Part shown: piece after piece, positions 1-64,000 of the stretch | Position numbering within the stretch: position 1 is the first letter of the stretch | How the letters are laid out: the number at the start of each line of letters is the position of its first letter | Assembly: GCA_000299095.1 (NCBI GenBank) | Contig: CP003809.1 | Span: forward strand, 930,001 to 994,000 | Direction: 5' to 3' | DNA: 64,000 bases | Source of the DNA: an alpha proteobacterium HIMB5 | Lineage (GTDB): Bacteria > Pseudomonadota > Alphaproteobacteria > Pelagibacterales > Pelagibacteraceae | The notes under the pieces: generated by a model | Database searches by the model: none | Told to the model about the DNA's origin: nothing | Seen by the model: only the letters and a program-made list of their open reading frames with translations | Translations under genes and position numbers: made by a program

Positions 1-384
1 AATTTGAAAAATATTTGTTTTTTCAATTTTCAAAATCGATGAAATAAAAATTATCATTACCGGTATGGTAGAGATCATTAAAACTCCACTAATTACCTGA
101 GTAAAGTTAAGTGAATAATAAACAATAGAGTTAAAAATTGTGATGCTCGTAATTCCTAAAATAATGAATAATTTTAAATTATTAACAATATAGTCTCGTT
201 TTTTAATTATCTCTGAAAGTGTAAATGGCGCTAGTATTAACCAAGCAAAAAACCATCTATAGAAATTTAATGAAAAAGGTGGAACATCATAAAAACTTGC
301 AAATTTTCCAACGATAAAATTGCCTGCCCAAAAAGTAACGGTTAAAAATAGAAATACATAAGCAATATTAAATTTATTGCTCAC
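1..384 (-). CDS. DMT/EamA-family permease, N-terminal part (cut by window edge)
   Basis: This is the first 128 codons of an inner-membrane permease of the drug/metabolite transporter (EamA) superfamily; the rest lies beyond the left edge. The frame starts with GTG at 384 and encodes closely packed hydrophobic helices. FWAGNFIVGK at residues 18-27 is the kind of sequence seen in the first helix of EamA domains. The codon just upstream in the same frame is the stop of the preceding gene (385-387), so GTG is the first usable start. The gene follows the DadA-like gene with no gap and is probably cotranscribed with it. The substrate cannot be told from this fragment. Confidence 0.75.
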   Translation of the reverse strand, partial: MSNKFNIAYVFLFLTVTFWAGNFIVGKFASFYDVPPFSLNFYRWFFAWLILAPFTLSEIIKKRDYIVNNLKLFIILGITSITIFNSIVYYSLNFTQVISGVLMISTIPVMIIFISSILKIEKTNIFQI

Positions 385-1629
385 TTAACTGAATCTAGAT
401 GAACTATATGGGTTTAAATTTAAATTAGTATTTTCTTCAGCAATCATACCTGAAACTATCTTTCCAGATATTGGTCCTAATGTCCATCCTAAATGATGAT
501 GTCCAAAACAGTAAAAAACATTTTTATATTTTTTAGATGGACCCATTACAGGTAAAAAATCAGGTAATGTTGGTCTAAATCCCAACCATTCATCTTCATG
601 ATCAGGTAAGTCTCCAAACATATATTTTGCGTTATTAATTAAATTTTTTATTCTTGATTTTGAAAGAGGATTGTCTAAACCACCAAATTCTACTGTTCCA
701 ACAACTCTCAATCCTTGTTCCATAGGAGTAACACCAAAACCTCTATTCTGAAAAATTACTGGACGACTTAATAAATGATCACAATTTTTAAAATGAACGT
801 GATATCCTCTTTCTGTGTCTAGTGGAATTTTTTCACCTAAGTTATCTGTAAGCTTTTTAGAAAATGCTCCACACGCTATAACGGCCTTATCAAATACAAA
901 ACGTTGTGCCTCGGTTATAAAAGTAGGTTTGTCCCCATCAAATTCTATATCCTTGATATTCAACTTATTAAATTTTCCTCCTTTTTTCATAAAAAGATCA
1001 AAAAACTTTAATAAAATTTTTTTTGGATTTCTTGCATGTCTTGCATAAGGATAAAAAACTCCAGCATGATAAAATGGTCTTATATGAGGTTCCAAATCAT
1101 GTATCTCATGTTTGTTAACTAGTTGCTGTTCTACTCCTAATTTTTCTCTGACTTTTATTTCAAGTTCTCTACTTTTTAAATCTTTATCATTCCAAATATA
1201 AAGAATGCCCTTGTTTTCAACTAATCCCTCTAGATCATCAATCTCATCAAAAATTTCATCATATGCAGGTAAAGCTAAATCTAAAATTTGATGCATATTT
1301 TTAGCTGTATGCATCATTTTATTTTTTGATGTATTTAATAAAAATTTTACAAACCAAGGAATCATTTTTGGAACATAATTCCATTTAAGCGCTAATGGTC
1401 CACTAGAACTCATAAGCATTGCAGGCACATCTAAAAGAATATCAGTTCTGTTTAAAGATAGAGATGCGTATGGAGAAAAATGACCTGCATTACCATATGA
1501 AGCAGCAGGACTACCAGGTTCATCTCTGTCAAAAATAGTTACATCAAAACCTTTCTTTTGAAGAAACAGTGCATTTGATACACCTTGGATACCTGATCCT
1601 ATAATACCTACTTTATGAGATTTAGTCAT
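385..1629 (-). CDS. FAD-dependent D-amino-acid dehydrogenase-like oxidoreductase (DadA/DAO family)
   Basis: The 414-residue protein belongs to the DAO family of FAD-dependent amine or amino-acid oxidoreductases, which oxidise D-amino acids or N-substituted glycines to imino or keto products. The N-terminal Rossmann motif GIIGSGIQG with the acidic end of strand 2 (FDRD) covers residues 8-36. The C-terminal FAD-contacting stretch with FGHHHLGWTLGP lies near residue 377. The length and the GNAGH motif near residue 47 fit DadA-type enzymes. The exact substrate is uncertain, because SAR11 genomes carry several paralogues such as sarcosine and dimethylglycine oxidases. It lies 59 bases downstream of rodA and directly precedes a DMT permease, which may move its substrate or product (inference). 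Confidence 0.8.
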   Translation of the reverse strand: MTKSHKVGIIGSGIQGVSNALFLQKKGFDVTIFDRDEPGSPAASYGNAGHFSPYASLSLNRTDILLDVPAMLMSSSGPLALKWNYVPKMIPWFVKFLLNTSKNKMMHTAKNMHQILDLALPAYDEIFDEIDDLEGLVENKGILYIWNDKDLKSRELEIKVREKLGVEQQLVNKHEIHDLEPHIRPFYHAGVFYPYARHARNPKKILLKFFDLFMKKGGKFNKLNIKDIEFDGDKPTFITEAQRFVFDKAVIACGAFSKKLTDNLGEKIPLDTERGYHVHFKNCDHLLSRPVIFQNRGFGVTPMEQGLRVVGTVEFGGLDNPLSKSRIKNLINNAKYMFGDLPDHEDEWLGFRPTLPDFLPVMGPSKKYKNVFYCFGHHHLGWTLGPISGKIVSGMIAEENTNLNLNPYSSSRFS

Positions 1630-1659
1630 AAAAAAATATACTATTAATGATCAATTTTT

Positions 1660-1688
1660 TTTAAGCGACAAATTATACTGTGCTTAAA
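1660..1688 (-). promoter_or_regulatory. Possible -10 promoter element and inverted repeat before the DadA-like gene
   Basis: On the minus strand the rodA-dadA gap holds a perfect TATAAT (plus-strand positions 1672-1677). It is flanked by the 7-base inverted repeat TTTAAGC/GCTTAAA (1660-1666 and 1682-1688). I see no good -35 at the right distance, and the repeat is not followed by a T-run, so it is not an intrinsic terminator. It may be a promoter that lets the DadA-like and DMT genes be expressed apart from the mre-mrd-rodA operon. Confidence 0.35.
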
Positions 1689-2807
1689 TTATGATATATT
1701 TTGATTGTGATTAATCTTCGCACTTAGAACTATTGAAAAACCAATCATAGTAGCGAGCAAGGAAGAGCCACCATAGGACATTATTGGCAAAGGTGAACCA
1801 ACTATAGGTAGTAATCCTAAAACCATAGACATATTAATTGAAACATATAAAAAAATTGCAAATGCAAAACCGAAACAAAAAAGTCTTGAAAAGAAACTTC
1901 TTGAAATCAAACCAGTTCTAATAATTCGATATATTATCAAACCATACAGCAGTAATAAAAGCATAGATCCCAAAAATCCAAATTCTTCAGAAAATAATGT
2001 GAATATAAAGTCAGTATGTTTTTCAGGTAAAAAATCTAAATAACTTTGAGTTCCTTTTAAAAAACCTTTTCCGGTCAAACCGCCAGACCCTACCGCAATT
2101 TTTGACTGGATAATTTGGTAACCTGATCCCAAAGGATCTCTATCAGGATCAATAAATGTTAAAATTCTTAATTTTTGATATGGTTTTAAAAATGAAATAG
2201 CAAATGGAAGTGAAATTAGAAATAATATAAACGAATAAACAAAATATTTAATCCTCAAACCTGATAACCATAAAATAATTAGACCAGATAATGAGATTAA
2301 AATTGAGGTACCAAGATCAGGTTGTGTAATAACTAAAATTGTTGGAACAATTATAATTGTTAATGAAACTAAAATCGTAGAAAAATGATTTATCCTTTCC
2401 GTTCTAATTCTGTGAAAATATTTAGCTAAACAAAGTATTACTGCAATTTTCATTAACTCCGATGGTTGAAGATTTAAAAAGTATAAATTTATCCATCTTT
2501 TTGAGCCCGAAGCTTGAACACCATACAAAGCAACCCAAATCAACAAACCAAGTATTATTACATAAAAGAAATAACTTCCCGCATGCCAAAACTTGATATT
2601 AACAAACGATAATATCAACATCATTGGGAAAAAAATTGAAAATTTAACAAAATGACTTTTTGTGTGAAATAAAATTTCTCCACCGTCTGTAGAGTACATT
2701 GCAAATATACTAATTACTCCAAGAATTAAAATACTCATTAATAAGACGTAATCATAATCTCTTAACTTTTGAAAAATTGATGTATTTTGAGAAAAATTAT
2801 TTTTCAT
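1689..2807 (-). CDS. rodA: Peptidoglycan glycosyltransferase RodA (SEDS family)
   Basis: RodA is the SEDS-family glycan polymerase of the elongasome; it works with PBP2 in the inner membrane to make lateral-wall peptidoglycan. The 372-residue protein has about ten membrane segments. Family landmarks are the GSKRWINL and LQPSELMKIA stretch (around residues 106-123), DLGTSILI (near 164) and the C-terminal PIVGSPLPIMSYGGSS (near 335-350). Length is normal for RodA. It follows mrdA with a two-base gap and is the last gene of the mreB-mreC-mreD-mrdA-rodA series. Placement next to mrdA and mreBCD, not ftsI and murein division genes, separates it from the paralogue FtsW. Confidence 0.95.
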   Translation of the reverse strand: MKNNFSQNTSIFQKLRDYDYVLLMSILILGVISIFAMYSTDGGEILFHTKSHFVKFSIFFPMMLILSFVNIKFWHAGSYFFYVIILGLLIWVALYGVQASGSKRWINLYFLNLQPSELMKIAVILCLAKYFHRIRTERINHFSTILVSLTIIIVPTILVITQPDLGTSILISLSGLIILWLSGLRIKYFVYSFILFLISLPFAISFLKPYQKLRILTFIDPDRDPLGSGYQIIQSKIAVGSGGLTGKGFLKGTQSYLDFLPEKHTDFIFTLFSEEFGFLGSMLLLLLYGLIIYRIIRTGLISRSFFSRLFCFGFAFAIFLYVSINMSMVLGLLPIVGSPLPIMSYGGSSLLATMIGFSIVLSAKINHNQNIS

Positions 2808-2809
2808 TT

Positions 2810-4675
2810 TTAAATATCTAAAAATTTATTATCTTTTGCTTCCTCTCTTAATTTGTGTCTATCGATTATTAATTTAAATAACTTTTTAGCCATTGGTGCA
2901 GCAGTTGTTCCGCCTGATCCACCATGTTCAATTATAATACTCAAAGCGTAACGAGGATTTTCAGTAGGTCCATATGCAACATATAATGCATGATCTCTTT
3001 GTTCATAAGGAATTTCTGATGTTTTTAAATCAAGTTCTCTTTCCTCTGCTGTAATCCTTTTAACTTGAGCAGTTCCAGTTTTGCCTGCAAAACGATATTT
3101 CGGATCATTTATTCTAGATGAATAAGAAGTTCCCATAACCTCGTTTGTTGAACTAAAGATTGAGTCTTGAATAATTTTAATATTTTTCTTTTCTGTAAAT
3201 AATGGTTCATACTTGTCTAAAAAATTTGTTTCAGTATCAACGGTGATCTTTGGATAAATTTTATATCCACCATTGGCAATTTGAGCTGTCATCAAACAAA
3301 GTTGTATTGGAGTTGTTTGAATATATCCTTGTCCAATTCCAGTAATCATTGTTTCTCCTAACAACCATCCGCTCCCTAGTGCTTTTTTTTTCCATTGAGT
3401 ATTAGGAACAAGACCTTTTTTTTCATTGAAAAATAAGTTTTCAAAAACTCTTTCACCAAGGCCAAATTTTTTGGCTGTTTCACTTAATCTATCAACTCCA
3501 AGTCTTCTTGCTATCTCATAAAAATATGTATCACAAGATTGTTTCATCGCATTTTTTAAACTTACAAATCCATGCCCTTTTTTCTTCCAGCAGTGGTATG
3601 TTTGACCATACATTTCAGTTTTACCCTCACACTTTACTGTAAACTGAGGACTGACAATTTTATTTTCTAAAGCAGATAAAGCGACAATTGGTTTAATAGT
3701 AGAACCAGGAGAGTATTTACCACTGATGGTTTTATTTACTAAAGGTTTTAATGGATTGTTTCTAATTAATTGCCAATCATCTTGATTAATACCAAATAAA
3801 AATAAATTTGGATCGAAAGATGGTGCTGATTGCATAGCAATAATCTCACCTGTATAAATATCCATTACACAAATAGAACCAGCTCTATCTTTAAGTAATT
3901 CACCACAATATTTTTGTATTTCAGTATCTATGGTTAATCTTATATTTTTACCTTTTGATCCTTTTTGTAATTCAATCTGATTTATCTTCTTACCATAAGC
4001 ATTTACTTCAAATCTTTGAATATCATTTTCTCCAAGCAATTCTTTTTCAAATGCTTTTTCTAGTCCAGTTTTTCCAACTCTTAATCCAGGAACAAATTTC
4101 TTTTTAATGTCTTCATTTTCTAAAACATCTTTTTCATTAGCTTGGCTAACGTATCCAAGTACATGGGTAAAATCCTCTTTATGAGGGTAAATTCTCGTTA
4201 TTGATAAAACTGATTTTACACCAGTTAGTTCATATAAGTAACTATTTACCCTTGAAAATTGTTCCCACGTTAAATTATCAGATACCACTATAGTATCCCA
4301 TGGCTTAACTTCATTTTTTTTCTTTAATAATCTTTGAAATTGTCTTTCCGACATATTTAAAATATTTTTCAATCTTAAAGAAACATATCTAAAGTTTTCA
4401 ACTTGTTCTGGTATTAAATGAAGTTGATATACTTCATTGTTTCCAGCTATTGTTTTTCCAAAATAATCTAAAAATTCACCTCTTATAGGCGGGAGTTTAG
4501 ACTCTCTAATTCTATTTTTATCTGATAAAGTAAGGTATTTATTTTTATCTTTAACTTGTAATGAATAAAGTCTAGTTGAAAGACCTAAAAAAACTAAAAT
4601 CTTTGCAGCTGTAACAATAAATAATCTCCTATTAATTAAGTTAACTTTTGTTACATTATCGCTGATATTAAACAT
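2810..4675 (-). CDS. mrdA: Penicillin-binding protein 2 (elongasome transpeptidase)
   Basis: This is the monofunctional class B transpeptidase that cross-links new peptidoglycan during elongation. It has one N-terminal membrane anchor (about residues 17-37), a PBP dimerisation domain (about 60-230) and a transpeptidase domain. The catalytic motifs are intact: SPGSTIKP with nucleophile Ser325 and Lys328, SCD at 380-382 and KTGT at 532-535. The length of 621 residues is normal for PBP2. Its start overlaps the end of mreD by 8 bases, and rodA follows after two bases, so expression is probably coupled. Confidence 0.95.
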   Translation of the reverse strand: MFNISDNVTKVNLINRRLFIVTAAKILVFLGLSTRLYSLQVKDKNKYLTLSDKNRIRESKLPPIRGEFLDYFGKTIAGNNEVYQLHLIPEQVENFRYVSLRLKNILNMSERQFQRLLKKKNEVKPWDTIVVSDNLTWEQFSRVNSYLYELTGVKSVLSITRIYPHKEDFTHVLGYVSQANEKDVLENEDIKKKFVPGLRVGKTGLEKAFEKELLGENDIQRFEVNAYGKKINQIELQKGSKGKNIRLTIDTEIQKYCGELLKDRAGSICVMDIYTGEIIAMQSAPSFDPNLFLFGINQDDWQLIRNNPLKPLVNKTISGKYSPGSTIKPIVALSALENKIVSPQFTVKCEGKTEMYGQTYHCWKKKGHGFVSLKNAMKQSCDTYFYEIARRLGVDRLSETAKKFGLGERVFENLFFNEKKGLVPNTQWKKKALGSGWLLGETMITGIGQGYIQTTPIQLCLMTAQIANGGYKIYPKITVDTETNFLDKYEPLFTEKKNIKIIQDSIFSSTNEVMGTSYSSRINDPKYRFAGKTGTAQVKRITAEERELDLKTSEIPYEQRDHALYVAYGPTENPRYALSIIIEHGGSGGTTAAPMAKKLFKLIIDRHKLREEAKDNKFLDI

Positions 4676-5186
4676 CAGATTTCCCTATAAATTTTTTATA
4701 ATAAAGTCCAAAAATAAAATAAAAGAAAAAGTATAATAAGAATGTTGTAAAATTGTTTACAAGAAGAAATCGATAATCAATTGAAACACCAAAGTATAAA
4801 TATAAGACTAAATAGTTAATAGAGTTTGCAACAGAAATAGTTATTAGAAAGAATAACCAGTCTTTCATAATCGTAGGTCTTAATGTGATACTTCTAAAAT
4901 AAGATGAAAAAACACAAATTACCATATAACAAAAACTACTAAGTCCTAATGGTAAGCCTGTAACAGTATCGTTTATTAATCCTGCTATAAAAATTAATCC
5001 ATATCCAAAATGATCAATTGCTTTCAAAGTGCAAAAAAAAATCAATATATATGCAAAATTAAATGATAAAAAAGGAACACCAAAATAGTTTGCATCGAAT
5101 TCATTAAAAACACTAATAAATAATAAAACAAGTGGAAAAACTTTTAAGAAACTTCGAAAAAATGTATTTTGTCTTAAATCAGTCAT
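4668..5186 (-). CDS. mreD: Rod shape-determining membrane protein MreD
   Basis: MreD is a small integral membrane protein of the elongasome that connects MreC with the cytoplasmic and periplasmic parts. The 172-residue product has about five hydrophobic segments. The GLINDTVTGLPLGLSSF region in the middle (near residues 64-82) matches the best-conserved part of MreD. Identity rests mostly on this motif and on its place between mreC and mrdA. It overlaps mreC by 8 bases at its start and mrdA by 8 bases at its end. Confidence 0.88.
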   Translation of the reverse strand: MTDLRQNTFFRSFLKVFPLVLLFISVFNEFDANYFGVPFLSFNFAYILIFFCTLKAIDHFGYGLIFIAGLINDTVTGLPLGLSSFCYMVICVFSSYFRSITLRPTIMKDWLFFLITISVANSINYLVLYLYFGVSIDYRFLLVNNFTTFLLYFFFYFIFGLYYKKFIGKSDV

Positions 5187-6435
5187 TTGTTTTTATACCT
5201 CTTCTTAAAACACATTTTCGGTATTCAGGACTTCCAACTTTAAATCCTTTTGAAATAATTGTTTTTTTTGCGCACTTAGGTCCAAATTCTAAATTGAGTT
5301 TTAAAAAATTATATTCTTCTTTATCAATTTTATGAGAGTTGATAACTTTTGATTGCTCATTGATTTTTTTTTCTGATTGAAACAGTTTTTTTTGAATTTG
5401 AGATAATTGATCTTTTAATTTTAAATTCTCAGCTTCAATTTGAGATCTTATTTGGTCATTAATTTCTTTTTCTTGAACTAAAGCTTCTAATCTTTCATTT
5501 AATTGAACAGGACTTGGTCCTTTAAATAAAATCCCCTCTTTCCATGAATTATCTGTTTTTGAGATTTCATCTTCATTTTGTTTTTCAACTTTGTCGAATG
5601 AAGCTACTGAAACGTATTGTAGCTGAGAAAAATCACTAAAAAATTGAATCTTTACTTCATCAGTTGTTTGATCAAAATCAATGATTTTACCAATTGGTAT
5701 ACCGCTTTTAATAAGACCACCTGTCCCTGAAGTGTATACAATTGAGTCATTTGAAATTTTATTTAAATGTATTTTTTTTAGATAATTAACTTTTGCAAAA
5801 TCGTCACTGGTTCCAGTTGCGATTGCTTGTAAATTTCCTGGTGAAATTGATATTGGAATATTTGAATTAATATCAGATAAAAGTAATACACGAGAAGTGT
5901 TAAAATTTACCTCAATTATTTTACCTACTAGATAATTTTGATCTAAAACTACCATTCCAACTTTTACTCCATCTCTTGATCCTTTATTAATCACAAAAGA
6001 TTTTAAGTATGGGCTGTTGTTATCAATGATAATTTTTGAATAAATTATTTCACTTGAAACTAAATAATCATCTAATTGTTCTCTCAGCTTTTGATTTTCA
6101 AATTCTAATATCTTTAAAGACACATCTTTAGATTTAAAATCTGCCAATTCATCTTCAAGGATCATTACTTTAGTATTAACTTTAATAATATGGTCAAATT
6201 CTTCTGAAATACTACTTAATGCTTTTTCAGGAGCAGATATTACAAATGATCCTCTATAGATAACCTCATTTATTGTCGATTTAATAAATGAAATTATTTT
6301 AAAATTTTGATTGCTTAAGAATAAAATAAATATTGATAGAAAAATAAGAGATAATAATGAAAACCTTTGTTTAGTTTGTTTTTTTAAAAAAGCAGATCGT
6401 ATTGCTATTACGAAATCATCTCTGCTTACACTCAT
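5179..6435 (-). CDS. mreC: Rod shape-determining protein MreC with an extended C-terminus
   Basis: MreC is the periplasmic scaffold of the elongasome, anchored by one N-terminal helix (about residues 21-43). A coiled coil (about 85-120) and the beta-domain pair follow (about 125-280, with VINKGSRDGVKVGMVVLD typical of the family). At 418 residues it is roughly 100-130 longer than usual MreC. The extra part (about 300-418) is a second coiled coil rich in Lys, Glu and Gln, ending in a module with Cys388 and Cys408 around GFKVGSPEYRKC. Two cysteines in a periplasmic tail could form a disulfide (inference). It lies 12 bases after mreB and overlaps mreD. Confidence 0.93.
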   Translation of the reverse strand: MSVSRDDFVIAIRSAFLKKQTKQRFSLLSLIFLSIFILFLSNQNFKIISFIKSTINEVIYRGSFVISAPEKALSSISEEFDHIIKVNTKVMILEDELADFKSKDVSLKILEFENQKLREQLDDYLVSSEIIYSKIIIDNNSPYLKSFVINKGSRDGVKVGMVVLDQNYLVGKIIEVNFNTSRVLLLSDINSNIPISISPGNLQAIATGTSDDFAKVNYLKKIHLNKISNDSIVYTSGTGGLIKSGIPIGKIIDFDQTTDEVKIQFFSDFSQLQYVSVASFDKVEKQNEDEISKTDNSWKEGILFKGPSPVQLNERLEALVQEKEINDQIRSQIEAENLKLKDQLSQIQKKLFQSEKKINEQSKVINSHKIDKEEYNFLKLNLEFGPKCAKKTIISKGFKVGSPEYRKCVLRRGIKTND

Positions 6436-6447
6436 TTTTCATTAGCC

Positions 6448-7485
<1,038 letters not shown>

Positions 7486-9057
7486 TTAAATTCCTTTCAC
7501 CTTGTTTTCTTCCTGATCCATAGGAGCAGTTTTTTCTCTTTTAATAATCATTTTATTCAATGCACTTATATAAGCGTTTGCTGAAGCGACTAACGTATCA
7601 GTATCTGCAGCTTGTCCAACAGTAGTTTTTCCATTTTCCTCAATACGAACACTTACTGTCGCTTGTGCATCAGTACCTTCTGTAACTGCATGCACTTGAT
7701 ATAATTGTAAGTTAACATCATGAGGGTATAAATTTTTGATACACTTAAATATAGCATCAACTGGTCCATCACCAGCTTCTGTCGCAGATTTTACTTCTCC
7801 GTTCACATCTAAAGTCATATCTGCTTTTTGTGGTTCTCCAGTTCCGGCAAATACTTTTAAGGATTTCAATGAGATTGTATTTGATTTATTATCAATAATT
7901 AAACTATCATCGACTAAAGCAATTATATCCTCGTCGTATATATGTTTTTTCTTGTCAGCTAAAATTTTAAATTTTCCAAAAGCATTTTCAATTATATCAT
8001 CAGTTATATCTGCATAGCCTAGACTTACTAGTTTGTCTTTAAATGCGTGTCTTCCAGAGTGCTTACCCATTACTAATGATGTTTGTTTTACTCCAACACT
8101 TTCAGGCGTCATAATTTCATAAGTATTTCTATTTTTTAACATTCCATCTTGATGAATACCTGACTCATGAGCGAAAGCATTTTTTCCAACTATTGCTTTA
8201 TTATATTGAACTGGAAAACCAGTAACATTTGAAACAAGTTTTGAAGCTTTACTTAACAAAGTTGTGTTTATTCCAGTTTCATATGGCATTAAATCATTAC
8301 GTGTTCTGATAGCCATTACAACTTCTTCTAATGCTGCATTTCCTGCTCTTTCACCAATTCCATTAATTGTACATTCAATTTGTCTTGCACCTGCCTGAAC
8401 TCCTGCTAATGAATTTGCTACTGCTAAACCTAAATCATTATGACAATGTGTTGATAAAATTGCTTTATCAATATTTGGAACCTTATTTAATAATGTATTT
8501 ATAATTTTAGTAAATTCTGAGGGGACTGTATAACCGACAGTATCAGGAATATTAATTGTTGTAGCACCATTTGCAATAGCAAGCTCCACAGTTTTGCACA
8601 TATAATCCATATCTGTTCTTGTTCCATCCTCACAAGACCACTCAACATCGTCAGTTAAATTTCGAGCATATGAAACATGTTCTTTTATAGATTCATATAC
8701 TTGTTCTGGAGTTTTATTTAATTTGTGTTTCATATGAAGCGGACTTGTTGATATGAAAGTATGAATTCTAAATCTTGGGGCATGTTTTAGAGCTTCGTAA
8801 CATCTATCAATATCTTTTTTTGAATGTCTTGATAAACCACAAGGAATTGATTTTTTTAAAACTTTGCTAATTGCAGTTACTGCCTCAAAATCACCAGGAG
8901 ACGCAATTGGAAAACCAGCTTCAATTATATCAATACCCAATTCATCAAATACTCTTGCGATTTGAATCTTTTCTTCAAGACTCATTGAGGCCCCTGGAGA
9001 TTGTTCTCCATCACGCATAGTTGTATCAAAAATAATTACTCTTTCTTTGTTTTTCAT
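7486..9057 (-). CDS. leuA: 2-isopropylmalate synthase
   Basis: LeuA condenses acetyl-CoA with 2-oxoisovalerate, the first committed step of leucine synthesis. The 523-residue protein has the DRE-TIM metallolyase motif DTTMRDGEQSPG near residue 11, the metal-binding HCHNDLG near 203, and NGIGERAGNAALEE near 233. A C-terminal LeuA regulatory domain (about 390-505) binds leucine for feedback inhibition in the family. It lies downstream of ilvBNC, whose pathway supplies its substrate, but is separated from ilvC by a four-gene cassette and a 259-base gap. Its stop codon abuts the mreB start. Confidence 0.96.
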   Translation of the reverse strand: MKNKERVIIFDTTMRDGEQSPGASMSLEEKIQIARVFDELGIDIIEAGFPIASPGDFEAVTAISKVLKKSIPCGLSRHSKKDIDRCYEALKHAPRFRIHTFISTSPLHMKHKLNKTPEQVYESIKEHVSYARNLTDDVEWSCEDGTRTDMDYMCKTVELAIANGATTINIPDTVGYTVPSEFTKIINTLLNKVPNIDKAILSTHCHNDLGLAVANSLAGVQAGARQIECTINGIGERAGNAALEEVVMAIRTRNDLMPYETGINTTLLSKASKLVSNVTGFPVQYNKAIVGKNAFAHESGIHQDGMLKNRNTYEIMTPESVGVKQTSLVMGKHSGRHAFKDKLVSLGYADITDDIIENAFGKFKILADKKKHIYDEDIIALVDDSLIIDNKSNTISLKSLKVFAGTGEPQKADMTLDVNGEVKSATEAGDGPVDAIFKCIKNLYPHDVNLQLYQVHAVTEGTDAQATVSVRIEENGKTTVGQAADTDTLVASANAYISALNKMIIKREKTAPMDQEENKVKGI

Positions 9058-9085
9058 GTTTAAAAATTAAAAAGAAAATTTACAA

Positions 9086-9108
9086 TACAATCTATAATAG
9101 AGATTGTA
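9086..9108 (-). promoter_or_regulatory. Inverted repeat in the leuA upstream region
   Basis: A perfect 8-base inverted repeat, TACAATCT and AGATTGTA with a 7-base spacer, lies 29 bases upstream of the leuA start. It is not followed by a T-run in the leuA direction, so it is not a standard terminator. It could be an operator or a small hairpin in the leader. The rest of the 9058-9316 gap is AT-rich, with no convincing riboswitch or leucine-rich leader peptide. Confidence 0.35.
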
Positions 9109-9316
9109 AATTATTATGTTAAATCAAGGTAATATTTCTACCATTTGTCGCAATCAATAAAAATATTTTTACTCATCATAGTAATTTTATTCTTAATTTG
9201 TTTCTATCTTGTTTAGTATAATGATTAGTTATTAATTTTCTTATTATTTTATAATTTTGAATCATTTTTAAAGTTGCTGTAACAGTGCTAAATACACTAG
9301 ATAATCTAAATTTTTT

Positions 9317-9985
9317 TTAATTACTCAAATATTCTGGTCGATTTATTAATGAATTTACATATTTTGAATTTTTTGAAAGTCTTAGAGAAATTTCTTTAAT
9401 ATTTTCTCTAACAAACTGATCAAAATCAATTGGATACTTAAATTCTAAAATACTTTTTGATGGATAATTTTTGATTTGATTAAATTCAGAATAATTTTTT
9501 AAAAATATACTTTTCAAATTATAATCAATAGTTGCTCTAATTTTTGAATTATTTGAAATTAGATACTCTCTTGTATAATGAGTAGTTGATACAGGGTTCA
9601 GCACATAATCAAGATTCAAAATTTCTTTTACTTGATCAGTTATTTTTTTTAAATTTATAAAATTTAAATATTTATGGTTATTCATTTTTGAAAATTCAAA
9701 AGTTTTTTTATTACATTCAAAACCTTTTTTAGATTTAATTTCTAAAACAGGGTCTGAAATCAACATTTTATTCCCATACCATCTTAGGCGTATTTTTGTT
9801 TTATTATTTATCCCATCAATATTTTCTCTTGCCATTTTTAAATTTGTATTATCAAAATAAATCGAGTTTACTTGTCTTTTAGAAAACTGAAAATGAAAAA
9901 AAAATTTAGATCTAATTAAAATATTTATAAGATTAAGATAATTCTTATTATAAATCCATTTTCTTTCAAATCTTTTGATTATCAT
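9317..9985 (-). CDS. VTC-domain (polyphosphate polymerase-like) protein
   Basis: The 222-residue protein matches the VTC domain, the catalytic domain of yeast Vtc4 that makes polyphosphate from ATP inside a tunnel lined with basic residues. Visible family features are FERKW at residues 6-10, VNSIYFDN (about 41-48), the R-x-R strand KIRLRW, VLEIKSKKG with the Glu-x-Lys pair, KIRATIDYNL, and SILEFKYPID with the late Glu and Lys. The residues expected for phosphate and metal binding therefore seem present. There is no signal peptide or membrane segment, so it should be cytosolic. It is the last gene of the DUF4956-CotH-PPase-VTC cassette, 25 bases after the pyrophosphatase. The domain call is firm; polyphosphate synthesis here is inference. 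Confidence 0.82.
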   Translation of the reverse strand: MIIKRFERKWIYNKNYLNLINILIRSKFFFHFQFSKRQVNSIYFDNTNLKMARENIDGINNKTKIRLRWYGNKMLISDPVLEIKSKKGFECNKKTFEFSKMNNHKYLNFINLKKITDQVKEILNLDYVLNPVSTTHYTREYLISNNSKIRATIDYNLKSIFLKNYSEFNQIKNYPSKSILEFKYPIDFDQFVRENIKEISLRLSKNSKYVNSLINRPEYLSN

Positions 9986-10010
9986 TTTTGTGTTACTTTA
10001 TTTATAAAGT

Positions 10011-10619
10011 TTAATGTTTTTTTTTACCTGTATAATTTTTTATTTCTAAATAAGTTCCTTTATAATTTTTAAACCAAATTTCAATAATTTCTAAAATTCC
10101 TGGATAATTTTTTTTTATATTATTCAGTGAATTTACATTCAAAAAATTTGAGTTTTTTGGAATTGCGACTACTTTGTGATCAGTAAAACCATCATCTATT
10201 ATTTCAATCATACCTAAAATCTGTACTTTGATAATCTTGCCTCTTGGTATGGATGGTCCAAGTACCAAAATATCTAATGCATCACCATCACCATTTATTT
10301 CTAATCCCAATTTTGTTTTAGGTATAAAGCCATAATTAAAAGGATAGGAAAGATATTTTATTTGTCTAGGTTTTGAATTTGTAATCTCATGTTCAATATA
10401 TTCTCCAGTATCAGACACTTCCCATTTATCATTAGTCCCAGTTGGTATTTCTATAACTGCATTGACGCTTCCATCTAAGTTTATGGGTTCATAATCATAC
10501 AAAAAATTTTTTTTACCTTTAATGATAAATTCTTTTTTTCCATCAATTAAATTATCTGCAAAAGAAATTGAAAAAAAAGGAAATATAAAAAACAAATAAA
10601 ATAAATAATATTTTTTCAT
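10011..10619 (-). CDS. Secreted family I inorganic pyrophosphatase
   Basis: This is a soluble-type family I pyrophosphatase (pyrophosphate to two phosphates) with an N-terminal signal peptide. By comparison with E. coli PPase the catalytic set looks complete: Glu in VIEIP, Lys and Glu in DKWEV, Arg in KPRQ, the two Tyr of YPFNYG, the three Asp of DGDALD, Asp in IDDG and TDHK, and Tyr-Lys in NYKG. The hydrophobic leader MKKYYLFYLFFIFPFF points to the periplasm, unlike the usual cytosolic enzyme. I chose the ATG at 10619, which follows the CotH-like stop after one base and starts at MKKYY; an in-frame ATG at 10634 would overlap that gene by 14 bases. It sits between the CotH-like and VTC genes. 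Confidence 0.85.
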   Translation of the reverse strand: MKKYYLFYLFFIFPFFSISFADNLIDGKKEFIIKGKKNFLYDYEPINLDGSVNAVIEIPTGTNDKWEVSDTGEYIEHEITNSKPRQIKYLSYPFNYGFIPKTKLGLEINGDGDALDILVLGPSIPRGKIIKVQILGMIEIIDDGFTDHKVVAIPKNSNFLNVNSLNNIKKNYPGILEIIEIWFKNYKGTYLEIKNYTGKKKH

Positions 10620-10620
10620 T

Positions 10621-13227
10621 CTATAAATTTTCAACTAAACTTAAATTTTTTCTATATATTAGATCAAGTATATTGTTAAATCTGCTGTCTGTAATTTTAT
10701 TATTATAGAAAATTCTAGAGTTTTCATCAGTAATCCATTTGTAAATAAAATTTTTAACTTCAATATTTTCAACTTTTATTTTGGCTTCTTTGTATTCATT
10801 TTTCTTTTGATAAGCAGCAAAAGGAAATTTTACTTCTAATAATTTTATATTTTTTGCATTTATATGAGAACCATCTTTACTAACGATACCTACAAAAGAG
10901 TTTACAGCACTTACATTTTCAATATCTAAATGTGATTGCTCTCCCACACTTATCAATTTATCACCTACATTTTTGAAATTTACATTTAGAACTGCAGCCT
11001 TTGATCCAGAAAAATCAATAGCATCATTTCCAATATCTAAAAAATTTAAATTATTAAAATTACCTTTGCTAAAATCAATATCAATAGCATCTGACGAAAC
11101 TTCAGAAATTCTCATATTTTCAATAATAAAATTTGACGAGAAAACATTTATTGCATCTTCAGAAGATATTTTTTTTAAAGTAACATCTTTGAAATAAACA
11201 CTTCCATTATTTATGTTAATTGCTCCCATAATATTATGGGTATTCAAAAAATCTGAATTTTTTGTATTTTTTGATATTTCCTCTTTAGTAAATGAACCAT
11301 TTTTTTTTAGGTATTTTGTTGAAGTTGAGTAAAAATTACCATTTTTAGATGAAAATTTTCCTTTGTAACCATTTAGATATAATATTTCTACATTGTTGAA
11401 AATATTTTGCTGAATTGTATCAGTAATTAATAAACCGCCACCAAAATTATTTTTTAATCCTGTTATTATTATCTTTTCATTTTTACCATCAAGGTGCCAA
11501 GGAGAATTAGAAAATATAAATGCATTATTTGTTAATATAATCTTTTCCCCACTATGTATTTTAATTAAATAATTGTCAGGTATATAAAAGCTTTCACTTA
11601 TAAATGTTATTTTATCCTTCAATCTTAATATATTTTGATTTTTATCAAAATACTTTAAATATTCAGTATTTTTTTTAAAGTTGTAATTATCATTTTTATT
11701 TGAATTTAAAAGATCCACATCTAAAAAAAAGGGGTATTTTTTTTTTTCATTATAAAAAATTAGACCATTACAATTTTTTTTTTTTGGATTTAGATAATCG
11801 AAATTAATTTTGTTATTTGAAAAATTTGATAATTGTTGATCAACTTCTATTTCTGTATCTCCACAAACTATTTTTTTGATGTTTGTTATTGAGTATGAAT
11901 TGTTAAAATCTTTGATCAAAAAATTTTGATTTTGTGAATCTTCTAAAACCTGTAATTTGGGAGACAAATTTAACTTTTTTTTGATATTGTTTTTTCTATA
12001 AATAAAATCATCTTTTGAAAAGTAATATAATCCCATACCACTAGCTTGATTGTGGTAGCTAAACTGATCTGCATAAATTAAGGAATTAATTTTATTTATT
12101 TGTCTACTCGTCCGTGATAAAAATTTTTCTATAAAATTATCCGAGCTAATTAATTCTAATTTTTTTACGTATTTTTTATAAAAATTTTGATCTAGTTTAT
12201 CTCCATTAAAAAAAAATTTTTTTAACCATTTAATTTCTTTTGCTAAAACATTATTTAAATCTGTTTCACTATTTAATAAATAATCAACAATTAAATTATT
12301 ATCGTATAATGAATTAAATTTATAAAAATTCGGTAAAAATTTATGTCCATCAAATGGTATCGGTTCAAACAAACCGTTAATGGGATTATAATAAAATTTT
12401 ACACTTTTAAGTTGAGCTCCATGTAATGTACCTGTTAAATCTACTATAGCAAAATAGGAGGCCCATTTTTCCAAGTCAAAAATATCTTTTGCTTCAATCT
12501 TATTATTAAAAAAATCGTCTAATTTTTTTGTTGCTCCAAACAATATTTCTTTATTTTCATCTCTATTCCAAAACTTTTTATTATAAACTTCAAAAATTGG
12601 ATCAATACTATCTGTGCTAAAATCTTCATCTAAACCAAAAATTGGACCATTTCTTCTTCCATTTCTCTCAACAAGTTCCTTGCCAAAACCCTCCTCTATC
12701 ACAAATAAGCCTCTTTTTTCTCCATTAATTGATAAATTTAAAAATTTGTACTGTAATTTTATTAAGTTAAAATCAGTAGATAATTCGTGAAAAATCCATT
12801 CATGAACATAATTTCTTACTTTTGGTTTTTGAATTGAAAACTTATTCATTCTAAATAAATAATTTTCGTTCTGTAGTTCAGTTTTAAATGAGACTTTATT
12901 CTTATCGTAATAATGAATAATTCTATCTCCTTTTAACCTAATCTTTCCGTTAAAACTTTTATCTTTATAATCAAATTCTACTTCAAAGCTTGGAAAAGTA
13001 TTTTTACTTGGAATGCCTTTTTTAACAACTTCTTTTCTAAACTTTTCAATTTTGATAAGATCTTCAAATCTTATATTTATATTAAGATCTTCAACATTGT
13101 AAAAATAACTTTTTAAAGAAGAAAGAAAAATTTTAGGTAAATAAACCCATTCAATTCTTCCAGATCTTGATAATTTATCTAATGCTTCATTTGTATATTT
13201 TTGGAAAGTAACTGAAGACACAATCAT
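10621..13227 (-). CDS. CotH-kinase-family protein with C-terminal beta-helix, probably membrane-anchored
   Basis: The 868-residue frame holds a CotH-like domain in its first half and a repetitive, right-handed beta-helix-like second half (about residues 540-830, short repeats with many Asn, Asp and Gly). CotH landmarks are NGEKRGLFVIEEGFGKEL (near 167-185) and FYYNPINGLFEPIPFDG (near 278-294). The latter resembles the LEPIxFD form I associate with CotH proteins found beside VTC and DUF4956 genes. CotH proteins are atypical kinases; activity here is unproven. The ATG at 13227 is probably not the true start. The same frame stays open to about 13314 and encodes a membrane helix, which an ATG at 13339 would reach only across a one-base frame break in a 12-base poly-A tract. 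The inferred full protein is about 904 residues. Confidence 0.75.
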   Translation of the reverse strand: MIVSSVTFQKYTNEALDKLSRSGRIEWVYLPKIFLSSLKSYFYNVEDLNINIRFEDLIKIEKFRKEVVKKGIPSKNTFPSFEVEFDYKDKSFNGKIRLKGDRIIHYYDKNKVSFKTELQNENYLFRMNKFSIQKPKVRNYVHEWIFHELSTDFNLIKLQYKFLNLSINGEKRGLFVIEEGFGKELVERNGRRNGPIFGLDEDFSTDSIDPIFEVYNKKFWNRDENKEILFGATKKLDDFFNNKIEAKDIFDLEKWASYFAIVDLTGTLHGAQLKSVKFYYNPINGLFEPIPFDGHKFLPNFYKFNSLYDNNLIVDYLLNSETDLNNVLAKEIKWLKKFFFNGDKLDQNFYKKYVKKLELISSDNFIEKFLSRTSRQINKINSLIYADQFSYHNQASGMGLYYFSKDDFIYRKNNIKKKLNLSPKLQVLEDSQNQNFLIKDFNNSYSITNIKKIVCGDTEIEVDQQLSNFSNNKINFDYLNPKKKNCNGLIFYNEKKKYPFFLDVDLLNSNKNDNYNFKKNTEYLKYFDKNQNILRLKDKITFISESFYIPDNYLIKIHSGEKIILTNNAFIFSNSPWHLDGKNEKIIITGLKNNFGGGLLITDTIQQNIFNNVEILYLNGYKGKFSSKNGNFYSTSTKYLKKNGSFTKEEISKNTKNSDFLNTHNIMGAININNGSVYFKDVTLKKISSEDAINVFSSNFIIENMRISEVSSDAIDIDFSKGNFNNLNFLDIGNDAIDFSGSKAAVLNVNFKNVGDKLISVGEQSHLDIENVSAVNSFVGIVSKDGSHINAKNIKLLEVKFPFAAYQKKNEYKEAKIKVENIEVKNFIYKWITDENSRIFYNNKITDSRFNNILDLIYRKNLSLVENL

Positions 13228-13304
13228 CAGAAAACCAAGAGAAAAAACTGAAAATGTTACAAAAAAATAAGCAAGAAGCAGGTTTTTAAGGTTAAAAATT
13301 TTTC

Positions 13305-13316
13305 TTTTTTTTTTTT
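13305..13316. repeat. 12-base poly-T (poly-A in the gene sense) tract at the 5' end of the CotH-like gene
   Basis: An uninterrupted run of 12 T on the plus strand lies between the ATG at 13339, which overlaps the DUF4956 stop as ATGA, and the open CotH frame. The two reading frames differ by one base and would fuse if the tract had 11 or 14 bases. A run of this length is prone to RNA-polymerase slippage, replication slippage and sequencing error. Confidence 0.9.
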
Positions 13317-13335
13317 ATTTTCTCTTGTTTAATAA

Positions 13336-14046
13336 TCATAGTGAAAGTTCATCATTATATGAAAGTATCACTCTAGAATTTTTATATTTTTCTTTAATTA
13401 TCCCACTTAACTTTGTTAATTCTTCAAATTTAGTTGGTTTAACATCAAAATTGATTGACGTATTTTCATCAGATCTGGACATTGATATGAATTTTAATTC
13501 ATTGGATATTTTTTTTAAATCATTTAGGATATTATTTATATCTGTATCAGATATATTTTTATCAATAATTATACCTATTGCTATTTGTTTGTTTAAATTA
13601 TCTTTGAAATTTTTATGAAATTTTGAGTAAATTGTTATTATAATTAAAGAAAATGATATACCAATCGTAGTTATTAAAATTTGATTTGCTCCACTGCCTA
13701 AGCCTATGGCTATTATCAAAAATAAATAAACTAATTCTTCAGGCTCTTTAATTGCAGCTCTAAATCTTACTATCGATAGAGCCCCAACTAAACCTAAAGA
13801 TAAAGCTAAAGAACTTTTTACAATCATGATTACTATGCAAGTAGTTACACCTAAAATAACAAAATTTTTTGAAAATTCTCTTTTATCAGAAAGTGTTGAT
13901 GAATTTTTTAAATAAAATATTTGTACCAAAAAACTTAAAACAGCAGCACATATCAAAGAAACTAAAAAGCTATATATTCCAATATCAATATTTTGATTGA
14001 TAAAAAAGTCTAAATCACCTTTATTTAAATTTTGTAAATTATCCAT
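13336..14046 (-). CDS. DUF4956 family membrane protein
   Basis: The 236-residue protein carries the DUF4956 signature ALSIVRFRAAIKEPEELVYL (around residues 89-108). About four membrane helices lie in the first 145 residues, followed by a soluble C-terminal domain of about 90 residues. The molecular function of the family is not known. From general knowledge of annotated genomes it often lies beside VTC-domain and CotH-family genes, as here. The ATG at 14046 directly follows the ilvC stop with no gap, so it is likely read on the ilv transcript. Its stop overlaps an ATG (ATGA at 13336-13339) that is probably the true start of the CotH-like gene. Confidence 0.85.
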   Translation of the reverse strand: MDNLQNLNKGDLDFFINQNIDIGIYSFLVSLICAAVLSFLVQIFYLKNSSTLSDKREFSKNFVILGVTTCIVIMIVKSSLALSLGLVGALSIVRFRAAIKEPEELVYLFLIIAIGLGSGANQILITTIGISFSLIIITIYSKFHKNFKDNLNKQIAIGIIIDKNISDTDINNILNDLKKISNELKFISMSRSDENTSINFDVKPTKFEELTKLSGIIKEKYKNSRVILSYNDELSL

Positions 14047-15081
<1,035 letters not shown>

Positions 15082-15089
15082 TTAAATAA

Positions 15090-15638
15090 TTAATTAAAAA
15101 CTTTATCTCCTCTAGTCATTGCTACTGCGCCTGTTCTTGAAGCGCTGATCAATCCTAATGGTTTAAGTTTAACACTCATTTTGTCAATTTCTCTTCTTAA
15201 TGCTGTAATTTGAATTACTGCAGAATTTTTTGTTTTATCTAATATTACTGGATTAAACTTTTTACAAGCGTTTAAACACTTGTCTATCTTATTTTTTTTA
15301 GCAACAATCTTAAATAAAGCCATTTCTTTAAATATCACTGACTTATCTTCTCTTTTAAAGTCAGCAACTTTATGAACTGGAACTAATTTCTTTAGCTGAA
15401 GTTTAATTTGATCAATGACTTGTGGTGTTCCAGTTGTAACTATTGTTATTCTTGAAATATTTTTTTTTGAGTCAATTTCTGCAACTGCTAAGGATTCAAT
15501 GTTGTAACCTCTACCAGAAAACAAACCAACTACACGAGCTAAAACTCCTGCTTCATTATCAACCCATACTACAATTATATGTGTATCAAGTTTTTCTTTT
15601 TTTGTTGCAATGCTGTAAGCTGATTTAGATTTTACCAT
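15090..15638 (-). CDS. ilvN: Acetolactate synthase small (regulatory) subunit
   Basis: This subunit activates the catalytic subunit and gives valine feedback control. The 182-residue protein has an N-terminal ACT domain starting at HIIVVWVDNEAGVLARVVGL (about 20-39, followed by GRGYNIESL) and a C-terminal ALS_ss domain of about 80 residues. Length matches the short IlvH/IlvN type. It follows ilvB after a one-base gap, as expected for an enzyme whose two subunits must be made together. The family uses both ilvN and ilvH as gene names; I use ilvN. Confidence 0.95.
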   Translation of the reverse strand: MVKSKSAYSIATKKEKLDTHIIVVWVDNEAGVLARVVGLFSGRGYNIESLAVAEIDSKKNISRITIVTTGTPQVIDQIKLQLKKLVPVHKVADFKREDKSVIFKEMALFKIVAKKNKIDKCLNACKKFNPVILDKTKNSAVIQITALRREIDKMSVKLKPLGLISASRTGAVAMTRGDKVFN

Positions 15639-15639
15639 T

Positions 15640-17406
15640 TTAAACTAACGCTTTACCTTTACCGGTAATTTTATTTTCCTCTTGTTCGTTTGGACCTAGT
15701 ATCATTTGATTGTGTGGTTTACCTGAAGGTATCATAGGAAAACAATTTTCATTAGGATCAACATGACAATCAAAAATTACTGGGCCTTTATGATCTATCA
15801 TTTCTTGAATCTTTAGATCTAATTCATCAGGTGTTTCTGCTTTTATTCCTTTACATCCATAAGCATCTGCCATTTTCAAAAAATCTGGCAATGCTTCTGA
15901 ATAACTCTCAGAATAATTTTTTTCATGTAAAAGTTCCTGCCATTGTCTCACCATTCCCATGTATTGGTTATTTAAAATAAATATCTTAATTGGAAGATTG
16001 TACTGAACTGCAGTTGACATCTCCTGCATTGTCATAAGAACTGAAGCTTCGCCAGCAATATCAACTACTAATTTTTCTGGATGAGCTATTTGAACGCCGA
16101 CTGCTGCAGGTAATCCGTATCCCATAGTTCCTAACCCACCAGATGTCATCCATCTATTTGGTTTATTGAATTTATAATGTTGAGCAGCCCACATTTGATG
16201 TTGACCAACTTCAGTAGTAATAAATGTATCTTGATTTTTTGTTAATTCATACAGCCTTTGAACAGCGTGTTGAGGTTTAATAGTTTCATTGCTATTAATA
16301 AAGTTTAATGAATTTTTTTGTCTCCATTTTTGGATTTGTTCCCACCATTTTGAAATTTGCTGTTTGTTAGATTTATTTAAATTTAATTTTTTCTTATTTA
16401 TTGTCTTTGTAATTTTATTAATAACGTCATTTACATCTCCGACTAATGCTAAATCGACTTTGATAATTTTATTTATTGATGATGGGTCAATATCTATATG
16501 AACCTTTTTTGATTTTGGTGAAAATTCATCTATCTTACCTGTTATCCTATCATCAAATCTTGCGCCAATATTTATTAATAAATCACAGTCATGCATTGCA
16601 TTGTTTGCTTCATAAGTTCCATGCATTCCTAGCATTCCTAAAAATTGACTATCATCTCCTGGATAAGCGCCTAAACCTTGTAATGTAGAAGTAATAGGAA
16701 ATCCTGTAAGCTGAACTAATTCTTTCAACGCCTCACTTGCTTGTGGTCCAGAATTTATAACACCACCACCAGAATAAATGATTGGTTTCTTTGCTTTGGA
16801 CATCATTTCAATTAATTTATCTACCTCTTCTTGAGTGAAACGATTTAAAGAAGAACCATTTAATTTTTTTTCAGCTTTTGGTTTTGAATATTTTGATTTT
16901 GCAAACTGAATGTCTTTAGGAATATCGACTAATACTGGACCTGGTCTACCTGTTGTAGCAACCTTGAATGCTTCATGTAAAATTTTAGATAAATTTTTTA
17001 TATCTTTTACTAACCAATTATGTTTAGTGCATGGTCTTGTAATTCCTGTTGTATCACATTCTTGAAAAGCATCTGTTCCAATTAAATGAGTTGGCACTTG
17101 CCCTGAGATACAAACTAATGGAACAGAGTCCATGTAAGCATCTGTTAAAGCGGTAACAACATTTGTTGCTCCAGGACCAGATGTTACTAGAACAACACCA
17201 GGTTTTCCTGACGACCTTGCATAACCTTCTGCTGCATGTCCTGCACCTTGCTCGTGCCTAACTAAAATATGTTTTATTGAATCATGATTTTTTAATTCAT
17301 CATAAATTGGAAGAACCGCACCACCTGGATATCCAAAAATATATTCGACTCCTTGATCCTCAAGGCACTTAAACACTATTTCAGCTCCAGATAATAATTT
17401 TGACAT
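15640..17406 (-). CDS. ilvB: Acetolactate synthase large (catalytic) subunit
   Basis: The enzyme uses thiamine diphosphate, FAD and Mg to join two pyruvates (or pyruvate and 2-oxobutyrate). The 588-residue protein has the usual three domains. The catalytic Glu lies in RHEQGAGHAAEGYAR near residue 50. The central domain is near 190-330. The C-terminal diphosphate-binding motif starts at AGEASVLMTMQEM near 450 and ends at LNNQYMG. The motif has Glu (codon GAA) where the family normally has the Mg-binding Asp (GDG or GDA). The start is supported by a promoter-like sequence just upstream and by the family N-terminus. It is the first gene of ilvBNC. Confidence 0.95.
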   Translation of the reverse strand: MSKLLSGAEIVFKCLEDQGVEYIFGYPGGAVLPIYDELKNHDSIKHILVRHEQGAGHAAEGYARSSGKPGVVLVTSGPGATNVVTALTDAYMDSVPLVCISGQVPTHLIGTDAFQECDTTGITRPCTKHNWLVKDIKNLSKILHEAFKVATTGRPGPVLVDIPKDIQFAKSKYSKPKAEKKLNGSSLNRFTQEEVDKLIEMMSKAKKPIIYSGGGVINSGPQASEALKELVQLTGFPITSTLQGLGAYPGDDSQFLGMLGMHGTYEANNAMHDCDLLINIGARFDDRITGKIDEFSPKSKKVHIDIDPSSINKIIKVDLALVGDVNDVINKITKTINKKKLNLNKSNKQQISKWWEQIQKWRQKNSLNFINSNETIKPQHAVQRLYELTKNQDTFITTEVGQHQMWAAQHYKFNKPNRWMTSGGLGTMGYGLPAAVGVQIAHPEKLVVDIAGEASVLMTMQEMSTAVQYNLPIKIFILNNQYMGMVRQWQELLHEKNYSESYSEALPDFLKMADAYGCKGIKAETPDELDLKIQEMIDHKGPVIFDCHVDPNENCFPMIPSGKPHNQMILGPNEQEENKITGKGKALV

Positions 17407-17412
17407 CTACGC

Positions 17413-17442
17413 AATCTAGCTGAAGTTGTGCTCTTTGGTCAA
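17413..17442 (-). promoter_or_regulatory. Probable ilvB promoter
   Basis: In the 53-base gap between miaA and ilvB the minus strand has TTGACC (plus positions 17437-17442), then an 18-base spacer and TAGATT (17413-17418). These are a good -35 and a fair -10. The -10 ends only six bases before the ATG, so a transcript from here would be nearly leaderless. This is an eye match to the sigma-70 consensus, not a proven start. Confidence 0.4.
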
Positions 17443-17459
17443 GAATTAGAATTAAAAAA

Positions 17460-18368
17460 TTAAATTTTTTTTAAAAATTTATTAAGGCTATGTGGTTGGA
17501 TCTTTATCCAATCAGACATGTTTCCTCTGCTCCATGTGGATTGACGCTTAGCATATTGTCTGGTCTTTATAGCAATTTTTGTAATTATTTCATTTAAATC
17601 TGCTTTTTGATCTAAATAATCCGCAATTTCATTAATTCCTATAGCTTTCGTTGCTGTTTTATCTTTTTTGACTTTTAATTTCAAAAACCTTTGAACCTCA
17701 TTGACCGCACCATCCTTAATCATCTTTTTAGATCTTACATATATTCGCTCAATTAGTCTTTCTCGAGGATAATCAATGTAAATTTTAAAAAAATTATCTT
17801 TATCATAAATTGATTTTGTATTTTTATACCAATCAACTAATGATTTATTTGTGTGATGCTTTACTTCATATGCTCTAATTGATCTTTGTATGTCATTGGG
17901 ATCAATTTTATTTTTGATCTTTTTATCAAATGTTATTAATTTTTTATAAAATTTTTCTTGTCCAATTTTTTTATTTAATAATCTTATTTTGTTTCTTATT
18001 TTAATTGGAATATTAGGAATTTTGATTAGTCCATCTGTTAAAGATTTAAAATATAAGCCTGTGCCACCAACTAAAATGGGAACTTTCTGTCTTTTTTTTA
18101 TTTCTGTAATTTTTTTTTTTGATAACTTTAACCAATCTCCAACAGAAAAATTTTTTTTGACTGACTGAAAACCATACAAATGATGTTTGATATTTTGATA
18201 ATCTTTTATCTTTGGTCTTGCTGATAATATTTGGAGTTCTTTATAAACTTGCATACTATCTGCATTTACTATCTCACCATTAATTTTTTTTGCTAACTTA
18301 ATTGCAAATTCAGATTTTCCTGAAGCAGTTGGTCCTGAGATTAATACTATCTTAGAACTCAGATTCAT
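17460..18368 (-). CDS. miaA: tRNA dimethylallyltransferase
   Basis: MiaA adds an isopentenyl group to A37 of tRNAs that read codons starting with U. The 302-residue protein has the P-loop GPTASGKS at residues 13-20, the NADSMQVYKEL substrate motif (about 35-45), and the VGGTGLYFKSL stretch near 100-110. The C-terminal TRQYAKRQSTW, involved in tRNA contact, is near 273-283. Its ATG immediately follows the degP stop codon, and the gene precedes the ilvBNC operon by 53 bases. Confidence 0.96.
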   Translation of the reverse strand: MNLSSKIVLISGPTASGKSEFAIKLAKKINGEIVNADSMQVYKELQILSARPKIKDYQNIKHHLYGFQSVKKNFSVGDWLKLSKKKITEIKKRQKVPILVGGTGLYFKSLTDGLIKIPNIPIKIRNKIRLLNKKIGQEKFYKKLITFDKKIKNKIDPNDIQRSIRAYEVKHHTNKSLVDWYKNTKSIYDKDNFFKIYIDYPRERLIERIYVRSKKMIKDGAVNEVQRFLKLKVKKDKTATKAIGINEIADYLDQKADLNEIITKIAIKTRQYAKRQSTWSRGNMSDWIKIQPHSLNKFLKKI

Positions 18369-19772
18369 TTAATCTAATTTGACACCAATATATCTTCTTT
18401 GATTTTCAGTATTGTAAATTGCAAGTAGAATAGTTTTTTGGTTTGATCTTAATACTTGTTTTACAACCTGCTTTAAATCACCAATAGTTTTTATTTTTCT
18501 TTTTTGAGCTTCAACAATAATGCTATTAACTCTTATTGAGTTAATTAATGGACTTTCATTTTCAATCTTAGTGATTACAAGTCCCGTTGTTCCCTCAGGA
18601 AGATTTCTAGTTTTAATATCTTCATCGGTTAAACTTTTTACAGTAATCTTAAGATCTTCAACTATAGTATCCTTTGGAGTTGCTTTTTTTGTTACTTTAA
18701 AATCTTCAGAGGTTTCTAACCTACCAAGCTTAACTTTCTTAGATATTTCTTTTTTATTTCTCCAGATTTTTACTTCAACATTCTTTCCAACTTCTGTTTG
18801 AGCTACAATAATTGGAAGCTGTTTCATTTCTTTTATTTCTTTACCATTAAATTCTAAAATGATATCTCCAGCTTCTATTCCTGCTTTATCAGACGGACTT
18901 CCTTCTGCAACACTTGCAACTAATGCGCCTCTTGGTTTGTCTAATTCTTCAATCTCAGCAATTTCTTTTGTTACATCTTGAATTCTAACACCTAACCATC
19001 CTCTTTTTGTTTCACCAAATTTAATTAGCTGATCAATTACAACTTTTGCACTGTTAGATGGAATAGAAAAACCAATACCAATTGAACCACTTCTACCAAG
19101 TATCGCGGTGTTAATTCCAATAACATCACCTTGCATATTAAATAATGGACCACCAGAATTACCTGAATTTATAGAAGCATCTGTTTGAATATAATCTTCA
19201 TATCTTGAAAGACCAATAGATCTATTTCTAGCTGAAATAATTCCTGATGTTACTGTACCACCAAGACCAAAAGGATTACCAATTGCAATTACCCAATCAC
19301 CTATTCTTGCATTATCTGAATCCCCAAATTTTACAGGAGTGAAAGTTTCTTTTGTATTCAATTGTAAAACTGCAATATCTGACAAGGGATCTGTACCTAT
19401 CACATCAGCTTTAAACTCTTTATCTCCATCTACTCTAACAATAATGTCATCTGCATCCTGAATAACGTGATTATTTGTTATAACGATACCTTTTTTATCA
19501 ATAATAAAACCAGAACCTAGAGCGCTTGATTTTCTCTCTTGTGGAGTTCCAAATTCTTTAAACATATCTTCAAATGGAGATCCTGGAGGAAATTGAAATG
19601 GAAATGGATTTTGATTTGAAACAACTGTTGTGGTTGTTGAAATATTTACTACTGAAGGCATTAATCTTTCAGCTAAATCAGCAAAAGATGCTGGTACTGA
19701 GTTTGAATTAGAATTTGTTGAAATAATTAATGTTAAAAAAAAGCTAATTATAAATGTTTTTAATGTTTTCAT
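18369..19772 (-). CDS. degP: Do-like periplasmic serine protease (DegP/DegQ/MucD type)
   Basis: A periplasmic trypsin-fold protease with two PDZ domains that removes misfolded envelope proteins. It has an N-terminal signal peptide (about residues 1-22). The catalytic triad is His102 (TNNHVI), Asp132 (PLSDIAVL) and Ser206 (GNSGGPL). PDZ1 starts near 255 (GWLGVRIQDV) and PDZ2 covers about 370-460. The length of 467 residues is typical. The order hflK-hflC-DUF2065-degP is common in Alphaproteobacteria and links membrane and periplasmic quality control. The name degP stands for the family; it cannot be told from degQ here. Confidence 0.94.
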   Translation of the reverse strand: MKTLKTFIISFFLTLIISTNSNSNSVPASFADLAERLMPSVVNISTTTTVVSNQNPFPFQFPPGSPFEDMFKEFGTPQERKSSALGSGFIIDKKGIVITNNHVIQDADDIIVRVDGDKEFKADVIGTDPLSDIAVLQLNTKETFTPVKFGDSDNARIGDWVIAIGNPFGLGGTVTSGIISARNRSIGLSRYEDYIQTDASINSGNSGGPLFNMQGDVIGINTAILGRSGSIGIGFSIPSNSAKVVIDQLIKFGETKRGWLGVRIQDVTKEIAEIEELDKPRGALVASVAEGSPSDKAGIEAGDIILEFNGKEIKEMKQLPIIVAQTEVGKNVEVKIWRNKKEISKKVKLGRLETSEDFKVTKKATPKDTIVEDLKITVKSLTDEDIKTRNLPEGTTGLVITKIENESPLINSIRVNSIIVEAQKRKIKTIGDLKQVVKQVLRSNQKTILLAIYNTENQRRYIGVKLD

Positions 19773-19773
19773 A

Positions 19774-19959
19774 TTATTGTTTAATAAAGTAAATAATCAC
19801 AAATCCTAAGATTGCAAAAATTAATCCTCCAGTTCTAAGTTGTTTGTCATTTACGATTTCTAATTTTTTCAACATACTTTTCATTTTTGATGGAAATAAG
19901 GCATATAAAAGCCCTTCTATAAATAAAAAAAGTCCAAAAGCTATTGCTAGCTCATTCAT
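19774..19959 (-). CDS. DUF2065 (YjeT-like) small membrane protein
   Basis: The 61-residue protein has two hydrophobic segments (about 4-22 and 43-59) separated by a basic linker, and the FFIEGLLY-like start and GGLIFAILGF end typical of the DUF2065 family. The function is unknown. It lies between hflC and degP, 11 bases after the first and one base before the second. That is a conserved spot for this family in Proteobacteria, and a role near the HflKC membrane protease complex is plausible but unproven. Confidence 0.85.
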   Translation of the reverse strand: MNELAIAFGLFLFIEGLLYALFPSKMKSMLKKLEIVNDKQLRTGGLIFAILGFVIIYFIKQ

Positions 19960-19970
19960 ATAATAAAAAA

Positions 19971-20846
19971 TTATTGTTGTTGAATTTTTGGTTTTATGTT
20001 TCCAAAAAATTTAAAGAACTCACTGTCAGGAGATAAAATAAGAGAAGTTTCTCCGCCGATCAATGCTTTTTCATAAGCTTGCATAGCTCTATAAAATGCA
20101 AAAAACTCAGGATCTTGACCAAAGGCATCTGCAAAAATTTTATTTCTTTGACCATCACCTTCTCCTTTCATAATTTGAGATTCTTTTTCTGCATCTGCTA
20201 AGATTACTGTTACCTCTTTATCAGCTGTAGATGTTATTGTTACAGCCATCTCAGCACCCTTCGCTCTAAATTCTTTTGCTTCCCTCTCCCTTTCAGTTTG
20301 CATTCTTCTAAAGATTGCATCACTGTTTGCCTGTGGAAGATCTGCTCTTTTAATTCTTACATCATTAATTTTAATTCCAAAATTTTGAGCCTCTTTGTTT
20401 ACACCTTCTTGAATTAATGCCATTTGTTTTGATCTGTCTTCAGATAACAATGTTTGAAGCTCTTGTTGACCTAAAACATTTCTAATTCTTGAATTCAAAA
20501 TTGTAGCTAATCTGGATCTTGCTACTCTCTCGTTACCAACTGAAATATAAAATTTAAGTGGATCTATAATTTGAAATCTAGCGAAAGCATCTACTATTAA
20601 TCTTTTTTGATCTGATGCAATTACCTCTTCTGGTGGTGTATCAAGATTTAAAATTCTTTTATCTAAGTAAACAACGTTTTGAATGAAAGGAATTTTAAAA
20701 TTTAAACCTGGTTTTGAAATAATTCTTTTTGGATCACCAAATTGAAGAACAATTGCCTGATTTACTTCTTTAACAATAAAAATAGAGAAGAAAGCTAAGA
20801 CAGCTATAGCTGCAATTAATCCACCTAAAATTTTCATTGCCTTCAT
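19971..20846 (-). CDS. hflC: FtsH protease modulator HflC
   Basis: HflC is an SPFH/prohibitin-family protein anchored in the inner membrane. With HflK it forms a large cage around FtsH and modulates its proteolysis. The 291-residue product has one N-terminal membrane helix (about 8-25) followed by the SPFH domain, starting at VNQAIVLQFGDPKRII, and a long helical segment rich in Glu, Arg and Ala (about 180-240). The hflK stop and the hflC ATG are adjacent (20847/20846), as expected for partners made in fixed ratio. Confidence 0.95.
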   Translation of the reverse strand: MKAMKILGGLIAAIAVLAFFSIFIVKEVNQAIVLQFGDPKRIISKPGLNFKIPFIQNVVYLDKRILNLDTPPEEVIASDQKRLIVDAFARFQIIDPLKFYISVGNERVARSRLATILNSRIRNVLGQQELQTLLSEDRSKQMALIQEGVNKEAQNFGIKINDVRIKRADLPQANSDAIFRRMQTEREREAKEFRAKGAEMAVTITSTADKEVTVILADAEKESQIMKGEGDGQRNKIFADAFGQDPEFFAFYRAMQAYEKALIGGETSLILSPDSEFFKFFGNIKPKIQQQ

Positions 20847-21950
20847 TTAATTAGTCACTTTCTTTTTTAATTCAGGTAAAGGTAAGTATGGAACTACGCC
20901 TGAGCCTGCATTTTTTTCAATAATTACTTTATCAATATCAGCTAAAACTTTTTCCATTGTTTCTAAATACATTCTTTCTTGTGTAACTGATTTTGCATTT
21001 TTATATTCATTATATATTGATATAAATCTACTTGCTTCACCTTCTGCTTTTGCAACAACCTCTTTTTTATAAGCTTCTGCAGCTTGTAAAATCTTTGCAG
21101 CTTCCCCACGCGCTCTTGGTATAACATCGTTTGCATAAGCCTCAGCTTCATTTTTAGATCTTTCCATATCAGCTCTTGCTGCTTGTACATCTCTAAATGC
21201 ATCAATTACTTGATCAGGTGGATCAGCTTTTTGAGTCTGCACCTGAGTAATTTGAATACCACTTGAGTATTCATCTAATATATTTTGAATAATTTCCTGA
21301 GTTTCTGTCTCTGTGATAGATCTACCTTCAGTAAGTATCGGCTGAATATCAGATCTTGCAATTACTTCTCTCATTGCTGTCTCTGCTGCAGCTTTAACTG
21401 TTCCTTCTGGATCTTGGATCTTAAATAAAAAATTTCCAGCATCTTTAATTACCCAAAATACCGAAAAATCTATGTTAACTATATTTTCATCTCCAGTTAA
21501 CATCAAACTTTCTTGCGGAACATCAGCTACTCCACCGCTTGAAGAAAACCCACTATCTCTTTCTGATCTAAAACCTATATCAATTCTATTAACTTTTGTT
21601 ACTTTAGGTGTAATTACAGACTCAACTGGAAAAGGAATGTGATAGTTTAATCCTGGCTGAGTAGTTTTTACAAATTTTCCAAATCTTAAAACAACACCTT
21701 GCTCATCAGGTAATACTCTGTAAAGTCCACTTGCTAACCAAACAAATCCTAAAATTAATAAAACTAAAATAGCTTGTTTGCCACCTGAACCAGATCCACC
21801 TGGTAAAAAATTCTTTATCTTGTCTTGAAATTCTCTAATTATTTTATCAACATCTGGTGGTGTTGGTCCTCTTCCAGATCCATTACCGCTTCCCCCTGGA
21901 GGTGATCCCCACGGACTTCCACCGCCTCTTTGTTGAAAATTGCCAGACAT
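20847..21950 (-). CDS. hflK: FtsH protease modulator HflK
   Basis: HflK pairs with HflC around FtsH. The 367-residue protein starts with a Gly/Ser/Pro-rich cytosolic tail (about 1-55, with several GGGS-like runs), as in other HflK proteins. A membrane helix (about 62-80), the SPFH domain from YRVLPDEQGVVLRFG onward, and a long Ala/Glu-rich helical region (about 255-320) follow. It is the first gene of the hflK-hflC-DUF2065-degP-miaA series. Its start codon directly adjoins a perfect inverted repeat shared with the divergent mrp gene. Confidence 0.95.
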   Translation of the reverse strand: MSGNFQQRGGGSPWGSPPGGSGNGSGRGPTPPDVDKIIREFQDKIKNFLPGGSGSGGKQAILVLLILGFVWLASGLYRVLPDEQGVVLRFGKFVKTTQPGLNYHIPFPVESVITPKVTKVNRIDIGFRSERDSGFSSSGGVADVPQESLMLTGDENIVNIDFSVFWVIKDAGNFLFKIQDPEGTVKAAAETAMREVIARSDIQPILTEGRSITETETQEIIQNILDEYSSGIQITQVQTQKADPPDQVIDAFRDVQAARADMERSKNEAEAYANDVIPRARGEAAKILQAAEAYKKEVVAKAEGEASRFISIYNEYKNAKSVTQERMYLETMEKVLADIDKVIIEKNAGSGVVPYLPLPELKKKVTN

Positions 21951-21968
21951 ACACTATCTATATAGTGT
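21951..21968. promoter_or_regulatory. Perfect inverted repeat in the hflK-mrp divergent region
   Basis: The sequence ACACTAT-CTAT-ATAGTGT is a perfect 7-base inverted repeat that begins right at the hflK start codon and lies 34 bases before the mrp start. The gap is only 51 bases, so promoters of both genes must overlap it or extend into coding sequence. It contains TATATA, usable as a -10 in either direction. An operator, or a hairpin over the hflK ribosome-binding region, are both possible. Confidence 0.4.
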
Positions 21969-22001
21969 CTTAAATCACAAAAACAAGGTAAGAAGAAGAT
22001 T

Positions 22002-22826
22002 ATGCCAGATAAAAAACCTGAACTAAGTGCCGCAATGAAAAGTAAAATAGAGCCAAAAGTGTTTAAGAAAAACCCTATTTCAGGAACAAAATTTACAATT
22101 GCAATATCTAGTGCAAAAGGCGGAGTTGGAAAGTCTACTTTTGCAACGAATCTTGCTTTAGCTTTGAATAAAATTGGATGCAAAGTTGGTATTTTAGATG
22201 CAGATATATATGGACCTTCAATACCAAAAATGTTTGATATAAATGAAAAACCAAAGAGTGATGGACAAAAACTTGATCCAATTACAAAATATAACATTCA
22301 ATGTATGTCTATTGGTTTTCTTGCTGACCAACAAACACCAATGATATGGCGTGGCCCTATGGTTACAAGTGCAATAAAAACATTTACTCAAAAAGTAAAT
22401 TGGAAAAATTTAGATTTTATAATTGTCGATATGCCTCCAGGAACAGGTGATACACAACTTACTTTTTCTCAAGAAATAAAAATGGATGGTGCAATAATTG
22501 TTTCAACACCTCAAGAAGTAGCTTTGTTGGATGTGAAAAGAGGAATAAAAATGTTTGATAAACTTAGTGTTAAAATTCTTGGATTAGTAGATAATATGAG
22601 TCATTTTACGGGTGATGATGGAAAAAAATATTCTATCTTTGGAGAGGGAGGAGTTAAAAGAACAGCTGAAGAATTTAAAAAGGAATTTTTAGGTGAAGTA
22701 CCTATTGATCCTGATGTTGGAAAATTTGGAGACAAAGGAAAACCAATTGTAGAAGAAAATCCTGAGCACGAAATTTCAAAAATATTTTTAAGTTTTGCTA
22801 AAAAAATTAAATCAACTTATCTTTAA
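22002..22826 (+). CDS. mrp: Mrp/ApbC-type P-loop ATPase (Fe-S cluster carrier family)
   Basis: The protein belongs to the Mrp/NBP35 family of P-loop ATPases that carry and deliver Fe-S clusters. The deviant Walker [10 protein letters not shown] is at residues 38-46, [12 protein letters not shown] near 67-78, and [12 protein letters not shown] near 144-155. At 274 residues it lacks the N-terminal MIP18 (DUF59) domain of longer Mrp proteins. After NMSHF it has [12 protein letters not shown] where the E. coli protein has the CxxC of the bridging cluster. I believe this loss occurs in other Alphaproteobacteria too, so cluster binding is uncertain. Its 3' end overlaps convergent thyX by 20 bases. 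Confidence 0.88.
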
Positions 22827-23754
22827 GATCAAAAGCTTCCATTAATTCATTCCATTCTCTTTTTGATAATCCAGAATCTTCCATTTTAATATTCTCACCT
22901 TTAATAAATTTTTGAATAACCGATTTTCCTTTAGCAGACACTTCTGTACCTCCCACCCTATAATCCATAAAAGCATCATAAGTAATCGGCACCCATCTTT
23001 TAAGTGTATCAAGCATTATATCTGCGTAAACTCTTATTTCATATTGTGCATGATGATCTGCTCTTAGTCTTAAAAAATTCATTAAATTTAATAAATCAGT
23101 TTTCCAATACCATTGAGTATAAGTATTTAATGTTAAATTCATTCTTGCTAATTCTCGAGCTAAACCTTTTTTGTTTTCATCTATTTTTGATCCATCGTAT
23201 CTTTCATTTAACATTGTTTCATAATTATCATACGTTCTTTCCGCATCACCCTTTAATAATTCTAAGACTTTTTGTGCTTGTTCTCCTTTAAGCACTTCCC
23301 CTCTACCTTGTCTGTTACTAGTTGATTGTGCTGCTAGGTTATCAGGAGAAGGTAAGTAAAATTCTTTATCTAGAATTGAATATCTTGCTGAATATTCATT
23401 AACATTAGCCGTTCTATGTCTAATCCATTGTCTTGCTATAAAAATTGGGAGTTTTATATGGTATTTTATTTCACACATTTCAAAAGGAGTGCTATGCCAA
23501 TGTCTCATTAAATATTTTATTAAACCTTGATCTGTGGAGACTTGTTTTGTTCCTTTGCCATAAGAAACTCTAGCTGCCTGAACTATGGAAGTATCATCCC
23601 CCATATAATCTATTACTCTTACAAAACCATGATCTAAAGCAGGAATTGCCTCATAAAGAACTTCTTCTAATTGAAATACTGAAACTCTTTTAGTAGAATT
23701 TTTTTGAGATTGTTGATTTTTAATTGCCTGAGATTGTTCTTGAGTTAGTTTCAT
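22807..23754 (-). CDS. thyX: FAD-dependent thymidylate synthase ThyX
   Basis: ThyX methylates dUMP to dTMP with methylenetetrahydrofolate, NADPH and FAD, and replaces the ThyA/folA route. The ThyX signature [14 protein letters not shown] begins at Arg112. The upstream [19 protein letters not shown] and the later [15 protein letters not shown] stretches are also typical. The length of 315 residues is normal for the alphaproteobacterial form. An N-terminal tail rich in Gln and Lys (about 1-22) is probably disordered. It converges on mrp with a 20-base overlap of coding ends. Confidence 0.96.
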
Positions 23755-23832
23755 AATTTTTTAATTTAATTAGTTAAGAATCGATTTTTAAATATATTAC
23801 AATTTTAATAATAATGAAAAGAGAAGATTAAT

Positions 23833-25656
23833 TTATTTTCTAGAGTAGATTTTATAATTTTCAGTTGAATAAATTTGAGTATATATATTGTTTAAAATCA
23901 CAAAATCATCAGAAATTTTTGAAAAATTTATAATTAAATAATCAGGAATTAAATCTTTTTGAATTTTGTGATTAATATACAAGTCAATTAATCTTCTCTT
24001 TTCATTTTCTGGTATTATTTGATTTTGAGCTCTCAATGGGGACAAATTTTTAATTTGATTTATAACATCATCAGAATAAAAATCTAACTCTGAGAAAGTA
24101 TGTAGTGAATTAGCTTGATATCTATAAATAAATAATCTCATAAAAAAAGAATTTCTATTTTCAGACTTACCTAATTGAATAAAATCTTTGAAATTATGCT
24201 CTGAGAAACCTAAATATTTTAAGCAATTAATTAATGTATATTCTATCTTAGAGTTTGGTAGAGAATTTGTAAAACCATCACTAATCAAAATATTTTTATT
24301 TTTATTTAATAACCAAATATTTTCTGCAATTCTATCATTCGTGAAAAGTTTAAGTTTAGTCTTTTCAATTTTATTTTTTTGTAAGAATTTTTCAACTTTT
24401 ATACTTTCGTTTATTACATCTTTCTTTTGAAAGATTATATTTTTTTCATAAACTACTCTACATGATAAAATAATTAAAATTAAAAGAAATGATACAGACT
24501 TATGAAAGATTAATTTAAAAAATTTCTTTTTGTCAATAAAATCATACAAAAAAATTAAAGAACAGATTAATATATAAAAAGTTATATTATAAACCATTAT
24601 ATCAGCATAATGATAAATTGAAATTACACTTTTAGATAATAAAATAAAAATTAGGGGTGCTACTATTGAAGCAAGGATAAAGAAAAAGAAAAAATTAATT
24701 TTTTTGTTTTTTTCATTATTGTTCATAATAAAAAATAAAATGACCGATATTACAATCAAAAAGAAAAAACTAGTATTAGAAAATTTATTTAAGAAATATT
24801 TAATTAAGAATAATTTCTGACTATAATCTAAATTAATCAAACCTAATCTAATTGCATAGTCTGGCTCCATAGATATTTGTTGTAAAATAAAAGGAGAAAT
24901 AAAAATTATGAATATAAATACAAATAAAATAAATCTTTTAAATAAAATTAAAAAATCTAAATCTTTATTTAAATTTCTAATAAAACTAACAAATATTAAT
25001 AATGAAAATATAGTAAAGTAATAAAAAAATGTATTTAATAAAAGTCCTAATAAAATAGAGATTTTAACAATGTATATTTTATCAAAATTTTTATTTAATT
25101 GCTTTTTGAAGTCAATCAAATAATAAATCATCATGAATATCAACACTCCAGAAATTAAAGGTCTGGGAAATCTAGTTCCTAGATTACTTTCAAATAAATT
25201 AAATAGATTTTTAAGAGGTATGTATTGCTGAAAGTTATATGAAATACTCAAAAAAGAATAAACTAGAAACAAAAATATTACTAAATTAAAAGATTTTTTT
25301 TTTACCCTAAATATTTTTGTAAAAAGTTTATAGATAACAAATAAAAACGTTATTTGAAAAATATATTCAAGAAAAATAAACGAATAAATCCCAATAAATT
25401 TAAAAAATAAAGCATGTAATGCCATTCCTAAAAGAGGGAAGCCTATGATTTTATCTGGTTTTATAGTTTCTAAATAACTTGGTGAAATATTAAATTCTGA
25501 AAGTGAATAGATGATAGGGAAGTATTGTGTATCTTGTAAATTATACAGAGCAAGAATATTTAAGTTAAAACCAAATTCGGTTAGTGTAATGATCCATTTT
25601 ATTGATAAACTAAAGACTGCTAATAAAATTAAATAATAATTATTTAAATCTTTCAT
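23833..25656 (-). CDS. Unrecognised large membrane protein, possibly GT-C-like
   Basis: I do not recognise a family. The 607-residue product has roughly eleven membrane helices in its first 400 residues, with very Phe-, Ile-, Leu- and Lys-rich composition, followed by a soluble C-terminal part of about 190 residues. This overall plan, and an acidic residue soon after the first helix, recall GT-C membrane glycosyltransferases of the PMT/ArnT kind. No diagnostic motif is visible, so that is a guess. It stands alone between thyX and the tmRNA gene and is strongly AT-biased, like many variable SAR11 genes. Its ATG at 25656 fits the start of the first hydrophobic helix. Confidence 0.6.
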   Translation of the reverse strand: MKDLNNYYLILLAVFSLSIKWIITLTEFGFNLNILALYNLQDTQYFPIIYSLSEFNISPSYLETIKPDKIIGFPLLGMALHALFFKFIGIYSFIFLEYIFQITFLFVIYKLFTKIFRVKKKSFNLVIFLFLVYSFLSISYNFQQYIPLKNLFNLFESNLGTRFPRPLISGVLIFMMIYYLIDFKKQLNKNFDKIYIVKISILLGLLLNTFFYYFTIFSLLIFVSFIRNLNKDLDFLILFKRFILFVFIFIIFISPFILQQISMEPDYAIRLGLINLDYSQKLFLIKYFLNKFSNTSFFFLIVISVILFFIMNNNEKNKKINFFFFFILASIVAPLIFILLSKSVISIYHYADIMVYNITFYILICSLIFLYDFIDKKKFFKLIFHKSVSFLLILIILSCRVVYEKNIIFQKKDVINESIKVEKFLQKNKIEKTKLKLFTNDRIAENIWLLNKNKNILISDGFTNSLPNSKIEYTLINCLKYLGFSEHNFKDFIQLGKSENRNSFFMRLFIYRYQANSLHTFSELDFYSDDVINQIKNLSPLRAQNQIIPENEKRRLIDLYINHKIQKDLIPDYLIINFSKISDDFVILNNIYTQIYSTENYKIYSRK

Positions 25657-25668
25657 TAAATATACTGA

Positions 25669-25696
25669 TTGAATATTTAATTTATTGAATTATATT
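25669..25696 (+). promoter_or_regulatory. Probable ssrA promoter
   Basis: TTGAAT (25669-25674), a 16-base spacer and TATATT (25691-25696) form a good sigma-70-like promoter. A start about seven bases after the -10 would fall at 25703, exactly where the GTTGGC/GCCAAC stem at the 5' end of the tmRNA precursor begins. This agreement supports both the promoter and the transcript end. Confidence 0.45.
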
Positions 25697-25702
25697 ATTT
25701 TT

Positions 25703-25990
25703 GTTGGCTTGCCAACTATGACGATAAATGAATTTCGTAATAACCATTGCGGACGTGGGGGCAGTACCCACCACCTCCACCAATTTCAACTTATGGGGGT
25801 GAACTAGAATCGACGAATGACTAAAAGTTGTTCTTTCGTTCGGAATTGCTCCACCGTAAAGGGCTAATTTATAATTGCTAACGAAAGTTACGCACTTGCT
25901 GCTTAATTAACTTGTTAATTAAGTTACGGGGTTCGGGGCACCTGGCAACAGAACGCCCCTTCCTAACTTTCAAATTAGTTTGGATTATTA
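25703..25990 (+). ncRNA. ssrA: Circularly permuted two-piece tmRNA (ssrA)
   Basis: tmRNA rescues stalled ribosomes and tags the nascent protein for degradation. Here the acceptor piece comes first and ends in CTCCACCA at 25782; its T-arm is GTGGG-GGCAGTA-CCCAC. A short linker follows, then the coding piece from 25795 begins GGGGGTG and continues with the AGAATCGACG core. GGGGGTG pairs with CACCTCC as a 7-base acceptor stem with one G-U pair. The tag frame at 25877-25906 reads ANESYALAA and ends in TAA, close to other proteobacterial tags. An H-type pseudoknot is visible: GTTC/GAAC (25931-25934 with 25951-25954) and GGGGC/GCCCC (25935-25939 with 25955-25959). The outer ends are estimates. This layout is the known alphaproteobacterial type. 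Confidence 0.93.
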
Positions 25991-26118
25991 ATGTTAATTT
26001 AAAAATACAAATGAGTGAGTCGGCCTGTAGTTGAAATGAAATTAATGTGTTTTATAGAAAATAAAAATTAGTTATTTAAATATGGAGAAATCAATTTAAA
26101 TTTTAAATATAGTATTTT
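25991..26118. other. Gap between ssrA and tRNA-Leu with a small GC-richer island
   Basis: This AT-rich stretch carries no convincing gene. One 18-base island at 26013-26030 (GAGTGAGTCGGCCTGTAG) stands out by its GC content. It shows no clear hairpin or T-run and could be a remnant, part of the ssrA 3' processing region, or a tRNA-Leu trailer element on the other strand. Confidence 0.4.
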
Positions 26119-26204
26119 TGGTGCGGCTAGAGAGACTCGAACTCTCATGGACAATGTCCACACGGCCCTCAACCGTGCCTGTCTACCAGTTTCAGCATAG
26201 CCGC
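26119..26204 (-). tRNA. tRNA-Leu (anticodon GAG)
   Basis: On the minus strand an 86-base tRNA folds with the acceptor stem GCGGCTA/TAGCCGC, discriminator A and an encoded CCA. The anticodon arm is CACGG-TTGAGGG-CCGTG, giving anticodon GAG. A long variable arm and the T-arm GAGAG-TTCGAGT-CTCTC are present. The class II variable arm and GAG anticodon identify leucine (reads CUU and CUC). Confidence 0.96.
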
Positions 26205-26259
26205 AATATGTAACATATTAAAACAATGACAAAATTGTTTCAAATTGTTAAATACGTGT

Positions 26260-27249
26260 ATGGAATTTGACCAAGAAGTAAAAAAAGCTACAAACCACAT
26301 CTATCAAAAAATTTCTAAAGTTTTACCTGAAATTGAATGGGCTTCGCATGCACCATATATTCATGAAATAAACAAACTAAAAAAAGAAAAAAACGCAGTG
26401 ATACTTGCACACAATTATCAGACACCTGAGATATATCATGGTGTTTCAGATTTTGCTGCCGACTCTCTTGCTCTGGCTGTAGAAGCGTCGAAAACTTCTG
26501 CTGATATTATTGTTATGGCAGGAGTTCATTTTATGGCTGAGACTGCAAAATTAATGAGTCCAAATAAGAAAGTGCTTTTACCAGACATGAGTGCCGGTTG
26601 TTCATTATCTTCATCTATTACTGGAGAAGATGTTAGAAATCTTAAAAAACAATACCCTGGAGTACCTGTGGTTTCTTATGTAAATACATCAGCTGAAGTA
26701 AAAGCTGAAACAGATGTTTGTTGCACATCAGCTAATGCAGTTAAAATTGTAAATTCATTAGGGGTAAAGAAAGTAATTTTCCTGCCTGATAACTATTTAG
26801 CACAATATGTGGCTTCTCAAACTGACGTGGAAATCATTTCTTGGAAAGGAATTTGTATGGTTCATGATCAATTTAATGATCAAGAAATTCATGAAATTAG
26901 AAAAAATAACCCTGAGATTAAAATTATTGCTCACCCAGAATGCCCACCAGATGTAATTAAAGCAAGTGATTTTGCTGGGTCAACTTCTGGTATGATTAAA
27001 TATGTAAAAGATAATCAACCAAAAAAAGTAATGATGGTAACTGAGTGTTCTATGAGTGATAACATACAAGTAGAAAACCCCAATGTTGAATTCATTAGAC
27101 CATGTAATTTATGTCCACATATGAAAAAAATAACTCTACCAAAAATTTTAGATTGTTTAAAAAATGAAACAGGTGAAATAGTGATGGATCAAAAAACAAT
27201 TACTAAAGCAAAAACATCTGTTGAAAAAATGGCTGCTATTGGCAGATAA
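26260..27249 (+). CDS. nadA: Quinolinate synthase
   Basis: NadA condenses iminoaspartate with dihydroxyacetone phosphate to quinolinate using a [4Fe-4S] cluster. The three cluster cysteines are visible in DMSAGCSL, in the VCCTSANA region and in RPCNLCPHMKK near the C-terminus. Substrate motifs HNYQTPEI and MAETAKLMSP are present. I place the start at ATG 26260 (MEFDQEVKK, 329 residues). A frame starting at TTG 26245 would only add LNTC, and the tRNA lies just upstream. nadC follows after six bases. nadB, the usual supplier of iminoaspartate, is not in the window. Confidence 0.95.
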   Translation: MEFDQEVKKATNHIYQKISKVLPEIEWASHAPYIHEINKLKKEKNAVILAHNYQTPEIYHGVSDFAADSLALAVEASKTSADIIVMAGVHFMAETAKLMSPNKKVLLPDMSAGCSLSSSITGEDVRNLKKQYPGVPVVSYVNTSAEVKAETDVCCTSANAVKIVNSLGVKKVIFLPDNYLAQYVASQTDVEIISWKGICMVHDQFNDQEIHEIRKNNPEIKIIAHPECPPDVIKASDFAGSTSGMIKYVKDNQPKKVMMVTECSMSDNIQVENPNVEFIRPCNLCPHMKKITLPKILDCLKNETGEIVMDQKTITKAKTSVEKMAAIGR

Positions 27250-27255
27250 ACGTTT

Positions 27256-28089
27256 GTGTCTCAAGTAAAGTTAAGTAAAAACTATATAAAAGATAGAGTA
27301 AAACTTGCACTAAATGAAGACTTATATCCTTATGGAGATATTACAACAAATCTTGTTAAAGATAACAAACATATAAAGTTCAAACTTATTTCTAATCAAA
27401 ACTCAATTATAGCTGGAATATTATTTGCTAAATTTGCATTTCAAATAATTGATAGAAAAACAAAATTTATAATAAAAAAAAAAGATGGTTTCTCTGTAAA
27501 AAAAAATTCTGTAATTGCAATAATAGAAGGAAAAGCTAAATCTATTTTAACTGCTGAAAGAGTAGCTTTAAACTTTTTGTCTCACATTTCAGGAATTGCA
27601 ACTAAAACTAATCAATTTGTAAAACTAGCTGGCAAAAAAACTAAAATTTATTGTACCAGAAAAACTATTCCTAATATGCGAGTTATTCAAAAGTATGCAG
27701 TAAGAATTGGTGGAGGAAAAAATCATCGATTTAATTTAAGTGATGAGTACCTAATTAAAGATAACCATATCGCTAGTTCAAATCTAAAATCTCTCGTAGA
27801 GCTGGCTATCAAAAATAAAAAAGGTAGAAAAATTACTGTTGAGGTAGATAATTTAAAACAATTGAAACAAATATTAGGATTAAAATTTGATACAGTTTTG
27901 TTTGATAATATGAATTTAAATTCATTAAAGACAGGTATTAAACTTACAAAAAAATATTATGAAACTGAGGCTTCAGGTAATATTAATTTAAATAATATTA
28001 AAAAAGTTGCTGCTACAGGTGTAAATAGAATTTCCATTGGAAGCATAACTCATAGCGCTCCTGCAGTTGACTTTAAATTACAGTATTAA
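27256..28089 (+). CDS. nadC: Nicotinate-nucleotide pyrophosphorylase (carboxylating)
   Basis: NadC (quinolinate phosphoribosyltransferase) turns quinolinate and PRPP into nicotinate mononucleotide, CO2 and pyrophosphate. The 277-residue protein shows ALNEDLYPYGDITTNLV near residues 12-28, LTAERVALNFLSHISGIAT near 95-113, and the signature TRKTIPNMRVIQKYAV with GGGKNHRFNLSD near 131-160. The start is GTG at 27256, just after the nadA stop. The gene ends two bases before the convergent ppdK stop. nadA-nadC is a two-gene NAD synthesis operon. Confidence 0.95.
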   Translation: MSQVKLSKNYIKDRVKLALNEDLYPYGDITTNLVKDNKHIKFKLISNQNSIIAGILFAKFAFQIIDRKTKFIIKKKDGFSVKKNSVIAIIEGKAKSILTAERVALNFLSHISGIATKTNQFVKLAGKKTKIYCTRKTIPNMRVIQKYAVRIGGGKNHRFNLSDEYLIKDNHIASSNLKSLVELAIKNKKGRKITVEVDNLKQLKQILGLKFDTVLFDNMNLNSLKTGIKLTKKYYETEASGNINLNNIKKVAATGVNRISIGSITHSAPAVDFKLQY

Positions 28090-28091
28090 AA

Positions 28092-30755
28092 TTAATTTTT
28101 TTTTTGTATTTCTGATTGAGCAGCAGCCAACCTTGCTACTGGTACTCTATAAGGAGAACAAGACACATAATTTAGTCCAGCTTTAGAACAAAATTCTATA
28201 CTTTTTGGATCGCCACCATGTTCACCACAAATACCAAGTTTAATTGATTTATTTTCTTTCTTTCCTTGTTCAACTGCAATTTTTACTAAGTCGCCAACTC
28301 CATCATCAATAGAAACAAAAGGATCAATCAAAAATATTTTATTTTCTATATAGTCATTTAAGAATTTTCCACTATCGTCTCTACTAATTCCAAATGTGGT
28401 TTGTGTTAAATCATTTGTACCAAAACTAAAAAATTCTGCATGTTTTGCAATATCTCCTGCTTTGATTGCAGCTCTTGGCAATTCGATCATTGTACCAACT
28501 AGAAAATCAATTTTAACTTTATTCTCATTTTGTACATTATTTGCAGTATTAATTACCAATTCTTTCATTAATCTTATTTCCATCTCTGTAGAAACTAAAG
28601 GAATCATAATTTCTGGAAATGCAGATTTAATTTTATTTTTCTTTAACTCACATAAGGCTTCAAAGATTGCTCTACATTGCATTTCATAAATTTCAGGAAA
28701 CGATATTCCTAATCGACAACCTCTGTGACCTAACATTGGATTCTGTTCATGTAATTCATTTATTCTATTTTCAATTTCCTTAGCTGGCAAATTTACAACG
28801 GATGCTACTTCTCCTATCTCTTTTTCTGTTCTTGGTAAAAATTCATGTAAAGGAGGGTCCAATAATCTAACAGTTACCGGCAAACCACTCATTATTTTAA
28901 ATATTTCCATAAAATCTTTTTTCTGATGCGGAAGTAGTTTATCCAGAGCTTTTGCTCTATCTTCTTTAGTTTTGGATAAAATCATTTCCCTTACTGATAA
29001 AATTCTCTCTTCATCAAAAAACATATGTTCTGTTCTGCATAATCCAATTCCTTCTGCACCAAATTCTCTTGCAGTTTTAGTATCTAATGGCGTTTCAGAA
29101 TTAGTTCTAACTTTTAATTTTCTAAAACTATCTGCCCAACTCATAAGTTTTGAGAAATCTCCAGAAATTTCTGGTTGAACTGTAGGAACACTTCCTAAAA
29201 TCACTCTTCCAGTTGATCCATCTATAGTGATTACATCACCCTCTTTTACAGTTTGATCTGCTGTTTTAAATATTTTTTCATCATAATTAATTTCAATTTC
29301 ACTAGATCCAGAAACGCAAGGTCTTCCCATTCCTCTTGCAACGACAGCAGCATGACTGGTCATTCCTCCTCTTGCTGTCAGAATTCCTTTTGCTGCATGC
29401 ATACCATGTATGTCTTCTGGAGAAGTTTCAACTCTAACTAAAATAGTGTCTTGCATCATGTCATTTAATCTTTCAGCTTCATCAGAATCAAAAACAACCT
29501 TACCTGAAGCTGCCCCTGGAGAAGCTGGAAGTCCATTAGCAATCACATTTATTTTTGTTTTTTCATCTAACGTTGGATGTAATAATGTATCTAAAGAATT
29601 TGGATCTATTCTTAATACAGCTTCTTTTTTAGAAATTAATTTTTCCTTAACCATGTCTACAGCAATTTTAACTGCTGATTTTGAAGTTCTTTTTCCAGAT
29701 CTAGTTTGTAGCATCCATAATTTTTGATTTTCGACTGTAAACTCAACATCTTGCATATCTTTATAATGCTTCTCTAGTTTAGTTAAAATCTTATCTAATT
29801 CTTTGTAAACTTTTGGCATAGACTCTTCCATTGATAAAGCATCTACACCTGCAGACTTTCTAGCTTTTTTTGTGATGTATTGTGGTGTTCTTGTTCCAGC
29901 AACTACATCCTCACCTTGCGCATTTATCAAGTACTCTCCATAAATATCATTTGAACCATCTGAAGGGTTTCTTGTAAAAACAACACCAGTAGCACAATCA
30001 TTACCCATGTTTCCAAAAACCATTGATTGAACATTCACAGCAGTTCCCCATTCGGAAGGTATTTGATTTAATTTTCTATAAACTTTTGCTCTATTACTTT
30101 CCCAAGACAAAAATACAGCACTAACTGCACCTAAAAGTTGGTCAAAAACATCTTGAGGAAAATCTTTTCCAGATTTTTCCTTAACTGTTTTTTTAAAGTC
30201 ATCAATCAAACCATCCCAGTCATTCTCATCTAGGTCAGTATCAAGTAGAACACCTTTCGTAAGCTTATAATTTTCAATTAATTCCTCGAAATGGTAACTT
30301 TCAACACCCATTACAACATTTCCATACATTTGAATGAAACGTCTATAGCTATCTTTAGCAAATCTGCCATTAAATGTTTTTTTAGATAACGCTTCTACAG
30401 TTTTGTCATTTAAACCTAAATTAAGAATAGTATCCATCATACCTGGCATGGATACTCTAGCACCAGATCTTACTGATAATAATAATGGATTTTTATTGTC
30501 TCCAAACTTTTTGGATACATCTTTTTCGACTACTTTTAATTCTTTTTTAATTTGTTCAATTATTTTTTTTCCTAACCTTTTTTTTTCTTTATAAAATAAT
30601 TTACAGACTTCTGTTGATATCGTAAATCCAGGAGGAACAGGTAAACCCATCCTTCCCATTTCTGATAAATTTGCACCTTTCCCACCTAGAAAATTTTTAG
30701 GGTTCTTTATTTTCTTAGTTTCTTTTGATTTAAAATTTAAAATTAGTTTTTTCAC
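28092..30755 (-). CDS. ppdK: Pyruvate, phosphate dikinase
   Basis: PPDK interconverts pyruvate, ATP and phosphate with phosphoenolpyruvate, AMP and pyrophosphate. In SAR11 it may serve gluconeogenesis or PPi-linked glycolysis (established for the family, inferred here). The 887-residue protein has the ATP-grasp-like nucleotide domain first (GGKGANLSEMGRMGLPVPPG near 24-43). The phospho-carrier His lies in GGMTSHAAVVARGMGRPCVSG, and the C-terminal PEP-utilising barrel has the proton-donor Cys in GICGEHGGDP. Length matches the bacterial enzyme. Its start overlaps the glyS end by four bases, within the sppA-glyQ-glyS-ppdK series. Confidence 0.97.
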   Translation of the reverse strand: MKKLILNFKSKETKKIKNPKNFLGGKGANLSEMGRMGLPVPPGFTISTEVCKLFYKEKKRLGKKIIEQIKKELKVVEKDVSKKFGDNKNPLLLSVRSGARVSMPGMMDTILNLGLNDKTVEALSKKTFNGRFAKDSYRRFIQMYGNVVMGVESYHFEELIENYKLTKGVLLDTDLDENDWDGLIDDFKKTVKEKSGKDFPQDVFDQLLGAVSAVFLSWESNRAKVYRKLNQIPSEWGTAVNVQSMVFGNMGNDCATGVVFTRNPSDGSNDIYGEYLINAQGEDVVAGTRTPQYITKKARKSAGVDALSMEESMPKVYKELDKILTKLEKHYKDMQDVEFTVENQKLWMLQTRSGKRTSKSAVKIAVDMVKEKLISKKEAVLRIDPNSLDTLLHPTLDEKTKINVIANGLPASPGAASGKVVFDSDEAERLNDMMQDTILVRVETSPEDIHGMHAAKGILTARGGMTSHAAVVARGMGRPCVSGSSEIEINYDEKIFKTADQTVKEGDVITIDGSTGRVILGSVPTVQPEISGDFSKLMSWADSFRKLKVRTNSETPLDTKTAREFGAEGIGLCRTEHMFFDEERILSVREMILSKTKEDRAKALDKLLPHQKKDFMEIFKIMSGLPVTVRLLDPPLHEFLPRTEKEIGEVASVVNLPAKEIENRINELHEQNPMLGHRGCRLGISFPEIYEMQCRAIFEALCELKKNKIKSAFPEIMIPLVSTEMEIRLMKELVINTANNVQNENKVKIDFLVGTMIELPRAAIKAGDIAKHAEFFSFGTNDLTQTTFGISRDDSGKFLNDYIENKIFLIDPFVSIDDGVGDLVKIAVEQGKKENKSIKLGICGEHGGDPKSIEFCSKAGLNYVSCSPYRVPVARLAAAQSEIQKKN

Positions 30756-32818
30756 TTATTGGTTTCTAGTTTTGAAAAATTTGTAAAATTTTCGAACGTT
30801 TTACAAAACATTTGTAAAAGTTCCAATCTGTTTTTTTTTATATTTTCATCTTTGTCATTTACTTGAACATTATCAAAGAAAGCATCCAAAGATTCTTTTG
30901 CACTGGCTAAAATTGATAAAGTTTCCTCATAATTTTCTGAATTATCAATTGATGAAAAATATTTTCTAATATCATTGATTTTGTTTAAAAGATTTCTTTC
31001 AAAATCTGACTTAAAAATACCAGGATCAGTTGTATTATCTAATTTAAATTTTTTTCTATTTTCACTCTCAATTATATTTGAAGCTCTTTTATAAATTGCG
31101 ATTACATCTTTGCCAGATTGATTATTGATTAATTTATTTAAAATTTTTGCTTTATCAAATTCTATCGTAGGAGTATTAAGGTTTATATTTACAATTGATG
31201 CTTCAACTATATCGTTTCTGATGTTTTTTTCTCGCATGTAATATCTAAATCTATCTGTTAAGAAATCTTCTAAATCATTGAACAAATTTTGATTTGTAAG
31301 TTTTAAGTTTTGAGTTTCGTATAAACTTGCAGAATATCTTATTAAATCTTTAATCTTAAAATCTTTTTTATTTTCAATTATTGTTCTCACAAGGCCAAGT
31401 GCTAATCTTCGCAACGCGAAAGGATCCTTAGAGCTTGTGGGTTTTTTATCAATACCAAAAAAACCTACCAAACTGTCTAACTTATCAGAAATAGACAATG
31501 CTATACTGTAGGGTTTTTTAGAAATTTTTGAATCTAAGCCAACAGGTAAATACTGTTCGCTGATTGCAATTGAAATATCTTTTTCAAAACCCTGTGCCTC
31601 TGCAAAATATCCACCCATTAGTCCTTGTAACTCTGGAAACTCACCAACAATTTCTGAAATTAAGTCAACTTTAGAAATTGATGCAGACAACTCTACTTTT
31701 TCTTTACTAATTAGAAGTTCATCCGAAATCATTGATCCCAATTTTCTCATTCTCTGAGCTTTGTCATAGTATGTGCCAAGTCCCTCAAAATAATTCATAA
31801 CTTTTAATTTTGAAACTTGTTTGACTAAATTTAAAGATTTGTCTTTGTTCCAAAAAAATTCTGCGTCTGTTAGTCTTGCTTCAACCACTCGTTCATTTCC
31901 AAGCTTAATCAATCCTTTTTTATCTAGCTTATTAGAAACAACTATAAATTCATTAGTAAGATCACCTTTAGTATTATAGGTTGGGAAATATTTTTGGTGA
32001 TGTTGCATTGTTATTATTAAAATTTCCTTTGGAATTTTTAAAAATCTTTCATCAAACTTACAAATGATAGAATTAGGTTGATCTGTTAAATTTATAACTT
32101 CATCTAGCACTTTAGAATTACGATCAATTAAGAAATTTTTTTTATTTTCAATTTTATCAAATTGTTTTTCTATTATTTTTTTTCTCTCATCGTTATCTAC
32201 AATTTTTTCTATCTTTTTTAGACTGGATTGATAATCTTTATAATCTTTAACTATCTTTGTTTTTTCTTCAAATTGAGCATCCAAAAAAGTAAAATTGTTA
32301 GATGGTATATGATGAAATTTAAAATCTATTTTTTTTTTGTCATATATAGCTAAAATTGACTTTAAAGGTCTTCCCCAATTTAATTCACCATAGCCCCATC
32401 TCATTGATTTTTTCCATTGTATTCTATTCAAATTTTCTAAAATTAAATCTTTTAAAATATTTTGAGTTTTTATTTTTTGTTGTTTTTTTTTAAAAAAATA
32501 GAAATCACCTTTGTCTGTTTTTTTGATGATCAAATCTTTTTTTGTAATACTATTAGATCTTAAAAATCCTTCTGTTGCTTTTTCAGGTGCTTTGATATTT
32601 GGTCCTTTTATTTCTTCAGATTTTATTATTGTCTCTTTTTGAAGTCCTTCGAAAACTATTACAGCACGATTAGGAGTAGATTTACAAAAACTATTTTTAA
32701 ATTGAATTGATTTTTCATTAAAACTTTTTTGAAAATTTTCTAATAAATCATCTCTTAATTTTTTTTGTAAATTAGAAGGTATCTCTTCACTCAATAATTC
32801 TAAAAAGAATTCTGACAT
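30752..32818 (-). CDS. glyS: Glycyl-tRNA synthetase beta subunit
   Basis: GlyS is the tRNA-binding beta chain of the bacterial (alpha2-beta2) glycyl-tRNA synthetase. I start it at ATG 32818, giving MSEFFLELLSEEIPSNL, the conserved beta-subunit N-terminus, two bases after the glyQ stop. A longer frame from 32842 would only overlap glyQ and add eight unlike residues. Other landmarks are RWGYGELNWGRPLKSI, TMQHHQKYFPTYN, GLGTYYDKAQR and the anticodon-binding-like C-terminal region. The length of 688 residues is normal. It overlaps ppdK by four bases. Confidence 0.95.
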   Translation of the reverse strand: MSEFFLELLSEEIPSNLQKKLRDDLLENFQKSFNEKSIQFKNSFCKSTPNRAVIVFEGLQKETIIKSEEIKGPNIKAPEKATEGFLRSNSITKKDLIIKKTDKGDFYFFKKKQQKIKTQNILKDLILENLNRIQWKKSMRWGYGELNWGRPLKSILAIYDKKKIDFKFHHIPSNNFTFLDAQFEEKTKIVKDYKDYQSSLKKIEKIVDNDERKKIIEKQFDKIENKKNFLIDRNSKVLDEVINLTDQPNSIICKFDERFLKIPKEILIITMQHHQKYFPTYNTKGDLTNEFIVVSNKLDKKGLIKLGNERVVEARLTDAEFFWNKDKSLNLVKQVSKLKVMNYFEGLGTYYDKAQRMRKLGSMISDELLISKEKVELSASISKVDLISEIVGEFPELQGLMGGYFAEAQGFEKDISIAISEQYLPVGLDSKISKKPYSIALSISDKLDSLVGFFGIDKKPTSSKDPFALRRLALGLVRTIIENKKDFKIKDLIRYSASLYETQNLKLTNQNLFNDLEDFLTDRFRYYMREKNIRNDIVEASIVNINLNTPTIEFDKAKILNKLINNQSGKDVIAIYKRASNIIESENRKKFKLDNTTDPGIFKSDFERNLLNKINDIRKYFSSIDNSENYEETLSILASAKESLDAFFDNVQVNDKDENIKKNRLELLQMFCKTFENFTNFSKLETNK

Positions 32819-32820
32819 TT

Positions 32821-33699
32821 TTAATTTTGACTTTCTACCCAAGCTGCTGCTGCAGTTTTTGTAATGTCCCTAATTCTTGCAATATACCCTGCTCTTTGAG
32901 CAACACTTATTGCTCCTCTAGCATCTAAAATATTAAATATGTGACTAGCTTTTAAACATTGATCATAAGCAGGTAGTGATATTTTTTTTTCAGCTAAAGA
33001 TTTTGCTTCTTCCTCATGCATATCAAACATTTTAAATAAATTTTCTACATTCGCTTTTTCAAAATTATAAATTGAAAATTCTTTTTCAGATTGATGAAAA
33101 ACATCTCGGTATAGCAAGCCTTCAGAATTCCAAACTAAATCATAAACATTTTTTTTCTGCTGGGTAAACATACAAATTCTTTCTAAACCGTAAGTTAATT
33201 CTACTGATACTGGTTTGCACTCAAAGCCAGCCATTTGTTGAAAATATGTAAACTGAGTAATTTCCATACCATCACACCAAACTTCCCAGCCCAAACCTGC
33301 GGCTCCTAAAGTTGGACTTTCCCAATCATCTTCAACAAATCTAATATCATGATCTTCATGATTTATGCCTATACTTTGTAAACTTTTTAAATAAAGTTTT
33401 TTAATATTGTTCGGTGATGGTTTAATCAAAACTTGATACTGATAATAATGTTGTAATCTATTTGGATTTTCTCCATATCTACCATCAGTAGGTCTTCTTG
33501 ATGGCTGGACATAAGCTGTTTTCCAAGGTTTGGGTCCTAAAGATCTCAGAGTTGTTGCAGGATGAAATGTTCCTGCCCCGACCTCCATATCATAAGGTTG
33601 TAAAATAGCACATCCTTCCTTACTCCAAAACTTTTGGAGGTTCATTATAGTTTCTTGAAAAGTTAGTGTTTTTGGGTGAGTTTTTTTTTTAGAAACCAT
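32821..33699 (-). CDS. glyQ: Glycyl-tRNA synthetase alpha subunit
   Basis: GlyQ is the catalytic alpha chain. The class II motifs are clear: [14 protein letters not shown] at the N-terminus, [54 protein letters not shown] and [10 protein letters not shown] place the start at ATG 33699 ([15 protein letters not shown], 292 residues). An in-frame ATG at 33747 would overlap sppA by 59 bases and add residues that do not look like GlyQ. The chosen start overlaps the sppA end by 11 bases. A 10-base poly-A tract lies just after the start but stays in frame. Confidence 0.95.
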
Positions 33700-34495
33700 A
33701 TCTTTGCCAAATAGATCTTTCCTCAACAATATTAGCAAACTGATCAATCTGATCTGTTGAAGACGAAAGTTTTTTGCTTAACCAACTTTTTGATTTTTCA
33801 AACTTTTTAATAACAACATCATCTCCGTACTTATTCCTCAAAACTTCATTAGCATCACCAATTCCATCAACAAGTCCTAATTCTTTTGCTTTTGAACCTG
33901 ACCAAAATTCACCGGAGAATAGTTCAACATCATTTTTATTTAACTTTACGCCTCTACTTTCTTCAACAACATTTATAAAATCTTTATGTAAATCTAACTG
34001 AATCTTTTTTAATCTTTCTATATCTTCAGGTTTTTCTTCCATAAAAGGATCTAGCGTACTTTTATTTTTTCCAGCAGTGTGTACTCTTCTTTCTACTCCA
34101 ACTTTTTTAATTAATTCTGTAAATCCAAACGAAGAATAAATTACTCCAATGGAACCTATGATAGAACTTGAATTTGCATAAATTTCATCTCCAGCACATG
34201 CAATTAAATAACCTCCTGAAGCAGCAACATCTTCAGCAAAAACAATTACTTTTGTTTTATTTTTTTTTGCTTGATATCTGATAAATTTATAAATCAAATG
34301 AGATTGCACTGGTGACCCCCCTGGTGAATTAATAGTCACTGCAACACATGGTGATTTTTTAAGCTCAAAAGCCTTTTTAATAATTTCTTCTTGGCCAGCA
34401 AAATCTATACCTTGCTTAAATTTTCCAACATTACCAATTACACCGCTTAATTTTATATGAGGAATAATTTTTTTCTTTTTAAACAATGAGAACAT
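33689..34495 (-). CDS. sppA: Signal peptide peptidase SppA-type serine protease (S49 family)
   Basis: S49 proteases use a Ser-Lys dyad to cut cleaved signal peptides or other membrane-linked peptides. The 268-residue protein shows [34 protein letters not shown] and the nucleophile region [15 protein letters not shown] (near 125-139). A likely general-base Lys lies in [13 protein letters not shown]. The first residues ([18 protein letters not shown]) lack a clear membrane anchor, unlike many SppA proteins, so it may be cytosolic or peripheral. It heads the sppA-glyQ-glyS-ppdK series and is divergent from ispB. Confidence 0.88.
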
Positions 34496-34613
34496 ATTTG
34501 ATTTTTATAGTTTTTTTCTAGATTATAAAGACACCTTATAATTGAAGTTTAAGGTGCGTCAATTGATAAGTGATAATTACAAACTAATTATACTAATTAT
34601 ACCCAATCAAATT

Positions 34614-35627
34614 ATGGGAACAGTAGTACAATTAAAAAACAAAATAAATAATTCTTACTTTCAACTAAGAGATTCTAATGAACAGAGGCTCGCTTTAGTT
34701 GAAGAGAGAATCGAAAAAAAATTAGACAGTCATGTAGAATTAGTCAAAGAGATGACTGATTATCATATTAAAACTGGGGGTAAAAGACTTAGAGCTTTAT
34801 TAACTCTAATCTCAGCAAAATTATGTGGTTACAACAGTGGGTCAAGAGATGTTAACTTGGCTGCATGTGTTGAGTTAATTCACAGTGCAACTCTTATGCA
34901 TGATGATGTAATCGATAACGGATTAGTCAGAAGAAATAAAAAAACATTAAATCAAATATGGGGTAATCAATCATCAGTACTAGTTGGTGATTATTTATTA
35001 AGTAGATGTTTTGAAATGATGGTTGAAGATGGAAACTTAGAAGTTTTAAAACTTTTATCATCAACTTCTTCTAAAATTGCACAAGGTGAGGTGCTTCAGC
35101 TTCAACACAAAGGTGAAGTTGATATGCTTGAGGAAACATATTTAAAAATAATTACAGCCAAAACTGCAGAACTATTTGCTGCTGCAACAAAAGTTGGAGC
35201 AATTTTATCTAATGTAGATAGTAAAAAAAAAGAAGCTCTAGAATTTTATGGAAGAAACTTAGGTCTTACGTTTCAAATCGCTGATGATACTCTTGATTAT
35301 AATTCTGAGTTAAAACTATTTGGTAAGAAAATTGGTAAAGATTTTTTCGAAAATAAAATTACTTTACCAATAATTTTACTTTGTCAAAAAACTTCTGAAA
35401 AAGAAAAAGAAAATATAAAAAATATTTTTTCAAAAGAAAATAAAGATGATAAAGATTTTAATTATATTTTATCTTTAATTAAGAAATATAATATTATTTC
35501 AGATTGTTATAGAAAAGCAGAACACTATATTAATCTTGCTGGAAATGCTTTAAGCGCATTTGATGAGAATGAAAATAAGAAAATAATGCAAGGTTTAACA
35601 TCTTTTAGCCTTGAAAGAGATTTTTAA
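34614..35627 (+). CDS. ispB: Polyprenyl (octaprenyl-type) diphosphate synthase
   Basis: A long-chain trans-prenyltransferase that makes the ubiquinone side chain from farnesyl and isopentenyl diphosphates. Both Asp-rich motifs are present: HDDVIDNG (first) and IADDTLDY (second). GGKRLRALLTL and GEVLQLQHKGEVDM are also typical. I start at ATG 34614 (MGTVVQLKNKINN, 337 residues), which fits family lengths. The frame stays open upstream to a TTG at 34542, but those residues are unlike the family and lie in the promoter region. Chain length cannot be read from the sequence. Its end overlaps convergent pdxH by four bases. Confidence 0.92.
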   Translation: MGTVVQLKNKINNSYFQLRDSNEQRLALVEERIEKKLDSHVELVKEMTDYHIKTGGKRLRALLTLISAKLCGYNSGSRDVNLAACVELIHSATLMHDDVIDNGLVRRNKKTLNQIWGNQSSVLVGDYLLSRCFEMMVEDGNLEVLKLLSSTSSKIAQGEVLQLQHKGEVDMLEETYLKIITAKTAELFAAATKVGAILSNVDSKKKEALEFYGRNLGLTFQIADDTLDYNSELKLFGKKIGKDFFENKITLPIILLCQKTSEKEKENIKNIFSKENKDDKDFNYILSLIKKYNIISDCYRKAEHYINLAGNALSAFDENENKKIMQGLTSFSLERDF

Positions 35628-36250
35628 GGACTTAGCAATACTTTATCCCAAGATTTATTTTCATTTTTTATATACTTTAATCTCTCGTGAATTCTACTCT
35701 CTCCATCTAACCAAAATTCAATTGATTGTGGGCTTAAATTCCAACCAGACCAATGATCTGGTCTTGGGACATTATTTTCATCATTAAATTTCTTTTTAAA
35801 TTCATCAATTGAATTTTTTAATTCATCTCTATTTTTTAAGATACTACTTTGTTTTGAAGCCCATGCTCCAATTCTACTTTCATATCCTCTTGAATTATAA
35901 TATTTATCCGCTACTTCATCTGAAACTTGAGAAACTTTTCCCACAATTCTGATTTGTCTTAATAAACTTTTCCAATGAAAACACATTGCCACATTAGGGT
36001 TCTCTTTAATATCATTACTTTTTTTGCTATTTAAATTTGTATAAAATATAAATCCATTAGAATTAAACCCTTTAAGCAAAACCATTCTAACTGATGGAAT
36101 ACCATCTTTAGTAGACGTACTTAATGCCAGAGCATTTGGGTCATTTGGTTCACTTTTTTTTGCTTCTTCAAACCACTTTCCAAACAACTCAAAAGGATCT
36201 GATAAATCTAAAAAACAGTTATTTAGACCTAAGGTGTTTTTTTCGTTCAT
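35624..36250 (-). CDS. pdxH: Pyridoxamine 5'-phosphate oxidase
   Basis: PdxH uses FMN and oxygen to oxidise pyridoxine or pyridoxamine phosphate to pyridoxal phosphate. The 208-residue protein has ALSTSTKDGIPSVRMVLLKGF (about 42-62), GFIFYTNLNSKKSND, and the C-terminal PRPDHWSGWNLSPQSIEFW with an ESRIHERLKY end. These match the FMN- and substrate-binding regions. It is divergent from aroC with a 33-base gap and convergent with ispB. Confidence 0.95.
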   Translation of the reverse strand: MNEKNTLGLNNCFLDLSDPFELFGKWFEEAKKSEPNDPNALALSTSTKDGIPSVRMVLLKGFNSNGFIFYTNLNSKKSNDIKENPNVAMCFHWKSLLRQIRIVGKVSQVSDEVADKYYNSRGYESRIGAWASKQSSILKNRDELKNSIDEFKKKFNDENNVPRPDHWSGWNLSPQSIEFWLDGESRIHERLKYIKNENKSWDKVLLSP

Positions 36251-36265
36251 AATTTTAACAAAATA

Positions 36266-36282
36266 ATTTATACAATATAAAT
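36266..36282. promoter_or_regulatory. Inverted repeat in the pdxH-aroC divergent gap
   Basis: ATTTATA-CAA-TATAAAT is a perfect 7-base inverted repeat that fills half of the 33-base divergent gap and ends one base before the aroC ATG. It provides a TATA-like -10 in both directions and is probably the shared core of two overlapping promoters. Confidence 0.35.
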
Positions 36283-36283
36283 A

Positions 36284-37366
36284 ATGTCATTTAACACTTT
36301 TGGAAAGATATTTCGATTCACAACTTGGGGAGAATCTCATGGTCCTGCTATTGGATGCGTAGTTGATGGCTGTCCACCTATGATTCAATTAAATGAAAAA
36401 GACATACAAATTGAATTAGATAGGAGAAAACCTGGACAATCAAAATTTACAACTCAAAGAAAAGAAAGTGACAAAGTTCAAATCTTATCTGGTGTATTTG
36501 AAGGAAAAACAACTGGAACTCCAATCTCAATGATTATCTACAATCAAGATATGAGATCAAAAGATTATGGTGATATAAAAGATAAGTTTAGACCGGGTCA
36601 CGCAGATTTAACATATTTTAAAAAGTATGGCATCAGAGACTATAGAGGAGGAGGAAGATCTTCTGCAAGAGAAACAGCAGCAAGAGTTGCTGCTGGAGCA
36701 ATTGCAAAAAAAGTTTTAGAAAAAAATTTTGGAAAAAAATTTAATGTTTCAGGTGCTGTAACTCAATTAGGAATACTTGGGTGTGATACCTCAAAATGGG
36801 ATAAAAAATTTATTAATAAAAATCCATTTTTTTGTCCTGATAAATCAATGTTGAAGATTTGGGAAAAATATCTTTTGGGTATTAGAAAAGCTGGTTCATC
36901 ATGTGGGGCTGTAATCGAGGTAAGAGCTAATGGTATTCCTGCAGGATTAGGAGCTCCTATTTACTCAAAACTAGATATGGATTTAGCATCGGCTATGATG
37001 AGTATTAATGCTGTGAAAGGAGTAAATATTGGCTCGGGTATGAATTCAGCACAATTAAGTGGTGAAGAAAATTCTGATGAAATATCTCAAAATAAAAACA
37101 CACTTAAGTTCAAATCCAATAATGCTGGAGGTATTTTGGGAGGAATTTCGTCTGGGCAAGAAATAATTGTATCTTTTGCTGTGAAACCAACATCATCAAT
37201 TTTAACATCTAGAAAAACAGTGAATAAATTTGGAAAAAACACAACTATATCAGTAAAAGGTAGGCATGATCCGTGTGTTGGAATAAGAGCTGTGCCTGTT
37301 GGAGAGGCAATGATGAATTGTGTTTTATTAGATCATTACCTAATGCACAAAGCTCAGTGTAAATAA
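36284..37366 (+). CDS. aroC: Chorismate synthase
   Basis: AroC makes chorismate from 5-enolpyruvylshikimate 3-phosphate with reduced FMN, the last common step to aromatic amino acids. The 360-residue protein starts [20 protein letters not shown], the conserved N-terminus. [35 protein letters not shown] lies near 105-140 and the C-terminal [18 protein letters not shown] near 326-343. Length is normal. The gene ends one base before the convergent dxs stop. Confidence 0.97.
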
Positions 37367-37367
37367 C

Positions 37368-39281
37368 TTAGTTTTGTTTTTGTAAAACTATATTTGAATT
37401 TATCAAATCCATTATTTTTTCCTCTATAGAACTTGAGTCTAGCAAAGCTTCTGAGTACATTATTTCTGGTTTGTCTTGGTCAATAAATAAATCTGGTAAT
37501 ATCATTGATCTAAATTTTAAATTTGAATCTAATAGATTTTTTTTCGTTAAAAAATTGACAACATGCGAGCCAAAACCACCTATTGCACCCTCTTCAATTG
37601 TAAGAATTGATTCATGTGTAGTGGCTAATTGCCAGATTAAATTTTCATCTAAGGGTTTAGCAAACCTTGCGTCTATAACCGTAATATTTATTCCTTTTTT
37701 TTTTAAATTTTCTGATGCTTTTAGTACTTCACTTAGTCTAGTCCCAAAATTAAGAACTGCTAATTTTTTTCCCTCTTGAATAATTCTTCCCTTACCAATT
37801 TCAATTTTTTCAGAAATTGGTGGTAGTTCTGTCCCTAATCCAGTTCCCCTAGGATATCTAAATGCACAAGGTTTATCATTTATATCTACAGATGTGTTAA
37901 TCATTCTTACTAATTCCGCTTCATCACTTGCAGCCATTATTATAAAATTTGGTAAAGTAGATAAGTAAGTAATATCAAAACTTCCTGCATGTGTTGGGCC
38001 ATCAGCTCCAACTAGTCCAGCCCTATCAATTGCAAATCTTACAGGTAGACTTTGTATTGCAACATCATGAACAATTTGATCATAAGCTCTTTGTAAAAAA
38101 GTTGAATAAATTGCGGCATAAGGTTTATAATTTTCTGTAGCTAAACCTGCAGCAAAAGTTACTGCATGTTGTTCTGCAATTCCAACATCATACATTCTGC
38201 TTGGAAATTCTTTTCCAAACACATCTAAACCTGTACCGCCAGGCATAGCAGCTGTAACTGCAACAATTTTACTATCTTTTTTTGCATGCTCAATTAAAGT
38301 TTTAGCAAAAACTTTTGTGTATGATGGAGCTGATGCAGAAGCTTTTACTTGTTCACCTGTACCTACATTAAACTTAGATACTCCATGATAATGATCATTA
38401 GCTTTTTCAGCAAATGAATAACCTTTGCCTTTTTGAGTTTTAATATGAATTAAAATTGGGCCTTGGTGTTTAGATTGTTTAACATTTTTTAATATTGGTA
38501 CAAGAGTGGTTAAATCATGTCCATCGATAGGACCAATATAATAAAATCCTAATGAGTGAAATAAAGTTCCTCCCGTTACAGCTGATCTAAATAAATCTTC
38601 AGCTTTTCCAGCTTTAGCACTAAATCTTTTTGAAAAAGCAGAAGTAATAAGTTTTATTGTTTCTCTTAGGCTAAAATAAATCTTTCCAGAAAAAATTTTT
38701 GCAAGATAAGTGCTCATAGCACCAACTGGTTTTGCAATAGACATTTCGTTATCATTCAAAATTACAATCATTTTTGCTTTTGAGGTTCCTGCGTTATTCA
38801 TTGCTTCATAAGCCATACCAGCGCTGATGGCACCATCTCCAATAACTGCAATGACTTCATCATTTTTATTAGATAACTTGTTAGCTTCAGCAATACCTAG
38901 CCCAGCAGAAATTGAGGTTGAGCTATGTGCGGCTCCAAATGGATCATACTCGCTTTCAGTTCTTTTAGTAAAACCTGAAATTCCTCCACCTTGTCTTAAA
39001 GTTCTAATTTTATCTTTTCTACCTGTGAGAATTTTATGGGGATAAGATTGATGACCAACATCCCAAATTATTTTATCCTGTGGTGTATTGAATACATAAT
39101 GAAGAGCCACTGTTAATTCCACAACCCCTAAACTGGCACCAAGATGTCCTCCAGTTGTGGAAACAGCGTCTATTACCTCTTCTCTTAATTCATCCGATAC
39201 AACTTTTAAATCTTTTTCAGAAATTTTTTTTAAATCAGATGGGAAATTAATTTGATTTAAAAATTTATATTTTTTACTCAT
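37368..39281 (-). CDS. dxs: 1-deoxy-D-xylulose-5-phosphate synthase
   Basis: Dxs condenses pyruvate with glyceraldehyde 3-phosphate using thiamine diphosphate, the entry step of the MEP isoprenoid pathway. The 637-residue protein has [20 protein letters not shown] near 44-63, the cofactor motif [18 protein letters not shown] near 148-165 and the transketolase pyrimidine domain with [18 protein letters not shown] near 364-381. Its start overlaps the ispA end by four bases. xseB-ispA-dxs is a widespread proteobacterial operon. Confidence 0.97.
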
Positions 39282-40150
39282 TTATTTCTATTTAAAATAA
39301 AGTTTAAAGTTTTTCTTATTTCGTTTGTTCTAGAACCGTATTTATTTATTTTTTTTAAAATTTTTGTTTTTATTTCCTCGCTGTATTTAATAGTATTTTC
39401 ATAACCGAGTAAACTAATTAAGGTTGCTTTTCCTTTTTTATGATCTTTTTTAGTCTTTTTTCCTGCAGATGAAGATGATCCTTTATGATCGATCAAGTCA
39501 TCAGCTACTTGAAATAATAAACCAATTTCAGAACCAATATTTTCATACATTGATATTTCTTTAGCACTTCTATCTTTTATGATTAATGGAGCCATACAAC
39601 AAAAACTAAAAAGTTTCCCAGTTTTTTTTATCTCCATTTCAACAATTCTTTTTTTTGAAACTTTTTTGTGTTCGAAATTTAAATCTAAAAATTGTCCTCC
39701 AGCTATACCTTGATGACCTGAACATTCTGATATTTTCTTTATAAGTTTTAATTTAGTTTCATCTTTAATCTTTAGTTTTTCATTACTTAAAATTTCATAA
39801 GCTAAAGTTAAAAGTGAATTACCAGCAAGTACAGCAGTGGATTCGCCAAATTTTTTATGGGTTGAAGGTTTGCCTCTTCTCATATCGTCATTATCCATAC
39901 ATGGTAAATCATCATGTATTAAAGAATAAGCATGAATACATTCAACAGCGCTACCAATTATTATTAAAGTTTTGTAGTCTACATTAAATATATAACCAAT
40001 GTCTTTTAGTATTTTTGATCTAATTTTTTTACCTCCAGAGAATAAACCGTATGACATTGGTACAATTAGTTCTGTTTTTTTTTGAGTTTTTATAAAAGTT
40101 TTCAGAAAACTATTTGTATCTTTTGCAATTTTAGTTAGATCTTTTAACAT
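39278..40150 (-). CDS. ispA: Short-chain polyprenyl (farnesyl) diphosphate synthase
   Basis: IspA makes farnesyl diphosphate, the substrate of IspB and of undecaprenyl diphosphate synthase. The first Asp-rich motif [20 protein letters not shown] lies near residues 78-97, with the two-residue insertion typical of bacterial FPP synthases. The second, VADDLIDH, is near 219. GGKKIRSKI is near 36. The length of 290 is normal. It overlaps xseB by 20 bases at its start and dxs by four bases at its end. Confidence 0.94.
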
Positions 40151-40385
40151 TTAATATTGAGGTTAATTTTTGAATTTTTTCTTTAGAATTGATAGAAATT
40201 TGGCGTGTATCTTCTTTAAATTTTTTCTCTATTAAATTATTTAATTGTAATAATCTTTGATAACTATCTATTGAACTTTCAAGATTTTTTTCTTTCTCTA
40301 AAAAATCAACAATTTTATTTGCCTCATCTTTTAATTCTTGAAGAGAATATGAGTTATATTCATTTGGTAAAATTTTATCTTTCAT
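40131..40385 (-). CDS. xseB: Exodeoxyribonuclease VII small subunit
   Basis: XseB is the small subunit of exonuclease VII, which degrades single-stranded DNA together with XseA. The 84-residue helical protein has NEYNSYSLQELKDEANKIVDFLEK at its start and SSIDSYQRLLQLNNLI in the middle, corresponding to the sFEeaLxeLexIVxxLExg and sleesLxlYexG pattern of the family. The call also rests on its place before ispA and dxs. xseA is not in the window. It is divergent from the tsaC gene with only 20 bases between start codons. Confidence 0.82.
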   Translation of the reverse strand: MKDKILPNEYNSYSLQELKDEANKIVDFLEKEKNLESSIDSYQRLLQLNNLIEKKFKEDTRQISINSKEKIQKLTSILNVKRSN

Positions 40386-40405
40386 ATATTAATCACTGAT
40401 ATTAC

Positions 40406-41341
40406 ATGAAAAGAAACTATTCAAATATTAAAAAAGCAAAATATTATTTAGATAATAATGAATGTGTAGCAATTCCTACAGAAACTGTTTATGGACTTGC
40501 AGGAAATGCTTACTCTTCAAATGCTGTCAAAAAAATTTTTAAACTTAAAAAAAGACCTTCTTTTAACCCTTTGATTGTGCACTACTCAAAAGTCAGAGAT
40601 TTACAAAAAGATTGTGAAATTAATCAATATTTTATTAAACTTTATAAAAAATTTTGTCCTGGCCCATTAACATTTGTTTTAAAACTTAAAAAAAATTCTC
40701 AAATATCAAAATATGTTACAAATAAGAAAAAAACATTAGCCGTTAGATTTCCAAAACATTCTATAACAAGATTACTTTTAAAAAACTTAAATTACCCTCT
40801 AGCTGCTCCTAGTGCAAACTTATCTACAAAAGTCAGTGCTGTAGAACCAAAACATATAAATGAAGATTTTGGAAATAAAATTAAATTTATTTTAAAAGGA
40901 AAGAAGTCAAAAATAGGAATTGAATCAACTATAATTGACTTAACAAATAAACCGAAAATTTTAAGACTGGGTGGATTAGAAATAGAAAAAATTGAAAAAG
41001 AAATCAAAACTAAACTTCATTTTAAATTAAACCCAAAAAAAATATCAGCGCCAGGACAACTAAAATTACATTACTCTCCTGGTTTACCAATCAAATTAAA
41101 TGTAAAAAATGCTAATGATAATGTTGCACATATACTTATAAATAAGAGGAAAAATGATAAAAAAAATTTTTTTTACTTGAGTAAAAAATCTGACTTAAAA
41201 GAAGCTGCAAAAAATTTATATAGTACGTTAAGAAAAATAAAGAAAGATGGTTATAAAAGAATTGCAGTTGAAAAAATTCCTAAAATTGGTTTAGGACTGT
41301 CAATAAATGATAGACTTAATAGAGCAGCTAAATTTAAATGA
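40406..41341 (+). CDS. L-threonylcarbamoyladenylate synthase (Sua5/YwlC type)
   Basis: The enzyme makes threonylcarbamoyl-AMP from threonine, bicarbonate and ATP, used for t6A37 in tRNAs that read ANN codons. The YrdC domain covers about residues 8-190, with IPTETVYGLAGNAYS, IFKLKKRPSFNPLIVH, FCPGPLTFVL and LAAPSANLSTKVSA. The extra C-terminal Sua5 domain (about 205-311, with SAPGQLKLHYSPGLPI) makes this the long Sua5 form, not short TsaC. Its last bases overlap the ABC ATPase gene by four. Confidence 0.93.
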   Translation: MKRNYSNIKKAKYYLDNNECVAIPTETVYGLAGNAYSSNAVKKIFKLKKRPSFNPLIVHYSKVRDLQKDCEINQYFIKLYKKFCPGPLTFVLKLKKNSQISKYVTNKKKTLAVRFPKHSITRLLLKNLNYPLAAPSANLSTKVSAVEPKHINEDFGNKIKFILKGKKSKIGIESTIIDLTNKPKILRLGGLEIEKIEKEIKTKLHFKLNPKKISAPGQLKLHYSPGLPIKLNVKNANDNVAHILINKRKNDKKNFFYLSKKSDLKEAAKNLYSTLRKIKKDGYKRIAVEKIPKIGLGLSINDRLNRAAKFK

Positions 41342-42075
41342 AAAATTCAATAGAAGTTATAAACTTATCAAAAAATTATAAATCCAAAAAAGCAGTAAAC
41401 AATATAAGCTTTAAAATAAACGAAAATGAAATTATTGGACTGCTAGGTCCAAATGGTTGTGGCAAAACCACAACTATAGGAATGATACTTGGTTTATTAA
41501 AACCTACAAATGGTAAAGTTTTGATCAATGGATCTAACCTAGAAACAAACAAAATCCCAATTTTAAAAAAATTAAATTTTATATCTCCATATATAGAATT
41601 ACCAAAAAAACTCAAAGTTAAGCAAAATTTAATTGTTTATGGAAAATTATATAACGTCAAAAATTTAGATGAAAGAATAAATTATCTTTCAAAAAAACTT
41701 CGTTTAGAAAATTTACTTGATAAGATTACTGGAGAATTATCATCAGGACAAAAAAATAGAGTAAGTTTAGCAAAAGCTTTAATTAACGATCCAAGTGTTC
41801 TTTTGTTAGATGAACCAACTGCTTCATTAGATCCTGAGACAGGTGATTTCATAAGAACTTTTCTTGAAAATTATAAAAAAGAAAAAAAAATTTCAGTACT
41901 ATTAGCTTCTCATAATATGGATGAAGTTAAAAGATTATGTAATTCTGTGTTGATGATGAAAGATGGAAACATAGTTGACAAAGGAACTCCAGATGAACTG
42001 ATTGAAAAACATGGAAGAAAAAATTTAGAGGAAGTATTTTTAAAAATAGCGAGGTATGAAAATGAATATAACTAG
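41338..42075 (+). CDS. ABC-2 type exporter, ATP-binding protein
   Basis: The 245-residue ATPase has Walker A GPNGCGKTT (residues 36-44), the signature ELSSGQKNR (near 137-145), Walker B VLLLDEPTASLDP (near 155-167) and an H-loop in LLASHNMDEV (near 189-198). It overlaps the following permease gene by 20 bases, so the two make one exporter. The pair looks like NodI/NodJ- or YadG/YadH-type systems. The exported substrate is unknown. It directly follows the Sua5 gene with a four-base overlap. Confidence 0.92.
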   Translation: MKNSIEVINLSKNYKSKKAVNNISFKINENEIIGLLGPNGCGKTTTIGMILGLLKPTNGKVLINGSNLETNKIPILKKLNFISPYIELPKKLKVKQNLIVYGKLYNVKNLDERINYLSKKLRLENLLDKITGELSSGQKNRVSLAKALINDPSVLLLDEPTASLDPETGDFIRTFLENYKKEKKISVLLASHNMDEVKRLCNSVLMMKDGNIVDKGTPDELIEKHGRKNLEEVFLKIARYENEYN

Positions 42076-42853
42076 AATTTATGGTCTTTTTTTACGTCAC
42101 TTTTATTTAATTACTAGATCTTTCCCAAGAGTTCTGGATTTAATTTATTGGCCATCAATTCAAATAACATTATGGGGTTTTATTTCAAATTTTTTTGCTG
42201 ATCATAGTAATTATTATAATGGAGCTGTTGGCGTAATACTTTCGTGTGCTGTACTTTATGACTTTCTTTTTAGAACAAGCATTGGTTTTAATATGTTATT
42301 TTTAGAAGAAATATGGAGTAGAAATTTCACTAATCTTTTCATAGCACCAATGAAGATTAGTGAAATTATAATCTCTTTAGTTATCACGGCTTTGATAAGA
42401 GCATTGATAGGTTTAATACCTGCAATACTACTAACTTCTCCATTATTTGGGATTTCATTATTAAACTTAGGTATACCTTTGGCTTTTCTTTTTTTAAGTC
42501 TATATATTTTTGGAATTACTTTAGGATTATTAGTTTCAGCAGGATTACTTAGATTTGGACCATCTTTTGAAAACATTGCATGGTCTACAATGTTTTTATT
42601 AGCCCCATTTGGATGTATTTACTATCCAGTTGAAACTTTACCAGATCTTTTTCAAACGATCGCTTACTGTCTGCCATTAGTTTATATTTTTGAAGAAACT
42701 AGAAATATATTGGTTAGTGGGTTTGTTGATTATTCAAATATTATTAATGCACTTTATTTGAATGGGTTATATCTTTTTATTGCGATAGCAATATTTTATT
42801 ATTCATTTAATATAGCTAGAGTTAAAGGAACTTTAATAAATATGGGTGAATAA
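42056..42853 (+). CDS. ABC-2 type exporter, membrane permease
   Basis: The 265-residue protein has six likely membrane helices and the ABC-2 permease pattern, with LDLIYWPSIQITLWGFIS near the N-terminus (the family's ...l..l..pl...l.WG region) and PVETLPDLFQTIAYCLPLVYIFEETR near residues 192-217, matching the P-x-x-xLP motif before the last helices. A second ATG six bases downstream is also possible as start. It is the partner of the ATPase encoded just upstream. Substrate unknown. Confidence 0.88.
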   Translation: MKMNITRIYGLFLRHFYLITRSFPRVLDLIYWPSIQITLWGFISNFFADHSNYYNGAVGVILSCAVLYDFLFRTSIGFNMLFLEEIWSRNFTNLFIAPMKISEIIISLVITALIRALIGLIPAILLTSPLFGISLLNLGIPLAFLFLSLYIFGITLGLLVSAGLLRFGPSFENIAWSTMFLLAPFGCIYYPVETLPDLFQTIAYCLPLVYIFEETRNILVSGFVDYSNIINALYLNGLYLFIAIAIFYYSFNIARVKGTLINMGE

Positions 42854-42856
42854 ATG

Positions 42857-42933
42857 TGGCGCGCCTGCTAGGAGTCGAACCCAGAACCTCCAGAGCCGAA
42901 ATCTGGCGCTCTATCCAGTTGAGCTACAAGCGC
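42857..42933 (-). tRNA. tRNA-Arg (anticodon TCG)
   Basis: A 77-base cloverleaf on the minus strand: acceptor stem GCGCTTG/CAGGCGC, D-arm with AGCTCAACTGGATAGAGC, and anticodon arm CCAGA-TTTCGGC-TCTGG with anticodon TCG. The T-arm has the TTCGACT loop, followed by discriminator G and an encoded CCA. The anticodon reads arginine CGN codons. It sits between the ABC permease and the pseudouridine synthase genes, both on the opposite strand. Confidence 0.96.
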
Positions 42934-42953
42934 ATATTAAATTAATACACTAA

Positions 42954-43934
42954 ATGAATGATAAAATAAAATATATTGTAGAGAGTAAGGAAGAAAATCA
43001 AAGGATTGATATATTTTTAAATAAAAAAAATACAGAACTAAGTAGAACAAGAATAAAGAACCTCATTCTTAATGGAAATGTAAAATATAATGGTGATATT
43101 TTAACTGATCCTTCAAAAAAAATTAATGCTGAGGATAATATACTTATTACAATACCTGAGCCAAAAAAATTATCATTAAAACCATACAAATTTAATTTAG
43201 ATATAATTTTTGAAGATGAAGATCTAATTATAATAAATAAACCAGCTGGTATAGCTATGCACCCAGCACCTGGTAATTATGATAATACTATTGTCAATGC
43301 TTTAATTAGTTATGATAAAAATTCATTGTCAACAATTGGAGATGAGTTAAGACCAGGCATAGTTCATCGTATAGACAAAGATACTTCAGGTTTAATTGTT
43401 GTTGCAAAAAATAACAAAACACACGAAAATTTATCAAGTCAATTTAATGAACATACAATAACAAGAGTTTATGAACTCCTCATTTGGGGAAAAATTAGAC
43501 CATCTAAAGGTAAAATAGAAACTTACATCACAAGAAGTTCAAAAAATAGACAAATGATGGAAGCTTCTTTAACAAAAGGAAAACGGGCAATAACAAATTA
43601 TCAAACTTTAGAAGTTTTTGAAAATGACAGTACTCCAACTTTAAGTTTAATTGAATGTAAATTAGAAACAGGACGTACTCATCAAATAAGGGTACATATG
43701 AATTATTTGGGAAATAGTATTTTAGGAGACACAAAATATAAAAAAAAATATAAAAAAATAAAAAACATAAACGAACAACTAAATAAATTAATTACAGGAC
43801 TTAATCGTCAATTTCTTCACGCGAAAACCCTAGGATTTATTCATCCTAAGAATGGTAAAGAATTGATATTTTCATCAGTTTTGCCACCAGAACTTGAAAT
43901 AATTTTAAAAACACTAAGAAATACTGAAAAATAA
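42954..43934 (+). CDS. RluC/RluD-family 23S rRNA pseudouridine synthase
   Basis: The 326-residue enzyme isomerises uridines in rRNA. An N-terminal S4 RNA-binding domain (about 14-75) precedes the catalytic domain, whose Asp lies in HRIDKDTSGLIVVAKN near residues 139-154. NKPAGIAMHPAPGNYDNT (near 95-112) and ECKLETGRTHQIRVHM (near 223-238) are family motifs. I favour RluD type from the S4 domain and length, but RluC cannot be excluded. It follows tRNA-Arg on the opposite strand and precedes rpoH on the same strand. Confidence 0.9.
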   Translation: MNDKIKYIVESKEENQRIDIFLNKKNTELSRTRIKNLILNGNVKYNGDILTDPSKKINAEDNILITIPEPKKLSLKPYKFNLDIIFEDEDLIIINKPAGIAMHPAPGNYDNTIVNALISYDKNSLSTIGDELRPGIVHRIDKDTSGLIVVAKNNKTHENLSSQFNEHTITRVYELLIWGKIRPSKGKIETYITRSSKNRQMMEASLTKGKRAITNYQTLEVFENDSTPTLSLIECKLETGRTHQIRVHMNYLGNSILGDTKYKKKYKKIKNINEQLNKLITGLNRQFLHAKTLGFIHPKNGKELIFSSVLPPELEIILKTLRNTEK

Positions 43935-43975
43935 GTTATTGAAATATTTAGATTATTTATTAAGTAATTCTCACA

Positions 43976-44869
43976 ATGAGTGCTGCTATGAATAGTAACT
44001 TGCCAATATTAAGTAATGAAGGTGGTTTATCAGCTTACTTGGAGCAAATTAAAAAGTTTCCAATGTTAGATGCTGAGGAAGAGTACATGCTTGCAAAAAA
44101 TTGGAAAACTACTGGAAATATTAAATCAGCGGAAAAACTTGTAACAAGCCATCTTAGATTAGTTGCTAAAATTGCAATGGGTTATAAAGGGTATGGTCTT
44201 CCAATAAATGAAATGATTTCCGAAGGTAATGTAGGCTTAATGCAAGCAGTGAAAAAATTTGAACCTGAGAAAGGTTTTAGATTGGCAACATACGCAATGT
44301 GGTGGATTAAAGCTTCAATACAAGAATATATTTTAAGATCATGGAGTTTAGTTAAAATTGGCACAACAACAGCACAAAAAAAATTATTTTTTAATTTGAA
44401 AAAACTTAAAAATCAAATTGCTCCTGATGCTGAAGGTGACTTAAGAAATGAGCACGTAACAGAAATTGCTAATAAATTAGATGTGAGTAAAGATGAAGTT
44501 GTTTCTATGAACAGAAGACTTTCTGGAAAAGAATTTTCATTAAATGCTCAAGTTGGTGAGGACGGTGATGAATGGCAAGATTGGTTAGTAGATAAAGAAT
44601 TAGACCACGATCTAAAATTTGCTCATCAAGAAGAAATGGAACAAAGAAGAGATTTGCTCAAAGATTCAATTAAAGTTCTTAACGATAGGGAAAGAGAAAT
44701 ACTTTATTCTAGAAGATTGAATGATGATCCAGAGACCCTAGAAGATTTGAGTAAAAAGTACAGCATTAGTAGAGAAAGAGTCAGGCAAATTGAAAATAAG
44801 GCATTTGAAAAACTCCAGAAACAAATGTTGCTTTTAGCTAAATCAAAAAATTTACTTCCTGCTAACTAA
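43976..44869 (+). CDS. rpoH: RNA polymerase heat-shock sigma factor (sigma-32)
   Basis: RpoH directs polymerase to heat-shock promoters. The 297-residue protein has region 2 with [18 protein letters not shown] and [31 protein letters not shown] (core binding and -10 recognition). The RpoH box is [12 protein letters not shown] (near 132-143), and region 4 has [25 protein letters not shown]. The box separates it from RpoD. The 41-base gap after the pseudouridine synthase gene may hold its own promoter. Its end overlaps convergent purA by four bases. Confidence 0.97.
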
Positions 44870-46158
44870 ATTTCAAAAGGATTTTCTACTAAAATAGTAT
44901 CTTTTCTTTCAGGGCTTGTTGAAATACTAGAAATTTTAGCTTCAATAAATTTTTCAATTGCTTTGATATAAATTTTTGCATTCTCAGGTAATTTGTCAAA
45001 TTCTTCTATTCCATTAGTTGAAGATTTCCATCCTTTGAAAATTTTATAAATAGGTTTTATTTTTATTTGATCTTCAACAGCTGCTGGTAAATAATCTATT
45101 TTTTTTCCATCCAAATCGTACTGAACACACATTTTAATTTCATCTAATTCGTCAAGTACATCTAATTTTGTCAAAGCTATACCATCAATACCAGAAATTT
45201 TTATAGTTTGTCTCACTAGAACTCCATCAAACCAACCACATCTTCTCTTTCTGCTTGTGACTGTTCCAAATTCTTTTCCTCTGTTTCCAAGCAACTCTCC
45301 AATGTCATCTTGAAGTTCGGTTGGAAAAGGCCCTTCACCTACCCTTGTAGTATAAGCTTTTGTAATTCCCAAAACATAATTAATGGAATTTGGTCCACAT
45401 CCTGTTCCAGTTGCAGCACTTGCCGCTACTGTATTGGAAGAAGTTACAAATGGATATGTACCATGATCAACATCTAACAAAATGCCTTGAGCACCTTCAA
45501 ATAATATCTTTTTCTTTTGTTTTTTAAATTCATCAATCTTCAACCAAACAGGTTGAGAATATTTTAAAATTTGTGGAGCAATTTCTAATAAATCTTTTTT
45601 TAATTTTTCCTTTTCGAACAATTTCCTGCCTAAACCTTTTCTGATTGCATTATGATGGATTAAAACCGCTTCTAATCTTTGATCTAAATTTTTTTCAGAT
45701 CTTAGATCCATTACACGAATTGATCTTCTACCAACTTTATCTTCATAAGCTGGGCCAATTCCTCTTCTCGTTGTTCCTATTTTTGATTTTCCAGCAGCAT
45801 CTTCTCTGATTTCATCCATTTCTCTATGAAATGGTAAAATTAAATTCGCTGATTCTGAGATAATAAAATTTTCTATATCAACATTTACGCCTTTAGATTT
45901 TATTTCCTCAATTTCATCTAATAATGCCCATGGATCAACAACAACTCCATTTCCAATTATTGAAATTTTATTTTTTCTAACAATACCAGAGGGTAAAAGT
46001 CTTAATTTATAAGTTATCCCATCAATAACCAAAGTATGACCTGCATTATGGCCACCTTGAAATCTAATTACTACATCTGCTTGTTCAGATAACCAGTCTA
46101 CAATTTTTCCCTTACCTTCATCACCCCATTGAGAGCCTACTACTGCAATATTTTTCAT
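44866..46158 (-). CDS. purA: Adenylosuccinate synthetase
   Basis: PurA joins IMP and aspartate with GTP, the first committed step to AMP. The 430-residue protein has the P-loop-like [16 protein letters not shown] (near 8-23), [13 protein letters not shown] (near 36-48), the signature [16 protein letters not shown] and the late [17 protein letters not shown]. Length is normal. It follows thiD after one base and is the last gene of the long minus-strand block that starts at about 60.6 kb. Confidence 0.97.
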
Positions 46159-46159
46159 A

Positions 46160-46966
46160 TTAGAGATTTCTCACTAAGATTGAATTGAGATGATTAATTG
46201 GACCATGGCCTTTACCTAATTTAGGGTTACTTTTGATAGCAGAATTAACATACTTAATAGCTAACTCACAAGATTTCTTTATACTTTTTCCACATGAGTA
46301 AAAAGTAGTAATAGCGCTAGATAATGTACAACCTGTTCCATGAGTGTTTTTAGTTATAAATTTTTTGCTCTCAAATATTTTAAAATCCTTTTTACTTAAA
46401 AAAATATCAAATAATTTTTTTTTATTCAAATGTCCTCCTTTAATCAGAACATTTTTTGCGCCTAAAACTATTAATTTATTTGCTGCAAGTATCATGTCTT
46501 CAACTGTATTAATCTTCATCTCAGTCAATACTTCTGCTTCTGGAATATTTGGAGTAATTAAATCTACTTTTTTAATTAATTCTTTTTTTAAAATTTTAAT
46601 TGCTTTTTCATCAATTAGCCTAGCTCCACCTTTTGCGATCATTACAGGATCTAGAATTATTTTTTTAACTTTAATTTTTTCTAAAGCTTTTAAAACTTTC
46701 TTAATGACTTCTGTAGAATGAAGCATGCCAATTTTAATTGCATCAGGTTTTATATCTTCTGATGTAAAAACTATCTGCTCATAAATTTTTTTTGGATCTA
46801 TAGATACTACAGATTTTACTCCTGTTGTATTTTGAACAGTAACTGCAGTTATTGCGGTCATTCCATATGAACCCAAACTTGTAACTGTTTTTAAATCAGC
46901 TTGAATTCCTGCGCCTCCCGAAGAGTCAGATCCAGCTATAATTAATATTGTCGATTTAGGTATCAT
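46160..46966 (-). CDS. thiD: Hydroxymethylpyrimidine (phosphate) kinase
   Basis: ThiD phosphorylates HMP and HMP-phosphate to the diphosphate used for thiamine synthesis. The ribokinase-fold 268-residue protein has [19 protein letters not shown] near residues 9-27, [14 protein letters not shown] near 107-120, [11 protein letters not shown] near 139-149 and the anion-hole [13 protein letters not shown] near 205-217. SAR11 is known to need exogenous HMP because it lacks ThiC, so a ThiD that salvages HMP makes sense here. It follows glmM after two bases and precedes purA. Confidence 0.95.
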
Positions 46967-46968
46967 TA

Positions 46969-48300
46969 CTATTTAATTTCTTTTTTAACTATATGGATAC
47001 ATTTTTTGACAAGATTAATATTTTCAGACTCAGCCATTATTCTAATTTTCGCTTCCGTTCCTGATTTTCGAATTAAAACTCTTCCTTTTCCCTTAATCAT
47101 TTTTTTTGCTAGTTTTATTGCTTTAAGTAAAGATGGTGATTTTAAAATTTTTTCATCTTTGTAACTAACATTTTCTAATACTTGTGGAGTTTTTTTAAAA
47201 ACATTGAAAAATTTACTAGCTTTAATCCCTTTTCTAATAGCAAATAAAGACTCTAAGGCAACAAGTAATCCATCTCCTGTAGTCGCAAATTTTCCTAAAA
47301 TTATATGACCAGACTGTTCCCCACCTAGATTATAATTTTTTTTTTGCATTAACTCTTTAACATATCTGTCTCCTACATCCGATCTAGAGAATTTTATATT
47401 TTTTGATTTAAAAAACTTCTCTAATCCATAATTTGACATCAACGTACCAATGACACCACCTTTGAGAATTTTCTTTTTCTTCCATCTTTGTGATAAAGCT
47501 GCAATTATTTGATCTCCATCAATAATTTTACCTTTTTCATCACACATGATAACTCTATCTGCGTCCCCATCTAAAGAAATTCCAATATCAGCATTATTTT
47601 TTTTTACTGCTGTTTGTATTTTCTTAGGAAAAGTTGAGCCACATTTTTCATTTATGTTTAAGCCGCTTGGATTATTTCCTATAATTATTACTTCAGCTCC
47701 TAAAGATTTAATTAATTTTGGAGCCGCTTTGTAGCCTGCACCATTTGCACAATCTATAACAATTCTCATGTTTTGCAGATTAAATTTTTTTGGAAAATTT
47801 TTTTTTAAAATATTAATATAAGTATCTGTTCCAGTTTCTAATCTTTTTACTCTTCCAAGCAAACCAGGTTTGGAAAGTAATAATTCGGTTTTACGGTCAA
47901 TCAGTTTCTCAATTTTTTTTTCAATTCTATCTGACAGTTTTAATCCATCTGGACCAAATAATTTTAAACCATTATCATAATATGGATTATGTGATGCAGT
48001 AATCATTATACCCATATTAGCTTTCATAATTTTTGTTAACATGGCTAGACCGTTTGTAGGCAATGGGCCTAAAGTGTATACATGCATACCTGCTGATGCT
48101 AAGCCTGATACTAAGGCTGGTTCCAAGCTATATCCAGATAATCTAGTATCTTTAGCTATTATTGCTGTTTGTTTTTTTTTCTTTAAATTAGTGAAATATC
48201 TCCCAGCAGCTAAACCAAATTTAAAAAACATTTCGCCATTAATCTTACTTTGATTAACTTCGCCTCTAATTCCATCAGTACCAAAATATTTTTTTTTCAT
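46969..48300 (-). CDS. glmM: Phosphoglucosamine mutase
   Basis: GlmM converts glucosamine 6-phosphate to glucosamine 1-phosphate for UDP-GlcNAc, a precursor of peptidoglycan and lipid A. The 443-residue protein begins KKYFGTDGIRGEVN, carries the phosphoserine in ITASHNPYYDNGLK (near 98-111), the metal-binding SLDGDADRVIM (near 241-251) and the sugar-binding GGEQSGHII. The C-terminal IRKSGTEAKIRIMAE binds phosphate. Its ATG overlaps the folP stop by one base. ftsH-folP-glmM is a widely conserved order. Confidence 0.96.
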   Translation of the reverse strand: MKKKYFGTDGIRGEVNQSKINGEMFFKFGLAAGRYFTNLKKKKQTAIIAKDTRLSGYSLEPALVSGLASAGMHVYTLGPLPTNGLAMLTKIMKANMGIMITASHNPYYDNGLKLFGPDGLKLSDRIEKKIEKLIDRKTELLLSKPGLLGRVKRLETGTDTYINILKKNFPKKFNLQNMRIVIDCANGAGYKAAPKLIKSLGAEVIIIGNNPSGLNINEKCGSTFPKKIQTAVKKNNADIGISLDGDADRVIMCDEKGKIIDGDQIIAALSQRWKKKKILKGGVIGTLMSNYGLEKFFKSKNIKFSRSDVGDRYVKELMQKKNYNLGGEQSGHIILGKFATTGDGLLVALESLFAIRKGIKASKFFNVFKKTPQVLENVSYKDEKILKSPSLLKAIKLAKKMIKGKGRVLIRKSGTEAKIRIMAESENINLVKKCIHIVKKEIK

Positions 48301-49073
48301 TAATTATCTAAAAGTTTATTAAAAACTTTAATACTTTGTTTAACTTCATTTACATCATGAACCCTTAATACTTGAACTCCCTTCATGATCGCAAATAAAC
48401 TAGCACCAATAGTTCCTCCTATTCTTTCTTTGCTATCATTATTTTCTGAAATATCCTTAATAAATCTCTTTCTAGAGATACCTAGTAATATAGGAAAACC
48501 TAATGAATGAAAAATACTTATATTCCTTAATATGGACAAATTATGTTTCAAATTTTTTCCAAAACCAATACCAGGATCTAAAATAATATTATTATGACTT
48601 ATGCCTATTTTTCTGAAGAATTTTATTTTAGTTTCAAAGTAATCAAAAATATCTAAAAGAACATTTTTATATTTTGGATTTTTCTGCATTGTTTGTGGAT
48701 TGCCTTGGGAATGTTGTAAAACAAAAGGTGTTTTATATTTTTTTAATATTTGAATAGAATTTTTATCAAATTCTAAACCTGATACGTCGTTAATCAAATT
48801 AATTTTATTCTTAATACCTTTTTCCATTATACTTGATTTTCTTGTATCTAATGAAGTATTAAATTTTTTTAATTTATTTAAAACTTTAGAAATTCTTTTC
48901 CATTCTTCTTCAACACTAATTGCTGATGAGCCCGGTCTTGTTGACTCACCACCAATATCAATAATATCTGCTCCAGACTTATTGAGGTTTAGAGCTTGCT
49001 TGTATGCTAACTGTAAATTATTAAATTTTCCTCCATCTGAGAAACTATCTGGAGTAAGATTCAAAACTCCCAT
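48300..49073 (-). CDS. folP: Dihydropteroate synthase, catalytic (C-terminal) part
   Basis: FolP condenses hydroxymethyl-dihydropterin diphosphate with p-aminobenzoate, the sulfonamide-target step of folate synthesis. The 257-residue frame begins exactly at MGVLNLTPDSFSDGG, the first barrel strand. DIGGESTRPGS, LINDVSGL, LDPGIGFGKN, ISRKRFI and RVHDVNEV then complete the TIM-barrel core. Normal enzymes have residues before this point. The frame stays open upstream to 49121 (reading NNFSYLRFNKTNI just before the Met) until a stop beside a 13-base poly-A tract. The rest of the N-terminus lies in another frame at 49094-49345. The gene is therefore split by a one-base frame break, or corrected by slippage, or a sequence error is present. 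Confidence 0.85.
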   Translation of the reverse strand: MGVLNLTPDSFSDGGKFNNLQLAYKQALNLNKSGADIIDIGGESTRPGSSAISVEEEWKRISKVLNKLKKFNTSLDTRKSSIMEKGIKNKINLINDVSGLEFDKNSIQILKKYKTPFVLQHSQGNPQTMQKNPKYKNVLLDIFDYFETKIKFFRKIGISHNNIILDPGIGFGKNLKHNLSILRNISIFHSLGFPILLGISRKRFIKDISENNDSKERIGGTIGASLFAIMKGVQVLRVHDVNEVKQSIKVFNKLLDN

Positions 49074-49093
49074 AATATTTGTTTTATTAAATC

Positions 49094-49345
49094 TTAAGTA
49101 AGAAAAATTATTTTTTTTTTTTTAATATTTAATAAATCTTTTTTTACTTGAGTTTTTATATTGTAAGGTAATGAATTAATATTTTTTATATTAATTATTT
49201 TTTCTGTATTTCTTGAAATAATTTTTATGTGACTAAATGATATATCTCTTTGACCATGAAGCGGAAGTGTTTCTTTTTTTTTTATTAAAAACCTTGAAAA
49301 TTTACCAAAATAGAAATTACACGCACAAGTGTAATATCTTCTCAT
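49094..49345 (-). CDS. folP: Dihydropteroate synthase, N-terminal part in a shifted frame
   Basis: This 83-residue frame starts six bases after the ftsH stop and encodes RRYYTCACNF at its start and LPLHGQRDISFSHIKIISR in the middle. That resembles the extra N-terminal segment of alphaproteobacterial DHPS (a YYR start, then LPLxG...FxxxxxIxR). It ends in a run of lysines from the 13-base poly-A tract and then IIFLT and stop. One added A (or two removed) in the tract would join it to the catalytic frame, giving a protein of about 350 residues. As written it is a fragment. The family assignment of the segment is moderate, but its position and the exact junction at the tract are strong evidence. 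Confidence 0.65.
   Translation of the reverse strand: MRRYYTCACNFYFGKFSRFLIKKKETLPLHGQRDISFSHIKIISRNTEKIINIKNINSLPYNIKTQVKKDLLNIKKKKIIFLT
49111..49123. repeat. 13-base poly-T (poly-A in the gene sense) tract inside folP
   Basis: An uninterrupted run of 13 T on the plus strand separates the two folP reading frames. The frames would fuse with 14 or 11 bases. It is the longest homopolymer I noticed in the window. Confidence 0.9.
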
Positions 49346-49350
49346 TAAAT

Positions 49351-51240
49351 CTAATGAACAATTTTTGGTTTTAAGCCCATAGAACTTAATGCGGATCCTT
49401 TATCGTCGTCTACTTTTAGATCTTGTTTATCTGCGGGGTAAATGTTTTTATTAATTAAGTTCTCGATTTCTTCACCAGACAATGTTTCATAAGTTAATAA
49501 AGCTTTGGCAAGTTTATGTAAATCATCAATTTTATCTGTTAAAACTTTTCTTGCTCTATCATAACCTTGATCAACAATTTTTCTAATCTCTGAATCTACT
49601 TTTTTTGCTGTTTCCTCTGACATGTTTTGTTGTCTAGCAACAGATCTTCCAAGAAATACTTCTTCTTCATTTTCTCCATATGCAACTGGGCCCAATTCTT
49701 TACTCAAACCAGCTCTCATTACCATCGCTCTAGCTCTTTTTGTCGCTTGCTCAATATCACTAACTGCGCCTGTTGTAACTTTATCTTCACCAAAAATAAT
49801 TTCTTCAGCAACTCGACCACCCATTGCAATAGCTAATTGTGCATGTAATTGTTCTCTTGTTTGAGACACTTCATCTCTTTCTGGCAATTGCATTACCATT
49901 CCTAAAGCTCTTCCTCTTGGGATAATAGTAGCCTTATGAATTGGGTATGCTGCACTTTCATTGATAGTAACTATAGCATGTCCAGCCTCATGATAAGCTG
50001 TAAGTCTCTTTTCTTCCTCACTCATTACCATTGACCTTCTTTCAGATCCCATCATTACTTTATCTTTAGCTTCTTCAAATTCGTTTAAAGTAACAATCCT
50101 TTTATTTTTTCTAGCTGCAAGTAAAGCTGCTTCGTTAACTAAATTTGCAAGATCTGCACCTGAAAACCCTGGAGTTCCTCTCGCAATTGTTCTTAAGTTA
50201 ACATCTGGTGCCATTTTAATTTTTTTTACGTGAACTTTTAAAATCTTTTCTCTTCCTATGATATCTGGATTAGAAACTACAACTTGACGATCAAACCTAC
50301 CTGGTCTTAACAACGCTGGATCTAAAACATCAGGTCTATTCGTTGCTGCAATGATGATAACACCTTCATTTGTGTCAAATCCATCCATCTCTACTAAGAG
50401 TTGGTTAAGGGTTTGTTCTCTTTCGTCATTTCCACCTCCAAGACCTGCTCCCCGACTTCTTCCAACAGCATCTATTTCATCAATAAAAATAATACAAGGT
50501 GAATTCTTCTTTCCTTGCTCAAACATATCTCTAACTCTTGATGCACCTACTCCAACGAACATCTCAACAAAGTCTGAACCTGATATTGTAAAGAATGGAA
50601 CGCCTGCTTCACCGGCAATTGCTCTTGCTAATAATGTTTTTCCAGTACCTGGTGGACCTACTAGCAGTGCGCCCCTTGGAATTTTTCCACCTAGTCTACT
50701 AAATTTTTTTGGATCTTTTAAAAATTCTACAATTTCTTCAACTTCTTCTTTAGCCTCTTCAACACCAGCAACATCGTTAAAAGTTACTTTGCCTTTGAGC
50801 TCATTCATCATTTTGGCTTTAGATCTACCAAAACCCATTGCGCCACCTTTTCCGCCTTGCATCTGTCTCATGAAGAAGATCCAAACGGCTATAAGCAATA
50901 ACATTGGGAACCACGACAGTAATACTCCAAACAATGATGGCATTTTCTCTTCAAGAGGAGCTGCTGAAATGCTTACTCCTTTCTGAGATAATTTTTCAAT
51001 TAAATTTGGATCGTTAGGAGAGTAAGTGGAAAAACTATTTCCATTTGAGTAAACACCTTTAATGTTATTACCTTGTATTTCAACTTTTAAAACTTCTCCA
51101 TTTTCAACTGAAGTTAAAAAATCTGAAAATATAATTTGGTTTCCACCTCTAATGTTGCTTTGAGGATTTTTGAACATATTATAAAGGCCAATAGTTAGAA
51201 AAACTATTATTGCCCACATTGCTATGTTTTTGAAATTCAT
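49351..51240 (-). CDS. ftsH: ATP-dependent zinc metalloprotease FtsH
   Basis: FtsH is the membrane-bound AAA protease that degrades unassembled membrane proteins and regulators such as sigma-32 and LpxC. Two N-terminal membrane helices (about 7-22 and 105-124) flank a periplasmic domain. Walker A GPPGTGKT is at 195-202, Walker [12 protein letters not shown] near 250-260, and the second region of homology has [18 protein letters not shown]. The zinc motif HEAGH is at 417-421. The length of 629 is normal. Its modulators HflK and HflC and its known substrate RpoH are also encoded in this window. It follows tilS after 62 bases. Confidence 0.97.
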
Positions 51241-51302
51241 GGTATTAAAATAAGAATTAATATCTAATTAACAAGTGTCAAATTATCTTTAAAAGACATA
51301 AT

Positions 51303-52334
51303 TTAATGAAATTCCTTGTTAATAATAACAGTATTATTGGTTTTTTTAATAATACAACCCCCTAGAGATGTTTTGAAAGTTTTATTGGCATTAATTAAAT
51401 CAATTATTCTCAGTATCTTATTACCTCTTGCGAAATAATAATTTGCCCCTAAGTCTTTTATACACTTAGATAAAGATCTAAACTTTACTTCATTAGATTG
51501 ATTAAAAAATTCTTTATTTAGATAAATTATTTTTCTTTTTCTTGAATAATAACTATTAAGTAAAATATTCTTTTCGACCAATTCATTGATTGCTGTATTT
51601 GAGTGACTCAGATTTTCTATTGTTTTATTAAATTTATTTTGATCAAAACCTTCTAAACTTAAATTTTTTAGAAAATTCCTAATCCTAACTCTTTTAAAAT
51701 CTTGATTTTCATTAGAAGGATCAGAAATAAAATCTTTAAAAACATGAGAAGTAATAAAAACTAGTTCATTCTTTTTAAAATTTAACAATGGACGTTCTAT
51801 AATTATGTCACTCATTGATGATTTTCTGTTAAAAGAAACTAATCCTCTTAAACCACTTCCACGTGTTAATCTTATAATAAAGTTTTCTAATTTATCCTCT
51901 AAATGGTGTCCAATAATAATATGTTTTATATTGTTTTTTTTACATTCTTTAGCAATCAAATCATATCTTTTTTCTCTAGCTCTTGCTTGAATATTGCTTT
52001 TTGGTTTAGCACCTCTCCAAGTTAATATTTTTGCTTCAATAGAATTTTTTTTTAATAATTTTTTTACATGTTGGGCTTCCTTTGTAGAATTAGATCTTAA
52101 TTTATGATCAACAATGTAAAATTTTTGTTTAATACCAAATTTTAAGGCATAAACTTTGCATAGATAAGCTAAAGCTAAGCTATCTGGGCCTCCAGACACC
52201 CCTACGGCAAATGAAGAATTTAAATTGAGATTTTTACTAAATTTTAAAAAAAGGTTTTTTAATTTTGTATTTTTTAAAGTTCGATTAATTAGATTATGAG
52301 TCTTGTTTGTTACACTCAAATTTTTTAGACTCAT
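51303..52334 (-). CDS. tilS: tRNA(Ile)-lysidine synthase
   Basis: TilS puts lysine on C34 of the CAU-anticodon tRNA-Ile so that it reads AUA. The PP-loop ATPase motif SGGPDSLALAYL lies near residues 45-56, and the family HHLEDKLENFIIRLTRGSGLRGL is near 142-164 (normally HHxxDQxEtxlmRlxRGsGxxGL). At 343 residues it is shorter than E. coli TilS and lacks part of the C-terminal domain, as in other small-genome bacteria. The start overlaps the cpoB end by 41 bases; no clearly better later start is visible. The order cpoB-tilS-ftsH is typical of Alphaproteobacteria. Confidence 0.92.
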   Translation of the reverse strand: MSLKNLSVTNKTHNLINRTLKNTKLKNLFLKFSKNLNLNSSFAVGVSGGPDSLALAYLCKVYALKFGIKQKFYIVDHKLRSNSTKEAQHVKKLLKKNSIEAKILTWRGAKPKSNIQARAREKRYDLIAKECKKNNIKHIIIGHHLEDKLENFIIRLTRGSGLRGLVSFNRKSSMSDIIIERPLLNFKKNELVFITSHVFKDFISDPSNENQDFKRVRIRNFLKNLSLEGFDQNKFNKTIENLSHSNTAINELVEKNILLNSYYSRKRKIIYLNKEFFNQSNEVKFRSLSKCIKDLGANYYFARGNKILRIIDLINANKTFKTSLGGCIIKKTNNTVIINKEFH

Positions 52335-53280
52335 ATTTTGCTTTTTGAATTACAGATTGATTTGCCTCTGGATATTGTTCCTCAACACCATTTATCATTT
52401 TACAACCTTGATCTTTTTCTCCAATCTGAACCATGGAGACGCCTAGTTTTAATAAATTAATTGGAGCTTTCTCTCCTTTAGGATATTTTTGGTATCCTTC
52501 AAGATATGCTGATGCTGCATCAGTATAAAGCTGTCTAATTCTAAATGTTTCTGCATACCAATATTGAGCATTACCTGCAAGCTCATGATCTGAATTAGTA
52601 TTTACAAATTCTCTAAATGCCCTTTCGGCAGTGGTGTAATCACCAACTTTTAAGAAGCTTGTAGCAAACTCATATTGTTTTTCTGGCACTTCATCTGGTA
52701 AAATTTTTTCCTCAGATTGAAAATTTTCCGTAACAACAGTTGCAGTAGTATCAATTGAAGTAATTTGTTGTGAAGTTTCACTCGTTGTGTTGTCTTTATA
52801 TGAGATTGCACCAAGATCTTGGGGTTGTGAACTTCCTGGTAAAGTTTCTTCTGTTAAACTTGTGTCTTTTGTAACTGAACTAATAATATTTCCAGAAGAT
52901 AATGAACTTTCTAAGTCTTGAAATCTTATTTGATTATCAGCTTGTACTTTTGATAACCTACTAGATAATTTATCTAATTTAAAATTTATTTCCTCAAACT
53001 TGTTTGTGAGAGCTTGAAATTGACTTTCAATTTCAGATAGTTTTAATAAATGTCGTGTTAACACATCTTCAGAATTGCCTTCAGATATTTGTGAAGAATT
53101 AAAATCATTATTAGTTTCATTTGATCCAGAATAAACAGCACGCTCTAATGTTTTTAAATCTTTTTTAATTAATTCTAAAGTTTGGTAGATATTATGATTG
53201 TCTGCTTTAACTGAAATTGAGAATAAAAATGAAAAAATTATTAAAAATTTTATTTTAAATATTTTTTCACAGACTTTCAT
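52294..53280 (-). CDS. cpoB: Tol-Pal-associated periplasmic protein CpoB/YbgF
   Basis: CpoB links outer-membrane constriction by Tol-Pal to septal peptidoglycan synthesis. The 328-residue protein has an N-terminal signal peptide (about residues 1-26, ending SISVKA), a coiled-coil section (about 65-115), a Ser/Thr-rich linker (about 118-195) and C-terminal TPR repeats (about 199-320, with AERAFREFVNTNSDHELAGN and TDAASAYLEGYQKYPKGEKA). It lies after pal, separated by an intrinsic terminator, so it is likely transcribed at a lower level or from its own promoter. Confidence 0.93.
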   Translation of the reverse strand: MKVCEKIFKIKFLIIFSFLFSISVKADNHNIYQTLELIKKDLKTLERAVYSGSNETNNDFNSSQISEGNSEDVLTRHLLKLSEIESQFQALTNKFEEINFKLDKLSSRLSKVQADNQIRFQDLESSLSSGNIISSVTKDTSLTEETLPGSSQPQDLGAISYKDNTTSETSQQITSIDTTATVVTENFQSEEKILPDEVPEKQYEFATSFLKVGDYTTAERAFREFVNTNSDHELAGNAQYWYAETFRIRQLYTDAASAYLEGYQKYPKGEKAPINLLKLGVSMVQIGEKDQGCKMINGVEEQYPEANQSVIQKAKYESKKFECNKQDS

Positions 53281-53307
53281 AAGACAACTACTAATTATAA
53301 TGATGGC

Positions 53308-53343
53308 AAAAAAAAGACCCTAAATAAATTAATATTTAGGGTC
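53308..53343 (-). terminator. Intrinsic terminator after pal
   Basis: A perfect 11-base stem, GACCCTAAATA (53316-53326) and TATTTAGGGTC (53333-53343), with a 6-base loop is followed in the minus direction by eight T (53308-53315). It starts 21 bases past the pal stop and ends 27 bases before the cpoB start. The plus strand lacks a T-run, so it acts on minus-strand transcripts. It is the clearest terminator in the window. Confidence 0.9.
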
Positions 53344-53363
53344 TAAAATTTAAAAAATTAAAA

Positions 53364-53843
53364 TTAGTTAGCTTTTACAGTAACTGATCTTCTGTTTTTT
53401 GACCAAGCTAAAGGATTTGATCCAGAGTCTACTGGTCTTTCTTTACCATAACTTAATACAGAAATTCTATCTGAAGATATTCCGTATGTCATTAGGTAAT
53501 CTTTAGCTGCATTTGCTCTTCTTTCACCTAAAGCTAAGTTATATTCTCTAGTTCCTCTTTCATCAGCATGACCTTCTAAAACTATGTTTACTTTAGAATT
53601 CTTTCTTAACCACGCTGCTTGTTTTCTAAGAGTTTCTCTAGAAGCTGTAGTTAAAACTGACTCGTTTGTTGCAAAAAATACTCTATCAGGTACTCCTGAA
53701 GCTAAATACTCTACAGTATCAGTTCCCGTATACACATCTCCTTGCATTTGACCTGTCGAAACTTTTTTAGTTGCACAAGCTGTTAGTGCAAAACATGCTA
53801 AAATCACAAGTAATGCGTTTTTTAAAATTTTGTTAAATCTCAT
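53364..53843 (-). CDS. pal: Peptidoglycan-associated lipoprotein Pal
   Basis: Pal is an outer-membrane lipoprotein that binds peptidoglycan and TolB. The 159-residue precursor has a signal peptide with lipobox LTAC, the lipidated Cys being residue 22 or 23. An OmpA-like domain (about 55-155) contains the peptidoglycan-binding pattern NIVLEGHADERGTREYNLALGERRANAAKDYL and SYGKERP. It follows tolB after an 88-base gap and is followed by a strong terminator, as expected for an abundant lipoprotein. Confidence 0.96.
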   Translation of the reverse strand: MRFNKILKNALLVILACFALTACATKKVSTGQMQGDVYTGTDTVEYLASGVPDRVFFATNESVLTTASRETLRKQAAWLRKNSKVNIVLEGHADERGTREYNLALGERRANAAKDYLMTYGISSDRISVLSYGKERPVDSGSNPLAWSKNRRSVTVKAN

Positions 53844-53931
53844 ATTGCTCCTTGATCAAGTTACTAATTCTTAAATCTTAATTTTTCACAATTAATTAGA
53901 GGTTTCAAGCTAAAAAATCAAGCAATATTAT

Positions 53932-55278
53932 TTAATTACTTAATAAAGATGACCAAGATGGGTCTGATGCATCTGTTGGAGTTACAACTTGTCTTTCATT
54001 GTATCCTGTCAAATCAATTGACCATAATTTAGCTGAAAATCCCTCGCCCTTTTCATCAGTTTTGGTCTCTCTATAAAATATTAGCACTCTTCCGTTTGGT
54101 GACCATGATGGTGCCTCCTGATAGTAATTTTCAGTTAACAATCTTTCACCAGTACCATCAGTTCTCATTACTCCAATATAGAATTTTCCTTTATGTAATT
54201 TTGTAAAAGCAATTAGATCACCTCTTGGTGACCAAACTGGCGTTCCATACAAACCTTTTCCAAAAGAAATTCTTTTTACATTTTTTCCATTACTATCCAT
54301 TATGTAAATTTGTTGATAACCACTTCTATCAGAATTAAAACAAATATATTTTCCATCCGGTGAATAGGAAGGCGAAGTATCAATAGAAGGATGATTAGTT
54401 ATTTTATCTACAATTCTATTTTCTAAATCCATAGTGTAAATATCCGAGTTACCATCTTTTGCAAAACTCATGATGATTTTTTTTCCATCTGGAGAAAATC
54501 TAGGTGCAAAAGTCATTCCCGGAAAGTCACCAACAACTTCTTGAGTCCCAGTTTCAATATCTAACAAATATACTCTGGGTAAATTTCTGAAATAAGATAA
54601 ATATGTCACCATTTGACTATTTGGATTAAATCTCGGAGTTAATACAAGTTCATTACCTAATGTTAAAAATTTGTTATTAGAACCATCTTGATCCATGATT
54701 GCTAATTTTTTTACTCTTTTAGTTTTAGGTCCTTCCTCTGCTACATAAATTATTCTTGTATCAAAATATCCTTTTTCTCCAGTTAATCTTTGATAAACCT
54801 TGTCAGAAATTATATGACCTACCCTTCTCCAATTTGTAGGAACTGTTGTGAAGGCTAATGCCATCATTTCTCGTCCAGCTAATACATCCCACAACCTAAA
54901 TTCAACTCTTAGTTTTTCATCTACAAAACTTACCTTACCTGTGATCAAAGCTTGAGCTTTAATTAAATTCCAATCTTCAAATCTTGGTTTTAAATTGGCA
55001 ATATCAGGCTCTTGAAGAAATGCATCTTTGTTAAGTGGATTAAATAAACCAGAAGTTTTTAAATTTTTTTCAACAATCGAAGATATTTCAGATCCAATAT
55101 TTTCTTTTTTTAGGATTTTTTCAAATTCTTTTTTTGAAACTTCATCAATAGATAAAGGTGACACCGCTACTGGCAAAGGATTTAAATTTCCTCTAGTTAT
55201 ATCAACTTCAATTAATGCAAACGCATTGCTTTGAAATAAAATAAGAAATAAAAAAAATATTTTTTTATACATATCCAT
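53932..55278 (-). CDS. tolB: Tol-Pal system beta-propeller protein TolB
   Basis: TolB is a periplasmic protein that connects Pal and TolA. The 448-residue precursor has a signal peptide (about 1-21), an N-terminal alpha/beta domain (about 22-165) and a six-bladed WD40-like propeller. The blades show repeats such as [28 protein letters not shown] and [13 protein letters not shown]. It follows the tolA-like gene after three bases in the tolQ-tolR-tolA-tolB-pal operon. Confidence 0.96.
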
Positions 55279-55281
55279 ATA

Positions 55282-56091
55282 CTATCCTTCTAACATCTCT
55301 CTTGCATCAAAATTTAGTTGCAAATCTTTCCATCTTTCGTATCCAGTAGTTGGAACTCTTAGTGGTTGGCATAATTTAATAGCTCTTAATGCACTTTCTG
55401 CTAGGACTTTATAAAAACCTTGGCCAGGCTTATTCATTCTAGCGTGATCTAAAATTTCTGAACTTATTATTGAGCCATCTGGTTTTAATTGTAATTTTAT
55501 TCTAACTAATAGATTTTCATTATAAGGGAGACCAAGTGGTATACTCCAGCAACCAAAAATTTGCGCTTTTAATGCATCTTCCTCACTCAAACTTAAACCA
55601 GTATTTTCTATATTTGCAACTTGGTCTTGAGTAACCTTATTTGATTTTTTTTCTGTTTCTGCAAATTCTTCTTTTGATTTATCTATTAATGCAGCAATAT
55701 TATTTGGATCAAACAATTCTTCTTTTTCAAATTCTGATACTTGTTTTACATCATTATCAATTTTTTCTGGATTTTGTTTTTCATCTTTAATTTTCTCAAC
55801 CTTTTTGACTTCTTGATCAGGCATTGGAATTGCATCAGGTTTATCTTTTTTTACTTTTTTTGGAGGCGCTTGCTCAGAAACTAATTTCTCTTCTTTCTCT
55901 TTTATTTTTTCAATTGTTTTTTTTGCTTTGGGAGCGAAAGGTATGTTTGTCTTGTCTGTTATTTGTATCAATTCTACAGAAACTATTGGGGGTAAATCTA
56001 TAGGTTTTTTCGATAAAAAAGGTAAACTTAATGCAGTAATCATTATTATTAAGAAATGAAAAATTGATGAAAGAAATATGTTCCTTGTCAA
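55282..56091 (-). CDS. tolA: TolA-type energy-transducing protein
   Basis: TolA spans the periplasm and passes force from TolQ and TolR to TolB and Pal. The 269-residue protein has an N-terminal membrane helix (about 4-25), a Lys/Glu/Pro-rich middle (about 55-165) and a small C-terminal TonB-like domain (about 180-265, with FGCWSIPLGLPYNENLLVRIKL and AIKLCQPLRVP). The middle is shorter than in E. coli TolA and lacks its Ala-rich repeats, as in other Alphaproteobacteria. The assignment rests on domain plan and operon position. Confidence 0.88.
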   Translation of the reverse strand: MTRNIFLSSIFHFLIIMITALSLPFLSKKPIDLPPIVSVELIQITDKTNIPFAPKAKKTIEKIKEKEEKLVSEQAPPKKVKKDKPDAIPMPDQEVKKVEKIKDEKQNPEKIDNDVKQVSEFEKEELFDPNNIAALIDKSKEEFAETEKKSNKVTQDQVANIENTGLSLSEEDALKAQIFGCWSIPLGLPYNENLLVRIKLQLKPDGSIISSEILDHARMNKPGQGFYKVLAESALRAIKLCQPLRVPTTGYERWKDLQLNFDAREMLEG

Positions 56092-56093
56092 TT

Positions 56094-56513
56094 TTACCTC
56101 TCTTTATAAGGCTCAGATATCAGCGCTACTTTTGTAAAGCCTGATCCAGAAAGTAATCCCATGATCTCTAAAACTCTACCATAATTGATTGCCTTGTCTC
56201 CTCTTACATAGATTCTTGTATCTGTTCTGTTTTTTGAAACAGCTAAGACTTTTGCTATAATCTTATCAAATTCCACTTTTGATTCCTGAATAAAAATTTC
56301 ACCTTTAGAATTGATAGTTAAAGTTAATGGCTCTTGTTCCTCTGGTAAAGAATCCGCAGAACTTTCAGGTAGATCTACTTGAACTCCAACTGTTAATAAT
56401 GGAGCTGTAACCATAAAGATAATCAAAAGAACTAACATTACGTCCACAAAAGGAGTAACATTAATTTCACTCATAGGATCTCTTGAAGATTTACGATTTA
56501 ATTTAAATCCCAT
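56094..56513 (-). CDS. tolR: Biopolymer transport protein TolR
   Basis: TolR, an ExbD-family protein, forms the proton channel with TolQ. The 139-residue protein begins with a cytosolic tail ending SEINVTPFVDVMLVLLIIFM (about 16-35). The membrane Asp needed for proton use is in the PFVDVMLVL stretch. A periplasmic domain fills the rest (about 45-139). It follows tolQ after one base. Confidence 0.95.
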   Translation of the reverse strand: MGFKLNRKSSRDPMSEINVTPFVDVMLVLLIIFMVTAPLLTVGVQVDLPESSADSLPEEQEPLTLTINSKGEIFIQESKVEFDKIIAKVLAVSKNRTDTRIYVRGDKAINYGRVLEIMGLLSGSGFTKVALISEPYKER

Positions 56514-56514
56514 T

Positions 56515-57195
56515 TTAGATTATAGATATAAATCTTTTTGAAAAACTCTCTAATTTTTGACTGTATCTTCTCAGATCATTATTAAATTTATTATAAGCTA
56601 CTACTGCTGGAATTGCGGCTAGCAATCCTAAAGCAGTTGCAAATAACGCTTCAGCTATTCCAGGAGCAACAATAGCTAGACTAGTATTTCTAGATATTGC
56701 TATAGACTGAAATGAATTCATTATTCCCCAAACAGTTCCAAATAATCCAATAAAAGGAGCTGTAGATCCTACAGTTGCTAAAAATGTAAATCCTTTCTCA
56801 ATTTTTGAAGTTTGTTTTTCTATTCCAGCTTCTAATATACTTGTTAATCTCTCGTTAATGTTTGATTTAGATTTTGATTTAACAATACCTTGCATAGACT
56901 CTTTAAAAATTAATGCCATAGGGTCAGAAATATTTTGTGGCAAATTATTATAAAAAGTTTCTGCAGATTTTGACTTCCAAAACTTATCTTCAAATTGGTC
57001 GGAAGAACTATTTATTTTTTTAAATAGTTTTATTTTTTCAAAAATAACTGCCCAGGAATAAATTGAGCATGCTATTAATATTATAATTACTGATTTAACT
57101 ATTATATCTGCTTTTAAAAACAGATTCATTAATGAAAAGTCAGCACTTGAAGCTAATCCTACAGCTTGAGTCGATATTTCTGTTTCCATAATCAT
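56515..57195 (-). CDS. tolQ: Tol-Pal proton channel subunit TolQ
   Basis: TolQ, an ExbB/MotA-family protein, drives TolA from the proton gradient. The 226-residue protein has three membrane helices (about 30-50, 135-157 and 170-195). The conserved ATVGSTAPFIGLFGTVWGIMNSFQ lies near 140-163 and GIAEALFATALGLLAAIPAVVAYN near 183-206. It is the first gene of tolQRAB-pal. The 46-base gap upstream, after the RuvC-like gene, holds no ruvA, ruvB or ybgC, which often lie there. Confidence 0.96.
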   Translation of the reverse strand: MIMETEISTQAVGLASSADFSLMNLFLKADIIVKSVIIILIACSIYSWAVIFEKIKLFKKINSSSDQFEDKFWKSKSAETFYNNLPQNISDPMALIFKESMQGIVKSKSKSNINERLTSILEAGIEKQTSKIEKGFTFLATVGSTAPFIGLFGTVWGIMNSFQSIAISRNTSLAIVAPGIAEALFATALGLLAAIPAVVAYNKFNNDLRRYSQKLESFSKRFISII

Positions 57196-57241
57196 ACATC
57201 ACACTTAATTGTGTCATGAATTTGACTTTATTTTTGGAGTA

Positions 57242-57736
57242 TTACTCTGGTAATTTATATGTTTCGTAAAAAAAACTTGCTATGAGGATGGCATCTGCTT
57301 TGTTTGAATCCTTTTTTTTTGATAATTGTGATGAAAAATAGGGAAAAATCTCTATTGCTCTTGTTCTACTTGCATCTTTTTCTGAATTTATAAGATTAAA
57401 ATACTTCTTCCATTTTGCTGGTCTAACAAAATACATAGAAAGTTGCATAGCAGAACATATACCTTTTAAAATCCCAAAAGACTGTCCAAAATTAAACATA
57501 CTCGTCACACCTTGTCCTGGCATTGCAGAAACTTGTTCAATAACTATTTTAATATCTTTTTTATCATAGTTTTTAATGCCTTCTAAGATTTCATGATAAA
57601 TTTGAGCTCCATTTACTTGTTTTTTATTTTTTTTTCCATCAGTCATAGTGGGCATCTCTATAACTTTTATAATTCTTCCATTATCAAAAAAGCATATTGA
57701 GCCAGAAATTCCAGGATCTATTCCAATAATTAACAT
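57242..57736 (-). CDS. RuvC-like endonuclease of the phage/alternative type
   Basis: The RNase H-fold protein (164 residues) has the four acidic positions of a RuvC-like nuclease: Asp in GIDPGISGS, Glu in IVIEQVSAMPGQGVTSM, Asp in SEKDASRTRA and Asp in SNKADAILIASF. The MPGQGVTSMFNFGQSFG motif and RPAKWKKYF are those I know from RuvC-like proteins of phages and some bacteria; canonical RuvC has AIE...N and GQARG. So it is probably a Holliday-junction or branched-DNA nuclease that does not belong to the classical RuvC subfamily. It sits exactly where ruvC is expected, three bases after yebC, but ruvA and ruvB do not follow. Confidence 0.8.
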   Translation of the reverse strand: MLIIGIDPGISGSICFFDNGRIIKVIEMPTMTDGKKNKKQVNGAQIYHEILEGIKNYDKKDIKIVIEQVSAMPGQGVTSMFNFGQSFGILKGICSAMQLSMYFVRPAKWKKYFNLINSEKDASRTRAIEIFPYFSSQLSKKKDSNKADAILIASFFYETYKLPE

Positions 57737-57739
57737 TAA

Positions 57740-58462
57740 TCAATTTTCGAAAATAACATTTGTATAAACACTTTGTACATCATCATCATCTTCTAAAGTC
57801 TCTAAAAAATCTATTACTTCTTGTTTTTTTTCACCTGTTATTTTTACGCTATTTAAGGCTAACCATTCAATTTCAGTTGAAATAAAATTGTTTATCTTTT
57901 CTTCTAATTTTTTTTTGACATTATAAATTTCATTTACTGTGCAATGGATTTCATGAATTTCATTTTTTGAAATACATTCATCTGCTCCAGCGTCTATCGC
58001 CAATTCAAAAATCTGATCATCTTCAATCTCGCTCTTAGAAATTTTAATTACTCCAAGCTGATTAAAATTATGAGCAGCAGATCCTTGTGTACCTAAACTT
58101 CCTCCATTTTTTTGAAATATAGTTCGTATGTTTGAGGCTGTTCGATTTTTATTGTCAGTTAAAGTTTCTACGATGACTGCAATTTTATCAGGACCAAATC
58201 CTTCATATCTTAAATTTTCATAATTTGCACCAGCTGCAGCTGAAGATTTATCAATTGCTCGCTCTATGTTATCTTTTGGCATGTTTGCAGATCTTGCAGC
58301 TTGTATTGCAGACCTTAATCTTGGATTCATTGCAGGATCCTTGTCTCCTAGTTTTGCTGCTACAGTAATTTCTTTTGACAACTTAGAAAATAAGTTGGCT
58401 CTAAGTTTATCCGCTTTTCCCTTTTTATGTTTAATTCCAGCCCAATGAGAATGTCCTGCCAT
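57740..58462 (-). CDS. YebC/PmpR-family protein (DUF28)
   Basis: YebC/TACO1 proteins help translate difficult motifs such as proline runs, and some have been described as transcription regulators. The 240-residue protein begins with the family hallmark MAGHSHWAGIKHKKGKAD; NPRLRSAIQAARSANMPKDN follows near 46-65 and NIRTIFQKNGGSLGTQGSAA near 112-131. Length and start are normal. It lies between ymdB and the RuvC-like gene, the usual alphaproteobacterial order, with gaps of two and three bases. Confidence 0.95.
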   Translation of the reverse strand: MAGHSHWAGIKHKKGKADKLRANLFSKLSKEITVAAKLGDKDPAMNPRLRSAIQAARSANMPKDNIERAIDKSSAAAGANYENLRYEGFGPDKIAVIVETLTDNKNRTASNIRTIFQKNGGSLGTQGSAAHNFNQLGVIKISKSEIEDDQIFELAIDAGADECISKNEIHEIHCTVNEIYNVKKKLEEKINNFISTEIEWLALNSVKITGEKKQEVIDFLETLEDDDDVQSVYTNVIFEN

Positions 58463-58464
58463 GA

Positions 58465-59268
58465 TTAACTATTTTTTAAATTTGCTCCAAAAATATAACT
58501 TGAAATATTTCTTGCTAAACCTGTTTTTATATCACAATCAACAATAACTCCACACATAGTGCCTTCTCCTATTTCTGGAAAATGTTTTACTGATTTTTTT
58601 TTCATAAATCTATTAATTGAATTTTCTTTATTCATGCCAATAACTGAGTTGTAATCTCCACACATACCAGCATCTGTCTGGTAAGCAGTCCCTTTATTTA
58701 AGATATGTGCATCATTGGTTGGAATATGGGTATGTGTTCCAACTACTAATGTAGCATTGCCATCAAAAAAATGACCTATAGCATTTTTTTCACTGGTAAT
58801 CTCACCATGAAAATCTACAATTAGAAAATCATATTTATCTTTTAGTTTGTGTTCATTTAAAAATTTATCTGCACATTCAAAAACATCTTCACATTTTTTC
58901 ATAAAAACATTTCCCATCAAATTTAAAACACCAATTTTAATATCTTCTTTAGCAGTATAAATTTGAAATCCTTTACCTGGCGCAGGCTCAAATAAATTTT
59001 TTGGTCTTAATAATCTGTTCTCTTTATCTATATAATTCATTATTTCTTTTTGATCCCAAACATGATTACCAGTAGTTATTACATTGACACCTGAATTAAA
59101 AAGATCCTTACATATTTCTTCAGTTAGACCAACACCTGACTTATCAGCATTTTCTCCGTTGACTACTACGAAATCTATCTTGTATCTTTCAATTTCTTTT
59201 TTTAGATTTTTCATCACAACAGAACAACCTGATATGCCTACTAGATCACCTAAGAATAATAATTTCAT
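58465..59268 (-). CDS. YmdB-family metallophosphoesterase (TIGR00282 type)
   Basis: This family contains bimetal phosphodiesterases that cleave 2',3'-cyclic nucleotides. The 267-residue protein has the metal ligands in FLGDLVG (Asp near residue 7), VVNGENADKSGVGLT (Asn and Glu), TGNHVWDQKE (Asn-His), VDFHGEITSEKNAIGHFFDG and VGTHTHIPTND. The length matches the family. It overlaps the 5-FCL gene by four bases and precedes yebC by two. The true substrate in this organism is unknown. Confidence 0.92.
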   Translation of the reverse strand: MKLLFLGDLVGISGCSVVMKNLKKEIERYKIDFVVVNGENADKSGVGLTEEICKDLFNSGVNVITTGNHVWDQKEIMNYIDKENRLLRPKNLFEPAPGKGFQIYTAKEDIKIGVLNLMGNVFMKKCEDVFECADKFLNEHKLKDKYDFLIVDFHGEITSEKNAIGHFFDGNATLVVGTHTHIPTNDAHILNKGTAYQTDAGMCGDYNSVIGMNKENSINRFMKKKSVKHFPEIGEGTMCGVIVDCDIKTGLARNISSYIFGANLKNS

Positions 59269-59798
59269 TGAAATATATTTCTTTCTGTAATGATTGCATC
59301 TAATCTTTGATCAAACTTATTTATTGGCAATTTATCAATTTTCTGGAATGAGAATGATAGCCCTATCGTAATTATATTTTTAATTTTTTTTATTCTTGCA
59401 ATATAACGATCATAATAACCACCACCATAACCCAATCTGTATAGACTTTTATCGAAACCAACAATTGGTACTAAAAAAATATCTGGATAAGTAATTTTTG
59501 AACTGGTTGGTTCTGGTATCCCAAAATCATTAATTGTTAAAGGTTGATTAAAATCCCAAGAAAAAAAATCCATTTGATTACTTTTTTTCATAATCGGTAA
59601 AGAAATTTGAAAGTTTCGTTTCGATAATTTTTTAAGTATTTCTAAACAATCAAATTCATAATTGATCGGAAAATATCCACCAATATTATTTTTTTTATAT
59701 TTTTTTAAAAAATTATATATTTTAGAATTATCAAAATTTTGAAAATATTTTTTTTTTCTTTGATTTAAGATTTTTTTTCTAATTCCTAATTTATTCAC
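59265..59798 (-). CDS. 5-formyltetrahydrofolate cyclo-ligase
   Basis: The enzyme converts 5-formyl-THF to 5,10-methenyl-THF with ATP and returns folate to the C1 pool. The 177-residue protein begins with the basic IRKKILNQRKKKY helix. YFPINYEFDCLEIL is near 38-51, and the C-terminal ATP-binding GFDKSLYRLGYGGGYYDRYIA is near 113-133. Several gaps of poly-A codons make it Lys- and Asn-rich. It lies six bases after zapA, the neighbour it has in many Proteobacteria (zapA-ssrS-fau). The gap is too short to hold 6S RNA. Confidence 0.92.
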   Translation of the reverse strand: MNKLGIRKKILNQRKKKYFQNFDNSKIYNFLKKYKKNNIGGYFPINYEFDCLEILKKLSKRNFQISLPIMKKSNQMDFFSWDFNQPLTINDFGIPEPTSSKITYPDIFLVPIVGFDKSLYRLGYGGGYYDRYIARIKKIKNIITIGLSFSFQKIDKLPINKFDQRLDAIITERNIFQ

Positions 59799-59804
59799 TT
59801 TGTG

Positions 59805-60251
59805 CTAATTAGAAATGTTTTTGTTATCCATATTTTCAATAAAACTGGATATTTCTGAGGTTGCTGCATCTAAAACTTGTTCATATTTTTTTTGACTCTC
59901 ATCAATGGTTCTCTTAAGTTCATCAAGATTATTATTTAGACTTTTTATTTCATCCTCTTTATTGTCTTTATATTCATAAACTAAACTTTTTAATTCTTTG
60001 AATTTTTTTGATAAATCGCTGAATTCTTTTTTTTTCTCTTCAATTTTTTTTTTTGTTTCATAGTATTCATCTAAAACTTTTATTGCTGTAATTAGTAGCA
60101 GTTTATTTTCTCCTAAATTTCCAAGGTCACTTTTAAGAGAATTAAATTTTTGATTAATTTGTATGAGCAAATTTTCTAAATGTTCCTCTTGACCATCATC
60201 GCAAGAAAGCAAAAATTCTTTACCATTAAATTTTATGCTTACATTTGCCAT
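59805..60251 (-). CDS. zapA: Cell division protein ZapA-like
   Basis: ZapA binds FtsZ and bundles its filaments. The 148-residue protein has the ZapA head at its N-terminus (about 1-55: VSIKFNGKEFLLSCDDGQEEHL, then LLLITAIKVLDEY). A long coiled coil (about 60-135) is more extended than in E. coli ZapA. The order with the 5-FCL gene supports the call. It overlaps the coiled-coil gene upstream by 13 bases. Confidence 0.85.
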   Translation of the reverse strand: MANVSIKFNGKEFLLSCDDGQEEHLENLLIQINQKFNSLKSDLGNLGENKLLLITAIKVLDEYYETKKKIEEKKKEFSDLSKKFKELKSLVYEYKDNKEDEIKSLNNNLDELKRTIDESQKKYEQVLDAATSEISSFIENMDNKNISN

Positions 60252-60574
60252 TTATCTATTTCTTCCAGTAAAGTATCTGTTTCTTGGTTTAATTCATCAA
60301 TTTTCTCTGAAAATTCTTGCTGTCTTGACTTCTTATCAAGATTTCTCTTTTCAAAATCACTTAATTTTTGGCTTAATTGTTCATGCTCTTTTTGAAGATT
60401 TTGATATTTTTCCTCTAATTCTGTTTTTTCAATTTCTAATTGTTTTTTTTTATTTTTTAATTCATTTACCAGTTCATTGTCTTTCGCATCATCAACTTTA
60501 ATATTTTTTAATTTTTCTAAAGCAGATGTTAATTTTTTTTCTTTTTCGTCTAAAGAATTCATATATATAGTCAT
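60239..60574 (-). CDS. Small coiled-coil protein upstream of zapA
   Basis: The 111-residue product is almost wholly helical, rich in Lys, Glu, Leu and Gln, with heptad-like spacing over about residues 8-105 and no membrane segment. A small coiled-coil gene (DUF4164-like) commonly precedes zapA in Alphaproteobacteria, and this fits that role, but sequence alone gives no family motif. It overlaps zapA by 13 bases, so the two are likely coexpressed. A function in division is inference. Confidence 0.65.
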   Translation of the reverse strand: MTIYMNSLDEKEKKLTSALEKLKNIKVDDAKDNELVNELKNKKKQLEIEKTELEEKYQNLQKEHEQLSQKLSDFEKRNLDKKSRQQEFSEKIDELNQETDTLLEEIDKWQM

Positions 60575-60613
60575 ATTAATAAATAGAATCTTCTAAGTCT
60601 ATACAGGATAATT

Positions 60614-62572
60614 TTGAACACACAATATAAAGACCTAGCGAATTGTATCAGATTTTTATCAATTGATGCTGTGCAAAAAGCAAATTCTGGACATCCCGGA
60701 ATGCCTATGGGGATGGCAGACGTTGCTACAGTTTTATTTAAAGATTTTTTAAAATTTAGTCCTTCTAACCCTAGCTGGATTAACAGAGACAGATTTATTT
60801 TGTCTGCTGGTCACGGATCGATGTTGCTTTACTCCTTACTTTACCTAACTGGATACAAAAGCATATCGCTCAAAGATATTAAAAATTTTCGTCAACTTAA
60901 CTCTATTTGTGCTGGTCACCCTGAGTACCATCCTAATACAGGAATTGAGACAACAACTGGGCCCCTAGGACAAGGAATATCAAATGCTGTTGGTTTTGCA
61001 ATTGCTGAGGAAATTTTAAAAAGTAAATTTGGTAGTAAAATTATCAATCATAAAACTTATGTCCTTGCTGGAGATGGATGCTTAATGGAAGGTATTAGTC
61101 ATGAAGCGATGAGTTTAGCTGGACACCTAAAACTTAAAAATTTGATAATGTTGTTCGATAATAATTCTATTTCTATCGATGGTCCAACTGACTTGGCCGT
61201 TTCTGATAATTATAAAAAAAGGTTCGAAAGTTATGGATGGAATTATATTAATGTTGATGGACATAATTTTAGTGAAATTAAAAAAGCAATAAAAAAAGCA
61301 CATTCTGCTAAATCTCCAACTGTAATTTCATGTAAAACAAAAATTGGTTATGGTTCTCCAAATAAATCTGGCAAAGCTTCTTCTCATGGAAGTCCATTAG
61401 GATCAGAAGAAATAAACTTAGTGAGAAAAAAATTGAATTGGAACTATAAACCTTTTGAAATTCCAAAAAATTTATTAGATCAATGGAAAAGTTTTGGCTT
61501 AAATGGATTAAAAATTGAAAAAAAATGGAATAGGATTTTTTTAAAAAAAAAGAAACAATACAATAATTTTATAAAAATAAATTTTAACAAAGGTATTAAA
61601 TTAGAAAAGATTTCTGCAATTAAAAATCAAAAAGGCCTTGCTACACGAAAGGCTTCAGAGTCAGTTTTAAATTCAATTACTCCAGATTGTAAGAATATTA
61701 TTGGTGGATCTGCTGATCTGGCAGGATCAAACAATACAAAAACAAAATTTCATGAAATATTAAAACCAAAAAAATTTAATGGGAATTATATTCATTATGG
61801 TGTTCGTGAACATGCCATGTGTGGAATAATGAATGGTCTTTCATTACATAGTAATTTAATTCCTTATGGTGGTACTTTTTTGATTTTTTCAGATTATTGC
61901 AAACCTTCTATTCGGTTATCAGCATTAATGGAACAACAAGTAATTTATGTGATGACACATGATTCAATTGGTTTAGGAGAGGATGGACCAACACATCAAC
62001 CTATAGAACAATTAGAAGGTCTCAGAGCAATACCAAATTTAAATGTATTCAGACCTGCTGACAGATATGAAACAATTGAATGTTGGGAATTAGCTTTAAA
62101 GAATAAACAAACTCCATCAATTCTATCATTGACAAGACAGAATTTAAATCCGGTTAGATATAATATCTCAAAAGTTAATAAATGTTCTTATGGGGCTTAT
62201 GAAATATCTAGGACTAATAAAAAAATTCAATTAACTATTTTAGCAAGTGGTTCCGAGGTTAATTTGGCTTTAGAGGTAAGCAATGAATTAAAAAAATATA
62301 AAATTAATTCAAAGGTTATTTCTGTACCTTCACAAGAAATCTTTGATAAACAAAGTAAAAATTATAAAAAGAAAATATTGAATGAAACAAAACTTAAAAT
62401 TTCAATTGAAGCTGGATCAAAAACATCTTGGTACAAATATGTGGGTGATAAAGGAATGACATTTGGTATTGATGAATTTGGAAAAAGTGCGCCTTATAAA
62501 AAAATATTTGAATATTTCGGTTTATCTACAAAAAAAATAACTACAAAAATAAGAAATAATTATAGGACGTAA
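60614..62572 (+). CDS. tkt: Transketolase
   Basis: Transketolase moves two-carbon units between sugar phosphates with thiamine diphosphate. The 652-residue protein has the cofactor motif [13 protein letters not shown] near residues 154-166, [15 protein letters not shown] near 64-78, and the pyrimidine-domain [18 protein letters not shown] near 395-412 with [18 protein letters not shown] following. The start is TTG at 60614: an AGGA sequence lies five to six bases upstream, and the next residues ([20 protein letters not shown]) give the complete family N-terminus. It begins the tkt-gap-pgk operon and is divergent from the zapA block. Confidence 0.96.
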
Positions 62573-62573
62573 T

Positions 62574-63584
62574 ATGACAATTAAAGTCGGTATCAATGGA
62601 ATGGGTAGAATTGGAAGAATGGTATTAAGATCTATTTATGAAAATAATTTTAAAGATATTAAAGTTGTGCATATAAATAATAGATCAAATTCTGAAACTT
62701 GTTCTAATTTGATTAAATACGACTCTATTCATGGAAAATTTAATGTGGATATTAAATTTGAAGCTAATAAATTAATCATAAATAATGATAACATTTCCTT
62801 TAGTCAGCATTCAAAATTAGAAGATATAAATTGGGGTGAACTAGGAGTGGATATAGTTTTTGAATGTACAGGAAAATTTAATTCAAAAGAAAAATTAGAA
62901 GCTCATATTAAAAATGGTGCTCAAAAAGTTATAGTTTCAGCTCCATGCAAGAATGCTGATAAATCAATTGTTTATGGAGTAAATCAAAATATTCTTTCAA
63001 AGGATGACAAAATAATTTCTGCTGCATCTTGTACTACTAACTGTTTAGCGCCTGTTGCAAAAGTAATTGATGAAAATTTTGAAATTGAAAAAGGGTTTAT
63101 GACTACAATTCATGCATTTACAAGTGATCAAAGAATTTTGGATAATTCACACAAAGATCCAAGAAGGGCAAGATCTGCTAGTCAATCAATTGTACCGACC
63201 TCTACAGGTGCATCAAAAGCAATTGGAGAAATAATACCATCATTAAAAGGTAAATTAGAAGGTGTAGCTATGAGGGTGCCAACTCCAAATGTTTCTTTAG
63301 TTGAATTAGTTTTTTCTACAAAAAAAGATTTAACAATTGAGTCAATTAATTCTGCATTTGAAATTGCATCAAAAAATGAATTAAAGGGAGTGTTAGAGAT
63401 TACGGGTGAAAAATTAGTTTCGATTGATTTTAATCATAATCAAGCTTCATCAATTGTTGATGGATCACTCACCAATGTTGTTGGAAAAAACATGGGGAAA
63501 ATTTCATCATGGTATGACAATGAGTGGGGTTTTTCTAACAGAATGTGTGATATTGCGGTTTATTTAAAGAAAAAATTTAACTAA
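62574..63584 (+). CDS. gap: Glyceraldehyde-3-phosphate dehydrogenase
   Basis: GAPDH oxidises glyceraldehyde 3-phosphate to 1,3-bisphosphoglycerate with NAD(P). The 336-residue protein begins KVGINGMGRIGRMVLRS, the dinucleotide-binding motif. The catalytic Cys is in SAASCTTNCLAPVAKV (near 153), the partner His in the TTIHAFTSDQRILD stretch, and WYDNEWGFSNRM is near the C-terminus. Asn at the end of strand beta2 (HINNRS) instead of Asp may allow NADP use (inference). It follows tkt after one base and precedes pgk by 11 bases. Confidence 0.97.
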   Translation: MTIKVGINGMGRIGRMVLRSIYENNFKDIKVVHINNRSNSETCSNLIKYDSIHGKFNVDIKFEANKLIINNDNISFSQHSKLEDINWGELGVDIVFECTGKFNSKEKLEAHIKNGAQKVIVSAPCKNADKSIVYGVNQNILSKDDKIISAASCTTNCLAPVAKVIDENFEIEKGFMTTIHAFTSDQRILDNSHKDPRRARSASQSIVPTSTGASKAIGEIIPSLKGKLEGVAMRVPTPNVSLVELVFSTKKDLTIESINSAFEIASKNELKGVLEITGEKLVSIDFNHNQASSIVDGSLTNVVGKNMGKISSWYDNEWGFSNRMCDIAVYLKKKFN

Positions 63585-63595
63585 CAATCAAAAAA

Positions 63596-64000
63596 ATGAA
63601 AAAAATTGAAGATTTTAAAGATCTTTATCAAAAAAAAGTTTTAGTTAGATTAGATCTGAATGTTCCATTAAAAAATAATCAAATTACGGACACGACAAGA
63701 ATAGATAAAATTTTACCTACACTAAATTTTTTAATTCAACAAAAGTCTAAAATAATAATAATATCTCATATCGGTAGACCAAAAGGTAAAACAAATTCAG
63801 CTTTGTCTATGGCACCAGTTTGTGAATATTTATCAAAAAAACTAAGTAAAAAAGTAGATCTTTTAAATCAAAATTTGTTCGAAATTAAACCAGAGGAAAT
63901 ATTTGATAAAGGTGATGATAAAATAGTTTTTTTTGAAAATATAAGATTTTATGAACAAGAAGAAAAAAATGACGAAGAATTTGCTAAAATGTTATCTAAA
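63596..64000 (+). CDS. pgk: Phosphoglycerate kinase, N-terminal part (cut by window edge)
   Basis: The first 135 residues of PGK, which makes ATP from 1,3-bisphosphoglycerate. The N-terminal domain motifs are clear: VLVRLDLNVPLKNNQITD near residues 16-33, the substrate-binding ISHIGRPKGK near 57-66, and FFENIRFYEQEEKND near 114-128. The ATG at 63596 follows gap by 11 bases. The frame is open to the window end, and the rest of the gene lies beyond it. Confidence 0.95.
   Translation, partial: MKKIEDFKDLYQKKVLVRLDLNVPLKNNQITDTTRIDKILPTLNFLIQQKSKIIIISHIGRPKGKTNSALSMAPVCEYLSKKLSKKVDLLNQNLFEIKPEEIFDKGDDKIVFFENIRFYEQEEKNDEEFAKMLSK

Follow-up and report, generated by a model that had tools for sequence, protein, structure and literature searches.

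A DUF4956–VTC–CotH gene triad outside Pel loci in SAR11 bacteria, with an optional exported pyrophosphatase

Three gene families that recur side by side in bacteria have been described from Pel loci. Gram-positive Pel clusters carry cotH-PPP-DUF4956(-DUF4832) as accessory genes (PMC7112168). In S. intermedius the same three families are encoded by SIR_1592-1594, for which deletion phenotypes have been described (PMC12345266). Loss of the DUF4956 gene raises Pel, loss of the CotH gene lowers it, and both alter aggregation; deletion of the VTC gene has no reported effect on aggregation (PMC12345266). The same 2025 study reported the three-gene synteny as not found outside Pel loci. In B. subtilis, the D228Q substitution inactivates CotH (PMC7821199). 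The original prediction for the locus described here held that the joint role of these genes was not described; the triad has in fact been published with deletion phenotypes (PMC7112168, PMC12345266). Our literature search found no enzyme assay for any bacterial triad member.

The locus lies in a SAR11 genome (G000; complete, a single contig of 1,343,202 bases, 1.34 Mb), within a 64-kb window, the whole stretch of DNA that was analysed. On the minus strand, the gene order is ilvB-ilvH-ilvC, DUF4956, cotH, PPase (pyrophosphatase), VTC, and then leuA. All four open reading frames of the predicted cassette are present at 9317-14046, between ilvC (14047..15069) and leuA (7486..9057). No base separates the TAG stop of ilvC from the ATG of DUF4956, as had been claimed, and the cassette stands directly behind the ilv genes, in keeping with its predicted placement under the branched-chain operon. 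From DUF4956 through cotH and the PPase to VTC, successive genes overlap or are separated by short gaps, and 259 nt separate VTC from leuA. DUF4956, CotH, and VTC are thus contiguous apart from the PPase placed between the latter two. The GC content of the cassette is 0.20-0.25, versus 0.30-0.35 for the ilv and leuA genes, and other genes of the window are equally AT-rich. Elsewhere in the window, an open reading frame at 23833-25656 encodes 607 aa at 19.5% GC and has no Pfam match at 1e-5.

The core unit of the cassette is a triad of DUF4956, a CotH with a beta-helix, and VTC, which are obligately linked and co-diverging. Among 297 genomes of the SAR11 order, VTC is found in 36 and DUF4956 in 41, with both in 33 (P ~1e-32), so that the triad occurs in ~12-14% of the set. 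In all three VTC-only genomes, and in seven of the eight DUF4956-only genomes, the locus runs into a contig end; the eighth of the latter (G262) holds a fragment of it. One genome (G199) carries shortened VTC and DUF4956 genes and no CotH. In whole loci the three genes are always neighbours, almost always in the order DUF4956, CotH, VTC, and their distance matrices correlate at r=0.81-0.89, a value reached by 0/2000 permutations. The triad genes are therefore linked rather than scattered across SAR11 neighbourhoods, and the triad is mobile among SAR11 strains. Its contexts are many, often among epimerases, glycosyltransferases, nucleotidyltransferases, and UDP-sugar dehydrogenases, and surface-glycan synthesis genes surround most copies. 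Across the phylum VTC is sparse, with matches in 8/249 genomes. A DUF4956-VTC fusion suspected in one locus (L113) was rejected as a frame-broken or misread open reading frame. A viral origin was likewise rejected: DUF4956 has no relative in IMG/VR, and phage records give weak partial PPase matches only. In one SAR11 sub-lineage, a conserved membrane-anchored protein of ~340 aa, with no Pfam match, is encoded between DUF4956 and CotH (L021:12513-13541, L022:12546-13595, L023:12674-13522, L024:5322-6344).

The ilvC-leuA junction takes exchangeable cargo and is found empty, with the triad cassette, or with an ABC transporter (window 9058-14046; L181, L182, L183). Relatives that lack the cassette have ilvC and leuA next to each other, ~90 nt apart, an adjacency that supports the original prediction. 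The triad occupies the junction in three genomes (G000, G024, G141) and in two single-cell genomes (L060, L063); in L061, DUF4956-CotH follows ilvC and runs to the contig end, and in G313, VTC adjoins leuA at a contig end. Three other genomes (G183, G297, G308) have at this junction a four-gene ABC transporter with its binding protein, judged from sequence to be of the peptide type. Upstream of leuA, at 9080..9110 on the minus strand, a promoter-like element holds the palindrome CAATCT-N7-AGATTG between TTTACA and TATTGT. The palindrome is kept in relatives with and without insertions, so in all junction cases the cargo lies between ilvC and the apparent leuA promoter, and leuA appears to keep its own promoter downstream of the insertion. 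The palindrome is a candidate operator of a leucine regulator.

Profile searches confirm three of the predicted identities: VTC (PF09359, E=1.5e-22), the PPase (PF00719, E=8.6e-29), and DUF4956 (PF16316, E=5.7e-16). An NCBIfam search gave no match at all for CotH or DUF4956, and its VTC match to an isoprenyl transferase (0.016) was discarded as far under the cut-off. The VTC-domain protein (222 aa, 9317..9985, minus strand) is of the polyphosphate polymerase type within the TTM fold, with a PF09359 score of 80.8 bits against a cut-off of 23. Its family profile matches yeast Vtc4 (3G3Q) at 9.4e-16, and the 20 columns invariant in 36 sequences align with the Vtc4 core. In the alignment to 3G3Q the tunnel motifs of Vtc4 are kept (K; SIYFD; RLRWY; E.K; Y.R; R.T.D; E.K; SK). 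Neither a transmembrane (TM) segment nor a signal peptide was found in the window protein. PPK1 and PPK2 were not found in G000, which makes VTC its only recognised candidate polyphosphate polymerase.

DUF4956 is a membrane protein of 236 aa (13336..14046, minus strand) with predicted TM helices at residues 24-48, 55-76, 79-96, 102-119, and 123-151. These are followed by a C-terminal ACT/ferredoxin-like domain (155-230, beta-alpha-beta-beta-alpha-beta) in the AF2 model (pLDDT 85). A conserved motif, GALSIVRFRxxIKEPEEL, lies between TM3 and TM4, and 22 columns are invariant in 46 sequences. In a homologue from Chloroflexi (L081), TM1 is preceded by a secreted domain and a signal peptide. With five helices, this would place the N-terminus outside and both the invariant RFR..K loop and the ACT-like domain on the cytosolic side. 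The predicted N-out/C-in topology is also backed by the basic loops. A Foldseek search with the model returned partial ACT/ferredoxin-like matches only, none at E<=0.001. Alignment of DUF4956 with MgtC by hhalign gave a weak match, with a score of 34.2 over 198 columns against a maximum of 17.4 for shuffled controls and a probability of 41%; the window proteins had no match to PF02308 (MgtC/SapB) at E<=0.1. The S. intermedius homologue is annotated in line with this weak resemblance.

The second gene encodes a protein of 868 aa as called (10621..13227, minus strand), in which a CotH fold is joined to a right-handed beta-helix. The predicted CotH identity fails with PF08757 on the window protein alone, which 9/35 family members do match, and holds with the family profile and the structure. 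Searched against all PDB sequences, the 35-member profile matches B. cereus CotH alone (5JD9/5JDA, E=5.8e-19), and the AF2 model (pLDDT 81.7) has 5JD9 as its best Foldseek match (E=3.6e-12, TM 0.71 on target). The kinase-like part spans residues ~76-420 and the beta-helix ~521-810. The frame as called, from the ATG at 13227, misses a membrane anchor. The likely true 5' end is at 13228..13339, where an upstream start (ATGA, 13339-13336) overlaps the DUF4956 stop and an N-terminal TM segment is encoded, one base out of frame across a run of A12 (13305-13316). A run of A11 would keep the frame. All relatives checked have cotH in frame and starting with a TM segment, and several have A-runs there, of varying length. 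A sequencing error, phase variation, or transcriptional slippage are possible sources of the frame break.

The catalytic site was anchored by the 23-residue spacing of D228 and D251, which in 5JD9 reads NFDGFVHN...WDYD. At that site the SAR11 proteins read HGxxxxNxKFYYNPxxxxFEPIxxDG. Histidine stands at the position of the catalytic Asp (D228 of B. subtilis CotH) in 31/35 SAR11 homologues and Asp in 0/35, while the metal Asp (D251) is kept in 31/35; the window protein has His269 and Asp293 at these positions. Canonical CotH adjoins DUF4956-VTC in Chloroflexi and Bacteroidota, and the copy in L099 has the catalytic Asp. The beta-helix type therefore seems a distinct form that is probably not a kinase, and it should not be annotated as one; phosphorylation of surface proteins by CotH of the window type, as originally suggested, is doubtful. 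Conservation is strongest in the beta-helix, where 20/150 columns of beta-helix II are conserved at >=85%, versus 10/300 in the kinase-like part. Residues 22 apart stack into a face of Asp, Asn, and Lys (D691-D713-D735-K757 and N694-D716-D738-S760). The Foldseek neighbours of the beta-helix are alginate lyase and other polysaccharide lyases, epimerases, polygalacturonases, and phage tailspikes.

The fourth gene encodes a family I PPase of 202 aa (10011..10619, minus strand). The called start is a TTG at 10634, and the ATG at 10619, which gives a signal peptide, is probably the true start, with cleavage probably after SFA. SAR11 copies open with a signal-peptide-like segment, and every copy aligned conserves the active-site residues and the ligands for metal and PPi. 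A family I PPase occurs in only five of the 297 genomes, in every case beside the triad or fused to it; the chance of all five falling in VTC genomes is P=2e-5. The gene stands between CotH and VTC in the window, before DUF4956 in G176 and G201, and after VTC in G197. In G220 it is fused to the CotH C-terminus on a short 3.3-kb contig (L052), where a CotH–beta-helix–PPase fusion of 901 aa (629-3334) is 5' truncated by the contig end and directly followed by VTC. Carriers are interspersed with non-carriers on the triad tree, so the gene was gained or lost more than once. The PPase is thus an optional but triad-specific fourth gene in SAR11, and of the prediction that four genes move together, three do so obligately and the PPase in 5/36 VTC-bearing genomes.

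A housekeeping role for this PPase was considered and rejected. SAR11 relies on a membrane H+-PPase, found in 11/12 genomes tested, which covers cytosolic PPi, and the family I gene is found only at the triad. Together with the export signals, this points to a PPase that most likely works outside the cytosol for the triad module. Outside SAR11, triad-adjacent PPases are encoded by a Flavobacteriales MAG (L092), a Bacteroidetes MAG (L094), and Pareuzebyella (L124); that of Dokdonia (L109) lies three genes away. All four have a lipoprotein-like N-terminal hydrophobic stretch ending in Cys, and those of L094 and L109 alone fit the strict lipobox pattern. In other phyla calcineurin-like metallophosphoesterases adjoin the triad (L064:9692-10831, L124:14018-14908, L132:13002-14006), possibly as an alternative to the PPase.

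The triad is not confined to SAR11. A DUF4956 profile scan of 84,980 species genomes gave at least 588 matches, and the best 80 of these include Bacteroidota, Chloroflexota, Planctomycetota, Verrucomicrobiota, Marinamargulisbacteria, Myxococcota, and others, with VTC and CotH mostly adjacent among those 80. PelG (PF16933) was not found in 24 triad-bearing SAR11 genomes, including G000. The SAR11 evidence is by itself enough to contradict the published confinement of the synteny to Pel loci (PMC12345266). The triad appears to be a self-standing module of many phyla rather than an appendage of Pel, the absence of PelG having been seen in SAR11. Three Bacteroidota loci (L072, L075, L085) combine DUF4956-VTC with canonical CotH, an O-antigen ligase-like protein (Wzy_C, shown for L072), and a second, beta-helix CotH, and are possibly a polysaccharide assembly line.

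The reading we favour, while tentative, is a Pel-independent module forming inner-membrane-spanning polyphosphate machinery that serves surface glycans, to which the PPase is added. Cytosolic VTC would convert ATP to polyphosphate. DUF4956, with its MgtC-like five helices, would hold VTC at the inner membrane and pass on or control the chain, its ACT-like domain and conserved basic loop (RFR..K) facing the cytosol. CotH, anchored by its N-terminal TM helix, would act on the outer side, where the beta-helix face may bind or modify a surface glycan together with the phosphate chain, instead of working with ATP as ordinary protein kinases do. Residual periplasmic PPi or short polyphosphate would be degraded by the exported PPase, which elsewhere may be replaced or joined by metallophosphoesterases. 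Linkage, domains, residue conservation and loss, and export signals are read from sequence, and fold and topology are predicted; from these we infer polyphosphate synthesis here, its export, the glycan substrate, and the PPase substrate. Passage of polyphosphate through DUF4956 is only an analogy to the eukaryotic VTC complex. The originally proposed envelope system tied to phosphate polymers finds support as a reading of this kind. Counting against this reading are the S. intermedius VTC deletion, for which no effect on aggregation is reported, the absence of the PPase from most triads, and the lack of glycan genes beside the ilvC-leuA copy.

Part of this evidence also suits a regulatory system, in which DUF4956 is a membrane sensor or regulator, the product of VTC is a small polyphosphate or nucleotide signal in the cytosol, and the beta-helix CotH is a surface protein, so that polysaccharide output is tuned and nothing is exported. 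The ACT-like domain is consistent with such a role, as is the full-length resemblance to MgtC, weak but above the shuffled null. The S. intermedius mutants, with opposite effects of the DUF4956 and CotH deletions on Pel, altered aggregation, and no reported aggregation defect for VTC, make this a serious rival. It is nevertheless rather unlikely, since the exported PPase linked or fused to the triad points to phosphate chemistry outside the cytosol, and the beta-helix keeps an enzyme-like charged face. VTC could instead be a triphosphatase or have another TTM activity, as the TTM superfamily has mixed activities and the literature search found no assay of a bacterial triad VTC; the conserved motifs align with Vtc4 across the whole domain and make this very unlikely.

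Exported polyphosphate might also serve CotH as a phosphoryl donor for surface proteins or glycans, with the PPase removing the end PPi. Such an enzyme would account for a kinase fold on the ATP-free side of the membrane and for its linkage to a polyphosphate polymerase; the metal Asp is kept, and canonical CotH stands beside DUF4956-VTC in Chloroflexi, with the catalytic Asp, and in Bacteroidota. The idea is quite unlikely, given the His at the Asp228 position of most SAR11 homologues, none of which has Asp there, and the inactivity of D228Q in B. subtilis (PMC7821199). Least probable is a phosphate economy of polyphosphate storage and external pyrophosphate scavenging in phosphate-poor water. 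A polymerase-type VTC with an exported PPase would suit it, but the PPase is missing from ~86% of VTC genomes, CotH and the glycan neighbours are left unexplained, and the cassette sits behind ilv genes, with none of the triad's neighbours identified as a phosphate gene. The originally suggested role in phosphate-poor water is accordingly not supported, most copies lying in a surface-glycan synthesis context.

The favoured polyphosphate machinery has a bolder form, in itself quite improbable: VTC would thread polyphosphate through the MgtC-like DUF4956 into the periplasm, the Asp-less CotH, with its stacked Asp/Lys beta-helix face, would draw on it to attach phosphate to a surface glycan, and the PPase would pull the reaction forward. 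If true, covalent chemistry would be powered outside the membrane without ATP, in a system found in many phyla and exchanged between SAR11 strains. What gives the locus its interest is that an ocean bacterium with a streamlined genome retains these four genes as a cassette and exchanges them. The exported PPase, in SAR11 found only with the triad and once fused to CotH, is a clue absent from the Pel work, and the beta-helix face and DUF4956 hold the residues of interest for function.

Among known systems, the VTC protein shares the TTM/VTC catalytic domain and aligned core motifs with the eukaryotic VTC complex (Vtc4, 3G3Q, 5IIQ, 8I6V); unlike it, the bacterial protein has neither SPX nor a DUF202-type TM domain, and its membrane partner is DUF4956. 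DUF4956 may resemble MgtC/SapB (PF02308) in its five predicted TM helices and ACT-like C-terminal domain, with a GFLGAG-like motif aligned with GLVGAL, but lacks a PF02308 match and gives a weak profile-profile match; the S. intermedius homologue is described as an MgtC-type TM domain with an intracellular ACT domain. The CotH shares the spore-coat kinase fold (5JD9/5JDA) over ~320 residues and the metal Asp, and differs in having His for the catalytic Asp, a one-residue loop insertion, a fused beta-helix, and export in non-spore-formers. The PPase has the complete active-site set of family I (PF00719), but it is exported or lipoprotein-like, an optional partner of the triad, and once fused to CotH. 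The whole resembles the Gram-positive Pel accessory triad, with the same three families contiguous and a CotH that is secreted there and likewise predicted to lie outside here. What sets SAR11 apart from the Pel triad is a CotH with an added beta-helix and no catalytic Asp, an optional exported PPase, and a setting without PelG.
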